From positions 248,001 through 312,000 of the forward strand of contig NZ_JANIGO010000001.1 of the NCBI RefSeq assembly GCF_024518835.1: 64,000 nucleotides of DNA, given 5' to 3'. Shown one piece after another: positions 1 to 64,000 of this stretch (positions are counted from its first letter, which is position 1; every line of letters begins with the position of its first letter). This DNA comes from Limnobacter humi (GTDB lineage: Bacteria; Pseudomonadota; Gammaproteobacteria; Burkholderiales; Burkholderiaceae_B). The notes under the pieces are model-generated. The model searched no databases. It was not told the origin of the DNA and worked only from the letters and a program-made list of their open reading frames with translations. A program made the translations under genes and the position numbers.

Positions 1-469
1 TGGGTTTGTAATCCCGGGCAAGCTCTGCGCCCAAAACGGCATCCCACACAAAGCCGTTGCGCCGCGCCAGGTTCACCATCAGCGCAATGTGGCCGTTGGA
101 ACACGGGGCAATGAACCGTTTTGCACGCAAGGCCTGCAAACCGGGTACAACATCAGGCCACGCATCCAGCCGGTGCCACGCCAAATTCAGTTCATGACGG
201 GTGGCCTCATCGGCCGGAATATCCATGGCACCCAACACGTGGTCCAGGTTGATTCGGTGAAGCACATCCAGCTTGGAAAACGGAATCTCGCCGCTGCGCA
301 CCCGCTCCATGGCAGGCTGGTACTGCGCTCGCCAGGCATCGGCCAAAGCACCCCAATCGGCCGCAATGCCCTGCCCACCCAAGATGCGGGCTGCCTCACG
401 GGCCACACCCGAACGCCAGTCCACCAATGTGCCAAATACATCAAATACCACCGCCTTGATTTCTTCCAT
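1..469 (-). CDS. Haloacid dehalogenase type II-like hydrolase (3' end outside window)
   Basis: This is the N-terminal 156 residues of a HAD-superfamily hydrolase; the gene runs off the left edge. The start ATG (467-469) gives MEEIKAVVFDVFGTLVDW, which holds the HAD nucleophile motif (VFDVFGTL). About residue 128 comes APCSNGHIALM, the Ser/Asn motif II of L-2-haloacid dehalogenases, followed by a GAELARDYKP segment with the lysine of motif III. The family hydrolyses halogen-carbon or phosphoester bonds in the cytoplasm; the actual substrate cannot be told. It is divergent from the kinase gene at 587, leaving a 117-bp shared upstream region. The fold is sure, while 2-haloacid specificity is only family resemblance. 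Confidence 0.85.
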   Translation of the reverse strand, partial: MEEIKAVVFDVFGTLVDWRSGVAREAARILGGQGIAADWGALADAWRAQYQPAMERVRSGEIPFSKLDVLHRINLDHVLGAMDIPADEATRHELNLAWHRLDAWPDVVPGLQALRAKRFIAPCSNGHIALMVNLARRNGFVWDAVLGAELARDYKP

Positions 470-586
470 GCCCTGCACTCCTGACCACATCACCCGCCAG
501 CTTAACGAATGCGAATGCAGGATGCAGCCCCGCAATTTCCCCACTTCATGTTTAAATGCGGACGTGAACACTCCGATTGACGCTGC

Positions 587-2167
587 ATGAGCCGCACTCG
601 CACCCCCCGTCGCCTTGGGCGAGATGGATTTTTTCAGGCACCGGAATCCATTCGCTGGGGCCTGGGGGTTTGGGGGCTGGGGTTTGCGATCATGATCGCC
701 GCCGATGGGCACCTGGGATTCCGGGACTTCACAGGCATCCTGGTGGCGGCCAGTTGCCTGGCCAGCTTGCGGCTGACAACCCCCCAAACCCTGGTGTTCA
801 ACATCGTGGGGCTGCTGGCATTCAACTGGCTGTTCGTGCCGCCACGCTACGACCTGGACATTCACCACAAACAGGATGTGGCCCTGTTGCTCATGGTCTT
901 TGCATCAGGCGCGTTGATCAGCCTGTTGACCTCGCGTTTGCGCGAACTGCTGCAGGCTGAGCGCCATGTGGCCGATGAAACCGAAGACCAACTCAGACTG
1001 TCCGAGCAACTGTTGGAACAACATTCCCCGGAAAACAAGTTCAAGGTTCTTCAGCACTGGGTTTCCGAACTCGGCATCTCGCCCCTGCACGGGCTCATCA
1101 GCCCACACTGGCCGTATCGTCCGGCCTTGCACGCCCACACTGCGGTGGTTTTGAACAAACCCCACAAAACAGTGATTCGGGGCTTGATCGCCTCCTGCAA
1201 TGAAATCAGTGAACAGGGGCCACTCACCGGTCGGCATGAAAGCTCCAGCCTGCTTTATCTGCCATTGAAGTCTGGGGGACGCGCGTGGGGCTCGGTGGCC
1301 TATGCAGCACCCGTGGGCCTGACGCTGCGCCAGCAACTTCAGCAGATGGGCCAAGTGAAACGCTGGTGTGCCGTGCTGGCCAATGACCTGGAACGCTGGT
1401 ACACCCAAAGTACACTGGACCGTGTGCAACAGGAACATCGCAGTCAACAGTTGCGCAGCACCTTGCTGGCGGCCATTGCACACGACTTTCGGACCCCACT
1501 GGCCACCATGCTGACGGCCGTCGACCATTTGCGACACCGGCAACAGCCGCTGCCGGTGGCCGATGCCCAGACATTGGCCATCACCTTGAGTGATGAAATC
1601 CACCACCTCCAAAAAATGTCGGAGAACACCCTGCAACTGGCTCGGCTGGAGGCCAGCTCGCCGCCAGTGCCCATGCAATGGGAGAGCCTGCAGGAAATCT
1701 GCGGCACAGTGGCCCGGCAATTCCGCAAAGCCTACCCCACCCGAACATTGACTGTCACCTTGCCAGCAGAACCCTTGCTCATGGAATGCAATGCCGTGCT
1801 GATGGCCCAGGCCCTGGACAATCTGTTGGACAATGCGGCCAATTACAGTGCTGCAGATCAGGCGGTAGAACTTCAATTGGCCGAGGAGGGTGACCAGCGG
1901 GTGCTGCGGGTGCTGGACCGTGGTCCAGGCATTCCTGACGCCATCAAACCACGGGTGTTTGAATTGTTTGCACGCGGAGCCGACTTGGGATTGCCCGAGG
2001 ACGTGTCCCGACATCGCACCGGTTTCGGATTGGGGCTGGCCTTGTGCAAGGCAGTGGCCGATGCCCACCACAGCACGTTGAGAATATCCAACCGCGATGG
2101 CGGCGGCAGTATTTTTGTGTGGCGCTTGCCCAGTCCATCCAATGCGCCTGAGGGGCTGCCCGAATGA
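587..2167 (+). CDS. KdpD-like sensor histidine kinase lacking the KdpD/Usp N-terminal half
   Basis: Membrane sensor kinase of 526 residues, much shorter than classical KdpD (about 890). Residues 25-120 form a DUF4118-type membrane block; FNWLFVPPRYDL resembles KdpD transmembrane helices. A GAF-like region follows (about 145-280). The dimerisation/phosphoacceptor box AIAHDFRTPLATML puts the phosphorylated His near residue 298. The ATPase domain shows an N box (LDNLLDNAANYS), GPGIPD and GFGLGLALCKA. The N-terminal KdpD and Usp domains that bind ATP and c-di-AMP in full-length proteins are missing altogether. It overlaps the response regulator by 4 bp (ATGA), so the two are translationally coupled. 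The downstream neighbour is kup and not kdpFABC, suggesting a role in K+ control by another route. Confidence 0.85.
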   Translation: MSRTRTPRRLGRDGFFQAPESIRWGLGVWGLGFAIMIAADGHLGFRDFTGILVAASCLASLRLTTPQTLVFNIVGLLAFNWLFVPPRYDLDIHHKQDVALLLMVFASGALISLLTSRLRELLQAERHVADETEDQLRLSEQLLEQHSPENKFKVLQHWVSELGISPLHGLISPHWPYRPALHAHTAVVLNKPHKTVIRGLIASCNEISEQGPLTGRHESSSLLYLPLKSGGRAWGSVAYAAPVGLTLRQQLQQMGQVKRWCAVLANDLERWYTQSTLDRVQQEHRSQQLRSTLLAAIAHDFRTPLATMLTAVDHLRHRQQPLPVADAQTLAITLSDEIHHLQKMSENTLQLARLEASSPPVPMQWESLQEICGTVARQFRKAYPTRTLTVTLPAEPLLMECNAVLMAQALDNLLDNAANYSAADQAVELQLAEEGDQRVLRVLDRGPGIPDAIKPRVFELFARGADLGLPEDVSRHRTGFGLGLALCKAVADAHHSTLRISNRDGGGSIFVWRLPSPSNAPEGLPE

Positions 2168-2883
2168 ATGCACTTCGAATCCTGCTGCTCGAGGACGACT
2201 GGCAGTTACAAAATGCATTGCGCAGCACACTGGAGGCCGGTGGGCACCAGGTGAGTACCTGCAAAAGCCTGCGCGAGGCACAGGCATGCATGCTCCAACA
2301 CCTGGGCACCGCTCAGGCCATGGAACTGGTGTTGCTGGACCTGAACCTGCCTGACGGCCTGGGTGACGCCTTGCTGGATTGGATGAACCGGGAGGGCATT
2401 GAGTGCCCGGTGATTGTGACCTCCGCCACTTTTGATGATGCACGCAAGGTGCAATTGCTGGATGCCGGTGCACGCGATTACCTCGTCAAACCCTTCAGTG
2501 CCGCGGAATTGATGGCCCGCATTCGGGTGTTGTTCCGTTACAAAGTGTTGACGACCCCCAACCAGCCTGGGCCCAATTATGTGCAGGCAGGTCTGACGGT
2601 TGACCTGGGCAAACGCGAAGTGCTGCGGCACGGGGAAGCCGTTCACCTAACGCCCAAGGAATTCGCCCTGCTGGCATTGATGGTGGAACATGCCGGCGAG
2701 GTGCTGACCCATCGGCAATTGCTAAAACACGCCTGGGGTGCCGACTATGTGGACCACCTGCATTACCTGCGCCTGTTCATGGCGCAACTGCGCAGCAAAC
2801 TGGAAGACAACCCCAACGAACCCAGCTTGATTTTGACAGAGACCGGCGTGGGCTATCGCTTGAAGGCGGCAGACACCCCCTGA
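2164..2883 (+). CDS. KdpE-like OmpR-family response regulator
   Basis: DNA-binding response regulator of 239 residues. The receiver domain (1-120) has the acidic pair in LLLEDDW, the phosphoacceptor Asp59 in LLDLNLPDG and Lys109 in YLVKPF. The C-terminal winged helix (about 140-235) includes HLTPKEFALLALMVEHAGEV and ends with YLRLFMAQLRSKLED and LTETGVGYRL, which closely match KdpE. It overlaps its kinase gene by 4 bp. In known systems KdpE activates the kdpFABC K+ pump; here the next gene is kup, and a helical-turn-spaced direct repeat sits between the two genes, so kup may be its target. The assignment to the KdpE branch is strong; the regulon is inference. Confidence 0.88.
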   Translation: MNALRILLLEDDWQLQNALRSTLEAGGHQVSTCKSLREAQACMLQHLGTAQAMELVLLDLNLPDGLGDALLDWMNREGIECPVIVTSATFDDARKVQLLDAGARDYLVKPFSAAELMARIRVLFRYKVLTTPNQPGPNYVQAGLTVDLGKREVLRHGEAVHLTPKEFALLALMVEHAGEVLTHRQLLKHAWGADYVDHLHYLRLFMAQLRSKLEDNPNEPSLILTETGVGYRLKAADTP

Positions 2884-2890
2884 AGCACCC

Positions 2891-2910
2891 ATCCTTATGC
2901 AATCCTTATG
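2891..2910. promoter_or_regulatory. Tandem direct repeat upstream of kup, candidate OmpR/KdpE-type operator
   Basis: The 9-mer ATCCTTATG occurs at 2891-2899 and again at 2902-2910, 11 bp apart start to start, about one helical turn. OmpR-family regulators bind direct repeats with this spacing. The repeats lie in the 73-bp gap between the KdpE-like regulator gene and kup. An AT-rich CAATAAT at 2920-2926 could be a -10 element. The repeat is seen directly; binding is inference. Confidence 0.45.
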
Positions 2911-2956
2911 TGTGCAGTGCAATAATTCGCCTCGTTAACAGTCGGACCCCTGTTCA

Positions 2957-4882
2957 ATGAGCACCACAACCAACACAGCACCTGCAGCAGCCACGCCACC
3001 CCAAGCCGGTCACCATGCCCACAAACAAGGCTTGGCAGCCCTCACGCTGGCTGCCATCGGGATTGTGTATGGCGACATCGGCACCAGCCCCCTGTACACC
3101 GTGAAGGAAGTGTTTGCCGACCACACAGGCCTGGCGCTGATAGACCAGAACATTCTCGGCGCAGTCTCCACCATCTTCTGGGCGCTGATTTTGATCGTCA
3201 CGCTGAAATACGTCATCCTGATTCTTCGGGCCGACAATGAGGGCGAAGGCGGTAGCCTGGCCCTCACAGCGCTGGCCTCCAACGCCGTTCGCCGTCGCGT
3301 GAAATTGCGAAACAGCCTGTTGGTATTGGGTATTTTTGGTGCCACCATGTTTTATGGCGACAGCGTCATCACACCCGCCATTTCCGTGATTGGTGCCATG
3401 GAGGGCTTGACCGTGCTTAACCCCGACCTCAGCGTGGCCATTGTGCCGCTGTCGTTGGTGGTTATTCTCGGGCTGTTTTTTGTGCAGCAATGGGGCACCC
3501 AGAAAATCGGAAAATTGTTTGGTCCCATCATCGTGCTGTGGTTTGTCACACTGGGTGTGGCCGGCGCGCTGCAGGTCATTCGCACCCCGGAGGTGTTGCA
3601 GGCCTTGAACCCCCTGCTCGCCCTGGAATTCATGTTTTTGCGCGGCTTTCATGTGCTGGCAGCGGTGGGGGCCGTCGTGCTGGCACTGACCGGCGCCGAA
3701 GCCCTGTATGCCGACATGGGTCACTTTGGCAAACGCCCCATCCGTGTGGCCTGGATGGGCCTGGTGTTTCCCGCCCTGGCGTTGAATTATCTCGGCCAGG
3801 GTGCCTTGCTGATGCGCGACCCACGCGCCATTGAAAACCCCTTCTTCAAGCTGTTTCCGGAATACATGGTCATTCCCATGATCGTGCTGGCCACCATGGC
3901 CGCCATCATTGCCTCGCAAGCCGTGATCTCCGGGGCTTATTCCATGACCCGGCAAGCCATTTTGCTGGGCTACCTGCCCCGCATGGAAATTCGTTACACG
4001 TCAGCCGCTGAGCGCGGTCAGATCTACATGCCCTCGGTTAACTGGGCACTGATGATGGCGGTCATTCTCGCGATTGTGGGCTTCAAAAGTTCATCGGCGC
4101 TGGCTTCAGCCTATGGCATTGCCGTCACACTGACCATGCTCATCACCACCTTCCTCACCTTCTTTGTGGTGCGCAATGGCTGGAAAATGTCCCCGTGGAT
4201 TGCCTACGGGGCCACCGGGTTTTTCATCACGCTGGATATTTTCCTGGTGACCAGTTGCGCCATCAAATTCTTCGATGGTGGCTGGTTCCCCATTGTGATG
4301 GGTGCCACCCTGTTCATGATCATGGTGACCTGGAAACGCGGCCGCAGCCTGCTGGTCAGCAAGATCAAAGAAGACGGCATTGTGCTGGAAGAATTCATCC
4401 AGCACATTCACGAGTCGGATGTGCACATCGCCCAGCGCACGGCCATTTACCCCGTGGCCAACCCGGACACCGTGCCCCAGGCCTTCCTGCACAACATGAA
4501 ACACAACCAGGTCATCCACGAGAAAAACGTGCTGCTGACGGTGGAGTTCTGCGAACTGCCCTGGATTGCCGAGGCTGATCGCGCTGTGGTGGAACAGGTG
4601 TCCAAACTCTTCTGGCGGGTGCGCCTGCGGTTTGGCTTCATGGAGCAACCCAATGTGCCCGATGCACTCAAAAGCTGCGAAGCGTTTGGCCTGCACATTG
4701 AGCCTTTTGAAGCATCGTATTTCCTCAGTCGCGAAAGTGTGGTGGCCACGCCAGGCCAAGGCATGGCCTTGTGGCGTGAAAAGCTGTTCGCAGCCATGAG
4801 CCGCAACGCGGGCAATGTATCGGCCTTCTTCAAGCTGCCCGACGGTGCCGTGGTGGAACTGGGAACCCGCATCCAGATCTAG
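2957..4882 (+). CDS. kup: Low-affinity potassium transporter Kup
   Basis: Potassium:proton symporter of the inner membrane, 641 residues (E. coli Kup has 622). The N-terminal signature [19 protein letters not shown] lies at about residues 35-54. Roughly twelve hydrophobic segments follow up to about residue 460, for example in the stretches around [19 protein letters not shown] and [17 protein letters not shown]. The last 180 residues form the soluble C-terminal domain typical of the family. The start ATG gives an N-terminal extension rich in Thr, Ala and Pro before the conserved block. It follows the KdpD/KdpE-like pair, which suggests regulated K+ uptake. Confidence 0.96.
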
Positions 4883-4968
4883 TCGATTTCCAAACCCTGT
4901 AAGGCTGCCGTTAGCGTGGCTGGGATATCATTGTTTTATAACAAGATTTACCCAACACGAGAGAGACA

Positions 4969-5721
4969 ATGAAAATCGCCCTGCTGTCGGACATCCACAG
5001 CAACCTCCACGCCCTGAAGGCCTGTATTGCCCATGCACGCGAGAGCGGTGCCCAGCAGTTTGTGGTGTTGGGTGACCTGGTGGGTTATGGTGGCGACCCT
5101 GCCGGCGTGGTCGACGCCGTGATGGCCCTGTGGGAAGAAGGCGCCTGGATCATCAAAGGCAACCACGACGACATGGCAGTCAACCCGCCGCCGGCCCTCA
5201 ATGACATGGGTTCCTCCAGCGCCACCTGGACGCACGATCAGCTCAACCTCGAACAACGGGAATTTCTGGCCACCCGCCCGATGACGGTGGTGCATGGCAA
5301 GGCCCTGTTTGTGCACGCCAGTGCCAACAAGCCCGAGCGATGGGACTATGTGGACAATGAACTGAAAGCCCAATTGTGCATGGAGGCCGCCCAACGCGAC
5401 TTCAGAACCCCCCATGTGTTTGTCGGCCACGTACACCATCAAGCGCTGTTCTACACCGGCGCTGGCCGCCACATGATGCGATTCGACCCGGTGCCGGGTG
5501 TACACATTCCTGTGCCGACCCGTCGACCGATGGTGGCCACGGTGGGTTCCACCGGCCAGCCACGGGATGGCGACGCCCGCAGCATGTATGCGCTGTATGA
5601 CGACGTGCTGCAAACCTTGTGCTTCAACCGCGTGGCCTATGACACCCAATCGGCGGCCGAAGCCATCCGGGCACAAGGTCTGCCGGAACAGATGGCGCAC
5701 CGACTGGAAATCGGCAGATGA
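4969..5721 (+). CDS. Metallophosphoesterase (calcineurin-like)
   Basis: Cytoplasmic dinuclear-metal phosphoesterase of 250 residues. The five family motifs can be read in order: DIHSN (near residue 8), GDLVGYGGDP (about 40), GNHDD (about 65), HAS in the central part and GHVHHQ (about 150). The start ATG follows a purine-rich GAGAGAGA. The stop overlaps the next start by 4 bp (ATGA), coupling it to a Ser/Thr kinase. By analogy with Stp/Stk pairs it may dephosphorylate kinase substrates, but this fold also hydrolyses nucleotides and other phosphodiesters, so the substrate is open. Confidence 0.87.
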   Translation: MKIALLSDIHSNLHALKACIAHARESGAQQFVVLGDLVGYGGDPAGVVDAVMALWEEGAWIIKGNHDDMAVNPPPALNDMGSSSATWTHDQLNLEQREFLATRPMTVVHGKALFVHASANKPERWDYVDNELKAQLCMEAAQRDFRTPHVFVGHVHHQALFYTGAGRHMMRFDPVPGVHIPVPTRRPMVATVGSTGQPRDGDARSMYALYDDVLQTLCFNRVAYDTQSAAEAIRAQGLPEQMAHRLEIGR

Positions 5722-7217
5722 CACGCCTCGTCGAGGGTCAGCAACTCGACGGCTTTGTGGTGCATGAGTGCCTGCACACCGGTGGCATGGCCTACATCTA
5801 CCGGGTTGAATATGATCTGGCCATGGGCCACAGCAGCAAAAACCCAGGCTTTGACATGATCATGAAAATTCCCCGCATGCGCGAAGGCGATGGCGGGGAA
5901 AACATCATCAGCTTCGAGATTGAACGGCAAATTTTGCCTGCTGTGTCAGGCCCGCATGTGCCCCGGTTTGTGGCAGCAGGCGACCTCGACAGCCTGCCCT
6001 ACCTGGTGATGGAATACATTCCGGGTGTCACACTGGAACACATCATGGAAGAGGCTCAAACCTTGAGCCCGGAAACCATGGCGACGATTGGCTCGGCCAT
6101 GGCCCGTGCCGCGCACAGCCTGCACAAACAGAACGTGTGCCACCTGGACCTGAAACCCGCCAATGTGCTGTTCCGACGAACCGCCCAAGGTGAGACCGAT
6201 TTCACCCAGGCTGTGCTGCTGGATTTCGGATTGTCCTGGCATGCACATTACCCCGACTTGATGGCAGAAGAACTTCGCAAAGCCGTGGGCTCACCGGCCT
6301 GGATTGCGCCTGAACAGGTGGTGGGTGTGCGCGGCGACCCGCGCAGCGACGTATTTGCCATCGGCGTGATGCTGTACCAACTGGCCACAGGTCGCTTGCC
6401 GTTTGGTGCACCCAGCACCCAGGGGGGCTTGCGCCAACGGCTATGGATGAACCCGGTACCACCTCGAGTACGCCGGGCCGAGCTACCCGAATGGTTTCAA
6501 GAAGTGGTATTGAAATGCCTGGAACCCGAGGCGATACGGCGCTTCCCATCGGCCGCGCACCTCGCGTTTGAACTGAATAACCCGGCACAGGTGCGCATCA
6601 CTGACCGTGGGCAGCGCTTGGTAAGGACATCCTTCTGGGTACATTTCAAGCGTTGGTTGCGCGCAGCCGGCATGCAATACCACCCCAGCCCGCTGCCCGA
6701 GCGGCAAATCGCCGACGTGCCCATCGTGATGGTGGCCGTGCCGAACAAAGATGTGACCGATGCCACGCTCTACTCCCTGCGAGAAGGCGTACAGCGCAGC
6801 ATGGGTTTGAGGCCAGGTGCCCGGCTGGCCGTGGTCACGGTGATTCGACAGGGTTTGCTCAGCGGTCACCTGAACCAGAGTGAATCCGAGATTCAACGAC
6901 ACCACCTGAACCTGCTGAGGCAATGGGCTCAACCCTTGACCCTGGATGCACACCACATTTCATTCCACGTGCTGGAGGCCAATGATGTGGCCGAGGCCCT
7001 GTTGAGCTACGCCGCTGGAAACCATGTGAACCTCATCATCATGGGGGCTGCCACCCATGGCTTGCAGATGCAACGGCTGATGCGCACTGTGCCCATCAAA
7101 GTGGCCATGTATGCACCATGCTCGGTGATGTTGATCAAAGCAGCCTTGCCGTTTGAGCAGCTGCTGGAAGTGAAGGAAGACGTGTATGACGGGCTGGATG
7201 TGTTCAAGACCTGGTGA
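5718..7217 (+). CDS. Serine/threonine protein kinase fused to a universal stress protein domain
   Basis: Hanks-type kinase of 499 residues with no transmembrane segment visible. Kinase motifs: the ATP-binding Lys in IMKIPR (about 50), YLVMEYIPG hinge (about 95), catalytic loop CHLDLKPANVLF (about 137-148), DFG (about 169), SPAWIAPEQ activation segment and SDVFAIGVMLYQL. Residues about 335-480 form a C-terminal Usp domain, ending in LIIMGAATHG and YAPCSVMLIK. Usp domains often bind ATP and respond to stress. The 4-bp overlap with the upstream metallophosphatase implies a kinase/phosphatase pair acting on shared targets; neighbouring kup makes K+ transport a possible target, which is inference. 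Confidence 0.9.
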   Translation: MTRLVEGQQLDGFVVHECLHTGGMAYIYRVEYDLAMGHSSKNPGFDMIMKIPRMREGDGGENIISFEIERQILPAVSGPHVPRFVAAGDLDSLPYLVMEYIPGVTLEHIMEEAQTLSPETMATIGSAMARAAHSLHKQNVCHLDLKPANVLFRRTAQGETDFTQAVLLDFGLSWHAHYPDLMAEELRKAVGSPAWIAPEQVVGVRGDPRSDVFAIGVMLYQLATGRLPFGAPSTQGGLRQRLWMNPVPPRVRRAELPEWFQEVVLKCLEPEAIRRFPSAAHLAFELNNPAQVRITDRGQRLVRTSFWVHFKRWLRAAGMQYHPSPLPERQIADVPIVMVAVPNKDVTDATLYSLREGVQRSMGLRPGARLAVVTVIRQGLLSGHLNQSESEIQRHHLNLLRQWAQPLTLDAHHISFHVLEANDVAEALLSYAAGNHVNLIIMGAATHGLQMQRLMRTVPIKVAMYAPCSVMLIKAALPFEQLLEVKEDVYDGLDVFKTW

Positions 7218-7245
7218 CCTTGTGCCGGTGGTCCGTGCTGGTTTA

Positions 7246-7479
7246 TAGCCCCCCAGCAACGCCGGTAGCCCCTGCCTTTCTTAGCCCCCGGCAACGCCGG
7301 TAGCCCGGTCCGAACGCCCCCCGAATGTAAAGGTTGCCCCGCGCATCTCGAACCGTCCCGAGAACTCGCCACTGCGTGGCTCAAACATCTCGGTCCGTGT
7401 GTTCGAATGCTGTGCGGGTCAAACCGATCGGGGGGCTGACTGTTCGGCGCCGGGCACACCGGCATTACTGGGGGGGCCT
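7246..7479. repeat. Long imperfect inverted repeat with an extra arm copy, in a 471-bp gene-free stretch
   Basis: The gap 7218-7688 has no convincing gene. It holds a left arm at 7282-7324 and a right arm at 7428-7479 that are reverse complements with small gaps; GCCCCCCGA at 7316-7324 pairs perfectly with TCGGGGGGC at 7428-7436. The arms enclose about 103 bp. A second copy of the left-arm head lies at 7246-7272: TAGCCCC followed by AGCAACGCCGGTAGCCC. The core CCGGC-AAC-GCCGG in the left arm is itself a hairpin. Related sequence occurs at 47285-47315. Short overlapping open frames here have no family resemblance. I see nothing else in 7480-7688. Confidence 0.7.
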
Positions 7480-7688
7480 GCGCGGTTCACCTCCCCTGCA
7501 GCGACATTCAGGACAATCTGCAAAACCGTGCCAAGCAGGCGCGGTGGGCACAGCCTTTCAGGCTGGCCCAGAGGGCGATTCCCGACCATCTTTTTTGGAG
7601 GGTCGACCTCAGCGATCGCGAGGCCCAGGTTTTGAACCACAGATTGGCCGTCGCCAAGGGTGAGGTGAACTGCGCAGAGTGAAACGAC

Positions 7689-7910
7689 TTACTGCTTCGG
7701 CGGCACAGCCGGTGCTGGTTCTACCGCCGGTGTTGCTGGTGTAGCCGCTGCATCAGCCGGCGCAGCAGGTGCCTCTGCGGGCTTGGCAGGCTCAGAATGT
7801 GAGCCGGTGTCGTGCTTCTCGCCGCTCATGTCCAGGTTGTCACCGCCCTTGATGATCACAAACATCGAGATGGCGGCAAATACGATAAAACCAACAATAA
7901 TTTTCCACAT
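7689..7910 (-). CDS. Small single-pass membrane protein with Ala/Pro-rich tail
   Basis: A 73-residue protein that I do not recognise. Residues 3-21 (WKIIVGFIVFAAISMFVII) are one transmembrane helix. A short charged part with His, Asp and Glu follows, and the last 35 residues are Ala, Pro and Glu rich (PAEAPAAPADAAATPATPAV). A GGGAG ribosome binding site lies 7 bases before the ATG, supporting real translation. It lies downstream of, and co-directional with, the MHS transporter, but a terminator-like hairpin with a T run separates them, so it may have its own promoter. Function unknown. Confidence 0.65.
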   Translation of the reverse strand: MWKIIVGFIVFAAISMFVIIKGGDNLDMSGEKHDTGSHSEPAKPAEAPAAPADAAATPATPAVEPAPAVPPKQ

Positions 7911-7940
7911 GGAGATGCTCCCTTTCGATTAAATACATTC

Positions 7941-7983
7941 AAAAAAACAGCCTCCAAATCCAGAACTGCAACTTGGAAGCCGC
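7941..7983 (-). terminator. Candidate intrinsic terminator downstream of the MHS transporter gene
   Basis: Read on the minus strand, an imperfect stem (AGCGGCTTCCAA with TTGGAGGCTG) is followed by seven T residues (complement of 7941-7947). It lies about 50 bp past the transporter stop codon at 8035. A second, stronger hairpin without a T run, TGCCGACGCAGCC-AGA-GGCTGCATCGGCA with one mismatch, sits between them at 7993-8021 and may stabilise the 3' end. Confidence 0.55.
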
Positions 7984-8034
7984 TTTGTTGAATGCCGACG
8001 CAGCCAGAGGCTGCATCGGCAAGCAGTTAGACCA

Positions 8035-9654
8035 TCAGTCGTTTTCGAAGATGTCGGTGTCTTTGGTTTCACGAACAAACAGCAGGCCAATCACGAAGGT
8101 GACGGCTGCAATGATGATCGGATACCACAAGCCGTAGTACATATTGCCGTTCTGCGCCACCATCGCAAACGCAATGGTGGGCATCAAGCCACCAAACCAA
8201 CCGTTACCAATGTGGTACGGCAAGCTCATGGAGGTGTAGCGGATGCGGGTCGGGAACATTTCCACCAACATGGCGGCAATCGGGCCGTACACCATGGTCA
8301 CATAGATCACCAGGATTGTGAGGATGATCACGATCTTGACTTTGTCGACCTTGGCGGGATCGGCCTTGGCTGGGTAGCCTTCGGCCGTCAGTGCGGCTTT
8401 GACTTCCTTCTTGAATGCTTCGATGGCTGCTTTGGAGGCATCATCAAACTTGCCACCCACCACATTGCCCACAGGCGTGGTCACGTTTTCATAGGACACC
8501 GAGTTCTGTGCCAGGAAACGCTTGGCAATGTCGCAAGACTTCTTGAAGTCAATTTCGCGTGCCACGGGGTTGCCCTGGAAGGAGCAATCGCCGGGGGCTG
8601 CAGTGACCACAATCTTGTTCTTGGCCTGGGCTTCAGCCAGCGCGGGGTTGGCCGCTTGCGTCAGGGCGTTGAACAAGGGGAAGTAGGTCAAGCAAGCCAG
8701 CAACATGCCCGCCAGAATAATCGGCTTGCGGCCGATCTTGTCGGACAGGGTACCGAAGATCACGAAGAACGGGGTACCGATGATCAGCGACACAGCCACC
8801 AAAATGTTGGCGGTTGCAGCATCGACCTTCAACACCGAGGTGAGGAAGAACAAAGCGTAGAACTGACCGGAGTACCAAACCACCGCCTGACCAGCCACCA
8901 GACCGAACAGGGCCAGGATCACGATCTTCAGGTTTTTCCACTGACCGAAGGATTCGGTCAACGGGGCCTTGGAGGTTTTGCCTTCTTCTTTCATCTTCTT
9001 GAAGGCGGGCGATTCATTCATCGACAGACGAATCCACACGGACACAGCCAGCAGCAGAATCGACACAATGAATGGAACACGCCATCCCCAATCGGCAAAA
9101 GCTTCTTCGCCCAAGGTGGTCCGTGTACCCAGAATCACGATCAGGGACAGGAACAAGCCCAGGGTCGCTGTGGTTTGAATCCACGCGGTGTAAGCGCCAC
9201 GCTTTCCGTGCGGTGCATGCTCAGCCACATAGGTCGCCGCGCCACCATACTCACCACCCAGTGCCAAACCTTGCAACAGGCGCAGCACAATCAGGATGAC
9301 CGGAGCGGCCACGCCAATGCTGTTGTAGTTGGGCAGGATACCCACGATGAAGGTGGAACCACCCATCAACAGAATGGTGACCAGGAAGGTGTACTTCCGG
9401 CCGATCATGTCACCGAGGCGACCGAACACCAGCGCACCGAACGGGCGCACGATGAAGCCAGCCGCAAAGGCCAGCAACGCAAAAATGAAGGCGGATGTGG
9501 GGTCCAGTCCAGCAAAGAACTGTTTCGCAATGATGGCTGCCAGTGAACCATACAGATAAAAGTCATACCATTCAAAAACTGTGCCCAGCGATGAGGCGAA
9601 GATCACTTTCTTTTCTTCACCAGTCATCGGCCGTGCGGCGGCTGCGTTGGCCAT
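8035..9654 (-). CDS. MHS-family major facilitator superfamily transporter
   Basis: Inner-membrane proton symporter of 539 residues. The N-terminal part has typical metabolite:H+ symporter signatures: GTVFEWYDFYLYG (about 27-39), RPFGALVFGRLGDMIGRK between helices 2 and 3 and GLALGGEYGGAATY. An unusually long hydrophilic insertion of about 100 residues (about 335-440) with two Cys (GDCSFQ and KKSCDIAKRF) separates the later helices. The substrate is likely an organic acid or compatible solute but cannot be fixed. The ATG follows a good AAGGAGA ribosome binding site. The upstream region carries a duplicated palindrome (9742-9808) which may control it. Confidence 0.87.
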   Translation of the reverse strand: MANAAAARPMTGEEKKVIFASSLGTVFEWYDFYLYGSLAAIIAKQFFAGLDPTSAFIFALLAFAAGFIVRPFGALVFGRLGDMIGRKYTFLVTILLMGGSTFIVGILPNYNSIGVAAPVILIVLRLLQGLALGGEYGGAATYVAEHAPHGKRGAYTAWIQTTATLGLFLSLIVILGTRTTLGEEAFADWGWRVPFIVSILLLAVSVWIRLSMNESPAFKKMKEEGKTSKAPLTESFGQWKNLKIVILALFGLVAGQAVVWYSGQFYALFFLTSVLKVDAATANILVAVSLIIGTPFFVIFGTLSDKIGRKPIILAGMLLACLTYFPLFNALTQAANPALAEAQAKNKIVVTAAPGDCSFQGNPVAREIDFKKSCDIAKRFLAQNSVSYENVTTPVGNVVGGKFDDASKAAIEAFKKEVKAALTAEGYPAKADPAKVDKVKIVIILTILVIYVTMVYGPIAAMLVEMFPTRIRYTSMSLPYHIGNGWFGGLMPTIAFAMVAQNGNMYYGLWYPIIIAAVTFVIGLLFVRETKDTDIFEND

Positions 9655-9741
9655 GTCACGTCTCCTTTGCTTTATTTAAGAATTACATCCACTTTGCGCG
9701 GATGATGCGATGAACTATGGAGAGACTTCCTGACAGGACTC

Positions 9742-9808
9742 TGACGGGTAAACCCGAATTTTTAAAAGGCCTCCGGTCACCCCCTGAGATCGAGTGACGG
9801 GTAAACCC
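9742..9808. promoter_or_regulatory. Two identical 14-bp palindromic elements 53 bp apart
   Basis: TGACGGGTAAACCC occurs at 9742-9755 and 9795-9808, identical at all 14 positions. Its core GGGTAAACCC is a palindrome (GGGT-AA-ACCC). The 53-bp spacing is about five helical turns, so both would face the same side of the DNA. They lie in the 218-bp region between the divergent transporter (start 9654) and receiver-like gene (start 9873). They look like binding sites for a dimeric regulator; which regulator is unknown. Confidence 0.5.
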
Positions 9809-9872
9809 TGCCTTTTGGGGCTTTGAACCACCACCCCCTACACTGAGGGTTTGCTCACAACCGGTTGTCACC

Positions 9873-10307
9873 ATGAAGCCTGTGATTTTTTGCCTGGAAG
9901 ACTTTGAGATACACCGCAGCCTGCTGGAACTGAACCTGCGCCAACTGCTGGGCGACACGGTGACACTGTATTTTTTTCGGTCACTGGCCCAGCTAAAGGC
10001 CTGCCCCATGCGCTGTGACGTGCTGGTTGCCGACCTCAATGTGACCGACTCCCCAGCCGAAAACACGGCTGAATTTTTGAAGGCATTTGCCGCGCACACC
10101 CCAGTGATTGTCCAGTCCAGCGATTTGGATTGGCCACCGCGGCTGGAGGCAGAGGGCCATGGCAATATTGTGGCGGCCGAAAAAGCGGGCCAGGGCCCCC
10201 GGTTTGAATACACCTTGCAAACCTGGCTGCAAACCATCCGGCGACGACAAGCGACCCAGGCCTGCGAACAGGGCGCCCTGCTGCCCAACGTGAATCTGCG
10301 GTGCTGA
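9873..10307 (+). CDS. Single-domain receiver-like protein
   Basis: A 144-residue protein that looks like a stand-alone response regulator receiver domain. FCLEDFEIHRSLLELNL resembles beta1/alpha1 with an acidic pair (Glu-Asp). Asp54 in LVADLNV is at the phosphoacceptor position, VIVQSSDL gives the Ser/Thr strand and IVAAEKAG has the Lys. Spacing and the surrounding sequence are more divergent than usual and there is no output domain. The final 30 residues are basic (TIRRRQATQ). It is followed 71 bp later by the ATP-grasp gene on the same strand. The partner kinase is unknown. Confidence 0.6.
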   Translation: MKPVIFCLEDFEIHRSLLELNLRQLLGDTVTLYFFRSLAQLKACPMRCDVLVADLNVTDSPAENTAEFLKAFAAHTPVIVQSSDLDWPPRLEAEGHGNIVAAEKAGQGPRFEYTLQTWLQTIRRRQATQACEQGALLPNVNLRC

Positions 10308-10378
10308 ACACCCGGATTGAATCCATTTGGGCAACCGCGGTGTTATAACTGCATCACCGCCGAACCTCGCAGTTGCTC

Positions 10379-11734
10379 ATGGCCTCAACGCTACCGAAAA
10401 CCCTGGTGCTGTTCAACTATGATTGGGACCGAACAGCCACCCAAGCCATCGGCCATCGCTGGCCGCATGTGAATGCAGGCTTTGACCTGTTCAGTTTTCC
10501 CAGTAATGCCCGGCTGGCCTGGTTCAACATGAACCGGTTTTGTGACCTGATGGCCTGGAAGGCACGACTGCACAAAGCCGCCGGGGTCATGTCCAACCAT
10601 GAGCAGTTTGGTGCCCTGTGCGCGGCCCTGCTGGCTGAAAAAATGGGCTGGCCAGGTACACCCGTGTCGGCTGTGCTGGCCTGCCAGCACAAATTGTATG
10701 CGCGCCAGGTGTTGGATGAAGTGGCACCCGAGGCCAATACACCTTACCAACGGCTGGATGCACAGTATGGCGGCCCAGTGCCTGCGGGGCTGCAGTACCC
10801 CGCCTACGTCAAACCCGTGAAGGCCGCATTTTCCGTGCTGGCCGCCGAGGTGGGCGATGAGGCCACCCTGCACAAACACACCCGCTTCAGTGCCTGGGAG
10901 CTGTGGGTCATTCGCCACCTGGTGGAGCCATTTGAAGCGATTGTTCGGGAACGTTTGCCCCAAGCGGGCACCGCCCACAGCCTGATGCTGGAAAAGCCAG
11001 TGAAAGCCCGGCAATACTGCCTGGACGGCTATGTGTTCAACGGCAAACTCAAAACCCTGGGGGTCGTCGATGCGGTCATGTACCCGGGTACCGACGCCTT
11101 CATGCGGTTTGATTTCCCCAGCCGCTTGAATGCCCGAGCCCAGGAACGCGCTGCCGACATTGCCCGACGGTTTCTGCATCGCGTGGGCTTTAACCACGGC
11201 CTGTTCAACATGGAGTTTTTTCATGATGAGCACACCGACACCATCACGGTGATTGAATTCAATCCGCGCATGGCAGCCCAGTTTTCAGACTTGTACGCCC
11301 GCGTGCTCGGAATCAACCTGCACGACATCGCATTTGCACTGGCGCACGGCATGGACCCCGGCTTGATGCAACGGACAGAACCCACCGCCGGCACGGCCAG
11401 CAGCTTTGTATACCGCAGCTTTGACCCGGCAGCCAGGCCAGCCATGCCAACGGCTGATCAGCGGCAGGCGGTTCAACGCGCGTTTCCGGACAGCCTGCTG
11501 TTTGAATTCCCCAAGGATGCCGCCGAAATTGCCCGGGATTTTAAATGGCTGCGCAGCTACCGCTACGGCATTTTGCATGTGGGGGGGGTGGATGCTTTGG
11601 ACTTGAAACTGCGCTGTGAAAAAGCCAGCGCCATGCTGGGTTGGCCAGCACCCTACGCGGGCGATTTGAGCGAGGCGGAACTATTGGACCCCCTGTTCAA
11701 CGGCACATTTGAAATGGAACTTGCCACCGGTTGA
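10379..11734 (+). CDS. ATP-grasp domain carboxylate ligase-like protein, substrate unknown
   Basis: A 451-residue protein with an ATP-grasp fold. Evidence is the nucleotide-binding Lys region (YVKPVKAAFSVLA, about 140-155), the MLEKPVKARQYCLDG strand and the metal-binding pair NMEFF ... VIEFNPRMA (about 280-300), where Glu and Asn bind Mg2+. Such enzymes activate a carboxylate as acyl-phosphate and ligate it to an amine or thiol. The acceptor cannot be read from sequence. I chose ATG 10379; an in-frame TTG lies 6 bp upstream. It is followed by the YHS lipoprotein gene after 38 bp on the same strand. Confidence 0.75.
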   Translation: MASTLPKTLVLFNYDWDRTATQAIGHRWPHVNAGFDLFSFPSNARLAWFNMNRFCDLMAWKARLHKAAGVMSNHEQFGALCAALLAEKMGWPGTPVSAVLACQHKLYARQVLDEVAPEANTPYQRLDAQYGGPVPAGLQYPAYVKPVKAAFSVLAAEVGDEATLHKHTRFSAWELWVIRHLVEPFEAIVRERLPQAGTAHSLMLEKPVKARQYCLDGYVFNGKLKTLGVVDAVMYPGTDAFMRFDFPSRLNARAQERAADIARRFLHRVGFNHGLFNMEFFHDEHTDTITVIEFNPRMAAQFSDLYARVLGINLHDIAFALAHGMDPGLMQRTEPTAGTASSFVYRSFDPAARPAMPTADQRQAVQRAFPDSLLFEFPKDAAEIARDFKWLRSYRYGILHVGGVDALDLKLRCEKASAMLGWPAPYAGDLSEAELLDPLFNGTFEMELATG

Positions 11735-11772
11735 GTGGTCCATCTCCGCATTGTTAACCCGCAGGACGATAC

Positions 11773-12369
11773 ATGAAGCGCACCATTCAAGCCCTGGCCC
11801 TGGCCACCGTTGTCTACACCCTGGCAGGCTGCTCAGCCATGCAGGCCCAAAACCCAGGAGAAGGGCTGGGCCCTGTAAACGCCGTGGCCGTGGAGCAATC
11901 GCCCCGCGTGATGCTGGGCGGCGCCGACGTGGTGGCCTACCAGACAGAGAACCGCTATCAACCGGGATTACCGCAGTTCACTTCGCAATACAAAGGCGTG
12001 GACTTTTACTTTGCGACCATGGAACACAAGGCCCGCTTTGACGGCAATCCGGAACAATACATTCCGCAGTATGGCGGTTATTGCGCCAATGGCATTTCAT
12101 TTGCCATACCGTGGGGTGGCAACGCCACCGACTTTCTGGTGAAGAATGGCAAGACCTACATCTTCGGTGGAGAAATGTCGCAGAAGGCTTTCATGCTCGA
12201 CCTCGACAAAAACATCGCATTGGCCGATGAATATTGGCGCACCGAAGTGGAAGGCCACAACAGCTTTTTGCAACGCGCCAAGCGCTTGGTGTTCCGTGTG
12301 CCGCACTACAAAACCGGGGCCGAGCAAGCCCGTGAAGTGGAAGCTGCCACACCCAAATCAGCGGGATGA
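11773..12369 (+). CDS. YHS domain-containing lipoprotein
   Basis: A 198-residue exported protein. The signal peptide ends in a lipobox (TLAGC, Cys at about 19), so it should be lipid-anchored. Residues 45-110 form a YHS-type domain: VMLGGADVVAYQ, then YKGVDFYFATMEHKARFDGNPEQYIPQYGGYCANG, cited here as adjacent segments. YHS domains are thought to bind metals, through Cys and His residues. The start has an AGGA ribosome binding site. Its last 12 bp overlap the convergent permease gene. Function beyond a possible metal role is unknown. Confidence 0.85.
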   Translation: MKRTIQALALATVVYTLAGCSAMQAQNPGEGLGPVNAVAVEQSPRVMLGGADVVAYQTENRYQPGLPQFTSQYKGVDFYFATMEHKARFDGNPEQYIPQYGGYCANGISFAIPWGGNATDFLVKNGKTYIFGGEMSQKAFMLDLDKNIALADEYWRTEVEGHNSFLQRAKRLVFRVPHYKTGAEQAREVEAATPKSAG

Positions 12370-13194
12370 ACGCACCCTGAACCAGTAGCTGAGAAAATCG
12401 ACCAGCGCCACCAGCAGCATCATGGCGAGCAACACGGTGCTGGTCTCGTGCATTTGGAACAAGCCCATGTGGTAAGCCAACATTTGGCCCAACCCCCCGG
12501 CACCCACAACACCGAGGATGGCGGCTGCACGAATGTTGTTCTCCCAGCGGTACAGGGTGTAGCTGATGAGCTGCGGCAATACAGTGGGCAAGGTCGCGTA
12601 CCAGAACACCGCCACTGGCCCAACGCCCCGAGCCCGCAGGGCAAAAGCGGCGTGGTCTGGGGCATTCTCGATGGTCTCGGCAAACAAACGCCCCAGCACG
12701 CCCGTGGTGTGCAACGCCAGGGCCATGGTGCCGGCAAAAGGCCCCAAGCCCAAGGCAATCAACATGAGCGCAGCCCACACCAGCTCGGGCACGCTGCGCA
12801 GTGAATTCAACACCGCTCGGCTGGCACCGCGGGCCACATACACCCCTTGATCATTGCTTCGGCCACGTGTTTTGCTGGCTGGCAAAGCCCACACCAGGCC
12901 AAACACGGCCGCAATCAAAGTGCCCAAGGCTGACATGGCCAGGGTTTCCAATGTGGCCAGCGCCACCTTGCGAACAAAGGCGGGCTCCCAATTCGGAGAC
13001 AGCAATTCGTTGACAAACTTCAACATGCGACCGGCTGCGTCGATCGAGAAGAACTGTCGCCACTGCAAATCCAGGCTGATAAAACTGGCGGCAATCAATA
13101 CCCCAATGGACAACACCACCCAACAGGATTTGCACCGGGCATCAAACATGGGTTTGGGAATGTTCACTTGAACAGGATTGTGGTTTGGGCTCAT
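12358..13194 (-). CDS. PhnE-like ABC transporter permease, second copy
   Basis: Inner-membrane permease of 278 residues, last gene of a four-gene importer. Around six hydrophobic segments are visible; the cytoplasmic coupling region has SVPELVWAALMLIALGLGPFAG and GENNIRAAAILG-like sequence (RWENNIRAAAILGVVGAGG) as in PhnE. The start ATG (13194) is preceded by GAGGATCACGCC. It pairs with the similar permease at 13221-14054 to make a heterodimeric channel. Context with selenium genes suggests it carries a selenium oxyanion and not phosphonate; this rests on association, not on residues. Confidence 0.85.
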   Translation of the reverse strand: MSPNHNPVQVNIPKPMFDARCKSCWVVLSIGVLIAASFISLDLQWRQFFSIDAAGRMLKFVNELLSPNWEPAFVRKVALATLETLAMSALGTLIAAVFGLVWALPASKTRGRSNDQGVYVARGASRAVLNSLRSVPELVWAALMLIALGLGPFAGTMALALHTTGVLGRLFAETIENAPDHAAFALRARGVGPVAVFWYATLPTVLPQLISYTLYRWENNIRAAAILGVVGAGGLGQMLAYHMGLFQMHETSTVLLAMMLLVALVDFLSYWFRVRSSR

Positions 13195-13220
13195 GGCGTG
13201 ATCCTCATTCGATTCACTGT

Positions 13221-14054
13221 TTAGGCCAGCACACTGCGCAACCAGGTGCTGACCCGGTCGGCCAGCCACACCAACAACACAAACACCAAGAGCATGGTGC
13301 TGACCTCACCACCGGCGAACATCTTCATGGACGAGTCCAGCTGTTGACCAAGCCCACCAGCCCCGACAAACCCCAGAACGGCAGACGAACGAATGGCACA
13401 TTCCCAGCGGTACACGGTGTAACTGGCCAGTTCGCCGGCATTCTGTGGCAAAGCCCCATAGAAAAAAGCCTGTAGACGGCCACTGCCGTTTTGCAGCAGA
13501 TTTTGGGGCACATGGGGATCGCCCGATTCCAGAATGTCGGCATACACCTTGCCCAGCATACCGCCATAGGTGAGCGCAATCGCCAACACACCTGAGGTGG
13601 GGCCCAAACCCACCACCCGAACAAACACCAGCGCCCAAATCAATTCAGGCACACTGCGCAGCACAATGGCCACCCACCGCACACACTGACGCAGTGCTGA
13701 AGGCAGCCAGCCCATTCGGCCCGGAATGGCCGAGACCGACAACACCCGAACCGACAACAGCGCGATGGGCACCGCCAACAACCACGCCAACGCCAAGCCC
13801 GCAGTGGCGATGGCCACGGTGCGCCAGCTTTCGCGCAGCACCATCTTCAAAAACTCGGGCTCCACCTTGGGAGGCACCATGTCCTTGAGAAAATTCAGGG
13901 TGGGTTTGAGATTTTCTTCGGCCAGCAATACCCAGGGCTTGAACTCGGTGCTGACCAGCATGGGCCACAGCAGCACCAGGCCGGCCAGGGTCCAAAACAC
14001 CCGTGGCCACCAGGCGGGATCTTGCAAACGGGGATGATCAAGGGTGCTGCGCAT
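13221..14054 (-). CDS. PhnE-like ABC transporter permease, first copy
   Basis: Inner-membrane permease of 277 residues. It shares SVPELIWALVFVRVVGLGP and RWECAIRSSAVLGFVGAGG with its neighbour, the conserved coupling loops of the PhnE family. A long periplasmic stretch (about 40-80) follows the first helix. The ATG at 14054 has GAAGG seven bases upstream and begins 10 bp after the ATPase stop. The four genes 15761 to 12358 form one operon in the order binding protein, ATPase, permease, permease. Confidence 0.85.
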   Translation of the reverse strand: MRSTLDHPRLQDPAWWPRVFWTLAGLVLLWPMLVSTEFKPWVLLAEENLKPTLNFLKDMVPPKVEPEFLKMVLRESWRTVAIATAGLALAWLLAVPIALLSVRVLSVSAIPGRMGWLPSALRQCVRWVAIVLRSVPELIWALVFVRVVGLGPTSGVLAIALTYGGMLGKVYADILESGDPHVPQNLLQNGSGRLQAFFYGALPQNAGELASYTVYRWECAIRSSAVLGFVGAGGLGQQLDSSMKMFAGGEVSTMLLVFVLLVWLADRVSTWLRSVLA

Positions 14055-14064
14055 GGTCGACCCT

Positions 14065-14895
14065 TCAGCGGCAGTGCATGGGCACTGGGGCTGGCTTGGC
14101 ATCGGGCGCAACAAACTCGGGCGCCGGGCCAGTCAGCTCATCCAGATGCTGGGCGTAGAGGTCTGTCAACACACCAGGCGTTACTGCAGCGGCCGGCAGA
14201 TCGAACACCAAACGGCCATCGCGCAAACCCACCACGCGGGGAAAATGCTTCAGGGCCATGTCCACCTGGTGCAAGGTACACACCAGGGTGGCCTGGCTTT
14301 GCTGCGCAAAACCGGTGAGGGTTTGCATGGCCTGCTCGGCCCGTACGGGGTCGAGTGCGCTCAAGGGCTCGTCCACCAACAACAGGCTGGCCCCAGAAAC
14401 CAAGCCACGCGCCAAACCGACGCGTTGGCGTTCGCCGCCCGACAAACGATCCACACGGTCAAACAGTTTTTCAGCGAGATCGAATTCGGACAGGGCCTGT
14501 TGGGCCAAAGCGGCATCACTTGGATAAAACAGACTGCGCAAGCTTTGCCACAACCCCATCTGCGGAACACGCCCTGCCAACACGGCGGTAACCACACGTT
14601 GGCGTGGTGGCAGTGGAGGCACTTGCGGGGCCAAAAACAGGGACTGCCTCAGGCGCTTGAGCTGCGCCTTGGGCACCTGCCAGGGGTTTTGGCCACCGAG
14701 CTGCACAGTTCCCGCCTGCGGCTTGAGTGCGCAGGCCAACACATGCAGCAGCGTGGTTTTACCGGCACCCGATGGACCAATCACCGCCACCTGTTCGCCG
14801 GCTTCAATGGCCAAAGAAACCCCCTGCAAAGCCAGGGGGCTTTGGTCGCTGGCCGCCGGGTGGCGGCCAGCGCAGTGCTGCATCACGACATTCAC
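14065..14895 (-). CDS. PhnC-like ABC transporter ATP-binding protein
   Basis: Cytoplasmic ATPase of 276 residues that powers the importer. Walker A is GPSGAGKTT (about 40-48), the signature is LSGGERQRVGLARGLV (about 150) and Walker B is LLLVDEPLSALDP. The reading frame starts with GTG at 14895, overlapping the binding-protein stop as GTGA with AGGA eight bases upstream; an ATG at 14883 is an alternative. The closest family is phosphonate PhnC, but the neighbours argue for a selenium anion. Confidence 0.87.
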   Translation of the reverse strand: MNVVMQHCAGRHPAASDQSPLALQGVSLAIEAGEQVAVIGPSGAGKTTLLHVLACALKPQAGTVQLGGQNPWQVPKAQLKRLRQSLFLAPQVPPLPPRQRVVTAVLAGRVPQMGLWQSLRSLFYPSDAALAQQALSEFDLAEKLFDRVDRLSGGERQRVGLARGLVSGASLLLVDEPLSALDPVRAEQAMQTLTGFAQQSQATLVCTLHQVDMALKHFPRVVGLRDGRLVFDLPAAAVTPGVLTDLYAQHLDELTGPAPEFVAPDAKPAPVPMHCR

Positions 14896-15761
14896 TTCAA
14901 CAATCCTGCGGAGCGGGCGGCTTTCTCAATACCCACATAATTGTCAGCCTTGGTGGGAATGAACTTGGAAGCGCGTTGCAGTTCCAGAATTTCCTTGCCT
15001 TCCGGTGTGTTTTTGTCCAGCGCCAGGAAAGCATCGACCAGCTTTTTGCGCACCTCCGGTGACACACTGCTGTTCACGGTCCAGTTGTAGTCGTAATACT
15101 CCGGGGTGGTGTAAATCACGCGTACCTTGTTGGTATCAACCTTCTTTTCTTCGACAAATTTCTGCCACACGGAAATGTTCAGTGCACCTGCATCCACTTT
15201 GCCAGCCGCAACGGCAGCAATGGTGGCATCGTGCGCACCACTGAATGACACTCGTTTGAAATCTTTGTCTGGGTCCAGCTTGCTGACTTCCTGCAAGAAA
15301 TAGCGGGGCATGAGGTGGCCCGAGGTGCTGGAAGCAGAACCGAAGGAGACCGTTTTGCCTTTCAGGTCCGCCAGGGTTTTGATGTCCGGGTCGGTGGTGA
15401 TGAATACCGATTTGAATTTTTCGTCTTCAGCGCGCTGCACCAGGGGAATGACCTGGCCGTTGGAACGCACCTTGGCCTGCACAAAGGTGAAGCCGCCAAA
15501 CCAGGCCATGTCCACCTGCTTGTTGGCAATGGCTTCAACCGACGCGGCATAGTCGGTGACCGGGGTGTACTCCACTTTCATGCCCAGTTTGTCGGACAGG
15601 TACTTCATCAAAGGTGCAGCTTTGCGTGCCAGCTCGGTGGGCGACTCGTCCGGAATGGCGGTTACACGAAACACCTGTTCAGCATGACTTAAACCGGCCA
15701 ATCCGATCATGGCGCAAGTCATCAATACTTTGAATGTGCGGGATGGTGAAAAACTGATCAT
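14892..15761 (-). CDS. Periplasmic substrate-binding protein of a putative selenate/selenium ABC importer
   Basis: PhnD-like binding protein of 289 residues. A signal peptide (MISFSPSRTFKVLMTCAM...) is cut near SHA-EQVF. The mature part has FRVTAIPDESPTELARKAAP, TPVTDYAASVEAIANKQVD, MAWFGGFTFVQAK, SFGSASSTSGHLMPRY and FSGAHDATIAAVAAGKVDAG, as I recall them from the PhnD subfamily annotated as putative selenate binding proteins. The start is set by a clear AAGGAG box before ATG 15761. It is divergent from egtD and lies within 8 kb of senA, senB and selD, which supports selenium over phosphonate. Substrate is not proven. Confidence 0.8.
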   Translation of the reverse strand: MISFSPSRTFKVLMTCAMIGLAGLSHAEQVFRVTAIPDESPTELARKAAPLMKYLSDKLGMKVEYTPVTDYAASVEAIANKQVDMAWFGGFTFVQAKVRSNGQVIPLVQRAEDEKFKSVFITTDPDIKTLADLKGKTVSFGSASSTSGHLMPRYFLQEVSKLDPDKDFKRVSFSGAHDATIAAVAAGKVDAGALNISVWQKFVEEKKVDTNKVRVIYTTPEYYDYNWTVNSSVSPEVRKKLVDAFLALDKNTPEGKEILELQRASKFIPTKADNYVGIEKAARSAGLLK

Positions 15762-15870
15762 GAATCGCTCCTTGATTGAGTAGGCCTGCAACAACACCGG
15801 CCAACCGAGTATAGAACCGATTTTGCGGCACAATGGATGCACTTTGTAACTGCAATAAGTATTTTTTGCC
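15762..15870. promoter_or_regulatory. Divergent promoter region between the selenium importer and egtD
   Basis: This 109-bp gap must hold promoters for both directions. On the minus strand TATACT (15813-15808) is a good -10 for the importer operon, although no well-spaced -35 is clear. On the plus strand TTGCGG and TGTAAC, 16 bp apart, lie about 25-50 bp before egtD. A shared control region would let importer and hercynine synthesis respond together. Confidence 0.4.
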
Positions 15871-16842
15871 ATGAAGCACACGCCCCGATTCATTCAGCGC
15901 CACCACAGCAACGCCCTGCAAATTCGGGCGGAGTTGCTTCAAGGTCTCCATGCACCGATTGCGCACACCTCGCCCAAATACCTCTACGATGAGTTGGGCT
16001 CCAAACTGTTTGAAGCCATCACCTGCATTCCGGAGTATTACCCCACCCGCGTGGAGGCCAGTATTTTTCGGGCACAAGCCGATGCACTGGCCAAGCTTGT
16101 ACCCAAGCAGGCCAGCCTGATTGACCTGGGGGCCGGCAATTGCCAGAAAGCAGCCAATCTCTTTGCGGTTTTTGAACCAGCAAGGTATGTGGCTGTGGAC
16201 ATTTCGGTGGAGTTTCTCAGGGGTGCGCTGGAATGCCTCCAGCGTCAATTTCCAGACATGGACATGGTGGGTGTGGGGCTGGATTTTTCCGAACACCTGC
16301 AGTTGCCAGACGCGCTGGGCTTGCACCCGAACGACCCGCGGGTGCTGTTTTACCCGGGTTCCAGCATCGGAAACTTCACACCCAATGAGGCCCTGGCTTT
16401 TTTAAAACAGGTACACGCCTGCTGCGCGGTCAACCCAGAGGGTGGCTTGCTGATCGGGGTGGACCTGGTGAAAGATGCGCGGGTTTTACAGGCAGCCTAT
16501 GATGATGAATTGGGCGTGACCGCTGCGTTCAACCGCAACCTGCTCTTGCACCTGAACACGCTGATCGGCAGCAATTTCAAACTGGCCGACTGGGCCCATG
16601 TGGGCCTCTACAACACCGAGTTGAATCGCATCGAAATGCACCTGGAGGCGGTTCGTGATGTGGTAGTGACCTGGCCAGAAGGCAGCCGCCACTTCGCGGC
16701 AGGCGAGCGCATTCACACCGAGAACTCATACAAGTGGACAATAGACGCTTTCACGGCCTTGCTGCATGACGCTGGCTTTGGACAAGCCACGGTGCTCACC
16801 GACCCCCAACACCAGTTTGCGGTGTGTTGGGCGCCGGTGTAG
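15871..16842 (+). CDS. egtD: L-histidine N-alpha-methyltransferase EgtD
   Basis: SAM-dependent enzyme of 323 residues that trimethylates histidine to hercynine, the shared precursor of ergothioneine and selenoneine. Family landmarks: SPKYLYDELGSKLFEAI (about 34-50), CIPEYYPTRVE, SAM motif LIDLGAGNCQKA (about 85), FYPGSSIGNFTP (about 165) and LIGVDLVKDARVLQAAYDD. ENSYKW near the C-terminus holds residues of the His-binding pocket. Length matches the family. It converges with the methyltransferase gene, 4 bp away. With senA and senB nearby, hercynine is probably meant for selenoneine. Confidence 0.94.
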   Translation: MKHTPRFIQRHHSNALQIRAELLQGLHAPIAHTSPKYLYDELGSKLFEAITCIPEYYPTRVEASIFRAQADALAKLVPKQASLIDLGAGNCQKAANLFAVFEPARYVAVDISVEFLRGALECLQRQFPDMDMVGVGLDFSEHLQLPDALGLHPNDPRVLFYPGSSIGNFTPNEALAFLKQVHACCAVNPEGGLLIGVDLVKDARVLQAAYDDELGVTAAFNRNLLLHLNTLIGSNFKLADWAHVGLYNTELNRIEMHLEAVRDVVVTWPEGSRHFAAGERIHTENSYKWTIDAFTALLHDAGFGQATVLTDPQHQFAVCWAPV

Positions 16843-16846
16843 GGGC

Positions 16847-18022
16847 CTAGACGGCAGGTTCCAGCACAAACAGCGAGGTCACTTCCTGTTTGCGGGCCTG
16901 GTGCAACGGGTCGGATGGGTCCAGCGACTTGCTGTGCACCGGTCGGGTGTGCGTGACATGAACCACCCGCAGACCCGCCTGCGCAATCCAGTGCTGAAGC
17001 TCACCAGGTTTGCGCAACCCCAAATGTTCAGCAAGGTCAGACATCACCAGCCACGCCTCACCACCGGGCTTGAGGTGGGCCTTCACGCCATTCAAATAGC
17101 CCTTGAGCATGGCACTGTTGTCGTCGTAAATGGCTCGCTCAATTGCAGCCACCGGTTTGGCGGGCAGCCACGGCGGGTTGCACACCAGCAAGTCAGCCTG
17201 TCCGGATGGAAACAGGTCTGCCTGCACCACCGACACCTGCGCCTGCACACCGAGCTGCTGCACGTTGAAGGTTGCGCAGTCCAGCGCGCGGGGATCCAGC
17301 TCGGTGGCCAGGATGCGCGGTACCCCCCGGCGGGCCAGCAATGCGGCAATGACCGCTGTGCCGGTGCCAATGTCAAAAGCCAGGGCGTCGGGCCTGGAAA
17401 AGCGTTTCACATCCGCCTTGGCCAGCAGGTTGAGGTACTCACCGCGCACCGGTGAATACACCCCATAAAACGGAAACACCCGGTTGTTGGGTGCGGCGCC
17501 CAAGGCAGCAATTTCGACACCTTTTTTCCGCCATTCAAAAGCCCCAATCAAACCCAGCAATTCACGCAGAGAAATGCAGGCCAAGCCCTGCCAATTCAAG
17601 ATTCCCCAGGCGGCCTGAAGCGCCTCATGCACCTCGGGCGCACGGCGCAAAGGCACGGTGAAATCTGCATTCAAAGGCACCAGAATGGAATTCAACACCC
17701 GCGCGCGTTGAGCCTGGCTTTGTCGATGCAAATGAAATGCATGGGCCGCGGTCACCTCGGGCTTGGCTTTTTTGGAACCCTTGCGCTTGTCGACCCGGCG
17801 CGCCAACGCCGACATCAATTGCTTGGCGTTTTGAAAATCACCCCGGTACAGCAACACCGCACCTTGCATGATTTCCCGATAGGCCATGTCAGCCGTGAAG
17901 GTGTCGTCGGCCAGCAGCACCTGTTTGGGTGCAGACACCAGTCGCTCGGTCATCCACTGGGTGGTGTAGTGGTCTGCCCCCTCACTCCAGGTCAGTGCAT
18001 GTCGGTGTAATTCAATGGCCAT
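16847..18022 (-). CDS. Class I SAM-dependent methyltransferase with NPPW motif, co-directional with senA
   Basis: A 391-residue protein with an N-terminal part of about 190 residues of unknown fold and a C-terminal methyltransferase domain. The SAM site is AFDIGTGTAVIAALLA (about 215-230), ATELDPRAL follows, and LLVCNPPWLPAKP (about 280) has the NPPW catalytic motif used for methylating planar nitrogen atoms of bases or Gln side chains. The gene follows senA directly: an in-frame TTG at 18043 overlaps the senA stop, while I chose ATG 18022 with AAGGA ten bases upstream. No step for it exists in the published selenoneine route. RNA or protein methylation is the main alternative. Confidence 0.75.
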   Translation of the reverse strand: MAIELHRHALTWSEGADHYTTQWMTERLVSAPKQVLLADDTFTADMAYREIMQGAVLLYRGDFQNAKQLMSALARRVDKRKGSKKAKPEVTAAHAFHLHRQSQAQRARVLNSILVPLNADFTVPLRRAPEVHEALQAAWGILNWQGLACISLRELLGLIGAFEWRKKGVEIAALGAAPNNRVFPFYGVYSPVRGEYLNLLAKADVKRFSRPDALAFDIGTGTAVIAALLARRGVPRILATELDPRALDCATFNVQQLGVQAQVSVVQADLFPSGQADLLVCNPPWLPAKPVAAIERAIYDDNSAMLKGYLNGVKAHLKPGGEAWLVMSDLAEHLGLRKPGELQHWIAQAGLRVVHVTHTRPVHSKSLDPSDPLHQARKQEVTSLFVLEPAV

Positions 18023-18039
18023 CTCGGCGAAGTCCTTGT

Positions 18040-19284
18040 TCAAACGGTTGCACAGGTTCTAAAACCGGCAAAAATATCGGTTCGGTTGGGGGTGAAGTAA
18101 TTGCGGTATTTGGGGTGCCGCATGGTGAGCGATGTGGCCATGCAGGCGCCTTTAAGCACGGTGCGGGTGCCAAACCACGGAGCTGAATAGTCCGCATAGG
18201 GGTGGGGTACAAAGCCTGGAAAGGGAACAAAAGACGACACTGTCCATTCCCAAACTTCGCCCCACGCCAGGCCCGGTTCGATGTGGACGGCATACTCCCA
18301 TTGTGCCTCGGTGGGCAACTGACGACCTGCCCACGCGCAGTAAGCCAAGGCGTCGGCCTGACCGAGGTGCACAGCCGCCGCGCTCAGGCTCACTGGGTGA
18401 GCCTGTCCACCGCGTTGTTCGAGCAACTGCCCGCCCTGCCATTGAAAACGTGCAGGCAAGGCATGCCCGGTGGCCTCAACAAACGCCAGATACTGGTCCC
18501 AACTCACGGGGTGTGAATCCACTTCAAAGGCTGGCAGGCTGATGCTGTAAGACGGCAGCTCATTGTCAAAGGCAAAGCCGTCGCCTTGCCAGCCCAGCAT
18601 CCACTGGCCAGCCGGGATAGACAGCGGGCCAGCCACCGGGTCCGAAAACACCCACGGTGATGGATGCGCATGGCTAGGCTGCAGTGGAATGTCCAACTGA
18701 CGGGCCATGTACACCGCCGCTTCATTGTGCATTTGCTCATGAAACAGAACCAGCCTGAAAAAATACAGCACGGAATCCTGTTCGGCCGGGCTCAAGCCCT
18801 GCGCCCGAATCAGGGCTTCCACCCGGGCCAGCTCCTGCAAGGTTAACTGCAGGGTATCGAACAGATAGCCCTGGATGGCTGACAAATCACCCACCGCCAA
18901 TGCCCAACGGGTGTCGTGGGCCACCAGGCTGCTGTTGAACAGGGCGTCGGCATGGTCCAGCACAGCAGGCTTGCGAGCATGCAAGGGGTTACAGTGCACA
19001 CCCTTGAGCAATTCAACATTCCGCGCGACCCACCACTCCTGAAACCAGGCGATGTGACCAGCTTCCCACAGGGGTGGGTTCAAGCCGCTGTCCAGTGGTA
19101 CCTGCAACCCTTCACCCAGGGCCTTGGCATAGTCATGGAGCAAGCCGAGGGTGCGCACGCGGGTTTCCACCAACCGAATGGCCAGGTCGGACGGGCCCGC
19201 GCAGCGGGCGTTCTGTGCCGCTTGCCAACGCGAGCTCGTGTACACTGGCGGGGCTGTATCTGGACTCAAATTGGGTGTGTGCAT
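18040..19284 (-). CDS. senA: Selenoneine synthase SenA (EgtB-like)
   Basis: Non-heme iron enzyme of 414 residues that forms the C-Se bond between hercynine and a selenosugar. The DinB-like N-terminal domain carries the iron ligands: His77 in GHIAWFQEW, and His182 and His186 in HEQMHNE, which is the HX3HXE motif. The C-terminal formylglycine-generating-enzyme-like domain has GEVWEWTVSSF and LKGACMATS ... RNYFTPNRTDIFAGFRT (segments shortened). Sequence and context fit SenA better than ergothioneine EgtB: a senB-type gene is head to head with it and a SelD fusion follows that. ATG 19284 shares bases with the senB start. Confidence 0.87.
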   Translation of the reverse strand: MHTPNLSPDTAPPVYTSSRWQAAQNARCAGPSDLAIRLVETRVRTLGLLHDYAKALGEGLQVPLDSGLNPPLWEAGHIAWFQEWWVARNVELLKGVHCNPLHARKPAVLDHADALFNSSLVAHDTRWALAVGDLSAIQGYLFDTLQLTLQELARVEALIRAQGLSPAEQDSVLYFFRLVLFHEQMHNEAAVYMARQLDIPLQPSHAHPSPWVFSDPVAGPLSIPAGQWMLGWQGDGFAFDNELPSYSISLPAFEVDSHPVSWDQYLAFVEATGHALPARFQWQGGQLLEQRGGQAHPVSLSAAAVHLGQADALAYCAWAGRQLPTEAQWEYAVHIEPGLAWGEVWEWTVSSFVPFPGFVPHPYADYSAPWFGTRTVLKGACMATSLTMRHPKYRNYFTPNRTDIFAGFRTCATV

Positions 19285-20311
19285 GACCTTGGCCAACAAA
19301 TCTTCTGTGGTGATTGTAAGCCCAGCGCTGGCCGATTCGAACAATGGCAACTGGCAAACCGCGCGTCGCTGGCAAAAGCTGCTTCAAAGTCACTACCGGG
19401 TGCGGGTCATCAAACAATGGCCAGACCACGCCAATGCACCAGACGAAGACTGCTTGATGCTGGCCCTGCACGCCCGCCGTTCGGCATCGTCGATTGCTGC
19501 GTGGGCCAAGCACCGGCACAGCACCGCACAAACACCCGGCCTGGTGGTGGCCCTGACCGGGACCGACCTGTACAAAGACCTGCCGGACAATGCTGACGCG
19601 CAGCAATCCCTTCAGTTGGCCAGCCAACTGATTGTGTTGCAGGACGAGGCATTGAACTCCGTACCCGCCCAACATCGCCACAAAACCCATGCTGTTTTTC
19701 AGTCCACCACCAGCCGGCCCACACTGGACAAAACCCGGCGGCACCTGCATGCGATTGCCGTTGGCCACCTGCGTGCGGAGAAACAACCCGACACACTGAT
19801 GGATGCGGCTGCACTGCTGGCCGGACAGCCTGGCATTTACCTGACGCATGTGGGCGCTGCCCTTGAAACCGCTTATGCCAACCAGGCACAACAGACCATG
19901 GCCATGAATCCGAATTACCGGTGGCTGGGGGCTTTGGCGCACGAACTGACCCGAAAGCGCATCCAACGAGCCCACTTGCTGGTTCATATGAGCAAAATGG
20001 AAGGCGGTGCCCACGTGGTGATGGAGGCCGTGACCAGCGGGACACCCGTGCTGGCCTCAAACATGGAGGGCAATGTGGGCATGCTGGGGCGGGATTATGC
20101 GGGTTACTTTGAGGTGGGCAATTCGGCACAATTGGCGCGCCTGCTGCAAACAGCCCAAGCCGATGTTCGAGCTGGCTGCCCAGCCGGCAGCCTGATGCAC
20201 ACCTTGCGGCGGCAATGTGCCGCCAGGGCCCGACTGTTTACTGCCAGCGCCGAACAAACCGCGCTGTTGAACCTGATCGATCTGGAGTTGAAAACCCATG
20301 CGCAGCACTGA
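19283..20311 (+). CDS. senB: Selenosugar synthase SenB (glycosyltransferase-like)
   Basis: Cytoplasmic GT-B-like enzyme of 342 residues that makes a selenosugar from selenophosphate and a UDP-sugar. Diagnostic stretches are VIVSPALADSNNGNWQTARR (about 10-29), LALHARRSASSIAAW, LVVALTGTDLYKDL, AVGHLRAEKQPDTL and MSKMEGGAHVVMEAV, followed by GTPVLASNMEGNVG, all typical of SenB. The ATG at 19283 lies in the same CATG as the senA start; a GTG eight codons in (about 19307) is an alternative. Its end overlaps the selD fusion by 14 bp, so the two are co-translated. Confidence 0.87.
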   Translation: MTLANKSSVVIVSPALADSNNGNWQTARRWQKLLQSHYRVRVIKQWPDHANAPDEDCLMLALHARRSASSIAAWAKHRHSTAQTPGLVVALTGTDLYKDLPDNADAQQSLQLASQLIVLQDEALNSVPAQHRHKTHAVFQSTTSRPTLDKTRRHLHAIAVGHLRAEKQPDTLMDAAALLAGQPGIYLTHVGAALETAYANQAQQTMAMNPNYRWLGALAHELTRKRIQRAHLLVHMSKMEGGAHVVMEAVTSGTPVLASNMEGNVGMLGRDYAGYFEVGNSAQLARLLQTAQADVRAGCPAGSLMHTLRRQCAARARLFTASAEQTALLNLIDLELKTHAQH

Positions 20312-22592
20312 ACAACCCATTTTGCGTGACATTGTGCTGATTGGCGGCGGCCACAGCCATGTCGGCGTGCTGCGCATGTTTGGCATGAAACCATGGCCCG
20401 GGGTAAGGCTCACCCTCATTTGTACCGATGTGCACACCCCCTACTCGGGCATGCTGCCCGGTTATATTGCTGGCCATTACAGCTATGACGAGGTGCACAT
20501 CGACCTGGGGCGGCTTTGCGCCTTTGCAGGGGCCCGACTGGTGATTGACGAGGTGGTGGGGCTAGACCGCCAGCGCAAGAAAATCATGTGCAAAAGCCGT
20601 CCACCGATTGCATACGATGCCCTGTCCATCAACATCGGATCAACCCCACAAACCCTGACAGTGCCGGGCGCAGCCGAGTGGGCTGTGCCGGTCAAACCGA
20701 TTGCACAGTTCAATCAAAAATGGCTGGCCTTGCTGGACCGGGTGAAATCCCACGAGGGCGCAGACACCATTGCTGTGGTGGGTGGCGGTGCAGGCGGGGT
20801 TGAGCTGACTCTGGCCATGCAGCACCGGTTGCGGGCGGAGCTGAGAACCCTCGGCCGCAACCCAGATGACTTGACGTTCAACCTGCTGACTGCAAGCCCC
20901 TGCATTCTGCCCACGCACAATCCAACCGTTCGCGCCAAATTCGAGGCGGTGTTGCAAGAGCGCGGTGTTCACGTGCACTGCAACGCTGAAGTCACTGAAC
21001 TGCGCCCCCATGGCTCGCGCAAAACCTTGGTCACCGACACGGGCCAGGAACTGGCCGTCGATGAGGTCATGTGGGTAACACAGGCCGGAGGGCCAGCCTG
21101 GTTGAAAAGCACTGGGCTTGAGCTGACCGAACAGGGTTTTATTCGCGTGGGCCCCACCCTGCAAACCTTGAACGACCCAGATATTTTCGCCGCGGGTGAC
21201 ATTGCGCACTTTGAAGCCAGCCCATTGGAGAAAGCGGGCGTTTTTGCAGTGCGCATGGGCAAGCCCCTGGTAAACAACCTGCAGAACTGGGTTGAAGGTG
21301 CGCGGCTGGACGACTATCAACCGCAACGGACCTGGCTGGCCCTGATCAGCACAGGCGACCAGTTCGCAGTTGCCTCCAAGGGCGCGATCGGATTTTGGGG
21401 CGCCTGGGTGTGGCGCTGGAAAGACTGGATTGATCGCCGCTTCATGGCCAAATTCAATGACTTCCCCGACATGTCGGCCACACCACCGACAGCCGCATCG
21501 TCGCCACAAGTGGCACTGAGTCAGGAGGAATCCCTGCAAGCCATCTCAGCGATTGCGATGCGCTGTGGCGGCTGCGGGGCCAAAGTGGGTAGCACAGTGC
21601 TGAGTCGGGCTTTGGGCGCGCTGCGGCCTGTGGAACGGGCCGATGTGCTGGTGGGTCTGCATGCCCCCGATGATGCCGCCATTGTGAAAGTACCGCCCGG
21701 CAAGGCCATGGTGCACACGGTGGATTTCTTTCGTGCATTCGTGGATGACCCCTATGTGTTTGGCCGCATTGCCGCCAACCATGCACTGGGCGACATCTTT
21801 GCCATGGGTGGTGAAGCACAGTCTGCCACTGCCGTGGTGACGGTACCACCGGGCCTGGAAGCCAAGGTCGAAGAGTTGCTGTTTCAAATGATGTCGGGTG
21901 CTGTTGATGTGCTCAACGACGCTGGCTGTGCCCTGGTGGGCGGCCACACTGGCGAGGGCAAGGAACTGGCCCTGGGCTTTGCCATCAACGGACTGGTGGA
22001 TGAAAACCTACAGGGCGTGATGATCAAGGGGGGTATGAAACCTGGCGATGCCATTGTGCTCACCAAGCCGATTGGCACAGGCACCCTGTTTGCTGCCCTG
22101 CCCCAGCTGAAGACCAAGGGCCGGTGGATCGCCAGTGCGTTGCAATCCATGATGGTGTCCAACCGCCTGGGGGCTGAATGCCTGCGCAAGCACGGGTCCA
22201 AAGCCTGTACGGACCTCACCGGGTTTGGTCTGCTGGGCCATTTGGTGGAAATGACCAAACCGTCTGAAGTGGATGCCGAGCTGTTTCTGGACCAACTGCC
22301 GCTGTTGGACGGTGCGCTTGAAACCGTGAAAGCCGGTATCGTGAGTTCACTGCAACCCGCCAATGTGCGCCTGCGCCGGGCCATTCGAAACCAGGCCGCT
22401 TTTGTGGATGACCCTCGCTACCCCTTGTTGTTTGACCCGCAAACGGCGGGCGGCTTGCTGGCCACGGTGCCGGCAGACCAGGTGGACGCCTGCGTGACCG
22501 AATTGAAAGCGCTGGGCTATGTCAACACCCGCATCATCGGCCGAGTGATGGCCCAAAGCGATGCATTGGAACCGGTTGTTCTGAAGGGTTGA
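20298..22592 (+). CDS. selD: FAD-dependent NADH dehydrogenase-like domain fused to selenophosphate synthetase (SenC-equivalent)
   Basis: A two-domain protein of 764 residues. Residues 1-390 are a pyridine-nucleotide disulfide oxidoreductase of the NDH-2 type: FAD motif VLIGGGHSHVGVL, NAD motif AVVGGGAGGVELTLA and DIFAAGDIAHFE. Residues about 415-764 are SelD, which makes selenophosphate from selenide and ATP: MRCGGCGAKVGSTVL has the catalytic Cys (about 424) and Lys (about 427), then APDDAAIV, HTVDFFRAFVDDPY, ALGDIFAMGG and GGHTGEGKELALG. The N-terminal domain may reduce selenium to selenide for the synthetase, which is inference. It overlaps senB by 14 bp and fills the role of SenC here. Confidence 0.92.
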   Translation: MRSTEQPILRDIVLIGGGHSHVGVLRMFGMKPWPGVRLTLICTDVHTPYSGMLPGYIAGHYSYDEVHIDLGRLCAFAGARLVIDEVVGLDRQRKKIMCKSRPPIAYDALSINIGSTPQTLTVPGAAEWAVPVKPIAQFNQKWLALLDRVKSHEGADTIAVVGGGAGGVELTLAMQHRLRAELRTLGRNPDDLTFNLLTASPCILPTHNPTVRAKFEAVLQERGVHVHCNAEVTELRPHGSRKTLVTDTGQELAVDEVMWVTQAGGPAWLKSTGLELTEQGFIRVGPTLQTLNDPDIFAAGDIAHFEASPLEKAGVFAVRMGKPLVNNLQNWVEGARLDDYQPQRTWLALISTGDQFAVASKGAIGFWGAWVWRWKDWIDRRFMAKFNDFPDMSATPPTAASSPQVALSQEESLQAISAIAMRCGGCGAKVGSTVLSRALGALRPVERADVLVGLHAPDDAAIVKVPPGKAMVHTVDFFRAFVDDPYVFGRIAANHALGDIFAMGGEAQSATAVVTVPPGLEAKVEELLFQMMSGAVDVLNDAGCALVGGHTGEGKELALGFAINGLVDENLQGVMIKGGMKPGDAIVLTKPIGTGTLFAALPQLKTKGRWIASALQSMMVSNRLGAECLRKHGSKACTDLTGFGLLGHLVEMTKPSEVDAELFLDQLPLLDGALETVKAGIVSSLQPANVRLRRAIRNQAAFVDDPRYPLLFDPQTAGGLLATVPADQVDACVTELKALGYVNTRIIGRVMAQSDALEPVVLKG

Positions 22593-22599
22593 TGCATTG

Positions 22600-23217
22600 A
22601 TGGACACCGGGATATTGCTGGAATGGGCTCACTGGTTGAGCCTGTGGTTTGAATCCCACCCCTGGCAGGCTGCGCTGGCCTACACCACGGTGTTCACGGC
22701 CATCACCGCATTGTGCTTGCCGGGTGCCGCGGTGCTGATGGTGCTGGGCAGCCTGTGCATGGGGTCAAACCTTTGTTTTGGTTTGTCCCTGACCGCCTCA
22801 ACATTGGGTGCATGGCTCACGTTTCTGGCGTGTCGCCACTGGTTGAAACCGGTGATGGTGCAGCGCCATGCGCAACGCCTGAACCGCTTTTCAGCAGCCA
22901 TCCACCGACATGAGGCGGCCACCCTGCTGAGTTTGAGATTGGCGCCTGCCATTCCTTTTGTTCTGTTCAACGTGCTGTGCGGACTGGGCAACACCCGCTC
23001 CGCCACTTTTTTATGGACCAGTATCGTGGGCATGGCCCCGGGCACCTGGCTGTATGTCAAAGCAGGCCATGAATTGGGGCAACTCACCGGCTGGCAGGAC
23101 GCCCTTGCCCCCGAACTCCTACTGACCTTGCTGGCCTTGGCCTTGATGCCCTGGTTGGGTGTGTGGCTGAACAAACGGCTGCAATTGACCCGCACGGGTG
23201 GACACCCAACTGTTTGA
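22600..23217 (+). CDS. TVP38/TMEM64 (DedA-superfamily) membrane protein
   Basis: Inner-membrane protein of 205 residues, 7 bp after selD on the same strand. It has about five hydrophobic segments (for example ALAYTTVFTAITALCLPGAA and LGSLCMGSNLCFGLSLTAS), and the family region LSLRLAPAIPFVLFNVLCGL with TSIVGMAPGTWLYV. Members are thought to move lipids or small molecules across the bilayer; none is well defined. Its position suggests a link to selenium metabolism, perhaps transport of selenite or selenide. Confidence 0.82.
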   Translation: MDTGILLEWAHWLSLWFESHPWQAALAYTTVFTAITALCLPGAAVLMVLGSLCMGSNLCFGLSLTASTLGAWLTFLACRHWLKPVMVQRHAQRLNRFSAAIHRHEAATLLSLRLAPAIPFVLFNVLCGLGNTRSATFLWTSIVGMAPGTWLYVKAGHELGQLTGWQDALAPELLLTLLALALMPWLGVWLNKRLQLTRTGGHPTV

Positions 23218-23282
23218 TGGGATTGCACTGACCAATCGGCAACACTTCCGTGCATGACCTGACGACTGACCGGAGTGTTTCC

Positions 23283-25274
23283 ATGCCTTTCACCCTGCCC
23301 AAAGCCCTGAACAGTTGGCGCCTGCAATCCAAGTTTGTGCTGATTGCAGCGCCATGCGCGCTGGCAGTGGCCACCCTGTTTGGATTGTTGATCAACGAAC
23401 AGATGAAGCTGGTCAACACCACCCGCGAGGAGCTTGCTGGCGTTGCATTGGTTCCGCAGTGGTATGCGCTGCAAAACAGCCTTCAAGATCACCGTGAAAG
23501 CATTCAACTCAACAGCATGGGCGCAGTAAGCCAACATGCCGCAGGCGACACTGCTGTGGCTGTTGACCAGGCCTTGCAAGCATTGTTAGCGGCCATGCCA
23601 ACGGACTGGGCAGAGACCCCAAAACGATTGGACGCACTGAAAACCCGATGGAAGTCACGCCAGACCGGTGAGAATGCACAGGCTTTTCAGGACCTCAGCG
23701 CGCTGCTCAGCGATGAAATGGGCTTGATTCGATGGTCCGCCGATGACAGCACCATGACATTCGACCCCGAGGTATCCACCTATTACCTCATCAGCGCGCT
23801 GAATTTTGATTTGCCCCAATTGCATGAGCAGGTAGACCTGGTGCGCAGCCGCATGGTGAACCTGATTGGCCGCGGCGAAGCTGACGACGTCTTGGCTGGC
23901 GAAATTGGCGCCCGCATGTTGATGATTCGTCAACTGGGTTCAAACCTGGTGCTTTCGTTTCAAAAGGTGGAATCGGCTGGCGTGCCGCTGGATGCCAAAT
24001 TGCGTGAACAGCTCAAGGACTATCCAGCTCGCGAAACGGCACTGCACACGCTGGCGGGCTCCATCAACCAAGCACTGGGTGCCAGCACCATGGCGTCAAT
24101 CAACCAGCAGGTTCAACCCCTGCAAAGCCTGCTGGACGAAGTGGCGGTGCAGAGCAGCACCTTGCTGAGGCAGGCACTGCAGCAGCGCATCGAGCGTTTG
24201 CAAAAAAACATTGCCATGGAGCTCGGATTGGCGGCCCTCATCTGCTCCATGGCTTTGACACTGGCGTTGGCTGTGTTCAGGAAAGTGAATCGAGATGTGG
24301 CCTGTGTGCTGACCCAAAGCCAACGGCTCTCCGCATTCAATCTGGTGAACAGCCCTGTTTTGCAGCAGCACGATGAGCTGGGACAGATTTCCGCTGCCAT
24401 TGAAACCGTTCGGCATTCCCAGGCAACAGCGATTGCCAACATTTCAGCGCTGACAACCCAGTTGAATGACAACACACGGACACTGGAAAACACGACAGGT
24501 CATATTCACCAGAATGCGGCAGACCAAGCCGACTCCTCTGCCAGTGTGGCCAGCTCCATCGAGGAGCTCAGCGTGTCGGTTGGGCAAGTGGCTGAGCATG
24601 CGGAAGCGGCCAAACACCTGGCCAACCAAACCGGGGAATCATCACGACACGGACTGCACACCGTGGGTGCAGCACGCCAGGCCATGCAAGGCATTGGCGA
24701 ATCCACCAGCCTGCTGGCCCAAGACATGGACCGCCTGGGTGAGCGCACCGATCGAATTTCCATCATCGTACAAACCATCCATGACATCGCAGAGCAAACC
24801 AACCTGCTGGCCTTGAATGCGGCAATTGAAGCGGCTCGGGCTGGCGAACAGGGGCGAGGCTTTGCGGTGGTGGCCGACGAGGTGCGCAAATTGTCGGAGC
24901 GCACAGCACAGGCCACACAGGATATTTCCAGCCTGGTTGAAAGCATTCAGTCGGAAACGCTGGCTGCCGTGAACAAAGTCAAAGGCTGGAATAACGAGAT
25001 AGCCGATGGCATGGCCAAATCGGACCAAGCCGAGCAGGCCATGCAGGGTATCAATTCACAATCGCTACAGGCCTGCGAATCAGTGATGGAAATTCACGCC
25101 GCCTTAGCGGAGCAAACCGTGGCCTCTCAAACCATTGCACGACAGATTGAACGCATTGCGCAAGGCACGGAAGAGGCACAAACGGCAGTGGCCGCATTGA
25201 CGCAGGTGGCCAGCGAAGTCAATGGACTGTCAACCCACCTGAACAGGCTGGTGGGTCAATACCAATTGGGTTGA
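23283..25274 (+). CDS. Methyl-accepting chemotaxis protein
   Basis: Chemoreceptor of 663 residues. The first transmembrane helix ([20 protein letters not shown], about 15-35) precedes a long periplasmic sensor domain (about 36-320) of unknown ligand, a second helix ([19 protein letters not shown]), a HAMP-like stretch and the signalling hairpin: [40 protein letters not shown] and [12 protein letters not shown]. No CheW-binding pentapeptide tail is present. The start ATG has GGAG eight bases upstream; an upstream GTG is less likely. No che genes lie in this window, so it is an isolated receptor gene. Confidence 0.93.
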
Positions 25275-25281
25275 TCAACGC

Positions 25282-25641
25282 TTAGCGGATGTCGAACAAC
25301 TCCACATCGAACAGCAGGTCGGTGTTGGGCGGAATCGGGCCTGCACCACGGGTGCCATAGGCGGTGGCTGCGGGGCAGAACAGGGTCACACGGTCACCCA
25401 CCACCATTTCGCACAGGCCTTGCGTCCAGGCTGGAATGACCTGATTCAGGCGAAAGGAAATTTTCTCATTGCGGCGAATCGAACTGTCGAACACGCGTCC
25501 ATCCAGGAACGTGCCTTCATAGTGCACTTCCACCATGGAGGTGGGTGTGGGCTTTTGCGTGCCAGTGCCGCGCTGTTTGTAGGTTAGCTTGACGCCGGAA
25601 GGCAGAACCAATTCATCGGGGGTGTTGGGGGTGTCGCTCAT
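25282..25641 (-). CDS. FKBP-type peptidyl-prolyl cis-trans isomerase
   Basis: Folding helper of 119 residues with no signal peptide, so cytoplasmic. Landmarks are VEVHYEGTFLDGRVFDSS (about 38-55), the VIPAWTQGLCEMVVGDRVTL core and AYGTRGAGPIPPNTDLLFDVEL, with the aromatic and acidic active-site residues of small FKBPs. The ATG at 25641 with GGAG six bases upstream is better than a start four codons earlier. It converges with the chemoreceptor gene, 7 bp away. Confidence 0.92.
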   Translation of the reverse strand: MSDTPNTPDELVLPSGVKLTYKQRGTGTQKPTPTSMVEVHYEGTFLDGRVFDSSIRRNEKISFRLNQVIPAWTQGLCEMVVGDRVTLFCPAATAYGTRGAGPIPPNTDLLFDVELFDIR

Positions 25642-25727
25642 GGCAGTCTCCAATAGGGGTACTTCGCGAACTGCGAAAGACCCCTATTGTATCGGGCATG
25701 GCGACACGATCGTGCCCCAGTGGTGTT

Positions 25728-26171
25728 TCAGTAGGTTTTGTAGGGCAGGAACTTGCCGCTCATCACAATGCTCACGCGATCGCCCATCGGGTTGGGCTCG
25801 CGCTGCAGGTCCATTTTGAAGTCAATCGCACTCATGATGCCGTCGCCAAACTCTTCGTGGATCAATTCCTTGAAGGTGGTGCCATACACGCTGATCAGTT
25901 CGTAAAAGCGATAAATGAGCGGATCGGTGGGCACGGATGTGGGCAGGCTTCCCTTGTAGGGGGTGACTTGAAGCAGCTCCACAGCATCTTCCGGCAAATT
26001 CAGATAGCTGCCGATTTTTTTGGCCTGCTCTTCGGTCAAGGTCATTTGACCCAACAAAGCGGCAGTCGTCCACTCTTTGGACTGGCCAACAACCTCGGCA
26101 CAGCTTTTCCAGGACACTTTCTTTTTCCGCTTGGCAGTCAAAATCAGTTGGGTTACGTCATCGCGATTCAT
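25728..26171 (-). CDS. cynS: Cyanate hydratase (cyanase)
   Basis: Cytoplasmic decameric enzyme of 147 residues that converts cyanate and bicarbonate to ammonia and CO2. The N-terminal helix-turn-helix-like part is followed by the catalytic domain: PTDPLIYRFYELISVYG carries the Arg and Glu of the active site, HEEFGDGIMSAIDF follows, and DRVSIVMSGKFLPY has the catalytic Ser. Length fits the family (E. coli 156). A GGAG box precedes the ATG, and the start overlaps the ABC ATPase stop by 4 bp, so uptake and hydrolysis are co-translated. Confidence 0.96.
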   Translation of the reverse strand: MNRDDVTQLILTAKRKKKVSWKSCAEVVGQSKEWTTAALLGQMTLTEEQAKKIGSYLNLPEDAVELLQVTPYKGSLPTSVPTDPLIYRFYELISVYGTTFKELIHEEFGDGIMSAIDFKMDLQREPNPMGDRVSIVMSGKFLPYKTY

Positions 26172-27097
26172 GGTGCACTCCTTTGCAAAATATGGATGTT
26201 GGCGGGGTTTGTCTCGGATTTGAGCGCTGCCAAACCCGGGCGAACCACCGGGGGTTGCTGGTGACGTTGTTGAACATCACTGGCGTGATTGGTCACCGAT
26301 GGACTGGCACGATTCACCAGAAAATCCACCAGGTGATTTCGAATGGCGTAGTACTGCGGGTCATGGTGGATGGATGCCCGGGTGCGGTTTCGTGGCAGGG
26401 TGATTTCCACGATTTCAGCAATGCGGGCCCGCGGGCCATGGCTCATCAGCAGCACCTTGTCAGCCAGCAAAATGGCTTCGTCCACGTCGTGTGTGATCAT
26501 GAACACCGTTTGCCGCGTGGCCTGAACAATCTGCAGCAGTTCATCCTGAATGGTGCCGCGCGTTAAAGCATCCAGCGCACCAAAGGGTTCATCCAGCAGC
26601 AGCATTTGCGGCTCAATGGCAAAGGCCCTGGCAATGCCCACCCGCTGCTTCATGCCGCCCGACAGTTCATGCGGCTTTTTGTGGGCCGCTTTGCCCAAGC
26701 CCACCATGTCCAGGTAGTGCATGGCGTGCGCCGTTACTTCATCGGGCTTTTTCTTGGGCCAACGCGAGCGCACACCAAACTCCACGTTGTTCAATGCGCT
26801 CAACCAGGGCAACAAGGCATGGCTTTGAAATACCACACCACGCTCCAGGGACGGACCCACCACCTGTTTGCCATTCATGATGGCATAGCCTTCTGTGGCA
26901 TCGTCCAGACCGGCCAGAATGTTCAGAATGGTGCTTTTGCCACAACCGGAGTGGCCGATGATGCACACAAACTCGCCTTGGTGAATGTCGAAATTCACAT
27001 GCTCAAACACGGGTGGCACCGCGGCGTTGCCCGGTTGGTATGTTTTGCTCAAACCCTCCACTTGCAGAAAGGGATTGAGGTCGTGATGAACGGTCAT
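26168..27097 (-). CDS. cynD: Cyanate/nitrate-type ABC transporter ATP-binding protein
   Basis: ATPase of 309 residues in the NrtD/SsuB/TauB group. Walker A is GHSGCGKST, the Q loop is near ERGVVFQSHALLPW, the signature is LSGGMKQRVGIARAFA and Walker B is MLLLDEPFGALDA. A C-terminal extension of about 50 residues (after FLVNRASPSV) is low in conservation. ATG 27097 has GGGAG eight bases upstream. Its position between permease and cynS argues for cyanate, so the symbol follows the cyanobacterial cynABDS naming by context only. Confidence 0.85.
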   Translation of the reverse strand: MTVHHDLNPFLQVEGLSKTYQPGNAAVPPVFEHVNFDIHQGEFVCIIGHSGCGKSTILNILAGLDDATEGYAIMNGKQVVGPSLERGVVFQSHALLPWLSALNNVEFGVRSRWPKKKPDEVTAHAMHYLDMVGLGKAAHKKPHELSGGMKQRVGIARAFAIEPQMLLLDEPFGALDALTRGTIQDELLQIVQATRQTVFMITHDVDEAILLADKVLLMSHGPRARIAEIVEITLPRNRTRASIHHDPQYYAIRNHLVDFLVNRASPSVTNHASDVQQRHQQPPVVRPGLAALKSETNPANIHILQRSAP

Positions 27098-27102
27098 GGC
27101 AA

Positions 27103-27951
27103 TTACTCCCGATAAGCCACGGCACGCGCCAGGCGAGCCAGCAAGTTGTCCAGCAACATGCCGATCAACCCGATGAACAAAATGGCACTCACAATGTTGG
27201 CAATCGACAGGTTGTTCCACTCATTCCAGACGAAATAGCCAATTCCGGTGCCACCCACCAGCATTTCCGCCGCCACAATCACCAGCCAGGCAATGCCAAT
27301 TGAAATGCGCATGCCAGTCATGATGGTGGGTGCGGCTGCAGGCAATATCACCGTGAAGGCGGTGCGCAATGCGCCAATTTCCAGGGTCCGCGCCACGTTC
27401 AGCCAGTCCCGCCGCACGCTGGCCACGCCAAAGGCAGTGTTGACCAGCATGGGCCAAATGGAACACACGAAGATCACGAAAATGGCCGAGGTGCTGCTGT
27501 CTTTGATGGTATAAAGCGCCAAAGGCATCCAGGCCAAGGGGCTTACCGGCTTCAAAATCTGAATGAAGGGGTCCAGGGCCTTGTACAACAATGGGGACAT
27601 GCCGATGACAAAACCCAGCGGAATGGCCAACAAGGCCGCCAGGCTGTAGCCCGCCAACACTCGGGCGATGGAATACGCCAGTTGGATGCCGATGCCCTTG
27701 TCGTTGGTGCCCTTGTCGTAAAACGGGTCACTGAGATGCTCAATCAGCTTTGAACCCACGTCCCACGGTGTGGGCAGCGGTGTTTTGCTGCCACTGGCAG
27801 CGGCATTGCCCACCAGTGCAGCATACTCAGCATCCACTGAAACCGCCTTGTTCTCCGGCCGGGTGGCCAAGGCCCACACACCAATGAGCACGGCCAGCAG
27901 CAGTGCACTCAATGCCCACGGTGCCCAACGAGATTGTTTAAAGCCGTGCAT
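27103..27951 (-). CDS. cynB: Cyanate/nitrate-type ABC transporter permease
   Basis: Inner-membrane permease of 282 residues in the NrtB/CynB family. Around six helices are visible. The cytoplasmic coupling loop reads EIGALRTAFTVILPAAAPTIMTGM, and IAWLVIVAAEML with GGTGIGYFVWNEWN is typical of nitrate, cyanate and bicarbonate permeases. The gene follows the binding protein after 3 bp and precedes the ATPase by 5 bp, so it is mid-operon. Confidence 0.87.
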   Translation of the reverse strand: MHGFKQSRWAPWALSALLLAVLIGVWALATRPENKAVSVDAEYAALVGNAAASGSKTPLPTPWDVGSKLIEHLSDPFYDKGTNDKGIGIQLAYSIARVLAGYSLAALLAIPLGFVIGMSPLLYKALDPFIQILKPVSPLAWMPLALYTIKDSSTSAIFVIFVCSIWPMLVNTAFGVASVRRDWLNVARTLEIGALRTAFTVILPAAAPTIMTGMRISIGIAWLVIVAAEMLVGGTGIGYFVWNEWNNLSIANIVSAILFIGLIGMLLDNLLARLARAVAYRE

Positions 27952-27954
27952 GCC

Positions 27955-29310
27955 TTACCCCTTCAAGCGTGAAATGGCAAAGCTTTCGGCATAAGCCTGG
28001 GGCTTTTTCGGATCAAACACCTTGCCCATCACGGTGATGGGTTTGTCAGTGCTTGCGGGCACCGGCAAACCAGCCTCTTTCATGAGACGTGTTGCATCGG
28101 TGGCCAAAAACACCTGCTTGGCCACCTGGGCATAATCCACCTCGCCCTTGATCTGCCCCCAGCGTTTCATCTGGCTCAAAATCCACAGCGCAAACCCCTG
28201 GTAGGGGAATGGGTCAAAGTCAATGCGGTTGGGCTCCTTTTTGATATTGCCCAAACCGTCGGCGTATGTGCCGGTCAACACCTGCTCCACCACGGTGAGG
28301 GGCTGGTTCAGGTAGTTGGTCGGGGCAATGGCCGCTGCAATTTCTTTGCGGTTCTCCGGTTTGCGGGCGTAGGCGGTGGCTTCCAGAATGGCCTTCAACA
28401 AAGCCTTGTAAGAATTCGGTGCCGAGGTCACAAACTCTTTGCTGGCTGCAAACGCGCAGCAGGGGTGACCATTCCAGATTTCCTTGGACAGTATGTGGAT
28501 GAAACCCACCCCGTCATACACCGCCCGCTGGTTGACCGGGTCGGGTGCCAAAAACCCGTCGATGTTGTCAGCCCGCATGTTGGCCACCATCTCGGGCGGC
28601 GGCACAGCGCGAATCTGCACATCACGATCGGGGTCCAAACCGTGTTCAGCCAGGTAGTAGCGCAACAGGTAGTTGTGCATGGAATAGTCAAACGGCACAG
28701 CGAACTTGAAGCCCTTCCAGTCTTTCGGATCGCGCTTGTCTTTGTGCTTCATCGACAGGGTGATGGCCTGCCCGTTGATGTTCTCAATGGCCGGTATGGT
28801 GTAAGGAATCGGGTTGGAACCCACACCCAGGGTGATGGCCAACGGCATGGGGCTCAGCATGTGCGCCGCATCGTATTCCTTGGCCAGGGTTTTGTCGCGG
28901 ATCACAGCCCATCCTGCGGTTTTCACCACCTCCACATCCAGACCCTGCTTGGCATAAAAGCCCATGGGTTGGCCCATGATGATGGGTGTTGCACACGTGA
29001 TGGGAATAAAACCCACTTTCAGCTTCTGCTTTTCCAATGCACCAGCAGGTGCCGCGAACGCCTCTTTGGCGGCACCCAGCGGGAAGAAACTGGACAATGC
29101 GGCCATGGCTGTACCGGCACCCACCACACGCAGGAAATTGCGGCGCACTTGGTCGTCTGGAAACACGGCTTGCATCACGGCGGATTCCACCGCACGGTCC
29201 TGCAGGGCGGCCAACGCCATATCATGCTCAGCCTGCGAGACATGCTGCCCGCAGGCACAACCTGCGCCCAGCCGGGTGTAGTGGTCAAAGGGGTCTTTAA
29301 ACAATGACAT
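27955..29310 (-). CDS. cynA: NrtA/CynA-type ABC transporter substrate-binding protein with twin-arginine signal
   Basis: Binding protein of 451 residues. A twin-Arg motif (RRNFLRVVGAG) starts unusually late, near residue 53, after a segment with Cys-Ala-Cys (GAGCACGQHVSQAEHD). The hydrophobic stretch AMAALSSFFPLGAAKEAFA follows. The mature part has KVGFIPITCATPIIMGQPMG, PFDYSMHNYLLRYYLAEHG and NIDGFLAPDPVNQRA, as in nitrate, cyanate and bicarbonate binding proteins. The start ATG has AGGAG seven bases upstream. With cynS in the same operon cyanate is the likely ligand. Confidence 0.85.
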   Translation of the reverse strand: MSLFKDPFDHYTRLGAGCACGQHVSQAEHDMALAALQDRAVESAVMQAVFPDDQVRRNFLRVVGAGTAMAALSSFFPLGAAKEAFAAPAGALEKQKLKVGFIPITCATPIIMGQPMGFYAKQGLDVEVVKTAGWAVIRDKTLAKEYDAAHMLSPMPLAITLGVGSNPIPYTIPAIENINGQAITLSMKHKDKRDPKDWKGFKFAVPFDYSMHNYLLRYYLAEHGLDPDRDVQIRAVPPPEMVANMRADNIDGFLAPDPVNQRAVYDGVGFIHILSKEIWNGHPCCAFAASKEFVTSAPNSYKALLKAILEATAYARKPENRKEIAAAIAPTNYLNQPLTVVEQVLTGTYADGLGNIKKEPNRIDFDPFPYQGFALWILSQMKRWGQIKGEVDYAQVAKQVFLATDATRLMKEAGLPVPASTDKPITVMGKVFDPKKPQAYAESFAISRLKG

Positions 29311-29331
29311 GTCAAACTCCTGGGTCAAACA

Positions 29332-30012
29332 TCACGCGCTGGCCTGCAGGGCTGCAGGCCGGTAGTAATCCACATCGTGGCGATACTGCTCATAGGCCTT
29401 TCCGTATTCCATCACCCGCGCCACATCGGTGATAAAGGCATCGTCGTAACCCGCACGGCGAAGCAAATGGAAGCCCAGCTCCATGCCGCTGGCGATTCCA
29501 CCGCCGGTCACGAGCCGCCCAGCATCCACCACCCGTGCGCGGCTCACCCGGCAGGTGGGCGCGATCTCGGCCAATCGATCAATCGGTGTCTTGCCCAAGT
29601 GCGACGCTTCCAGACGGTCTGGCTCCTTGCGGTTGGTCGCGGGCAGGCCATCGAGCAAACCCATGCGGGCGTAAATCCATGATCCGGTGCACACGCTGGT
29701 CAGCAGACAGTCCTGCGGCAGCGCTCGGACATACCGGTGCAGGTTCCGGTTGTGCATTTCCTGTCGGGTGCCAAACCCACCTGGAATCAGGAAGGCTTGC
29801 ACATCGGGCTGGTCATTGAAGCTGTAGTTGGGCAACACCGTGAAGCCAGCCTGGGTTTGCACCGGGCGCATGCTTTCCGCAATCAGAAAAACATCCAGCT
29901 CTGGGTCAAATCGACGCGCCACGGAAAACACACCGTAGGGCGCTGCGTAGTCCATCACCTCTGCGTCCTTGAACACATAAATGCCCAAGCGGAAACCGTG
30001 CGCCCTGGCCAT
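29332..30012 (-). CDS. DJ-1/PfpI family protein, isonitrile hydratase-like
   Basis: Protein of 226 residues with the glutamine amidotransferase-like DJ-1 fold. The nucleophile elbow is LLTSVCTGSWIYARMGLLDG (Cys near 108), and AFLIPGGFGTR and TGGGIASGMELGFHLL follow the isonitrile hydratase and GlxA branch, but there is no AraC domain. A GGAAGG box precedes the ATG. It lies 21 bp before the cyanate binding-protein gene on the same strand and is probably the first gene of that operon. A role in nitrile, isonitrile or cyanide-derived nitrogen use is inferred from context. Confidence 0.78.
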   Translation of the reverse strand: MARAHGFRLGIYVFKDAEVMDYAAPYGVFSVARRFDPELDVFLIAESMRPVQTQAGFTVLPNYSFNDQPDVQAFLIPGGFGTRQEMHNRNLHRYVRALPQDCLLTSVCTGSWIYARMGLLDGLPATNRKEPDRLEASHLGKTPIDRLAEIAPTCRVSRARVVDAGRLVTGGGIASGMELGFHLLRRAGYDDAFITDVARVMEYGKAYEQYRHDVDYYRPAALQASA

Positions 30013-30082
30013 GCCTGTTCACCTTCCCAAAAAACATCCCATGGAGATCAGTGTGCATGCACCCCCCGAGCACGGGTATCGC

Positions 30083-30121
30083 AGGGCCAATGATTGTTCT
30101 GTAGTGCTGGCCCTACAGGGC
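30083..30121. promoter_or_regulatory. Overlapping hairpins between the two-component genes and the cyanate operon
   Basis: AGGGCCA (30083-30089) can pair with TGGCCCT (30108-30114), while GCCCT-AC-AGGGC (30110-30121) is a 12-bp palindrome using some of the same bases. The two structures exclude each other. No T run follows. It could be a factor-independent 3' end for the regulator gene or a regulator binding site for the downstream operon. Confidence 0.3.
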
Positions 30122-30123
30122 TG

Positions 30124-30753
30124 TCACTCCAGCCCGTGTTCCTTGGTGTAATTCACCAACTCCACCAGGTTTTTTAACTGGAGCTTGTCAAACACCCGGG
30201 CACGGTAGGTGGACACGGTGTTGGATGACAGACAAAGGCTTTGCGCAATGTGCTGAACCGACTCCCCCTTGGACAACATGCGCAGCACCTGCATTTCGCG
30301 ATTGGACAGCACCGCATGGCGCGGTTGGTCTGCGGGTTGTCGCAGGGTTTGCGCCAACAGCCCCGCGGCCAGGGGCGTGAGGTACACCTGGCCCTGTGCG
30401 GCCAGGCTCACAGCCTGACCCAGCTCTTGCGGTGAACAACCCTTGTTCAAATACGCATTGGCACCACTGCGAATGGCCCGGGTTGCAAATTGGCTTTCGG
30501 GATAGACCGACAACACAATCACACCCAGTTTTGGAAATTCACTGCGGATACTGCGCAGCACGTCAAAACCATCCCGTTCACCAAGCGCCACATCCAGTAG
30601 CACCACATCGGTGCGTTGCTCCCGCAATATCCGGATGGCCTGCACCCCATCCGAGGCTTCGAGGCAAACATGGCGTGTATCGAGTTCATGAAGAATCTGG
30701 ATCAACCCTTTTCGAATGATGGTGTGATCATCCACAATCAAGATGCAACTCAT
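30124..30753 (-). CDS. LuxR/NarL-family response regulator
   Basis: Regulator of 209 residues. The receiver domain has LIVDDHTIIRKGL, phosphoacceptor Asp in VVLLDVALGERDGFDVL (about 54) and Lys in AYLNKGCSP. The C-terminal helix-turn-helix is LSNREMQVLRMLSKGESVQHIAQ with LCLSSNTVSTYRARVFDKL. The start overlaps the kinase stop by 4 bp, so the pair is co-translated. Upstream and co-directional with the cyanate operon, so it may control it. Confidence 0.9.
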   Translation of the reverse strand: MSCILIVDDHTIIRKGLIQILHELDTRHVCLEASDGVQAIRILREQRTDVVLLDVALGERDGFDVLRSIRSEFPKLGVIVLSVYPESQFATRAIRSGANAYLNKGCSPQELGQAVSLAAQGQVYLTPLAAGLLAQTLRQPADQPRHAVLSNREMQVLRMLSKGESVQHIAQSLCLSSNTVSTYRARVFDKLQLKNLVELVNYTKEHGLE

Positions 30754-31922
30754 GACTGGCCCCCAGCAGACGATCCATGCCGAACCATGACATTGGGCAT
30801 GGTGATGGCAATGCTGGTGCCACCGCCCAGCGCAGGGCCGATGCTGCACTTCGCACCCAGGTCCCAAGCCCGTTCTTCAATGCCCATCAAACCAAAACCT
30901 TGCGATACCCCTTGCACGGGCAAGCCCTGTCCATCATCTTGCACCCGAATGACCAGCGCATGGTCTTCGCACTGAACACTGACTTCCACCCGGCTTGCAC
31001 GGGCATGCTTGTGCACATTGGTCAGCGCCTCTTGCACAATCCGGTACACCGCAATTTCGGCATCGCGCCCCAAACGAACCATCTCCAGATCGGGTTGAAC
31101 ATCCAGTATGGTTTGAATCCTGGTGCGTGCCATGAACTCACCCAGCAGGTGTTCAATGGCTGGCCACAAACCGAGATGGTCCAACAGACCCGGCCGAAGA
31201 TCCGACAAAATGCGTCGCAAGCTGTCCATTGCGCCCTCCGACAGTTTCACCATGGCACCAATCCGCAAGGCCAGTTCAGGCACCTCATTGACCCGGTAGG
31301 CCAACGCCTTGAGCTCCAGATCAAAGGCGGTGAGTTTGGCCCCCAGGTCGTCGTGCATCTCGCGTGCAATGCGGGCACGTTCGCGCTCGCGGGTGGTGTT
31401 CATGTGTGCGGACAAGCGACGCAATCGGTCATGCGCCTGCTGCAACTCGGCAGTCCGCTCCAGCACACGACGCTCCAGTTCAACCTGCACAGCAGCCCGC
31501 AGGTTTTGTGCTTCGATGCGGGCGCTGATGTCATTGAAGGTGACCACGGCACCAACCACCGCACTGCCTTCGAAGATGGGATACGACGCATACTCGGCCG
31601 GAAAACTGGTGCCATCCCGACGCCAAAGCACTTCACTGTCCACACGACACCCTTCGTTTTGCTGAAAGGCTTTAAAAATTTGGCAATCGCACACAGGCAT
31701 CAAATCGCGGTTTGCATAGGAATGGTGCATGAGGTAGTGCATGTTGCGCCCCAACACCTCATCGGGTGTGTAACCGAGCATGCTGGCACCCGCTTTGTTG
31801 ATGAACACACAGCGACCTTTCAGATCGATGCCGTAGATGCCCTCGCCGGTGGAGTCCAGCAACAGCTCGAGCTGCCGGCGCCATGCGGCATGGTGAGAAA
31901 GGCTGGAAAGGTGTTTGAACAT
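30750..31922 (-). CDS. PAS domain sensor histidine kinase (HisKA_3, NarX/DegS type)
   Basis: Soluble-looking kinase of 390 residues with no clear membrane helix. A PAS domain (about 18-130) begins LLLDSTGEGIYGIDLKGRCV and holds a Cys-X-Cys (PVCDCQIF) that might bind a metal or sense redox. A coiled coil (about 140-185) leads to the phosphoacceptor region ERARIAREMHDDLGAKL with His near 192. The ATPase domain has IVQEALTNVHKHARAS and GLMGIEERA. I chose ATG 31922; an in-frame GTG nine codons upstream is possible. It is coupled to the LuxR-type regulator. Confidence 0.88.
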   Translation of the reverse strand: MFKHLSSLSHHAAWRRQLELLLDSTGEGIYGIDLKGRCVFINKAGASMLGYTPDEVLGRNMHYLMHHSYANRDLMPVCDCQIFKAFQQNEGCRVDSEVLWRRDGTSFPAEYASYPIFEGSAVVGAVVTFNDISARIEAQNLRAAVQVELERRVLERTAELQQAHDRLRRLSAHMNTTRERERARIAREMHDDLGAKLTAFDLELKALAYRVNEVPELALRIGAMVKLSEGAMDSLRRILSDLRPGLLDHLGLWPAIEHLLGEFMARTRIQTILDVQPDLEMVRLGRDAEIAVYRIVQEALTNVHKHARASRVEVSVQCEDHALVIRVQDDGQGLPVQGVSQGFGLMGIEERAWDLGAKCSIGPALGGGTSIAITMPNVMVRHGSSAGGQS

Positions 31923-32152
31923 CGCAATGCCTGTCGATAAAACCTGCACTCAAAATAGCAAAAGCGATGCCTGAAATTTTGCTGTTTTCAATGCGGAAAT
32001 TGCACAAGAACTGTGCGAAAAAAAAACCACAAAATTTTCGGAAAAAACAATTCAAACGGGTTGTTGTCAATCAATTGATGAAAAAAGCTTTTCAGAAAAT
32101 AATTTTTGATGTAAACAGTAGTCACCACACCCTAATAGGAAGGTTATAAAAC
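31923..32152. promoter_or_regulatory. AT-rich divergent intergenic region upstream of the histone-like gene
   Basis: This 230-bp gap between two divergent genes is far richer in A and T than its surroundings, with several A and T tracts around 32010-32110 and an AAAAGCTTTT palindrome near 32085. Such DNA is likely bent and probably carries the promoter of the histone-like gene. AGGAAGG (32137-32143) is the ribosome binding site. No open reading frame of note is seen. Confidence 0.4.
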
Positions 32153-32668
32153 ATGGATCAAAAGCCTGTAGACTCTGAAGCAACGAAGGCAGCTCCCGCT
32201 GCTGCAAAAAAACCTGCAGCGAAAAAACCTGCTGCAAAAAAACCCGCTGCTGCAAAACCTGCTGCTGCGAAAAAACCCGCCGCTGCCAAGAAGCCTGCAG
32301 CTGCTAAAAAACCAGCTGCTGCGAAAAAGCCTGCAGCTGCTGCCAAAAAGCCAGCCGCCAAAAAAGCTGGCGTAGCTTCTGCAGCAGCCAAGGCCTTGGG
32401 CGATGCAAAAGCCAAAGCCGCTGGTGCAAAAGCCAAAGCCACCAAGAAAGTGGCTGCCGCCAAGAAAACTGCAACCACCGCCAAAACCACTGCCAAGAAA
32501 ACAGCCACCAAGGCCAAAGCCGCCGTGATGGGTGCTTCCGACCGCAAGAAGTTGTTGAGCGAAGTGCAGAAAGAGATCCGCGATCTTGAGAAGAAAGTGA
32601 AGGATCTGGTGAAGTCGGTTCAAAACGACGTGATCTCCAAGATCAAGAAACAACTCGGCTTGAAGTAA
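32153..32668 (+). CDS. Histone H1-like Ala/Lys/Pro-rich DNA-binding protein
   Basis: Nucleoid-type protein of 171 residues. Residues 12-75 are tandem KKPAA or KKPAAA units, then Ala/Lys/Thr-rich sequence to about 125, resembling the C-terminal tail of eukaryotic H1 and bacterial H1-like proteins. The last 45 residues differ: SDRKKLLSEVQKEIRDLEKK and VKDLVKSVQNDVISKIKKQL form an amphipathic helix with regular hydrophobic spacing, likely for oligomerisation. The AGGAAGG box gives strong translation. The repeat tract may vary in length between strains. A hairpin and terminator follow. Confidence 0.87.
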   Translation: MDQKPVDSEATKAAPAAAKKPAAKKPAAKKPAAAKPAAAKKPAAAKKPAAAKKPAAAKKPAAAAKKPAAKKAGVASAAAKALGDAKAKAAGAKAKATKKVAAAKKTATTAKTTAKKTATKAKAAVMGASDRKKLLSEVQKEIRDLEKKVKDLVKSVQNDVISKIKKQLGLK

Positions 32669-32702
32669 TTCAGCTTAAAACAAGAAGAAAATTGGGTGGC
32701 AA

Positions 32703-32720
32703 GGCCCTGCTTGCAGGGCC
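32703..32720 (+). other. Perfect hairpin downstream of the histone-like gene
   Basis: GGCCCTGC-TT-GCAGGGCC is an 8-bp perfect stem with a 2-base gap, 35 bp after the stop codon. It is not followed by T residues, so it is likely a 3' stability element preceding the true terminator at 32753. Confidence 0.5.
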
Positions 32721-32752
32721 CGCTGTCCTCCAAAACTGCAGTAACAATCCAA

Positions 32753-32780
32753 ACCCGCGCCTGCCGCGGGTTTTTGTTTT
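32753..32780 (+). terminator. Intrinsic terminator of the histone-like gene
   Basis: CCCGCG-CCTGC-CGCGGG (32754-32770) is a 6-bp GC stem followed by TTTTTGTTTT. This is a classical Rho-independent terminator. It lies just before the end of the convergent quinone reductase gene (stop at 32786). Confidence 0.8.
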
Positions 32781-32785
32781 GGGGC

Positions 32786-33502
32786 TCACGCCATGGGCTT
32801 GTCGCCAAGGGGATTCATCTGCGCATCAAAATGATCGAGACTGGGCACAGGCAGGCTCATGCGTTGATCCAGCCCACCGATGCAGGCGTCCAGGTCCAGC
32901 AGAATTTGCTCACGAGCCTCTGGGCTGATATACGGCACGTGGTAAGCCGCAAAAGGTGACAGTACTTCAAAGCCAGCGTAACCCAAGCTGCCCTGCTGAA
33001 CCGGTTTCAACAAATCATTCAAGCCGCCATGCACCGACCCTGGGCCAAACATGTGCTCGCGGCCACCCAAGGTAAAGGTCAACATGGCGCGCTTGCCACG
33101 CATCAGGCCCCGGTCATAAAAATTTCGGCCACCGTACACCACACCAGACAGAAATACCCGGTCGATCCAGCCTTTGAGAATGGCTGGCAGTGAAAACCAG
33201 TACAAGGGGAAATTCAGGATCAGCAAGTCTGCATTGTTCAGCAGCGCCAATTCCGTGGCAATGTCCTTGGGCAGTGCACCCGTTTTTTCAGCATGTCGCT
33301 GTTCCAGCGCATACACCAGGTAATCGGGATTGGCACGTTTGGAAAAATCTGCAGCACTGGCCACGGGATTGAACGACTTTTCATAGAGGTCTGAAACCAC
33401 CACCGTGTGCCCCATGGACTCAAACAGGCTCACCATTCGATCCTTCATGGCGGTACAAAACGACTGGGGTTCGGGGTGCGCGTGGACAATCAGGACATTC
33501 AT
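32786..33502 (-). CDS. NAD(P)H:quinone reductase-like flavodoxin-fold protein
   Basis: FMN/FAD-dependent oxidoreductase of 238 residues related to NQO1, MdaB and KefF. The N-terminus MNVLIVHAHPEPQSFCTAM carries the phosphate-binding loop, LLILNFPLYWFSLPAILKGW is the conserved flavin and substrate region, and FTLGGREHMFGPGSVHG is typical of the family. It likely reduces quinones by two electrons. It stands alone on the minus strand. Its specific substrate is unknown. Confidence 0.87.
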   Translation of the reverse strand: MNVLIVHAHPEPQSFCTAMKDRMVSLFESMGHTVVVSDLYEKSFNPVASAADFSKRANPDYLVYALEQRHAEKTGALPKDIATELALLNNADLLILNFPLYWFSLPAILKGWIDRVFLSGVVYGGRNFYDRGLMRGKRAMLTFTLGGREHMFGPGSVHGGLNDLLKPVQQGSLGYAGFEVLSPFAAYHVPYISPEAREQILLDLDACIGGLDQRMSLPVPSLDHFDAQMNPLGDKPMA

Positions 33503-33672
33503 GGGGTTTGGCTCATCAACACAATGGTGATGGCTATGCTATCAAACCCCGGGGAAAGATATCCCCATTCGATGGGCACAAGTGCTTGGATAGCGTGTGG
33601 ACAAGCATCGCAAGCAACTCATTTCATGGTGCTTTCCAGGCAGCGATTAAAGAATAGGCAACGCCGCCTGCG

Positions 33673-34296
33673 TCAGGCATTCTGTGGCTGGCTGTCGTGG
33701 GTGTGATGCACTTGTGCATGCTTGTAGATCACCGTGGCTTCCATCCGGTTTTTTGCATTCAGACGCTCCAGAATGTCTTTGACATGCCCTTTCACCGTTT
33801 CCAAACTGATGTTCAATGCCTCGGCAATGTCCTTGTTGGTCAGGCCTGCGCCAATCAACTCCAGGACCTGGGTCTGTTTGTGGGTCAACTGTTTGGCGGG
33901 GATAGAATGAACGGGTGCGGTGTACAGGCCCGCCTGGTCCAGGGCATGGCGCATGTGTTCCATCAACTTTGGAAACGGCGTCATCTTGGAGAACACGGAG
34001 AAGCGCTGAGAATCCTGACGCTTCAACTGCGACATCACTGGCGCATCATTGGCGCTGATCAACACCGGAATGTTGGGAAACAGCGTGTCGAACAACCCAA
34101 CGAAGGAATCCGGCCTGACGTCATTCAAATAAAAATCGGTGATGACCATGGCGGGAAAATCACGCACTGCCGCCTGGGCGGCCTCTTTCAAATTGGAAAA
34201 CTGCCGGGTGCGCACACCCGGTGCCAAATCTTTGACCAGGGCCAGCAAACCGAAACTGACGATCGGATGATCATCAATGACAAACACCTGTGGCAT
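33673..34296 (-). CDS. LuxR-family response regulator, orphan
   Basis: Regulator of 207 residues. The receiver has FVIDDHPIVSFGL, an Asp in MVITDFYLNDVRPDS (about 50) and FSKMTPFPKLMEH where Lys is expected. The output domain is LTHKQTQVLELIGAGLTNKD, followed by IAEALNISLETVKGHVKDIL, a clear GerE-type helix-turn-helix. No kinase gene is adjacent. ATG 34296 begins the family-typical MPQVFVIDD; a GTG at 34335 with no better ribosome site is an alternative. The upstream gene tetR is divergent. Confidence 0.87.
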   Translation of the reverse strand: MPQVFVIDDHPIVSFGLLALVKDLAPGVRTRQFSNLKEAAQAAVRDFPAMVITDFYLNDVRPDSFVGLFDTLFPNIPVLISANDAPVMSQLKRQDSQRFSVFSKMTPFPKLMEHMRHALDQAGLYTAPVHSIPAKQLTHKQTQVLELIGAGLTNKDIAEALNISLETVKGHVKDILERLNAKNRMEATVIYKHAQVHHTHDSQPQNA

Positions 34297-34449
34297 GTCG
34301 ATGCGTTCATTCAAGTGACCCACGGCAACTCCCACGCAAAAGCAATATTGGATGTCTCACTGTAAAAAAAAATGGCGTGGGTCAGTCCGCCAATAAGACC
34401 CCTCAAAAGGGTCCCAGATTGCCGATTTGATTCAATATTAAAAATTTCA

Positions 34450-34479
34450 TTGACACTTCGTCAACGACTAAACTAACAT
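34450..34479 (+). promoter_or_regulatory. tetR promoter with overlapping inverted repeat
   Basis: TTGAC-ACTTC-GTCAA (34450-34464) is a perfect 5-bp inverted repeat that includes a consensus -35 (TTGACA, 34450-34455). TAACAT at 34474-34479 is a possible -10 at 18-bp spacing. The ATG follows only 7 bases later at 34487 with no Shine-Dalgarno sequence, so the transcript could be leaderless. The repeat overlapping the promoter suggests autorepression by the TetR protein. Confidence 0.5.
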
Positions 34480-34486
34480 CCAAACC

Positions 34487-35152
34487 ATGAGCTACATCAC
34501 TGAACGACGCGAAGAAGAAAAGGAACGCCGCCGGGAAGAAATCCTGGATGCGGCCGAGGTTGTTTTTTCCGACAAAGGCTTTGACACAGCCACCATGGAC
34601 CAAGTGGCCCGGCAGGCACGGGTGTCCCGCGCGCTGGTGTATGTCTATTTCAAAGACAAGGACGCCCTGCACCTGGCTGTGTGTCTTCGAGGCCTTCAAC
34701 TGCTGCGTGAGTTGTTTCAGCAGGCTCGGGAAAATGCCAAAACAGGCGCTGATCAAGTTCGAGCGATTGGCCGGGCCTACATGAATTTTTCGGAACAGCA
34801 CCCCACCTACTTTGCAGCGTTGTCGCGCTTTGAAGCCCAGGAACACGACTTCAATCAGGACGACCCTTGCTGCGAAACGCTGGAGATGATGCAGGCGGGC
34901 CAGAAGGTGCACGAACAGACGGTGCTTGCCCTGGCCCAAGGCATGGCAGACGGCAGCTTGCGCAACGACCTGAAGAACCTGATCCAGATCTCCATCACCC
35001 TGTGGGGCTATACCCACGGCACCATTCAACTGGCACAAACCAAATTCAAATTCATGGAAGCCATGGGCTTCTCGAAAGAACAATTCATGAGCGATGCATT
35101 GGAACTCACCATGCATGCGCTGTGTAAACCCGGCACCGGAGGCCAGGCATGA
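34487..35152 (+). CDS. TetR/AcrR family regulator of the adjacent RND efflux operon
   Basis: Repressor of 221 residues. The N-terminal DNA-binding domain has RRREEILDAAEVVFSDKGFD and ATMDQVARQARVSRALVYVYF, a textbook TetR helix-turn-helix. The helical ligand-binding part spans about 75-215. The start is at ATG 34487; the N-terminus is unusually rich in Arg and Glu. The stop overlaps the tolC-type gene by 4 bp. It most likely represses both itself and the pump genes until an inducer binds. Confidence 0.92.
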   Translation: MSYITERREEEKERRREEILDAAEVVFSDKGFDTATMDQVARQARVSRALVYVYFKDKDALHLAVCLRGLQLLRELFQQARENAKTGADQVRAIGRAYMNFSEQHPTYFAALSRFEAQEHDFNQDDPCCETLEMMQAGQKVHEQTVLALAQGMADGSLRNDLKNLIQISITLWGYTHGTIQLAQTKFKFMEAMGFSKEQFMSDALELTMHALCKPGTGGQA

Positions 35153-36639
35153 GTCCACAACGCACGCGGTTCAACGGGCGGCTTTTTCGCCTTTTTTTTA
35201 AGCAATCACTAGACAACCGTCTAGTAATTGTTACAGTGTTGAGTTTACTCACATTGGTTCACGGTATACCCACACAGGCGGCCGAGGCTGCCCCCCTGGA
35301 CGTCCCGCTGATGCGCTATGTGCAAGAGGCACTGCTGAACAATCCAGGCCTTCGGTCCGCCAGCCTGGACACTGAAGCGGAACGTCAGCGCCTGGAAAAC
35401 CTGCGCGCACGCTACTACCCCAGCCTGAGCCTTCAGGCACGGGCCACCGTGTCCGAAGGGGGCCGCACCATCGATTTTCCGGCAGGCGACTTGTTGAACC
35501 CCGTCTACCAAACCCTCAACGCTCAACTGGTGATGAACGGTCAGGCACCGCGCTTTCCCACCATTCAGAACCAGTCCATTCCCCTGTTGCGCCCCACCGA
35601 ACAGGACACCCGGCTGCAACTGCGCGGGCCCATTTATGAACCGGTGCTGAATGGACAGGTAAAAGCACAAACCGAGGTGTTCAATGCACAACAAGCCGCG
35701 CAACTTCAGGTCAGGGAAGAATTGGTGCGCGATCTTCAAGTGAGTTACTGGCAACTGGCCCAAGCGCAAGCGCGCATTGATGTGCTGCGCAAAAGCCTGA
35801 CGACTCTGGAAGAAAACCGCCGCGTCAACCAGCAACTGTACAAAGCGGGGGAAACCACGCTGGATGCGCCTCGCCGAGCCGAAGCCGAGGTACTGGACAT
35901 TCAGGTTCAACTGAAAGACGCCGAGAAACAGGCGCGACTGGCGCGAGACTATTTCAATCTGCTTCGATTTGCCCCCACGGCCAGTCCAGTGGACATGCCG
36001 GTGTTCAATGATGACGATGCGAGTATTGAGCAGTTACTCAACGAACTTCAACCCCGCGAACCTGGCGCTGCGGCTGCGCCAGCGCTAACCCGACTGGAAC
36101 GCAGCCTGGCTGCCCAGCAAGCAGCCATAGAAGCGGCAAGCGCCACCTACAAGCCGACCCTGGGCTATCAAATTGAAGGGGGTTATCAAGGCCGTGATTA
36201 CCAAACTGGACCCAAAACTGGTTTTGCCAGTGCATCGGTGGTCCTGAGCTGGACACTGGCCGATGGCGGTGTGCGCAGCAGTGACGTGTTGCGTGCCAAA
36301 GCACAAGCCGATGCGTTACAAGCCCGCGCCGCACAGCTTAGCCGTCAACTACAACTGGCCAAAACCCAAGCCACCGAAAACCTGTTGGTGTCGTTGGACT
36401 CGATTGCAGCACGTACGGCGCAGCGCAAAGCGGCCGATGAAAGCCTGCGCATCGTGAGCAAAAAGCGCGACGCTGGCGAAGCCACACCCATTGAATTCCT
36501 CAGCAGCGAGCAGGCCGCCACCCGGGCCCGGCTGGGGCTGATTGCAGCGGTTTACCAGGTTCGAATCGACCACGCCGTCTGGCAATTCAACAACCGCGAC
36601 ATTCCCGATTACGCTTTGCCTCAAGGAGTTCAACCATGA
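35149..36639 (+). CDS. TolC-family outer membrane efflux protein
   Basis: Outer-membrane channel of a tripartite pump, 496 residues. A signal peptide with a long basic n-region (MSPQRTRFNGRLFRLFFK) and core LVIVTVLSLLTLVHG ends near TQA-AEAAP. The two OEP repeats are visible: NPGLRSASLDTEAERQRLEN and later QLQLAKTQATENLLVSLDSI, with coiled-coil heptads between them. The start overlaps tetR (ATGA). An operator-like palindrome lies within the signal-peptide codons, so a later start (GTG 35236) cannot be excluded, although it would lack a basic n-region. Confidence 0.88.
   Translation: MSPQRTRFNGRLFRLFFKQSLDNRLVIVTVLSLLTLVHGIPTQAAEAAPLDVPLMRYVQEALLNNPGLRSASLDTEAERQRLENLRARYYPSLSLQARATVSEGGRTIDFPAGDLLNPVYQTLNAQLVMNGQAPRFPTIQNQSIPLLRPTEQDTRLQLRGPIYEPVLNGQVKAQTEVFNAQQAAQLQVREELVRDLQVSYWQLAQAQARIDVLRKSLTTLEENRRVNQQLYKAGETTLDAPRRAEAEVLDIQVQLKDAEKQARLARDYFNLLRFAPTASPVDMPVFNDDDASIEQLLNELQPREPGAAAAPALTRLERSLAAQQAAIEAASATYKPTLGYQIEGGYQGRDYQTGPKTGFASASVVLSWTLADGGVRSSDVLRAKAQADALQARAAQLSRQLQLAKTQATENLLVSLDSIAARTAQRKAADESLRIVSKKRDAGEATPIEFLSSEQAATRARLGLIAAVYQVRIDHAVWQFNNRDIPDYALPQGVQP
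35177..35225 (+). promoter_or_regulatory. Terminator-like hairpin followed by an 18-bp palindromic operator inside the 5' end of the tolC-type gene
   Basis: GGCGG-CTTTT-TCGCC (35177-35191) is followed by eight T residues (35192-35199), which looks like a weak intrinsic terminator. Immediately after, ACTAGAC-AACC-GTCTAGT (35208-35225) is a perfect inverted repeat with 7-bp arms, the usual form of a TetR-family operator. Both lie within codons 10-26 of the longest tolC frame. They suggest that tetR transcription can stop here and that the pump genes are controlled separately. Confidence 0.55.
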
Positions 36640-37703
36640 ACCGCTCCGCGTCCCTGCCACTGATGTCCACAGCATTGGGCCTTGGCCTGCTGCTGTCCGC
36701 CTGTGGGCCTTCAAAACCCGATGCGGAAGCAGCCACCGCCACAACAGCCCGTGTGGTCAAGGTTCAAACCGTGAGCCTGGGCCCCAGCCAAGCCGCCATC
36801 GATGTGGCCGGTGTGGGCGCTTTTCGGGATGAAACCAAGCTCAGTTTCAAGGTGGGCGGTGTGATTGAACAGATCACGGTTCGCGAGGGTGACAGCGTGA
36901 AGCCCAATCAAAAACTGGCTTGGCTGAACCAACAGGAAGTGAACGCCGCCGTGAGTCAGGCCACCGCTGGATTGGACAAAGCCCGGCGTGACCTTCAGCG
37001 TGGCGAACAATTGCGCAGCGAGGAAGTGATTTCATCAGTCCAGCTGGATAATCTGAAAACAGCCCTTCAAGTGGCCCAGGCGCAAGCCAGTCAGGCCAGT
37101 TTTTCACGACAGACGGCCGAGTTGTCTGCCCGTGCAGCCGGGGTGGTGCTCAAGCGGTTTGCGCAAGTGGGGGAAGTGGTGGCGCCGGGCCAACCCGTGT
37201 TGTTGCTGGGCAGCCGGGCCAGTGGATTTGTCATGAAAGCCAGCCTGTCCGACAGGCAAGCCATTCATGTGCGGGTGGGACAAACCGCAACAGCGCAGTT
37301 TGATGCAGTGCCAGGCATTCAATGGCCCGCCAAGGTGATTGAACTCGCCCAAGCAGCCGACCCAGCCACAGGCACCTATGGTGTTCAGGTGCTGATTGAC
37401 ACACAGGCCAACCCAACACTCAATGTGCTGTCTGGCATGCAGGGCCAGTTGCGCATTCAGCCCGCTGGCAGCAGCGAGCAACGCAGCTATGTACCGCTGG
37501 AAGCCGTGATTGAAGGTGATAACAAAGCAGCCTGGCTCTTCACGGTTGAGCCAAACAACTCGGTGAAACGGCGCGCCGTGAAGGTGGCTTTCGTGCAAGG
37601 CAACCGGTTGGCCCTGGCTGAAAACCTTCCCGAGGGTACCCGGGTGGTGAGCGTGGGTGCAGCCTACCTGCAGGACGGTGAGACCGTCCAGATTGCGGAG
37701 TAA
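36636..37703 (+). CDS. RND efflux periplasmic adaptor (membrane fusion protein)
   Basis: Lipid-anchored adaptor of 355 residues. The signal ends in a lipobox (LLLSAC, Cys near 23). The order is beta-barrel and lipoyl half (FKVGGVIEQITVREGDSVK, about 80), coiled coil (about 105-160) and second lipoyl half (GVVLKRFAQVGEVVAPGQPV). The membrane-proximal domain follows and ends VGAAYLQDGETVQI. It bridges the RND pump and TolC. It overlaps the tolC gene by 4 bp and precedes the pump gene by 5 bp. Confidence 0.92.
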   Translation: MNRSASLPLMSTALGLGLLLSACGPSKPDAEAATATTARVVKVQTVSLGPSQAAIDVAGVGAFRDETKLSFKVGGVIEQITVREGDSVKPNQKLAWLNQQEVNAAVSQATAGLDKARRDLQRGEQLRSEEVISSVQLDNLKTALQVAQAQASQASFSRQTAELSARAAGVVLKRFAQVGEVVAPGQPVLLLGSRASGFVMKASLSDRQAIHVRVGQTATAQFDAVPGIQWPAKVIELAQAADPATGTYGVQVLIDTQANPTLNVLSGMQGQLRIQPAGSSEQRSYVPLEAVIEGDNKAAWLFTVEPNNSVKRRAVKVAFVQGNRLALAENLPEGTRVVSVGAAYLQDGETVQIAE

Positions 37704-37708
37704 GCACC

Positions 37709-40700
37709 ATGAGACTGTCGGATTTTTCCATCAAAAATTACCAGTTCACCCTGGTGATTTTTTTCCTGCTCACGGCCATCGGTTTGACCGCGTTCAACGA
37801 CATTCCACGCACGGAAGACCCGTACTTCGACATCAGTGCATTTCGAATCAATGTGATCTACCCGGGTGCAGACCCGATTGAAATGGAGCAGCAGGTGGCC
37901 AAGCCCATTGAAGATGCGCTGCGGGGCCTGGACGATTTGAAGGAAATGTTCTCCACATCCCGCAACAGTGGCGGGGTGGTGTTTGTGCGTTTCAAGGCCG
38001 AGGTGGATGTCGATAAAAAATTCGATGAAGTCAACCGCGAAATTGCCCAGATTCGTCCCAAGCTGCCCGCCGGCGTTCGTTCATTGGAAATCAAGCGCAT
38101 CAACCCGGGCTTCACCAATATTGTTCAATATGCGTTGGTGTCCCGCACTGCCAGCTACGCCGAACTGGCCGATTATGCGGAGGACCTGTCCGAGGCACTG
38201 GAACGCATTGACGCGGTGCGTGACAGTGAGACCTGGTCGTACCCCAAGCAACAAGTTCGCGTGACGCTCAATTTCAAGAAGCTGGCCGAACTCAAAATTC
38301 AAGCTGCCGATGTGGCCCGTGTTATTCAAGGCGAATCGCTGAATATTCCAGGTGGACCGGTTGAAGAAGGTGGACGTCGGCTGAACGTTCAAACCTCGGG
38401 CCAGTACCGCACGGTGGACGAAATCCGCAACACGGTGATATTCGGAACAGGCACTGGGGGTGCTTTGGGCGGCCGCTTGGTGCGCGTGGGCGATGTGGCC
38501 GATGTGCAATGGGACTATGAGAATCAGGATGTGATGGCCCGTTACAACGGAGAACGCGCTGTATTTGTAACCGCCAACCAGAAAAAAGCCCGCAATATTT
38601 TTGTGACACAGAAAGCGCTGGACGAGGTGGTGGATGACTTTGCCAAAACCCTGCCGCCCAACATCCAGCTGCAGCATGGCTTTGAGCAATACAAAAACGT
38701 TGAAAAGCGCTTGAACCGCCTGAACTTCGATTTCGGCCTGGCCGTGCTGCTGGTGCTGTTGACACTGCTGCCACTGGGCTTGCGGGCGGCTGGCATCGTG
38801 ATGATTTCTGTGCCACTGTCACTGCTCACGGGTTTGGCCTGTTTGTACTTCGCCGGCTTTTCGCTCAACCAATTGAGCATTGCCGGATTGGTGGTGGCGC
38901 TGGGCCTGTTGGTGGACGACTCGATTGTTGTCATTGAAAATATTGCGAGATATCTACGCATGGGCCACAGCCGCGTGAATGCAGCGCGCTTCGCAACCCG
39001 GCAAATTTCGCTGGCTGTGCTGGGCTGTACCGCCACCCTGCTGTTTGCATTTTTGCCCCTGCTCATGCTGCCCGACAACGCCGGCAAATTTGTCCGCTCA
39101 TTGCCTGTGGCCGTGGTATTCACGGTGATGGCCTCGCTGTTTGTTGCGCTCACCATCATTCCGTTTCTGGCCAGCCGATTGCTGAAGAAAGAAGACGATG
39201 AACACGGCAACTGGTTGCTGCGCAAACTCAACAGCGGCATTGAACGGGTGTACACACCCCTGTTGCACCGTGCACTTCAAACCCCGAAAACAGTGGTGGC
39301 AGGCTCGCTGGTGCTGTTTGCAGCCAGCCTGGCTTTGGTGCCGCTCATGGGTTTTTCCTTGTTTCCCAAGGCCAACACACCCCAGTTCGTCATTGAGGTC
39401 AGCTTGCCTGCGGGGTCCAGCCTGAGCGCCACGGACACGGTGATTCGGCAAATTGAAACCGAGCTGAAAGCCTTTCCGGAAGTGGTGGATGTGATGAGCA
39501 CCGTGGGTGAAGGCAACCCACAGATCTACTACAATGTCTTTCAGCAAGACAAGCAGTCCAACGTCGGCGAGCTGTTTGTACAGCTGAAGGAATACAACGC
39601 CAAAACCCCCAAGCTGTTTGATGCCCTGCGTGCCCGTTTTAAAAACATTCCAGGCGCCAACATCGTGGTGCGTGAATTTGAAAACGGACCGCCCATCGAC
39701 GCCCCGGTTGGGATTCGATTGACTGGCCCTGACCTGGACACCCTGCGCGACTATGCCGCACAGATTGAACAGGTGCTGACCGAACACCCGGGTACCCAGA
39801 ACATTGACAACCCACAACGCACCGGCCGCAGCGACCTGCGCCTGAAAGTGAATTTCGACAAGGCCGGTTTGCTGGGCGTGAATTCGGTGGACTTGGACCA
39901 AGCGGTGCGCCTGGCCATTGCCGGTGCCCCCGCTGGGGAAATTCGCCAGAGCAATGGCGATGCGTACACCATCAGTGTGCGTGGCCCCGCCGAGCGTCAG
40001 ACCTCACTGAAAGCGTTGGACGACTTCAACATCATTTCCAGAACAGGCCAGGCCATTCCGCTGAACCAGCTCACCACCCTGGAACTGGACAGCAACCTGA
40101 ACAGCATCTACCGCTACAACCGCGAGCGCGCAGTCTTGCTGACGGCCTACACCAAAACCGGCTACAACACGGAGAAAGTCACCAACGACATTTCAAAAAA
40201 GCTGGACAAGCTGGACTGGAAGCGTGGTTACAAATACCAGTTGGCCGGTGAAGCCAAGAGCCGGAAGGAAAGCTTTGCTGGGTTCGGCTCTGCCATCCTG
40301 ATCACCGTCTTTGGCATCCTGGCCATTCTGGTTTTGGAGTTCGGCAGCTTCCGCAGCACGCTCATTGTGTTGTTCGTGATTCCCCTGGGTGTCACCGGCG
40401 GCATGGTCACGCTGTTTCTGAGTGGCAATTCCCTGTCGTTCACCGCCATGCTGGGCTTTATTGCACTCATTGGGATTGAAATCAAAAACTCCATTTTGCT
40501 AGTGGACTTCACCAACCAGTTGCGGGAACAGGGCAAATCGCTAGACGATGCCATTGAGGAAGCCGGGCGCATTCGTTTCCTGCCCATTTTGCTGACCAGC
40601 GCCACGGCCGTGGGCGGCCTGCTGCCCCTGGCCTTGCAAGGCAGCGGCTTGTATGCACCCATGGCCTGGGTCATCATCGGCGGCCTGATCTCATCCACCC

Positions 40701-40792
40701 TGATCGGTCGCTTGGTCACACCGGTGTTGTACAAGCTCTTGCCCCCCGAACTGAAGCACGAGGACTGGAAGGAAGACTCACAACCCGGCTGA
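37709..40792 (+). CDS. RND-family efflux permease (AcrB/HAE1 type)
   Basis: Inner-membrane proton-driven pump of 1027 residues, full length for the family. The N-terminal helix is followed by porter domain PTEDPYFDI-like RTEDPYFDISAFRINVIYPG. Helix 4 has LVVALGLLVDDSIVVIENI with the paired Asp residues needed for proton relay, and the second half has LGFIALIGIEIKNSILLVDF with the relay Lys region. GFSLFPKANTPQFVIEVSLP marks the second porter start. The substrate is not predictable; antibiotics, solvents or metabolites are usual. Last gene of the tetR-tolC-adaptor-pump operon. Confidence 0.94.
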   Translation: MRLSDFSIKNYQFTLVIFFLLTAIGLTAFNDIPRTEDPYFDISAFRINVIYPGADPIEMEQQVAKPIEDALRGLDDLKEMFSTSRNSGGVVFVRFKAEVDVDKKFDEVNREIAQIRPKLPAGVRSLEIKRINPGFTNIVQYALVSRTASYAELADYAEDLSEALERIDAVRDSETWSYPKQQVRVTLNFKKLAELKIQAADVARVIQGESLNIPGGPVEEGGRRLNVQTSGQYRTVDEIRNTVIFGTGTGGALGGRLVRVGDVADVQWDYENQDVMARYNGERAVFVTANQKKARNIFVTQKALDEVVDDFAKTLPPNIQLQHGFEQYKNVEKRLNRLNFDFGLAVLLVLLTLLPLGLRAAGIVMISVPLSLLTGLACLYFAGFSLNQLSIAGLVVALGLLVDDSIVVIENIARYLRMGHSRVNAARFATRQISLAVLGCTATLLFAFLPLLMLPDNAGKFVRSLPVAVVFTVMASLFVALTIIPFLASRLLKKEDDEHGNWLLRKLNSGIERVYTPLLHRALQTPKTVVAGSLVLFAASLALVPLMGFSLFPKANTPQFVIEVSLPAGSSLSATDTVIRQIETELKAFPEVVDVMSTVGEGNPQIYYNVFQQDKQSNVGELFVQLKEYNAKTPKLFDALRARFKNIPGANIVVREFENGPPIDAPVGIRLTGPDLDTLRDYAAQIEQVLTEHPGTQNIDNPQRTGRSDLRLKVNFDKAGLLGVNSVDLDQAVRLAIAGAPAGEIRQSNGDAYTISVRGPAERQTSLKALDDFNIISRTGQAIPLNQLTTLELDSNLNSIYRYNRERAVLLTAYTKTGYNTEKVTNDISKKLDKLDWKRGYKYQLAGEAKSRKESFAGFGSAILITVFGILAILVLEFGSFRSTLIVLFVIPLGVTGGMVTLFLSGNSLSFTAMLGFIALIGIEIKNSILLVDFTNQLREQGKSLDDAIEEAGRIRFLPILLTSATAVGGLLPLALQGSGLYAPMAWVIIGGLISSTLIGRLVTPVLYKLLPPELKHEDWKEDSQPG

Positions 40793-40848
40793 TGCAATGT
40801 GGTACCCTGCGGGCTCATTACCCAGTCATTGGGAAGGCACTGATTTTC

Positions 40849-41868
40849 ATGAATAAAAAACCCGCAGGCCGCGCAGGCTCCAGCAACTCCACACGCAGCA
40901 ATTCCTCGGGACGGGGTGGCCCACCCAAACGCCCCAGCACTCGGGACAAGGCCACCACCGGCTTTGCAGCACCCGGGAGCAAACTTGGCGGCAGATCAAC
41001 CGGCAAACCGGTCGGCAGCAAGCCTTCTACAACTGGGCCACACCCGGGGCCCAAACCGTTGTCCAAAAGCACGGGGGACTCACCCCGCCCGCGCCGCAGC
41101 CGCGTAACCGGCACCAGCACACTGGACATGATGGACCCGTTTGAACCCCAACGCCTGAGCAAAGTCATGGCCGCCAAGGGAGTTTGCTCGCGCCGCGAAG
41201 CCGACTTCCTGATTGAAAACGGCTGGGTGCGCGTCAACGGGCAGGTGGTGAAAGAACTGGGCACCAAGGTATTGCCCACCGTCAAGATTGACCTGGATGC
41301 ACGCGCCAAAAACGTATTGGGCAAACAGGTCACGATTCTGTATCACAAGCCCATTGGTGTGGTGTCTGGCCAACCCGAGGGCAAATACAAGGCGGCCATG
41401 GAATGCATCGGCGCCGACAACCAGTGGGACCGAAAAACCGCCACACCCTTCCAGCCCGGCATGCTCAAAGGGCTCGCCCCGGCCGGGCGTTTGGACATTG
41501 ATTCAACCGGCTTGCTGGTGTTGACGCAGGATGGCCGCATCGCCAAGCAATTGATCGACGCCAACTCGACCGTGGACAAGGAATACCTGGTGCGAGTGGA
41601 GGGCGAACTGAGTGACCGTGGACTGGCCATGCTGCGCCACGGCATCAGCCTGGATGGCCACGAACTCAAGCCGGCCAGTGTCAGCTGGCAAAACGAGAAT
41701 CAGTTGCGCTTTGTGCTGGTGGAAGGGCGAAAACGCCAAATTCGCCGAATGTGTGAAATCGTCGGCCTGAAGGTGGTGGGCTTGAAACGGGTTCGAATCG
41801 GACGGGTGATGCTGGGCGAACTGCCTGTGGGTCAATGGCGCCTGCTGAGTCCGGAAGAACGCTTCTAA
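40849..41868 (+). CDS. rluF: 23S rRNA pseudouridine synthase, RluF/RsuA family
   Basis: Isomerase of 339 residues that turns a uridine in rRNA into pseudouridine. The first 100 residues are basic, Ser/Gly/Pro rich and probably disordered. An S4 RNA-binding domain follows (RLSKVMAAKGVCSRREADFL), then the catalytic domain with ILYHKPIGVVSGQ, the active-site Asp in AGRLDIDSTGLLVLTQDG and GRKRQIRRMCEIVGLKVVGL. The RluF branch (U2604-type) fits best, but RluB/RluE relatives are close. GGAAGG lies upstream of ATG 40849. Confidence 0.85.
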   Translation: MNKKPAGRAGSSNSTRSNSSGRGGPPKRPSTRDKATTGFAAPGSKLGGRSTGKPVGSKPSTTGPHPGPKPLSKSTGDSPRPRRSRVTGTSTLDMMDPFEPQRLSKVMAAKGVCSRREADFLIENGWVRVNGQVVKELGTKVLPTVKIDLDARAKNVLGKQVTILYHKPIGVVSGQPEGKYKAAMECIGADNQWDRKTATPFQPGMLKGLAPAGRLDIDSTGLLVLTQDGRIAKQLIDANSTVDKEYLVRVEGELSDRGLAMLRHGISLDGHELKPASVSWQNENQLRFVLVEGRKRQIRRMCEIVGLKVVGLKRVRIGRVMLGELPVGQWRLLSPEERF

Positions 41869-41965
41869 GGGCCCAAAAACAACCTCTGTTTGCCCAATTG
41901 GGTTCAGGTTCAACGGGTTAACCTTGTGTGTCACGATCGAACAACTGCGCACAAGGTCCATCGCC

Positions 41966-43381
41966 ATGCTGGCAACATCACCAAGCAACCCGGATTCACA
42001 CGCGACCATGCCCGCATGGCTGGCCACGTCAGATCAAACCGCAGCAACCGCGATCCATCCCACCTCCCTCAACAGCATCCGCGCCCACTCGGACTGGTTG
42101 GCGGTGGCGGCCAATGCGGCTTGCCTGGTATTTGCCATCGCCCTGGGGTTCGCATATCACAGCATGAATCAGGCCCTGGTTTGGGGCCTTCCGATGTTTT
42201 TGGCATCGGCCCTGGTTACCCGCATTCAAGCCGGGCAGTCACTGACCATGCATTTAAACGCTGCGCTGCTGGTGGGTCAGGCCGCGCTGCATGTTCACCT
42301 GGGGCGGGGCTTGATCGAATACCACTTCAGCTTCTTCATGCTCATGCCCATCATGCTGGCCTATCGGGATGTTCGCCCCTTGGTGTCCATGGGTGGCTTT
42401 ATCCTGTTTCACCACGTCCTGTTTGATTGGCTTCAACAAGCGGGCTTTGACTGCTATGTGTTCCGAGGGCCCTTGTCCGGCTGGCCAGCCATCTCGCTGC
42501 ATGCCTTTTACGTGGTGGTTGAAGTCGGCCTGTTGAGCGTGATTGCACGCACCCTGCAACAGCACGCCTTGGCCGCTGAAGAAAGCGCTCAACTGCTGGC
42601 CCACCTGAACACCGACCACGGCGTGAACCTGCGTGCCCGTGCCCAGGCCAACGAGCAGGGCGAACTGTCAGCCGTGGGTCGCATGTTCAATGACTATGCC
42701 AACCACATGAGCTTCGTGATTGCCGCTTTCAAGATGTTGCGCAGCGATGTTCGTGAACTGGCCGACATTGCCCATGACCTGGGCAATGGCAACCAAATGC
42801 ATCAGGACGACAGCCAGCTAGCCTCGCGACAACTGAACGACTTTGTTCAGCAGTTGGGGCAGCAAACCCGGTTGGCCCAATCCACGGCTGAACTCTCCAA
42901 AAAGGTCACCAACGACTGTTTTGATCTGGTCAATGACCTCAACCAGTCTTTTGAACAACTTCAACGGATGGGCGCGCAGGCGTTTGAATGCCGGCAGCAA
43001 CTCAACCAACTGCTTCGACAAGCCGATGAACAGGGCACCCACAGTGAGCCCGTATCGGCCCAGTCACTGCACGTGCTGCGCGCTGGGCTGGACAGCATGA
43101 ATGAACGCACACAAGGGTTTCTGGTCAACATGGAGCTGCTCAAAAGCGGCCTCAGTGCCATCGAAAACCAGGCGGTTTCAGTGGACCGCGCCACCCACCA
43201 GTGGGTTGAAAACGGCCACCACAACCAACGCCAGGGTTGGGAAGTGCTGGGCGCGCTGGAACAGGTTCAAACCCGCGCAGAGCGGGTATTTACCACCCTG
43301 AACAACACCATCGAAACCATTTTGCGCGCGGACAACCTCATGCGGGAAATGGAACGTCGACTGGCCAAGTTCAGTGTTTGA
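41966..43381 (+). CDS. Membrane sensor-like coiled-coil protein lacking a signalling output domain
   Basis: A 471-residue protein that I cannot name. Residues 45-200 contain about six hydrophobic segments, with EYHFSFFMLMPIMLAYRD and a His-rich pair (FHHVLFDWLQQ), as in the membrane sensor domains of some chemoreceptors and GGDEF proteins. The remaining 260 residues are coiled coil (for example LAQSTAELSKKVTNDCFDLV), but lack the conserved chemoreceptor tip and any kinase or cyclase domain. ATG 41966 has AAGG ten bases upstream; a TTG at 41924 is less likely. It precedes the GGDEF-EAL gene by 12 bp, and so may pass a signal to it. Confidence 0.72.
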   Translation: MLATSPSNPDSHATMPAWLATSDQTAATAIHPTSLNSIRAHSDWLAVAANAACLVFAIALGFAYHSMNQALVWGLPMFLASALVTRIQAGQSLTMHLNAALLVGQAALHVHLGRGLIEYHFSFFMLMPIMLAYRDVRPLVSMGGFILFHHVLFDWLQQAGFDCYVFRGPLSGWPAISLHAFYVVVEVGLLSVIARTLQQHALAAEESAQLLAHLNTDHGVNLRARAQANEQGELSAVGRMFNDYANHMSFVIAAFKMLRSDVRELADIAHDLGNGNQMHQDDSQLASRQLNDFVQQLGQQTRLAQSTAELSKKVTNDCFDLVNDLNQSFEQLQRMGAQAFECRQQLNQLLRQADEQGTHSEPVSAQSLHVLRAGLDSMNERTQGFLVNMELLKSGLSAIENQAVSVDRATHQWVENGHHNQRQGWEVLGALEQVQTRAERVFTTLNNTIETILRADNLMREMERRLAKFSV

Positions 43382-43393
43382 GGGGCTCACACC

Positions 43394-45802
43394 ATGAGCC
43401 TGTCAAAACTACTGGATGACCCACTGATTGCTGAACTGCTGGAGAGTAAATCACGCATGGCCAGCGTTGTGGCTCATGTTGAAGACGAACTCAGCCTGAT
43501 TGCAGCCAGCAAACACTTTCGCCGGCAGATCGGGTTTGCATCCGGCAGCGAATTGATTGCCGCCCGTTACGGGATGTCGATTTACAGGGGCCTGTCCGAT
43601 GCGTTGCAATTGAAACAAGGCTGGATGGGCCATGTTTGGCTGGATGGGCAATGGCGCCTGGTCCGCATGTGGTCGCATGGCCGCTTTGGTATTGTGGAAG
43701 AAGAAGCCGTGTCAGCGACCAACAGTGAGCCGCCTCGTCCGTTGGCCCTGTCACCTGACCACGCGACCAGCACCACACCCACCACCGTGGTGTTGCAACT
43801 GAATGAATCCGGGGTACTTCGATCGGTGAGTGAAACCACCGGCACATTTTTTAATCAGGACAGCACCCAGTTTCGAGGACTGGATGCCAGTCACCTGGTC
43901 TTTCGAAGCGACGTGGGCCAATTCAAGCGGCTCATTGACCAAGTCAAATTCAAAACGGCCAGTGCACGGGGCTCTTTCCGCCTGCGCAATGCCCAAAACG
44001 ATGTTGTGTTTTTTGACTGGACGGCGGTTGGCAATGGCAGCGACATCCTGCTGGTTGGTGAATCCAGCCAGCACCACCTGGAAACAGCGCTGATTCAAAG
44101 CGAGGAACGCATCAACAGCATTCTGGAGTCGATGAATGACGCATTTTTCGCCATTGACCTGAACGGCTACATTTCCTACCTCAATGCCAAGGGTGCGGAG
44201 CTGTTGGGCAAATCGCCCCAACTCCTGCTGGGAAGACCCTTGTGGGACCGTGCACCGCATCTCAAAAACACACCCCTGTTTCAAACCGTGAACCAGGCCA
44301 AGGGCAATCTGCAACCGGAAACCTTTCAATGGCAAGACCCGGCCAACGAGGTTTGGTACCAGGTCAAAGCCTATCCCAGCGCAGAACTGATTTCCATTTT
44401 CTTCACCGACATCAGTTCCATCAAACGCACTGAAAACGACATGCGCCACCAGGCCACCCACGACTCCCTCACCGGTTTGCCCAACCGCCTGCTGTTGGCA
44501 CAGTCGCTGGACGAATTGTTGACCAACAAACAGGTTTCCAATTTGAAATTGGGACTGCTCTTCATTGACCTGGACGGGTTCAAAGCCGTCAACGACACGC
44601 TGGGCCATGACAAAGGCGACGAACTCTTGATTGCAGTCTCCAAACGATTGCGCGCCGTGGTCCGGAATTCCGACATTGTGGCGCGGCTGTCTGGTGACGA
44701 GTTTGTGATTACCCTGCCCTACATCCCCGATCAAGAATCCGCATTCAGTGTGGGACGAAAAGTGGTCGACGCCGTCAGCAAACGACCATTTGAACTGGCT
44801 GACAAATCCATCTATGTTGGGGCATCGGTCGGGGTGGCGCTGTTTCCAGATGATGCCACCGACGTTGAGGGCTTGCTCAAACATGCCGACATCGCCATGT
44901 ACCAAGCCAAACAGGCTGGTAAAAACACGGTCCGCATGTTCCATGCCAACATGAGTGAAGTGCTGAAAACCAAGGTCAATCTGGAAAACCAGTTGCACGA
45001 TGCCATCGTGAACGACCGAATGGAAGTGCACTTCCAACCCCGTTTCAACCCGCAGGGGCAAATTTGCGCCGTGGAAGCGCTGGCCCGCATGCGCAATGAG
45101 GAAGGCGACCTCATACCACCCGTTGAATTCATTCCAATTGCCGAAGAAACTGGCTTGATTGTTCCGATGGGAGAACAGGTACTGCGCAAGGCCTGCCAAT
45201 GGATGAGCCTGGTCAACCAACAACTAAGCCATGCCGTTGGACTGTCGGTCAATGTCTCGGGCATTCAATTGCTGGATGGCAAATTGTGCAACACCGTGGC
45301 CACGGTGCTGGAGGAAACCGGATTGTCGCCGGCCCTGCTGGAACTGGAACTGACTGAAACGGTGCTGATGCAAAATCACCTGGCAGTGCAGGACGATCTG
45401 ATGCGCCTGCATGCGCTGGGCGTGAACCTCTCGATCGATGATTTCGGCACCGGCTACTCTTCCCTGGCAATGCTGCACAAAATGCCGGTGCAAACCATCA
45501 AACTGGACCGCTCATTTGTGAGTGAACTGCCCAACAAACCTGACAGCGTCATTATTTCACGCACGGTGCTGGCCATGGCCAGGGCACTGGGCTTGGGTGT
45601 GGTGGCCGAAGGTGTTGAAACAGAGGATCAACGGGATTTCCTCGTGGAGTCGGGCGTGGCCGAACTGCAGGGCTTTGGTCTTGCCAAACCCATGAATGCG
45701 CAGGATGCCCGCCAATTTGTATTAGCGCAGGAACTGCCAGCAACCGCATTGCAGTGGGTCACCAAACCATCGGCGAATCTGGAAGGTGCGGCGGGTCTCT
45801 AG
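43394..45802 (+). CDS. PAS-GGDEF-EAL cyclic-di-GMP enzyme
   Basis: An 802-residue cytoplasmic protein. Residues 1-220 are of unclear fold. A PAS domain (about 225-350) starts INSILESMNDAFFAIDLNGY. The GGDEF domain (about 360-520) has LTGLPNRLLL, FIDLDGFKAVNDTLGHDKGD and an active-site variant RLSGDEF in place of GGDEF. The EAL domain (about 535-790) has VEALARMRN, SVNVSGIQLLDG, DDFGTGYSSLAML and VVAEGVET, so phosphodiesterase activity is expected. Cyclase activity is less certain because of Ser for Gly. Its 12-bp distance to the membrane coiled-coil gene suggests joint regulation. Confidence 0.92.
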   Translation: MSLSKLLDDPLIAELLESKSRMASVVAHVEDELSLIAASKHFRRQIGFASGSELIAARYGMSIYRGLSDALQLKQGWMGHVWLDGQWRLVRMWSHGRFGIVEEEAVSATNSEPPRPLALSPDHATSTTPTTVVLQLNESGVLRSVSETTGTFFNQDSTQFRGLDASHLVFRSDVGQFKRLIDQVKFKTASARGSFRLRNAQNDVVFFDWTAVGNGSDILLVGESSQHHLETALIQSEERINSILESMNDAFFAIDLNGYISYLNAKGAELLGKSPQLLLGRPLWDRAPHLKNTPLFQTVNQAKGNLQPETFQWQDPANEVWYQVKAYPSAELISIFFTDISSIKRTENDMRHQATHDSLTGLPNRLLLAQSLDELLTNKQVSNLKLGLLFIDLDGFKAVNDTLGHDKGDELLIAVSKRLRAVVRNSDIVARLSGDEFVITLPYIPDQESAFSVGRKVVDAVSKRPFELADKSIYVGASVGVALFPDDATDVEGLLKHADIAMYQAKQAGKNTVRMFHANMSEVLKTKVNLENQLHDAIVNDRMEVHFQPRFNPQGQICAVEALARMRNEEGDLIPPVEFIPIAEETGLIVPMGEQVLRKACQWMSLVNQQLSHAVGLSVNVSGIQLLDGKLCNTVATVLEETGLSPALLELELTETVLMQNHLAVQDDLMRLHALGVNLSIDDFGTGYSSLAMLHKMPVQTIKLDRSFVSELPNKPDSVIISRTVLAMARALGLGVVAEGVETEDQRDFLVESGVAELQGFGLAKPMNAQDARQFVLAQELPATALQWVTKPSANLEGAAGL

Positions 45803-45809
45803 AACTGGG

Positions 45810-46160
45810 TCAGGCCTTGCCTTCCGCCGTTGCATCCTGCAGGTCGTATTCCACGCCAAAACCAATCGACCCCCGAAAAACCCGCACCTTGATCAAGGGC
45901 CCTTGCGGGCGTAGGCGGTCCCAAATCCAGCGTGCGATGTTTTCAGATGTGGGCAACTCAATAAACGCATTCAGATACGCATGATCCAATTGCTTGCGCA
46001 CCGCCTCTACCTGATTGGTCAATAAGCTTTCTGGCACGACATAACCGTCCGTGGCCGGTCCTTCAAACCACACCTCGGCCGTGTAGCTGTGGCCATGCAA
46101 ACCAGGCCAATCGGGCAGTTGATGTGCAACATCGAAGGTGAACTGTTTGAAAACTTTCAT
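45810..46160 (-). CDS. queD: 6-carboxytetrahydropterin synthase-like protein (QueD family), without the usual catalytic Cys
   Basis: A 116-residue member of the PTPS/QueD family, needed for queuosine synthesis. Zinc ligands are visible: FDVAHQLP (His13), and LHGHSY (two His near 22-24). KQLDHAYLN and LPTSENIARWIWDRL are family hallmarks. The segment between the first His and LHGHSY is short (DWPG) and lacks the Cys found in E. coli QueD (HKCGRLHGHSF), and the late Glu is not obvious in RGSIGFGVEY. The ATG overlaps the queE stop by 4 bp. It may be active through other residues, as some relatives lack this Cys. Confidence 0.82.
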   Translation of the reverse strand: MKVFKQFTFDVAHQLPDWPGLHGHSYTAEVWFEGPATDGYVVPESLLTNQVEAVRKQLDHAYLNAFIELPTSENIARWIWDRLRPQGPLIKVRVFRGSIGFGVEYDLQDATAEGKA

Positions 46161-46807
46161 GGCATTCCAATCACTTTGTGGGTTTGAACACTCAAACGCC
46201 AACGGGGGTTTTTCAGACACACGCCAATGGCATGCTGAAGGTTGGCTGCTTTCTTGACCGGATCGGCGTGGTCCATGGCTTGGACAAAAAAATGATCGAA
46301 ATCCAGTCGTGCCAAGGCATCCAGATTTTGGCCCAATTGTGGCACCACCACCTTCAGCTCCTGGCCTCGGGTTTGAACCAGCTCACTGCCAAACTTCGGG
46401 CTCACGCAAATCCAGTCCACCCCGACGGGCACAGGCAGCGTTCCATTGGTCTCGATGGCAATCTCAAAGCCATGCGCATGCACGGCATCGATCAACGCCG
46501 CATCCAACTGCAATGCAGGCTCTCCACCGGTGAATACCACATAGGGCTTCTGACCGCCTCGCGCGCCTTGATAGGTCTGTGAAATGGCCATGGCCAAAGA
46601 GGCTGCAGTCTTGAACTTTCCACCCCCCGCACCATCCGTGCCGATAAAGTCGGTGTCACAGAACTGACACACGGCCGCGGCCCGGTCTTCCTCCCGACCA
46701 CTCCACAAATTGCAACCTGCAAAACGACAAAACACAGCAGCCCGGCCTGCTTGGGCACCCTCGCCTTGCAAGGTAAAAAACAGCTCTTTGACGGAATAGG
46801 TGGCCAC
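46157..46807 (-). CDS. queE: 7-carboxy-7-deazaguanine synthase
   Basis: Radical SAM enzyme of 216 residues that contracts 6-carboxytetrahydropterin to 7-carboxy-7-deazaguanine in the queuosine route. The substrate loop is KELFFTLQGEGAQAGR. The cluster motif has the CX14CX2C spacing of the proteobacterial branch: Cys in AGCNLWSGREED, and CQFCDTDF. VVFTGGEPALQLD and ETNGTLPVP are typical. The start is GTG 46807 with no clear ribosome binding site. Overlaps queD. Confidence 0.93.
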   Translation of the reverse strand: MATYSVKELFFTLQGEGAQAGRAAVFCRFAGCNLWSGREEDRAAAVCQFCDTDFIGTDGAGGGKFKTAASLAMAISQTYQGARGGQKPYVVFTGGEPALQLDAALIDAVHAHGFEIAIETNGTLPVPVGVDWICVSPKFGSELVQTRGQELKVVVPQLGQNLDALARLDFDHFFVQAMDHADPVKKAANLQHAIGVCLKNPRWRLSVQTHKVIGMP

Positions 46808-46882
46808 AATCGACGGTTCAACAGGACATCGGGAACAGGCGCCATGCTATCCGAAACGAATGCCGCACGGCAAAAACGGGGC

Positions 46883-46912
46883 AAAAAAAATGCCCGGTAT
46901 GGTTAACCGGGC
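46883..46912 (-). terminator. Strong intrinsic terminator on the minus strand, upstream of queE
   Basis: On the minus strand GCCCGGT-TAACCAT-ACCGGGC is a perfect 7-bp stem followed by A and then eight T residues. It lies 75 bp before the queE start and ends whatever transcript comes from the 47000 side, either a small RNA or the phosphomannomutase read-through. Confidence 0.8.
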
Positions 46913-47010
46913 AAACCTCAGAAGCAAAGGAGGAGGGATGTGAACCCTTAGTTTGCAGCCACCCTTCCCGCCTTTCAACTAGATTTTTCGAGGCTTTCCT
47001 CGAAACTCCA
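46883..47010 (-). ncRNA. Candidate small RNA with a CCUCCUCC anti-Shine-Dalgarno stretch
   Basis: Read 5' to 3' on the minus strand there are three structures in a row: TTTCGAGG-AAAG-CCTCGAAA (47005-46986), an 8-bp perfect stem; GCAAA...AGGG-TTCACAT-CCCT...TTTGC (46956-46924), a two-part stem whose internal loop carries CCTCCTCC; and the terminator hairpin (46912-46883). CCUCC-rich loops that can pair with ribosome binding sites occur in trans-acting RNAs such as the cuckoo family. The 5' end is a guess. The alternative is a leader RNA or the phosphomannomutase 3' region. Confidence 0.45.
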
Positions 47011-47284
47011 GAGTTACATCCACTTTTAAACACTAGAGAAAACACTCGATTTGGAAGGCGGCAAGACGGGGCGTTGCTTGCGGCCCGATCGAATGCGCAA
47101 ATACTCAGATTGAACGCTTGGCAGGCCCGTTTGAATCGCACTTGTTGGGAAAAACAAACAAGTTACTTTTGAGTCACTTTATTGGTTTGCGAACAGCTTT
47201 TATGGGCCATTCTTGGGTGTCGGGCGCGTGGGCATCGGTCCGCGCGGCCAAGCTGGTGCCACCAACAGGCTCGGTGCCATGCCT

Positions 47285-47315
47285 TCAGCAATGCCAGTGT
47301 GCCCGGTATTGCTGA
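47285..47315. repeat. Hairpin related to the inverted-repeat arms near 7250-7480
   Basis: TCAGCAAT (47285-47292) and ATTGCTGA (47308-47315) form a perfect 8-bp stem around a 15-base loop. Read on the minus strand the sequence CCGGGCACACTGGCATTGCTG matches the right arm at 7451-7470 (CGGGCACACCGGCATTACTG) with few changes, so this is a second locus of the same repeat family. Confidence 0.6.
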
Positions 47316-47371
47316 GGGGTAATCGGCAAAACCGGGCGACCGGTGCTGCGAAGGGGCAGAAAAAAGGGCCA

Positions 47372-48775
47372 TCAAAACGGCAACTCAACCCCCGGTGCCA
47401 CCGCCAAAATCGCGGCTTTGAATTCCCCCTGAATGCGCGCCAACGCGGCAGGATTGTCCGCCTCAAACCGCATCACCACGACCGGGGTGGTGTTGGAAGG
47501 CCGGGCCAGCCCAAAACCGTCGGCATACTCGGCCCGCACCCCATCAATGGTCACCACCTGCTCAGCCGTCGCAAACTGCCCTTTGGCCTGCAAATCCGCC
47601 ACGATTTTGAAGTTGTCACCTTCCGCAGTCTTCAACTGCAACTCCGGCGTGCTGCTGGAGTTGGGCAGTTCATTCAACACCGCACTGGGGTTGGCACTGC
47701 GCGATAAAATTTCCAGCAGGCGCACACCGGCATACAAGCCATCATCAAAACCAAACCAGCGCTCTTTGAAAAACACGTGGCCGCTCATTTCACCAGCCAA
47801 CGGTGCACCGGTCTCCTTCAGCTTCGCTTTGATGAGTGAATGCCCGGTACGCCACATCAAGGGTTCACCGCCGGCAGCCTTCACCGCCTTGGCCACATGA
47901 CGGGTGCACTTCACGTCATAAATCACCATGGCGCCGGGGTTGCGGGCAATCACATCCCGGGCAAACAAGATCAGTTGGCGGTCGGGGTAAATAATTTCGC
48001 CATCCTTGGTAACCACGCCCAAGCGATCGCCATCACCGTCAAATGCCAAGCCGATTTCGGCATCCCCGGCTTTCACGCACGCAATCAAATCCTGCAAATT
48101 TTCGGGGTGTGCAGGGTCTGGGTGGTGGTTGGGGAAATTGCCATCCACCTCACAAAACAATTCGGTCACTGTGCAGCCCAAGGCCTCGTAGAGGGTTTTG
48201 GCGAACGCACCGGCCACGCCATTGCCGCAATCCACCGCAATCTTCATGGGGCGGGCCAGCTGGATGTGACCCAGAATATTCTGCAGATAATCGGGCCACA
48301 CGTTCAGTTCGCGGTATCCGCCACGCTGCACGCCAGCCACCACACCCCGCACGGGCTTTTCTGTCTGAATCCACGTCAGCAGCCCCTGAATGGTGTCGCC
48401 GTACAGCGTTTCGCCAGCCACCATCATTTTCAGGCCGTTGTATTGCGGTGGGTTGTGGCTACCTGTCACCTGCACACCGGTGCCATTGCCCAGCAAAAAG
48501 GTGGCGAAATATACCAGGGGTGTGGCCACCATGCCCACATCCACCACATGCACGCCAGCATCGCGAAAACCATCGGCCAATGCCGCACACAGGCGTGGCC
48601 CGGACAAGCGGCCATCGCGTCCAACCACCGCCTCGTTCTTACCTCGACTCAACGCCAGTTGTCCCAGCGCCCGCCCCACGGCATACGCAGCGTCTTCGGT
48701 CAGGGTGTCGTCCACAATGCCTCGGATGTCATAGGCTTTGAAAATAGAGGCTGCAATGGGTGCAGAAGAAGTCAT
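47372..48775 (-). CDS. Phosphomannomutase/phosphoglucomutase
   Basis: Cytoplasmic mutase of 467 residues in the alpha-D-phosphohexomutase family, close to AlgC. FKAYDIRGIVDDTLTED is the N-terminal signature, the phosphoserine loop is TGSHNPPQYNG (about 107), the Mg2+ loop is FDGDGDRLG (about 250) and the sugar-binding loop is GEMSGHVFF. It supplies mannose-1-P or glucose-1-P for polysaccharides and LPS. ATG 48775 starts the conserved N-terminus; longer frames upstream are unlikely. Divergent from apaH. Confidence 0.92.
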   Translation of the reverse strand: MTSSAPIAASIFKAYDIRGIVDDTLTEDAAYAVGRALGQLALSRGKNEAVVGRDGRLSGPRLCAALADGFRDAGVHVVDVGMVATPLVYFATFLLGNGTGVQVTGSHNPPQYNGLKMMVAGETLYGDTIQGLLTWIQTEKPVRGVVAGVQRGGYRELNVWPDYLQNILGHIQLARPMKIAVDCGNGVAGAFAKTLYEALGCTVTELFCEVDGNFPNHHPDPAHPENLQDLIACVKAGDAEIGLAFDGDGDRLGVVTKDGEIIYPDRQLILFARDVIARNPGAMVIYDVKCTRHVAKAVKAAGGEPLMWRTGHSLIKAKLKETGAPLAGEMSGHVFFKERWFGFDDGLYAGVRLLEILSRSANPSAVLNELPNSSSTPELQLKTAEGDNFKIVADLQAKGQFATAEQVVTIDGVRAEYADGFGLARPSNTTPVVVMRFEADNPAALARIQGEFKAAILAVAPGVELPF

Positions 48776-48878
48776 GGTCGATACTCGCAGAAAGGGCAAT
48801 ACAGCCTTGAAATAAGAACAGGTTGGAAGCGCACACCCGTGCATAATAACGCTTTGAGGTTTTGCATTATCAGCTGTC

Positions 48879-49712
48879 ATGGCCAACTACGTCATCGGCG
48901 ATGTACAGGGTTGTTTTGATTCGCTTCAAGCCCTGCTCAATGCCTGTTCATTCAACCCCATACACGACACCCTGTGGTTCGCCGGCGACTTGGTGAACCG
49001 GGGGCCAAAGTCGCTGGCCACGCTGCGATTTGTCAAAGGGCTGGGCGCGCACGCCCACACCGTGTTGGGCAACCACGACCTCCACCTGCTGGCCCTGTGG
49101 GCAGGCCACGGCCGACAGCACAGCAGCGACACCATTGCCGAAGTGGTTGATGCACCCGACGCGGGCGAATTGCTCAACTGGCTACGCCAACAACCACTGG
49201 CCCTTGAACTGCCCGCGGCCACACCCACGCTGCTGGTGCATGCCGGCATTTTGCCGCAGTGGAGTTTCGAACAGGCCTTGGCCTTGTCTGCCGAAGTTCA
49301 ACAAGCGCTGTCCGCAAACGACTGGGCAGACTTCATGGCCGTGTTGTACGGCAACAAACCCAAGCGTTGGGACGATGCATTGAGCGGGCATGACCGCTTG
49401 CGATTGGTGGTCAATGTGTGCACCCGCATGCGGATGCTGGACGACGATGGGTCGGTGGATTTCAAGTTCAAACAGGAGCCTGCCGACGCACCGCCCAACC
49501 TGAAGGCGTGGTTTGAGGTGCCGCGTCAGTTCAACCGGCAAGGGCAGGTCGTGTTTGGCCACTGGTCGACACTGCCTGGCATTCAGAATGCGGTGGGTTA
49601 CTGCCTGGACACCGGTTGCGTGTGGGGCGGCAAACTGACAGCCCTACGGCTGGAAGACCATGCGCTGTTTCAGGTGGACGCTGTCGAGCCTGCGGTGCCC
49701 ACCATACCTTGA
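48879..49712 (+). CDS. apaH: Bis(5'-nucleosyl)-tetraphosphatase (symmetrical)
   Basis: Metallophosphatase of 277 residues that splits Ap4A into two ADP. Motifs are VIGDVQGCFDSL (about 6), FAGDLVNRGPKSLATLRFVK, GNHDLHLLALWAG (about 65) and VHAGILPQWS. FGHWSTLPG and LDTGCVWGGKLTALRLED at the C-terminus are typical of ApaH. Length is as expected. Its last 43 bp overlap the convergent plsC gene. Confidence 0.95.
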   Translation: MANYVIGDVQGCFDSLQALLNACSFNPIHDTLWFAGDLVNRGPKSLATLRFVKGLGAHAHTVLGNHDLHLLALWAGHGRQHSSDTIAEVVDAPDAGELLNWLRQQPLALELPAATPTLLVHAGILPQWSFEQALALSAEVQQALSANDWADFMAVLYGNKPKRWDDALSGHDRLRLVVNVCTRMRMLDDDGSVDFKFKQEPADAPPNLKAWFEVPRQFNRQGQVVFGHWSTLPGIQNAVGYCLDTGCVWGGKLTALRLEDHALFQVDAVEPAVPTIP

Positions 49713-50452
49713 CTTTGGGCACAGGCGGCGGCAATGACGTTGCGGGCTGCATCGCTTAACACATGCCGGGTTTGCCCCTCGGTGCGCAAGGGCGAATGAA
49801 AGGTGAGGCTGCAGACAAAACCCGCCGGGGCATTGGCCAATACCCACAGGTTTTGCACCAGGGTTTGCTCGCCCACAAAAGCGGGCTCGGGAGTAAAACG
49901 ACCGTCCGGCGTGAAGTATTGCAGCGTAACCGGCAACAGCGGCACACCCGCCTGAATGGCGGGTTGAACAAAGTTGCTGTGAAAGGGTAGAGGCTCATCG
50001 CCTGAGCCCGTGGTGCCTTCGGGAAACACCGCCACGGTCCGCCCGGCCTTCAATACCTTCACCGCAGCAGCAATGACATCCCGCACAGCGTGGCGCTTGC
50101 CGCGTTCAATGAACAAAGTGCCACTGCGGGCCGCCAAGGTGCCGGCAATCGGCCAATCCGAAATTTCGCTTTTGGCAATGAAGGTGAGCGGCGCCACCGC
50201 ATTGAACGCAAAAATATCGATCCAGCTCACATGGTTGCTGTAAATCAGCATGGGGCCGTGGTGCCTGTAGTCCGACTCGGCGGCTTCAAAATGCGCTTGC
50301 ACCTTCACGCGGAGAATACGCATCAGGCGAGATGCAAACCAATGTTCCACGCGGGCCTTTCGACTGTCGGACATCATCGGCCAGCAGGTCATGATGAGAA
50401 TGAAACCCAACAGCATGTGGGCCAACAAGCGCAGCAGGCGAACAAGGGCCAT
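49670..50452 (-). CDS. plsC: 1-acyl-sn-glycerol-3-phosphate acyltransferase (PlsC family)
   Basis: Membrane-bound acyltransferase of 260 residues acting in phospholipid synthesis. An N-terminal hydrophobic helix (LLRLLAHMLLGFILIMTCW) precedes catalytic motif SNHVSWIDIFAF (HX4D). FIAKSEISDWPIAG, TLFIERG and VFPEGTTGSGDE are motifs II and III. The ATG follows the pyrC' stop after 1 bp, so it is the tail of the pyr operon. PlsC relatives with lipid A or ornithine-lipid roles are possible alternatives. Confidence 0.88.
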   Translation of the reverse strand: MALVRLLRLLAHMLLGFILIMTCWPMMSDSRKARVEHWFASRLMRILRVKVQAHFEAAESDYRHHGPMLIYSNHVSWIDIFAFNAVAPLTFIAKSEISDWPIAGTLAARSGTLFIERGKRHAVRDVIAAAVKVLKAGRTVAVFPEGTTGSGDEPLPFHSNFVQPAIQAGVPLLPVTLQYFTPDGRFTPEPAFVGEQTLVQNLWVLANAPAGFVCSLTFHSPLRTEGQTRHVLSDAARNVIAAACAQSQGMVGTAGSTAST

Positions 50453-50453
50453 G

Positions 50454-51770
50454 TCAGTCCGCCGTGACCTTGTTGCGGGTTTTGTCCAGGGTGGTGTAAA
50501 CCAGGTTGCCATTCACCATGGTGGCCACCACCTTGCCCTGCATGGGAAAGCCGTTGAACGGGGTGTGCTTGCCTTGACTGATCAGGGTTTGGCTGCCGAC
50601 CAGCCAGTCTTGGTCAGGGTTGAACACACACAAATCGGCAGGCATGCCAGCGCGCAAGCTGCCCGCCTGTACTTTGATGACACGGGCTGGCCCACTGCAC
50701 AGCAACTCCACCACACGGTGCATGGGCACGTTTTGCTCACGCATCCATTTGATGGTCAACGTCAGCAACAATTCCAGGCCTGTGGCGCCTGCCTCACTTT
50801 CGGCAAAGGGCAACAGCTTGGCGTCATCGTCCACCGGTGTGTGGTCCGAGCAAATCGCGTCAATCGTTCCGTCCAACAAGCCGTCGCGAATGGCATCGCG
50901 GTCCCGCTGCTCACGCAGGGGTGGGATCAAGTGGGCATGCGGATCAAAAAAACCAATGTCCATGTCGGTGAGGTGCACATGGTGAATAGCCACATCGCAG
51001 GTAACGGGCAAGCCCTCTGCTTTGGCCTGTCGCACCAGGTCTACACCTTTGGCCGAGCTGATTCGACACACATGCAAGGCCACGCCGGTGTTGCGCATCA
51101 ACTCAAAGTAGGTGTTGAGCGCAATGGTCTCGCTCATCACTGGGATGCCACTCAAACCCATGCGTGCCGCATAGGCGCCCGCATGGGCCACCCCACCCCG
51201 GCTCAAGTTCGGCTCATTGGGCCGCAAAAACACTGTGCAGTTGAAGTTGCGGGCATAACGCATGGCTTGCGCCATGACCCGCAGGTCCATGATGGGTTCT
51301 TCGGCTTGAGAAAAACCCACACAACCGGCCTCGGTCAGCTCTGCCATCTCCGTCAAAGTTTCGCCCTTCAAGCCCGTGGTTAGCGCACCCAAGGGGTACA
51401 CCTTGGCCAGGTTCAATTGCCGCGCCTTGAACTTCAGCATTTCCACCAAGCCAGGCTCATCCAGCACGGGCTCGGTGTCGGGTGGGCACACCAATGAAGT
51501 CACGCCGCCAGCCATGGCTGCTTCCATTTCACTTTCCAGTGTGGCTCGATATTCATAGCCAGGCTCGCGCAAGCGGGCCGACAAATCCACCAAACCGGGA
51601 AACACCCACAAACCCGAGGCATCGATGATGCGGCTGGGTGCAAAGTCGCTGGGCAATTCATTCCTGGGTGCCACAGCCACCACCCGGCCTGCCGCCACAG
51701 CCACGTCCATCGGGCCATCGGCCTCGATGCTCGGGTCGATCACTCGTCCACCGGAAATCAGTACACGCAT
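50454..51770 (-). CDS. pyrC': Inactive dihydroorotase homologue PyrC' (aspartate transcarbamoylase partner)
   Basis: A 438-residue amidohydrolase-fold protein. The normal zinc motif DxHxH after PGL is replaced: the sequence reads FPGLVDLSARLREPG, so the two metal-binding His are missing. Other family parts remain, such as HLIPPLREQRD, SDHTPVDDD and GLELLLTLT. Such pseudo-dihydroorotases hold catalytic PyrB trimers in a dodecamer in Pseudomonas and relatives. It lies 35 bp after pyrB, as expected. A true dihydroorotase must be elsewhere. Confidence 0.9.
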   Translation of the reverse strand: MRVLISGGRVIDPSIEADGPMDVAVAAGRVVAVAPRNELPSDFAPSRIIDASGLWVFPGLVDLSARLREPGYEYRATLESEMEAAMAGGVTSLVCPPDTEPVLDEPGLVEMLKFKARQLNLAKVYPLGALTTGLKGETLTEMAELTEAGCVGFSQAEEPIMDLRVMAQAMRYARNFNCTVFLRPNEPNLSRGGVAHAGAYAARMGLSGIPVMSETIALNTYFELMRNTGVALHVCRISSAKGVDLVRQAKAEGLPVTCDVAIHHVHLTDMDIGFFDPHAHLIPPLREQRDRDAIRDGLLDGTIDAICSDHTPVDDDAKLLPFAESEAGATGLELLLTLTIKWMREQNVPMHRVVELLCSGPARVIKVQAGSLRAGMPADLCVFNPDQDWLVGSQTLISQGKHTPFNGFPMQGKVVATMVNGNLVYTTLDKTRNKVTAD

Positions 51771-51805
51771 GGTTTCGATTCAATCCTTGTTGGTTTAGCG
51801 GGGGT

Positions 51806-52783
51806 TTACGTGGATGCAGCGCCCTTGCTGGACGCCAAAATACTCATCACAGCCATGCGCACAGCGATACCGAAAGTGACCTGGTTCAGAATCACGCTCT
51901 GGGGCCCGTCTGCCACTGCTGAATCAATTTCAACCCCGCGATTCATGGGGCCCGGGTGCATCACGATCGCATCGGGTTTGGCTGACTTTAATTTGTCTTC
52001 GGTCAGGCCAAAATGCTTGAAATACTCCTGTGCCGACGGAATAAACGCGCCACTCATGCGCTCTTTCTGCAAGCGCAGCATGATGATCACATCCACATCC
52101 TTGATGCCCTCGCGCAGGTCGTTGTACACCCGCACGCCCATGTTCTCCAGGTTTTGCGGCACCAGGGTGCGTGGGCCCACCGCCCGCACTTCGGGACAAC
52201 CCAAGGTGGTTAGGGCATGAATGTCGGAGCGTGCCACGCGGCTGTGCACAATGTCACCCACAATGGCCACACGCAGTTTGGTGAAATCTTTTTTGAAGTG
52301 CCGGATGGTGTACATGTCCAGCAGCGCCTGTGTGGGGTGCGCGTGGCGCCCATCGCCGGCATTGATCACATGGATGCTGCCGCCACTGGTGCGGTTCAAA
52401 TGCTGGGCCAGGAAGGTGGGGGCACCACTTTCGGAATGGCGCATCACGAACATGTCGGCCGACATGGCCGACAGGTTGTCGATGGTGTCAATCAGCGACT
52501 CGCCCTTGGCCGTGGACGATGAACCAATGTTGAGGTTGACCACGTCAGCCGACAAACGCTTGGCGGCTATTTCAAAGGTGGTTCGGGTGCGGGTCGAGTT
52601 CTCGAAAAACACGTTGAACACCGATTTGCCGCGCAACAAAGGCACTGACTTGATTTCCCGATCGGTCACGGACAAAAAGGATTCTGCCGTGTCCAAAATG
52701 CGGTGAATCATCGCCTTGGGCAAGCCCTCGATGCTCAGCAGGTGAATCAGCTCTCCGGCTGCATTCAATTGGGGGTTGTGCAA
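51806..52783 (-). CDS. pyrB: Aspartate carbamoyltransferase catalytic subunit
   Basis: Enzyme of 325 residues for the first committed step of pyrimidine synthesis, carbamoyl phosphate plus aspartate. The carbamoyl phosphate site is [19 protein letters not shown] (STRTR, about 60), MRHSESGAP and [12 protein letters not shown] (about 145) are conserved, and [11 protein letters not shown]-like [14 protein letters not shown] is present near the C-terminus. The start is a TTG directly after the pyrR stop, giving the family-typical [17 protein letters not shown]. Second gene of the pyrR-pyrB-pyrC'-plsC order. Confidence 0.95.
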
Positions 52784-53284
52784 TTAATTCACCTCCAGGT
52801 CCAGGTGAAAGGCACCCGACTCATCGCGGGTAAGAACAAAACTTTCATGGGGTTTGAGCGGAATGTGCATGCCCACATACTGGGCATCAATGGGCAGTTG
52901 GCGACCACCCCGGTCCAACAACACAGCCAATTCAATTTTGGCGGGACGGCCGTAGTCAAACAGGTGGTTCACAATGGCCCGTGTGGTGCGGCCGGTGTAC
53001 AGCACATCATCCACCAGCAAAATGTTGCGGCCTTCTACCTCAAACGGCACTTCAGCGGGCTTGGGGTCGGCTTTCAAGCCACGCTCGGAAAAATCATCCC
53101 GGTAAAACGCGCTGTCCAAAAAACCGCAGGGCAACGTGAAACCCAAGTCGGCATGCAGGCGTTCTGCAATCCAGGCGCCACCACTGTGCACGCCAATCAG
53201 GCCCAGCTCACTTCGGTCAGAAAAGGCCTTGGCCACCTGATCACGCAGGCGGGCATACAGGCTCTCGGGGTTGGGCAGGTTCAT
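52784..53284 (-). CDS. pyrR: PyrR-type uracil phosphoribosyltransferase/regulator
   Basis: A 166-residue phosphoribosyltransferase-fold protein. The PRPP motif is ILLVDDVLYTGRTTRAIVNH (about 95-114), and LIGVHSGGAWIAERL and GFLDSAFYRDD are typical of PyrR. In Gram-positives PyrR attenuates pyr mRNA; in betaproteobacteria its regulatory role is not clear and uracil salvage is possible. It overlaps ruvX by 4 bp and directly adjoins pyrB. Confidence 0.92.
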   Translation of the reverse strand: MNLPNPESLYARLRDQVAKAFSDRSELGLIGVHSGGAWIAERLHADLGFTLPCGFLDSAFYRDDFSERGLKADPKPAEVPFEVEGRNILLVDDVLYTGRTTRAIVNHLFDYGRPAKIELAVLLDRGGRQLPIDAQYVGMHIPLKPHESFVLTRDESGAFHLDLEVN

Positions 53285-53703
53285 CGACCCTCCAGAAAAT
53301 ATTGGTCCAGAATGAGGCAGGCACTGCCCACATCCACCCGTCCTTTCAACTCGCGGGCCTTCGCACCGCCCATGCAGCTTTCAATAATCACGCTGGTGTA
53401 ACGCTCATCGACCGTGGCACACGGCAAGCCAAAGCGCCCTTCCAACTGGCGGGCAAACCGTTGGCAGCGGGCAGTCATCTCATTGTCCTGCCCGTCGTCG
53501 TGCCGGGGTACACCCACCACCAAGCCTTCGGGTTGCCATTCGCGGATCAGTGCTTCAATTTTCTTGAAGCGGGTGGCGTCGTCTTCCGCTTCCACCAAAC
53601 CCACACCGGTGGTGGTTTTGGTCAACGTGTTGCCAAATGCCACGCCGATCCGCTTGAGGCCAAAATCGAAAGCCAGCAGGAGCGTGGGCTTGGTGGTGTG
53701 CAT
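53281..53703 (-). CDS. ruvX: RuvX/YqgF family pre-16S rRNA nuclease
   Basis: RNase H-fold protein of 140 residues involved in 16S rRNA 5'-end processing, formerly called a putative Holliday junction resolvase. Key motifs are AFDFGLKRIGVAFGN with the first Asp (about 13), LVVGVPRHDDGQDNEM, CATVDERYTSV with Asp-Glu and VDVGSACLILDQYF with the final Asp. The ATG follows the yqgE stop after 1 bp; it overlaps pyrR by 4 bp. Confidence 0.93.
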   Translation of the reverse strand: MHTTKPTLLLAFDFGLKRIGVAFGNTLTKTTTGVGLVEAEDDATRFKKIEALIREWQPEGLVVGVPRHDDGQDNEMTARCQRFARQLEGRFGLPCATVDERYTSVIIESCMGGAKARELKGRVDVGSACLILDQYFLEGR

Positions 53704-53704
53704 G

Positions 53705-54289
53705 CTAGGCGTGCCCCGCAGAACCCGACAGCAGGGACGGGTCGATGCCCAACAGGCCATAGGCGCTGGCAAAACGCTCTTCCAGCGGCATGCTGAATAA
53801 AATGTCTTGGTTGGCGGGTACGGTCAACCAGGCGTTTTGAGCCAGCTCTTCTTCCAATTGGCCCTCGCTCCAGCCTGCGTAGCCCAGGGTGATCAACCAC
53901 TGGTCAGGCGCTTGGCCACGGGCCACGGCTTCCAGAATGTCTTTGGAGGTGGTCAGGCGAATGTTGTCCGTTACTTTGAGGGAAGACTTCCAGTTGCGCT
54001 GGCCGGTGTGCAGCACAAAGCCACGCTCGCCAGCCACCGGGCCGCCAAACATCACCGGAAATAGTTCCGGCAGACTCCCTTCCACCTCCAGGTCCACTTT
54101 TTCCAGCAGACTGCGTATGCTGAGATCGGTGGCCCGGTTGATCACCAAGCCCATGGCCCCTTTGCTGGAGTGCTCACACAAATACACCACAGACCCCGCA
54201 AAACTGGGGTCGAGCATGTTGGGCATGGCAACCAGAAACTGGCCACTCAGGCTGAATTCATCGGGTGTGGTGTTTTGGGCTGAAGTCAT
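53705..54289 (-). CDS. yqgE: YqgE/AlgH family protein
   Basis: A 194-residue protein of the UPF0301 family, structure known but function not defined. SLSGQFLVAMPNMLDPSF is the N-terminal signature, CEHSSKGAMGLVINR and MFGGPVAGERGFVLHTG follow, and LGYAGWSEGQLEEELAQNAW is the late conserved block. It heads the yqgE-ruvX-pyrR-pyrB-pyrC'-plsC series, an order conserved in many proteobacteria. ATG 54289 begins just before the conserved block. Divergent from the photolyase gene. Confidence 0.93.
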   Translation of the reverse strand: MTSAQNTTPDEFSLSGQFLVAMPNMLDPSFAGSVVYLCEHSSKGAMGLVINRATDLSIRSLLEKVDLEVEGSLPELFPVMFGGPVAGERGFVLHTGQRNWKSSLKVTDNIRLTTSKDILEAVARGQAPDQWLITLGYAGWSEGQLEEELAQNAWLTVPANQDILFSMPLEERFASAYGLLGIDPSLLSGSAGHA

Positions 54290-54390
54290 GCCAAAATTGT
54301 AATGCCTTTTGCTGGGTATCAGCGGGCGCAGGCCTCCTGTTCGCCCCATTCCCATGCAAGGGCGTGTCCCTAACCACTTTGCAGCACCCC

Positions 54391-55935
54391 ATGACCGCAG
54401 TCGCATCACAGAAGTCCGTTTTGGCCAACCACCCCCTGTCAACCCAACCACGGCCTGCCAACGTGCCCATTGGCCTGATGTGGTTTCGTCGCGACCTGCG
54501 GGCGGACGACAATGCCGCCCTGTTTTATGCCCTGAAGCACAGCGAAAGGCTTCACTGCGTGTTTGTGTTTGACAAAACCATTCTGGATGCCCTGCCCAAC
54601 CCGCAGGACCGACGGGTGGAATTCATTTGGCACAGCATTGCAGCGCTGAAAGCACGTCTGCAGGCGGCCGGTGGTGACCTGCATGTGCTGCACGACCATT
54701 CAGCCACCGCCATTCCAGCGCTGGCCCGCACCCTGGGTGCCCAGGCGGTGTTTACCAACAAGGATTACGAACCGGCTGCCCGCACGCGAGATGCCGCTGT
54801 TGCCCAAGATTTGGCCCGGCAAGGCTGCACCTTGTATGCCTTCAAAGACCAGTGCATTTTTGAAGAAGACGAGGTGCTGACCCAGGCTGGCAAGTTTTTC
54901 ACGGTGTTTACACCGTACAAAAACGCCTGCCTGAAAAAGCTCGACCCCTTTCACCTCACGCCCTACCCCAGCGCGCAGCACTTGAACGCGGGCCGCCTGG
55001 CCAAACCGGCAGTTGAACAGCCGTTGCCATCGCTGCAAGCCATGGGCTTTCAAGCCACCAACATTCTTGAACTGGTGAAGCCCGGCGAGGACGGCGCGCT
55101 GGATGCATTCGATGACTTCCGAAACCGCATGGACCGCTACAAAACAGCACGTGACTTCCCGGCGGTGAAAGGCGTGAGTTATTTGTCGGTGCACATGCGC
55201 TTTGGCACCATTTCCATCCGACGTTGCGCACGGGCGGCGCACGAGCAGTTTGTCATTACAGGCAGTGAAGGGGCCATGGGTTGGTTAAATGAACTGATTT
55301 GGCGGGATTTCTATTTCCAAATCATCTTCCACCGCCCCGATGCTGCAGACAAAGCATTCAAGGCGGAATACGACCTCATTCAGTGGGACTCCGATGACAA
55401 GGCCCAACGCCTGTTCAAAGCCTGGTGTGAAGGCAAAACCGGCTACCCGCTGGTGGATGCAGCGCAACGCCAACTCAACCAAACCGGCTACCAGCACAAC
55501 CGCCTGCGCATGGTCACCGCCAGCTTTCTCACGAAAGATTTGGGCATCGACTGGCGTTGGGGTGAGCGCTATTTTGCCGAGCACCTGAATGACTTTGATT
55601 TGTCAGCCAACAATGGCGGCTGGCAGTGGGCTGCCAGCAGTGGCTGCGATGCGCAACCCTATTTCCGGATTTTCAACCCGGTGAGCCAATCCGAAAAATT
55701 TGATGCCGAGGGCAAGTTCATCCGCAAGTACTGTCCGGAACTGGCCAAGCTACCCAATAAATTCATTCACGAACCGTCGGCCTGCCCACCGCTTGAACTG
55801 CAGGCTGCCGGTGTGGTGCTGGGGGAAACCTACCCACGCCCGGTGGTGGAGCATGACGTCGCGCGCAAGAAAACCTTGGCGCGCTATGCGGTGGTGAAAA
55901 AATCTGAATCCACAGCGGACGGTCAGTCTGAATAA
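54391..55935 (+). CDS. phrB: Deoxyribodipyrimidine photolyase
   Basis: Light-driven repair enzyme for cyclobutane pyrimidine dimers, 514 residues. The N-terminal antenna domain starts IGLMWFRRDLRADDNAALF. The FAD domain has WLNELIWRDFYFQII, GYPLVDAAQRQLNQTGYQHN, RLRMVTASFLTKDLGIDWR and NNGGWQWAASSGCDAQPYFR, which fits class I CPD photolyases. A 20-residue extension precedes the usual start. ATG 54391 is the first in-frame ATG past the divergent yqgE start. Confidence 0.94.
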   Translation: MTAVASQKSVLANHPLSTQPRPANVPIGLMWFRRDLRADDNAALFYALKHSERLHCVFVFDKTILDALPNPQDRRVEFIWHSIAALKARLQAAGGDLHVLHDHSATAIPALARTLGAQAVFTNKDYEPAARTRDAAVAQDLARQGCTLYAFKDQCIFEEDEVLTQAGKFFTVFTPYKNACLKKLDPFHLTPYPSAQHLNAGRLAKPAVEQPLPSLQAMGFQATNILELVKPGEDGALDAFDDFRNRMDRYKTARDFPAVKGVSYLSVHMRFGTISIRRCARAAHEQFVITGSEGAMGWLNELIWRDFYFQIIFHRPDAADKAFKAEYDLIQWDSDDKAQRLFKAWCEGKTGYPLVDAAQRQLNQTGYQHNRLRMVTASFLTKDLGIDWRWGERYFAEHLNDFDLSANNGGWQWAASSGCDAQPYFRIFNPVSQSEKFDAEGKFIRKYCPELAKLPNKFIHEPSACPPLELQAAGVVLGETYPRPVVEHDVARKKTLARYAVVKKSESTADGQSE

Positions 55936-55938
55936 ACG

Positions 55939-56400
55939 TTAGTGCTTTACGCAAAGCCTGCTGGCATGGGCCTTCATCTGAACCCGCTTGTCCTGCGTGG
56001 CTTGGGTTCTGCACATCAGATCGGCCGTTGGGCCCATGCTGCCTTCGCCAAACTCCTGAAGGGTTTGGGCTTTGCAATGCGCATCGCGTTTTTTCCGCCA
56101 TTGGGACAGCCCTCGCTCGATCGATTTACGACAACTGGCTGACGCGTTTTCGGGCTTGGCGACGAAGGTGTCCAACTGCTGCTCCGCCTGAAGCAAATCA
56201 CGCCAGGCGCAGAAGTACATGCTTTGCTGAGTCGCGTCACAATTTGAAAGCATGTCACTGATCGCCTCTGCAGGTAGACCACTGCGTTCGGAGATCTGGG
56301 ACACCCAAACATCAGTCTGGTTTGAATCTGCGAATACAGGGCGGGTGATGGCCACTGCACAGATCACCATCCCTTGGACCAATCGAAATTTATTCCACAA
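55939..56400 (-). CDS. LprI-like (DUF1311-type) Cys-rich secreted protein
   Basis: A 153-residue exported protein. A signal peptide (MWNKFRLVQGMVICAVAIT) ends near VFA-DSNQ. The mature part has six Cys with LSNCDATQQSMYFCAWRDLL, then AEQQLDTFV, KKRDAHCKAQTL and GSMGPTADLMC, as in the lysozyme inhibitor LprI family. It may protect the cell wall from lysozyme or be a general periplasmic protein. The start codon is TTG, the only one giving a basic n-region. It lies 16 bp after hemL on the same strand. Confidence 0.72.
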   Translation of the reverse strand: MWNKFRLVQGMVICAVAITRPVFADSNQTDVWVSQISERSGLPAEAISDMLSNCDATQQSMYFCAWRDLLQAEQQLDTFVAKPENASASCRKSIERGLSQWRKKRDAHCKAQTLQEFGEGSMGPTADLMCRTQATQDKRVQMKAHASRLCVKH

Positions 56401-56416
56401 CTCGGCTTAAACCCAG

Positions 56417-57700
56417 TTAAATTTTCATCGACTCAAACGCCCTGTCCGCTGCCTGCCGCGTGGCTTCAATCACCGCATCGGTGTGGGTCACCGACACGAA
56501 GCCCGCTTCGTAAGCCGAGGGGGCCAGGTACACACCTTCATTCAACATGGCATGGAAGAATGTATTGAACCGGGCAATATTGCCCTGCCCCACCTCGGCA
56601 AAAGTGGCGGGCACGGTTTCGCTGAAATAAATACCAAACATGCCGCCTATGCTATCGGCGCTGAAGGTTTCGCCATGCGCCTGGGCAGCGCTGTTGAATG
56701 CCTCCACCAGCTTGCGGGTTTGCGTCTCCAGGGTGTTGTAAAAGCCAGGCTGTTGCAGCAAGCACAGGGTGGTGAGCCCGGCAGCCACAGCCACGGGGTT
56801 GCCGCTCAAGGTACCCGCTTGGTACACAGGGCCCAACGGGGCGATGTGGCCCATGATGTCTTTTCGGCCACCGAACGCGCCCACGGGCATGCCACCGCCG
56901 ATGATTTTGCCCAGCGTGGTCAGGTCGGGCGTGATGCCAAAATAACCTTGAACACCCTGAGGGCCCACGCGAAATCCGGTCATCACTTCATCAAAGATCA
57001 GCACGGTTCCGTACTGCGTACACAGCTCGCGCAGGGTTTGTAAAAATTCGCGGGTGGGTTTGACCAAATTCATATTGCCCGCCACGGGCTCCACAATCAC
57101 GCAGGCCAACTGGTCGCCGCTGGCCTTGAAGAGTTCGTGCAACTGCTCAATGTTGTTGTAGCTCAGCACCCGGGTGTGTTTGGCAAAATCTTCGGGCACA
57201 CCGGCGGATGTGGGGTTGCCGAAGGTAAGCAAACCCGAGCCCGCCTTCACCAAGAGGCTGTCGGCATGGCCGTGGTAGCAGCCTTCAAATTTCACAATCG
57301 TGGGTCGACCTGTAAAGCCCCTGGCCAGGCGAATGGCACTCATGGTGGCCTCGGTGCCCGAGCTCACCAAACGAACCTGTTCCAGCGAGGGCAACATGCT
57401 GCACAGGGTTTCGGCCATCACGATCTCGGCCTCTGTGGGTGCACCAAAACTCAAGCCATTCACGGCGGCATCCTGCACCGCTTTGATCACGTCTGGATGG
57501 GCATGCCCCAACACCGCCGGCCCCCAAGAGCCAATGTAGTCGATGTACTGTTTGTCATCGGCGTCCCACACATAGGGGCCACTGGCCCGCTGGAAAAAGC
57601 GCGGTGTTCCCCCCACAGAACGGAAAGCCCGCACCGGCGAATTCACACCGCCCGGAATGGTTTTTTGGGCTCGTTCAAACAGGACTTCATTGCGACTCAT
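56417..57700 (-). CDS. hemL: Glutamate-1-semialdehyde 2,1-aminomutase
   Basis: PLP enzyme of 427 residues that makes 5-aminolevulinate in the C5 haem route. [20 protein letters not shown] is the signature N-terminus, [16 protein letters not shown] the early PLP site, [12 protein letters not shown] the Asp region, and [20 protein letters not shown] holds the Schiff-base Lys (near 264). The ATG 57700 has GGAG nine bases upstream and overlaps the thiE stop by 4 bp. Sharing an operon with thiE and thiD couples haem and thiamine genes. Confidence 0.95.
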
Positions 57701-58386
57701 GGTGTACTGCTCCAATCTTCAAATTCATGGACCCAATGTCGGGCGTTGTTCAAAACATTCAGCGGGCGCGGGGTGACATCTGCGGCACCAAACAGGCCGC
57801 CCACCACCGCAACGGCGTCCGCCCCGGCTTGGCGCAATTCAGCAATTCGGTCCAAGGTAATGCCGCCAATGGCCACGCGGGGCACCTGCAAGTGTGCTGC
57901 CTGTTCAAACAGGCTCAACGGCGCATGCACCGCCAGGGGTTTGGTGCTGCTGGAATACACGGCGCCAAACGCCACATAATCCGCACCCTTCTTCACGGCC
58001 TGCTCCGCCAAGTCGAGTCGATTGTAGCAAGAGGCGCCAATCAACATGCCGGCGGGCAGGTGTTGGCGTGCAGAATCCACAGGTTCATCCTCCTTGCCCA
58101 GGTGGACGCCATCCACGCCCTGTACAGGCCACATCGACAGGGCTTCGGCGCTGGCGTCGTTCACAATCAGGTGAGCTGAATATGGCATACAGAGGTCTGC
58201 CAAATCTGCAACAAACTCCACCAGCGCATCCTCTTCCCAATGTTTTTGACGGCACTGAAACAAACGAACCCCGCCCTCCAGTGCAGCCTGCACAGCATCC
58301 AGCACGGCTTGCCGAGTCCAGTGGCCCTGCACTTGGGGCGTGATGGCATACACACCGCGAATCACCCGTTGTGCGGTCAGGTTCAA
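57697..58386 (-). CDS. thiE: Thiamine-phosphate synthase
   Basis: TIM-barrel enzyme of 229 residues that joins the pyrimidine and thiazole parts to thiamine phosphate. [25 protein letters not shown] (with the Gln-Arg-Lys site), [22 protein letters not shown] and [17 protein letters not shown] are all family motifs, as is [20 protein letters not shown]. It overlaps thiD upstream and hemL downstream by 4 bp each, so the three are co-translated. Confidence 0.93.
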
Positions 58387-59228
58387 GCGCCAACTCCCTG
58401 GTGGGTCACATGCTCATCATCCCCAGCCTGGGCATCCTGCATCAACTGCTGCATCACATGCATCCGGTCGGGAATGTGCTGCCCCTGTCCGATCGCAAAA
58501 CCATGACGCAAGGCGTGCCAGGTGAACTCCAGGGCCACAGCCACAGCATCGTCCACGGCCAACCCCTGAGCCAGTCCCGCTGCGCAGGCGCTGGCCAGCG
58601 TACAACCTGATCCGTGATACTGGTGGGGCAGGCGCTCGCAGGGAAAGTCCGATTGCGATGCCATGGTGTAGAGCCGGTTCACAACCTGCTCGCCATTCAG
58701 GTGCTCGCCTTTCAGCAAGACCGCTTTCACGCCGCTGTTCAACAACGCACGGGCTGCCTCATCCACCGAGCTCGCTCCGGTCAGCGCAACCGCTTCGGGC
58801 CAATTCGGTGTTAATAGGTCAGTCACCGGTAACAAGGCGTCACAGAGGTGCGCCCACACTGCGTCAGTCGCCAGGCCATCCCCACGACCCGAGGCGCGCA
58901 CCGGGTCTACCACCAACGGCACATTGGGATGTGCCAATTTCAAAGCCACCACGGCATCCACTGCCGCCACACTGCCCAGCACACCTGTTTTGATTGCGCA
59001 AGGCACCAAGCCGTCGACCAACAGGGTGTCCAGTTGATGGCGCACCCAATCCGCCGACAAGGCTTCAACCCGCGTCACGCCCACCGTGTTTTGCGCAGTT
59101 AAACCGGTCAGCACTGTCACCGGATGGGCGCCCAACGCAGCCACAGTGAGGACATCGGCCTGCAGACCGGCACCACTGGTGGGGTCAGATGCGGAAAAGG
59201 TGAATACACAGGGGATTCGGGCGGTCAT
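58383..59228 (-). CDS. thiD: Hydroxymethylpyrimidine/phosphomethylpyrimidine kinase
   Basis: Ribokinase-fold enzyme of 281 residues that phosphorylates HMP twice for thiamine synthesis. VFTFSASDPTSGAGLQADVL is the HMP site, VLTGLTAQNTVGV and AIKTGVLGS follow, VVDPVRASGRGDGL is the central region and HQYHGSGCTLASACAAGLAQ holds the anion hole and catalytic Cys region. ATG 59228 begins the conserved N-terminus. It has a C-terminal extension with HVMQQLMQDAQAGDDE. Confidence 0.93.
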   Translation of the reverse strand: MTARIPCVFTFSASDPTSGAGLQADVLTVAALGAHPVTVLTGLTAQNTVGVTRVEALSADWVRHQLDTLLVDGLVPCAIKTGVLGSVAAVDAVVALKLAHPNVPLVVDPVRASGRGDGLATDAVWAHLCDALLPVTDLLTPNWPEAVALTGASSVDEAARALLNSGVKAVLLKGEHLNGEQVVNRLYTMASQSDFPCERLPHQYHGSGCTLASACAAGLAQGLAVDDAVAVALEFTWHALRHGFAIGQGQHIPDRMHVMQQLMQDAQAGDDEHVTHQGVGA

Positions 59229-59361
59229 TGAAAACTCAAAAATGGACTGCAATTGCGGAACAAGCCCGCCAAACTCAGTATTATCCACCGGTTGAAAAAT
59301 TTTTTGCCTCAAACGGTTTGCAATTGCTGCATTCCTTGAAACACGGCGTTGGAGTACACAC

Positions 59362-59526
59362 ATGAACACATGGATATGCTTGATTTGCGGATGGGTATAC
59401 GATGAAGCCAAGGGCTTGCCTGAAGAAGGGATTGCACCGGGCACCAAATGGGACGATGTTCCGCCAAACTGGGTATGTCCCGAGTGTGGCGCCCGCAAAG
59501 AAGACTTCGAGATGACCCAAATCTAA
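59362..59526 (+). CDS. Rubredoxin
   Basis: A 54-residue iron protein too short for many gene finders. It reads MNTWICLICGWVYDEAKGL at the N-terminus and NWVCPECGARKEDFEM at the C-terminus: two CX2C motifs that bind one Fe, with the usual spacing and PEEGIAPGTKWDDVP between. It carries single electrons, for example to alkane hydroxylases or in oxidative-stress defence. It lies between the divergent thiD gene and the membrane coiled-coil gene, which starts 9 bp later. Confidence 0.96.
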   Translation: MNTWICLICGWVYDEAKGLPEEGIAPGTKWDDVPPNWVCPECGARKEDFEMTQI

Positions 59527-59535
59527 GACGGATCA

Positions 59536-60903
59536 ATGACCGAACCAGCCAACGCCTCTGTTCCAAACCGTTTCGACGAACACATGCCCACGCTGGTTCA
59601 AGCGGTGTTCGTGCACCGGCTGGGGCGCTTCGGTGTGGCCTTGTTGGCCACATCCATCTTGCTGGCGCTGGTTGCGTTGTTCACGAGCCATGAAACTCGG
59701 CATCACCAGGTTGCGCTGGTTCAGCAGCTGCAAGCCATTCAAACACGCCTTCACGTTGAACTGGCCCAATGGAACGCCCGCCTTCTACCAGACTCAGATT
59801 CTGGCAGTTCAACCACCGCCGACGTGTCGCCATTGGCTTTGAAGGCGTTGCTTCAATTTGCGCAACAGATCAAACCCGAGGCAGTGCCAACCGGACTGGG
59901 CGCCTTGTACTTGCAAACCCTTCAAAGCCTGACCGCTCAAGCCGTGGAAACCTTGTCCAGACCCGTGTCTGGCGTCAACTCGAGCGAGATTGCACAAGCG
60001 CGCCAGGAACAACAGGTGCGCCTGGAAACACTGCCCAAAATCACCGCCCTTGAGCAACACATTGCCCAAGCAGACAATGGCCTGCTCACCATGCTGTGGG
60101 TGCTGACCGGATTGTGCGCAGCCGGTGCAACGGCGCTGCTATTGACCGGGTGGCGCCTGAAAACCGTGCACCAACTGAACCAGCGCATTCATGTGCTCAG
60201 CCGGGCGTTGCACACCCAGGCACAGAGCGATTCCAAGCTGGCGGGTGCCCATTCAGCGCTGGAAGGGGTTTTGGCAGCACTCAATCAAAACCAGCAACTG
60301 GAGCATCGCGGCACCCTGCTGCAAATTGGTCAACAGCTCGAGGAACTCAAACAAAGCGGCCATGCTGTTCTGGAATTTGCCAAGGCATTTCACCAACTGT
60401 CCACTCAAGGCACACAAGTGGCCAAAACCGCGCTGACCAGCGAACAGCGCAACAGCCGCGCCGAAAGCCATGTGGACATGATGCAAAGCCAGCTGGAGGG
60501 CCTGCGAAACGACATCCGGACAGCAGCACAGGGTCTACGAAAAGCCGGGGAAGTCAGCCGGCAGCTGTTGGGAAGACTGGATGGCAGTCAACTGGAACTC
60601 AGTTTGTCGGAACCCGGTCGCAGTCAGCAGCTGCAGCAACTGGTTGAGCAAAGCCAGTTGGCCCTCAAAGAAGCGATTGAGGGCTTGGTGCTGGCCAGTC
60701 AAAAAATCAACATGGGCCAAATTGAAAGCCACAAGCTGGCTGAATTCATGGCGGTGAACCAGACCGCCTGGGCCAACCTGCTGGGGCAAATTGAACAGTA
60801 CACGGAGGCGGCCTCCAAGGACTCTGAACAGGCGCTTCAACTGGCCAAGCGCCTCATTCAAAGCAGTCAGGCCGCCAAGGCCCCACCGCAACTGCTGCCC
60901 TGA
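59536..60903 (+). CDS. Membrane protein with chemoreceptor-like topology but no signalling tip
   Basis: A 455-residue protein of unknown function. Two transmembrane helices (FGVALLATSILLALVALF, about 32-49, and LLTMLWVLTGLCAAGATALLL, about 185-205) enclose a periplasmic part of about 130 residues. The cytoplasmic part is long coiled coil rich in Gln, Leu and Ala (ALNQNQQLEHRGTLLQIGQQ). The conserved chemoreceptor hairpin and HAMP are absent. Starts 9 bp after the rubredoxin gene and ends with a 37-bp overlap into convergent arsS. It is similar in build to the protein at 41966-43381. Confidence 0.68.
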   Translation: MTEPANASVPNRFDEHMPTLVQAVFVHRLGRFGVALLATSILLALVALFTSHETRHHQVALVQQLQAIQTRLHVELAQWNARLLPDSDSGSSTTADVSPLALKALLQFAQQIKPEAVPTGLGALYLQTLQSLTAQAVETLSRPVSGVNSSEIAQARQEQQVRLETLPKITALEQHIAQADNGLLTMLWVLTGLCAAGATALLLTGWRLKTVHQLNQRIHVLSRALHTQAQSDSKLAGAHSALEGVLAALNQNQQLEHRGTLLQIGQQLEELKQSGHAVLEFAKAFHQLSTQGTQVAKTALTSEQRNSRAESHVDMMQSQLEGLRNDIRTAAQGLRKAGEVSRQLLGRLDGSQLELSLSEPGRSQQLQQLVEQSQLALKEAIEGLVLASQKINMGQIESHKLAEFMAVNQTAWANLLGQIEQYTEAASKDSEQALQLAKRLIQSSQAAKAPPQLLP

Positions 60904-61823
60904 CCGGCGGTGCATCCATAGCAGTGCTCACCCACAATCACCTCGATGTCGTTCAGCGCATGCTGGCTTAATGCGGCCAACGTCAGCGCCCGGCCTTGGC
61001 CATCCCGCACCGGCCAACGCAATTGCTGGTTGAAGTCGCAATCGTAGAGCACGCCCTCGTAGTCCACCGACACCAGGCTGCGGCACATCACTGCGGCCAG
61101 GTTGTCCTCCCGATAAGCGGCTTTGAGGGTATTCAAATAGCCATCGAACGTGCCTTTGCTCACCAGCGTGCTGCCAAAGCGGGCAATCGGCATGTTGGTG
61201 ATGGTCACCAACCGGTTAAAAACCACCCCAAACTTCTCAAACAGCACGCGCTTGTAATCGGCCTCCAGGCTTTGTTGAGGTGGTGGCAACACCGGGCCTT
61301 GCGGGTTGAACACCAAATTGAGCGACCGATCCTTGCCGTAGCCCAAGGCATTCAGCATCAGCAGGCCGCGAATACTTGCATCAAACACGCCTTTGCCGCG
61401 CTGGCGGTCCACATTGTCTTCCAGGTAACACGGCAATGACGCGTAAATCTCGACGTCATGGTCTGCCAAAAACTGCGCCAGGTCTTCATAACCTGGTTCG
61501 CACAAAATGGTGAGGTTGCACCGGTCAACCACGTGGACGCCCGCCCGTCGTGCAGCACTCACCAGGCGTTTGAAACGCGGGTTCATTTCAGGTGCACCGC
61601 CGGTCAGGTCCAGTGTCTTCACCCAGCCCTGCTTCATCAAGGCGATCAGTTGGTCAATCTGCTCGTCCTGCATCAGCTCTGTTCGTTTGGGGCCGGCATC
61701 CACATGACAGTGGGTACAACTTTGGTTGCACAGGTAACCCAGATTGACCTGCAAGGTTTCCAGGTTCAAACGTTTGACCGCGGGGAATTGGGTGGACTTC
61801 AACAAATGAACAACTGAATGCAT
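60867..61823 (-). CDS. arsS: Radical SAM protein ArsS (arsenosugar biosynthesis), Cys form
   Basis: Radical SAM enzyme of 318 residues. The cluster motif is CNQSCTHCHVDAGP (CX3CX2C, Cys at about 32-39), TGGAPEMNP is the SAM-binding Gly motif, and SLPCYLEDNVDRQRGKGVF and LVFNPQGPVLPP are family stretches. The C-terminus HCYGCTAGQGSSCGGA is Cys rich. In many relatives one of these positions is selenocysteine; here all are TGC or other sense codons. The family attaches 5'-deoxyadenosyl to methylated arsenic. Divergent from thiS; no ars genes lie nearby. Confidence 0.88.
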   Translation of the reverse strand: MHSVVHLLKSTQFPAVKRLNLETLQVNLGYLCNQSCTHCHVDAGPKRTELMQDEQIDQLIALMKQGWVKTLDLTGGAPEMNPRFKRLVSAARRAGVHVVDRCNLTILCEPGYEDLAQFLADHDVEIYASLPCYLEDNVDRQRGKGVFDASIRGLLMLNALGYGKDRSLNLVFNPQGPVLPPPQQSLEADYKRVLFEKFGVVFNRLVTITNMPIARFGSTLVSKGTFDGYLNTLKAAYREDNLAAVMCRSLVSVDYEGVLYDCDFNQQLRWPVRDGQGRALTLAALSQHALNDIEVIVGEHCYGCTAGQGSSCGGALAA

Positions 61824-61955
61824 GGGTGCTCCGGAATGCGGTTGTGCGGTGAGATAATCCCAATCATGGTCTCAACCCGACGGGTGTTGAAGCCAAACTG
61901 TGTTGAAATAATCATCGCAATAATCATCTTAGCAAAATTCCAGCCTTTGCCTGCC

Positions 61956-62171
61956 ATGCCTTCAAGCTTGATTTCAATCGCCGTCAATGGTCAAACACAG
62001 GAAATACCGGAGGGGTCCAGCATCAGTTCGCTGCTGGAGCGCCTGGAGTTACAGGGCAAACGGATTGCAGTGGAAATGAACGGCGACATCGTGCCAAAAA
62101 GCCAGCATGCCCAGACGCTGCTGCAAGCTGGCGCGCAACTTGAAATTGTGGTGGCGGTGGGGGGCGGTTGA
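61956..62171 (+). CDS. thiS: Sulfur carrier protein ThiS
   Basis: Ubiquitin-like carrier of 71 residues whose C-terminal Gly is thiocarboxylated to give sulfur to the thiazole of thiamine. The N-terminus is [20 protein letters not shown], then [20 protein letters not shown] and the required Gly-Gly end (VVAVGGG). ATG 61956 gives the family-typical length; longer upstream frames are not plausible. It precedes thiG by 44 bp. In the 132-bp upstream gap I find no TPP riboswitch; AATAATCATC occurs twice at 61907 and 61919. Confidence 0.9.
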
Positions 62172-62215
62172 CACCGCCCTCGCAACACCCGCCCATTACC
62201 TCAGGAGCAGTACCC

Positions 62216-63022
62216 ATGAACACATCCACACCCGACACCTGGCAAGTCGGTGACCGCCAGTTCTCCAGCCGCCTCTTGGTGGGCACTGGCAAATACGCCA
62301 GCCTTGAACAAACGCGCGAAGCCATCACGGCGAGCGGCGCTCAAATTGTCACCGTAGCAATCCGCCGCACCAACATTGGTCAAACGGCTGGCGAACCCAG
62401 TTTGCTCGATTATTTGCCGCCCAGCCAGTTCACTTACCTCCCCAACTCCGCTGGCTGTTACACCGCCGCCGATGCGGTTCGCACCCTGCGCCTGGGCCGG
62501 GAACTGCTGGACGGCCACAATCTGTGCAAACTCGAAGTATTGGGCGACCCCAACAACCTGTACCCCGACATGGAAGAAACCCTTGTGGCTGCCAAAACCC
62601 TGGTGGCCGACGGTTTTGATGTCATGGTGTACTGCTCGGACGACCCCATCTATGCCCGCAAACTGGAGGACGTGGGTTGCAAAGCCATCATGCCGCTGGC
62701 CTCGCTCATCGGTTCTGGCATGGGTATTCTGAACCCCTGGAACATCCACCTCATTTTGGAAAAAGCACAGGTGCCCGTGATTGTGGACGCCGGTGTGGGA
62801 ACAGCCTCCGATGCTGCGATCGCCATGGAAATGGGTTGTGCGGGCGTTCTGATGAACACAGCCATCGCCAAGGCGCAAAACCCTGTGGCGATGGCCCACG
62901 CCATGCGTCTGGCCACAGAGGCCGGTCGGCAGGCCTTCCTGGCAGGTAGAATGCCGAAAAAGTTTTACACCGCCAGCCCCTCCTCACCCGTGGAAGGGGT
63001 GATTCAATCCAGCACAAAATGA
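62216..63022 (+). CDS. thiG: Thiazole synthase
   Basis: TIM-barrel enzyme of 268 residues that forms the thiamine thiazole from DXP, dehydroglycine and ThiS thiocarboxylate. [66 protein letters not shown] (with the Schiff-base Lys), [15 protein letters not shown] and [20 protein letters not shown] are family blocks. ATG 62216 has CAGGAG upstream. It overlaps trmB by 4 bp. Confidence 0.96.
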
Positions 63023-63738
63023 CCCAAGACGCCAGCACGCCCGACGACAGCAACCCGTTTCGCAACAAGCACATCCGCAGTTTCGTCAAGCGGCGTGGCC
63101 ACATCTCCAGAGCGCAGGAACGCGCTGTTGAAGACGGCATGCCCAAATGGGGGCTGACCTACAACAAAACACCCATTGCTTTTGAGCAGGTGTGGGGCCG
63201 CAATGGCGCACCCAACTGGCTGGAAATTGGCTTTGGCATGGGTGAAACCACGGCAGCCATTGCCGCCGCGCACCCGCAGGTGAACTACCTCGGTGTTGAA
63301 ATTTACACGGCCGGCGTGGGGTCGCTTCTGAAAAAAATCGAAGAGCAAGGGCTGCAGAACATCCGCGTCATGTCGCACGACGTGGTGGAGGTGCTGGCCG
63401 ACATGATTCCCGATGGCAGCCTGGACAAAGTGTTGCTCTACTTTCCGGACCCCTGGCGAAAAAAGAAGCACCACAAGCGCCGCCTCATTCAACCTGAATT
63501 CGTGGCCAAACTGGCGCTGAAAATGAAGCCGGGCGGCATTTTGCATTGCGCCACAGACTGGGAAAACTATGCCCAGCACATGCTGGAGGTGTTGGACAAT
63601 GCACCCGACTGGCAGAACATGAACGGTGGCGGCTATTCCCCGCGGCCAGACGATCGGCCCCTGACCAAATTTGAAAACCGCGGCCTGAAACTGGGGCACG
63701 GCGTTTGGGACCTGCTATACAGCCGACGCACAGCCTGA
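63019..63738 (+). CDS. trmB: tRNA (guanine-N7-)-methyltransferase
   Basis: SAM enzyme of 239 residues that methylates G46 of tRNA. Motif I is [16 protein letters not shown] (about 74), [16 protein letters not shown] and [10 protein letters not shown] follow, and [20 protein letters not shown] (about 148) is the catalytic block unique to TrmB. The last part has [14 protein letters not shown] and [20 protein letters not shown]. Overlaps thiG by 4 bp. Confidence 0.95.
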
Positions 63739-63808
63739 CCCGCTTGCGGGATGTCTCGCGACACCATGCTTTGGTCTAATTGATGGGGTTGCACCTTGCC
63801 CATCGCCC

Positions 63809-64000
63809 ATGCACAAGCCACCTCATCCAGTCGAGCGCCCAGCGCTCGGTACAAGACGCGCACTGGTGTACTGCCTGTTGCCCCTCATGCTGGGCATGGG
63901 TGCTGCCTATTGGATCACTTTCCAGTGGCTGGTGCTTGGATTGATGAATGCCAACATGCCGAGCGCAGCCCTGCCACCAGCAACCCACTGGCTGGAGATG
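63809..64000 (+). CDS. N-terminal part of an unidentified membrane protein (runs off the window)
   Basis: An open frame of 64 codons from ATG 63809 to the right edge. It begins MHKPPHPVERPALGTRRALV, then a hydrophobic helix VYCLLPLMLGMGAAYWITF, then a short hydrophilic part. The basic n-region and single helix fit a membrane-anchored sensor or enzyme, but nothing more can be said. No strong ribosome binding site is visible, so the start may differ. Confidence 0.45.
   Translation, partial: MHKPPHPVERPALGTRRALVYCLLPLMLGMGAAYWITFQWLVLGLMNANMPSAALPPATHWLEM

Follow-up and report, generated by a model that had tools for sequence, protein, structure and literature searches.

The window, a 64,000-nucleotide stretch of the Limnobacter humi genome (G000; 3.24 Mb in 29 contigs), carries a set of closely packed genes. 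From left to right, these encode an ATP-grasp ligase-like protein and a YHS-domain protein on the forward strand; the two permeases, the ATPase, and the substrate-binding protein (SBP) of an ABC importer on the reverse strand (phnE2, phnE1, phnC, SBP); EgtD on the forward strand; a methyltransferase and SenA on the reverse strand; and SenB, an oxidoreductase-SelD fusion, and a TVP38-type membrane protein on the forward strand. All ten genes that the initial annotation had named between 12358 and 23217 are present as open frames and were identified by NCBIfam and Pfam profile searches, and the locus is probably larger than first noted, with a left boundary at 10373 that takes in the ATP-grasp and YHS-domain genes. 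Consecutive importer genes overlap by 49, 50, and 4 bases, the methyltransferase gene and senA by 4 bases, and senB and the oxidoreductase-SelD gene by 14 bases. The ATG codons of senA (19284, reverse) and senB (19283, forward) overlap head to head as CATG (window 19270-19300), leaving no intergenic promoter space; the starts of these two genes, like that of the SBP, are the ones we chose as likely. The same locus is found in a genome of the same genus (G003), and the same gene order in a Limnobacter litoralis record (L094). A methyl-accepting chemotaxis protein is encoded after the locus (window 23250-25274), and one 38% identical to it occupies the same place in another record (L038).

The senA gene (18040..19284, reverse strand) encodes a protein that matches the selenoneine synthase model NF041186 with 432 bits, only just above the cut-off of 420. 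This model alone does not separate SenA from the selenoxide synthase OvsA, because an OvsA relative from the same genome also passes it (434 bits), and database “SenA” labels that rest on NF041186 may therefore be OvsA. In the EgtB model TIGR03440, the window protein reaches 162 bits against a cut-off of 360, placing it outside EgtB, and against PDB chains it scores 357 bits with 8k5i, which we take to be the SenA of Variovorax paradoxus, 124-132 bits with OvsA, and 86 bits with EgtB. The iron-binding HX3HXE motif is present as HEQMHNE, and both His residues and the last Glu are invariant across the nine SenA rows of our alignment. In a 51-row tree, the window protein, a Limnobacter copy, two other rows, and the 8k5i SenA form one branch (SH-aLRT 90) within a seven-row branch supported at 99. 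An 86-row tree separates the 82 SenA rows from two OvsA and two EgtB rows (SH-aLRT 99). This tree carried a long-branch warning that included the window SenA, and the exact position of that protein within the SenA clade is unsure. Grouping with EgtB, which the initial annotation had named as the result that would speak against it, was not seen: by PDB scores and in both trees, the protein groups with Variovorax SenA, apart from EgtB and OvsA. Its family membership assigns it the SenA role, in which it would form the C-Se bond between a selenosugar and hercynine.

The second match to the SenA model in this genome (C12:710112) was rejected as a SenA, as it is OvsA-like (573 bits to 8u41); this OvsA relative lies at G000:C12:710112-711398 (L035:9300-10616). 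A 720-aa frame at C12:670502 looks like OvoA, judging from its length and score. Next to the OvsA-like gene of L. litoralis (L039) is one for a methyltransferase of the OvoA C-terminal type (289.5 bits). A single bacterium may make selenoneine, ovoselenol, and ovothiol.

The adjacent senB gene (19283..20311, forward strand) encodes a predicted selenosugar synthase with 409.1 bits in TIGR04348 (cut-off 300) and 333 bits against the PDB entry 8fbx. A Lys is in line with K158, by our own count in the 8fbx alignment and assuming a 20-residue tag, and the EGGAHV motif is kept; the importance of both is described in PMC10891094. Eight genomes have a SenB over the cut-off without an over-cut-off SenA or EgtD (G043, which has the top SenB score, G014, G088, G095, G050, G106, G028, and G069), and the selenosugar may serve another product in them. 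The egtD gene (15871..16842, forward strand) encodes a histidine N-alpha-methyltransferase, the enzyme that makes hercynine, with 352.4 bits in TIGR03438 (cut-off 290.9), and is the single EgtD match in the whole genome. As EgtD is common to both pathways, it would also fit a locus that makes ergothioneine rather than selenoneine. We regard that alternative as very improbable, given that SenA scores so much better in its own model than in that of EgtB and lies outside the EgtB rows in the trees, and that a full SenB, the maker of the selenium donor, is encoded beside it.

To place the remaining genes, we used 80 senA loci from named genomes that were picked by similarity to the window-type SenA and extend at most 10 kb per side; they are not a random sample, and many of them end early at contig ends. 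Among these loci, senB occurs in 77 and egtD in 59. A contig titled as an Akkermansia muciniphila MAG (L163) encodes a SenA that falls among those of Limnohabitans, and this contig is probably misbinned.

The gene at 20298..22592 (forward strand) encodes an FAD oxidoreductase (TIGR03169, 518.5 bits, cut-off 310) fused to SelD (TIGR00476, 291.3 bits, cut-off 125), which would take the SenC role. The SelD domain carries a GGCGAK motif, the Cys and Lys of which we take to be the catalytic residues. The fusion is below the cut-off in two other SelD models (218.6 against 299 bits and 125.1 against 291 bits), and also in TIGR04369, named “fusion_not_SelD” (461.5 against 700 bits). A fused oxidoreductase-SelD is encoded in 37 of the 80 senA loci and a stand-alone SelD in 26, with one or the other in 63. 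A search of the genome with AIRS_C returned four matches, namely the window SelD, one PurM (of which the C-terminal half was tested), and two within a single 1350-aa frame that, from its length, is presumably PurL, so that only one SelD was found in the genome. SelA was not found in the genome search, while MnmH was, and the one SelD found must therefore also supply tRNA selenation. The initial annotation had described a self-contained module from uptake to product. EgtD, the SelD fusion, and the importer do adjoin the sen genes, but a dedicated selenophosphate supply is an overstatement and “self-contained” is too strong, since the only SelD found has to feed MnmH as well. Selenite reduction, SAM, and the UDP-sugar must also be supplied from outside the locus.

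The methyltransferase (16847..18043, reverse strand) is a generic class I enzyme that scores above no NCBIfam cut-off. It had initially been counted as a pathway gene, but none of the 80 senA loci carries a homolog, while homologs at E<=1e-50 occur in 58 of 150 genomes of the order and on 17 plasmid records. In G003, the homolog is on a different contig from senA. We rejected a role in the Se- or N-methylation of selenoneine for this widespread type of enzyme, and it looks like a passenger, although a homolog in G023 that is some 5 kb away from a gene for an EgtB-like protein speaks slightly against this. The TVP38/VTT membrane protein (22597..23217, forward strand; PF09335, 65.2 bits, cut-off 33.9), presumably of the DedA superfamily, begins 4 bases after the SelD fusion and is encoded in 12 of the 80 senA loci; its role in the locus is unsure.

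The importer consists of PhnE-type permease 2 (12358..13269; TIGR01097, 248 bits, cut-off 216.7), PhnE-type permease 1 (13221..14114; 200.3 bits in the same model, below the cut-off, and PF00528), a PhnC-like ATPase (14065..14895; TIGR02315, 195 bits, below the cut-off of 266.1), and the SBP (14892..15761), all on the reverse strand. The SBP has a signal-peptide-like start by eye (ATG at 15761) and matches PF12974 with 250.7 bits and TIGR04553 with 405.6 bits (cut-off 250), a family to which NCBIfam gives the hypothetical name “putative selenate ABC transporter substrate-binding protein”. With an SBP above the cut-off and PhnC and PhnE partners encoded by overlapping operon genes, the transporter belongs to the TIGR04553 type. 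It does not qualify as a phosphonate importer PhnCDE, as the SBP scores 177 bits in PhnD against a cut-off of 261 and the ATPase 195 against 266 in PhnC, with one PhnE above its cut-off. We found no experimental test of a TIGR04553 importer in the literature searched.

In 41 of the 80 loci, the SBP gene lies no more than 10 kb from senA, to the right of it in 38 and to the left in three, and the presence of the SBP requires at least nine changes over the 59 scored rows of the SenA tree. Where senA is flanked by 8 kb of sequence or more to the left as well as to the right (46 loci), the SBP was found in 29, egtD in 35, any SelD in 39, and the ATP-grasp gene in 14. The arrangement also varies. 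In another family of the order (L214, from G076), senA, selD, the SBP gene, phnC, two phnE genes, and egtD follow each other on one strand with small gaps, with senB next on the other strand; the SenA of this locus scores 379 bits, below the model cut-off, yet SenA is its nearest match in the PDB. Elsewhere, the order is senB-selD-SBP-phnC (L216, from G102), the importer stands together with egtD, an EgtB gene (561 bits), and selD (L215, from G113), or it forms an importer-selD-mnmH group in a genome that has EgtD and lacks an over-cut-off SenB (L205, from G058). Across 150 genomes of the order, 32 have an SBP over the cut-off, 46 a SenB, and 21 both (Fisher p 5e-6, uncorrected for kinship), which leaves 11 of the 32 SBP-positive genomes without an over-cut-off SenB. 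The SBP gene is linked to genes for SenA, SenB, EgtD, SelD, or MnmH in seven of the 32 (G000, G003, G049, G058, G076, G102, and G113), nine of the 32 having been judged by the positions of SenA, SenB, and EgtD alone. No homolog of any of these five proteins was found within about 10 kb in 16 of the 20 SBP neighborhoods examined.

The nearest solved relatives of the window SBP are the picocyanobacterial PhnD1 proteins (7s6g and 5lq5). PMC10284923 and PMC5700983 give the phosphate/phosphite ligands of PhnD1 as a Tyr, a Ser-Thr-Ser, a His, an Asp, and a capping Tyr with its two partners. All of these oxyanion-holding residues are kept in the window SBP in our alignment. The Tyr, STS, His, and cap do not vary across 38 sen-linked SBPs, whereas the residues at the positions of Asp11, Asn174, and Asp203 are Glu, Asp, and Asn, respectively, each in 23 of these 38 proteins. 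Such a pocket would suit phosphite too; it is also that of phosphate/phosphite binders, PhnD1 binding phosphate as well. The transporter could thus be an ordinary phosphite/phosphate importer of the PhnD1 or PtxB type that lies beside selenoneine genes by chance, a reading for which the conserved contacts and the 16 neighborhoods without a selenium gene both speak. We nevertheless consider it unlikely. The SBP recurs with senA, selD, and egtD in differing gene orders and accompanies selD-mnmH where no SenB is above the cut-off, it co-occurs with SenB in 21 of the 32 SBP-positive genomes, and it belongs to TIGR04553 rather than PhnD by score. In addition, the alignment has 37 columns with a residue that at least 93% of 39 sen-linked SBPs share and that neither PhnD1 row has, two of these columns being gaps in both PhnD1 rows. 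An importer of ergothioneine or hercynine is also disfavored, because the SBP is of the PF12974 type and reaches just 22.8 bits for PF04069, the type to which the known ergothioneine importer presumably belongs, and because the importer occurs with selD-mnmH in a genome without an over-cut-off SenB, albeit one that has EgtD. The substrate of the TIGR04553 importer is most likely a small selenium oxyanion, with selenite favored over selenate as the closed pocket would suit a three-oxygen (XO3) oxyanion.

At the left end of the locus, the ATP-grasp ligase-like protein (10373..11734, forward strand; 453 aa; PF13535, 28.1 bits, cut-off 27) is a candidate for an extra pathway enzyme. It is followed after 39 bases by the start of the YHS gene (11773..12369, forward strand), a member of the “YHS domain-containing (seleno)protein” family (NF041384, 92.5 bits, cut-off 70), homologs of which (at least 45% identity) occur in 10 of the 80 senA loci. 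ATP-grasp homologs occur in 22 of these loci, on the egtD strand, and lie at most 2 kb from senA in 15 of the 22. In the 150 genomes of the order, full-length homologs (at least 37% identity, one in two pieces) are found in 17, with weak or partial matches in 13 more. All 17 have EgtD over the cut-off together with SenA or SenB over the cut-off; SenB is over the cut-off in 15 of them, and the other two (G147 and G059) have an over-cut-off SenA. No full-length homolog was found in the other 23 genomes of the order that have EgtD and lack SenB. The ATP-grasp gene is on a different contig from senA, senB, and egtD or more than 100 kb away in 13 of the 17, so that linkage does not explain the co-occurrence. 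A 39% identical copy adjoins egtD-senA in another family (L030, from G102), and the linkage must have changed 10 times or more along the SenA tree.

We also considered that the ATP-grasp and YHS genes might be unrelated neighbors with synteny by chance. The same unlinked position in 13 of 17 genomes can be read in this way, as can the lack of an ATP-grasp homolog in 21 of the 36 genomes of the order with both SenB and EgtD, which makes the protein at most accessory. At the class level, moreover, an ATP-grasp match at E<=1e-20 was found in 19 of 369 genomes, with SenB over the cut-off in just seven of the 19 (Fisher p 4e-5, uncorrected for kinship). The link to SenB is weaker there than within the order, and the wider family would have other roles. 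In the 18 of these genomes besides that of the window, a SenA-model match is over the cut-off in six, and any match at E<=1e-10 is present in 14; G411 has a partial ATP-grasp match of 383 bits and no SenB match. We see chance proximity as a possibility of some weight, though a doubtful one, because every genome of the order with a full-length homolog has EgtD and SenA or SenB even when the genes are unlinked, and because the gene recurs beside egtD-senA in another family with repeated changes in linkage. Our reading is that the ATP-grasp and YHS genes probably belong to the locus.

We modeled the ATP-grasp protein with AF2 from 15 sequences (pLDDT 85, pTM 0.87). The best four Foldseek rows are L-amino acid ligases (3vot, 3wo1, and 3vmm) at 11-14% identity, with many other ATP-grasp families close behind, and a sequence search of the PDB returned nothing below E 0.3. 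One speculative idea, to which we give little credence, is that the protein is an undescribed ligase that conjugates hercynine or selenoneine, for example to a selenoneine-amino acid amide. The loci would in that case end in a selenometabolite not described before, and the importer supplying its selenium would be the first in bacteria to be dedicated to selenite. As the amine of both hercynine and selenoneine is trimethylated and unreactive, such a ligase would activate their carboxylate or that of a partner. We found no paper joining “selenoneine” and “ATP-grasp” in the literature searched. If the ATP-grasp gene is part of the pathway, it points to selenium metabolites beyond selenoneine.

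Considering the family membership of each protein together with the recurrent gene linkage, which form the basis of our reading, we think it likely that the window carries a selenoneine biosynthesis and selenium-supply locus. Over-cut-off profiles and gene linkage support the original proposal of such a locus with its own EgtD, SelD fusion, and probable selenium importer, and the importer, which the published senABC set does not include, fits the proposal of genes beyond the minimal cluster. In the pathway that we envision, the TIGR04553 PhnCDE-type transporter would import selenium as a small oxyanion, selenite being the most likely one, and cellular reductants, perhaps aided by the oxidoreductase domain, would reduce it to selenide. 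The SelD domain would convert selenide to selenophosphate, SenB would move the selenium onto a UDP-sugar, and EgtD would produce hercynine. The iron enzyme SenA would then link the selenosugar with hercynine by way of a selenoxide, the breakdown of which would yield selenoneine. The TVP38, YHS, and ATP-grasp proteins may have roles in this pathway as well. The chemistry of SenA, SenB, and SenC has been published for V. paradoxus (PMC9814287 and PMC10891094), as has the selenoxide intermediate (PMC10903977). The authors of a 2024 study state that, to their knowledge, there was so far no specific selenium transporter (PMC11097638). The importer described here is a concrete candidate for one, with neighboring genes that suggest its purpose.

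Compared with the sen cluster described before, the locus is an enlarged version, and its core pathway is already known. It shares homologs of SenA, SenB, and SelD/SenC with the senABC cluster of V. paradoxus, reportedly described by Kayrouz et al. in 2022, with SenA in the same clade and the catalytic motif of SenB kept, but these genes have further neighbors here, namely egtD, the TIGR04553 importer, the oxidoreductase part of the SelD fusion, and the genes for the TVP38, YHS, and ATP-grasp proteins. The selenoxide synthase OvsA (8u41) is a related enzyme with a close relative elsewhere in the same genome, whereas the window SenA has 124-132 bits to OvsA chains against 357 to SenA. The ATP-grasp protein has its best four Foldseek matches in L-amino acid ligases (3vot; BacD/YwfE, 3vmm and 3wo1), but at just 11-14% identity. 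The importer SBP is of the same family as the phosphite-phosphate binders PhnD1 and PtxB (7s6g, 5lq5, and 5o2j) and keeps the Tyr, STS, His, Asp, and capping Tyr of PhnD1, but it falls below the PhnD cut-off and is linked to selenium genes. It is a clear member of TIGR04553, scoring 405.6 bits where the cut-off is 250. The NCBIfam name of this family is hypothetical; we find the family connected with selenoneine and selD-mnmH loci, and its pocket argues for a three-oxygen oxyanion.
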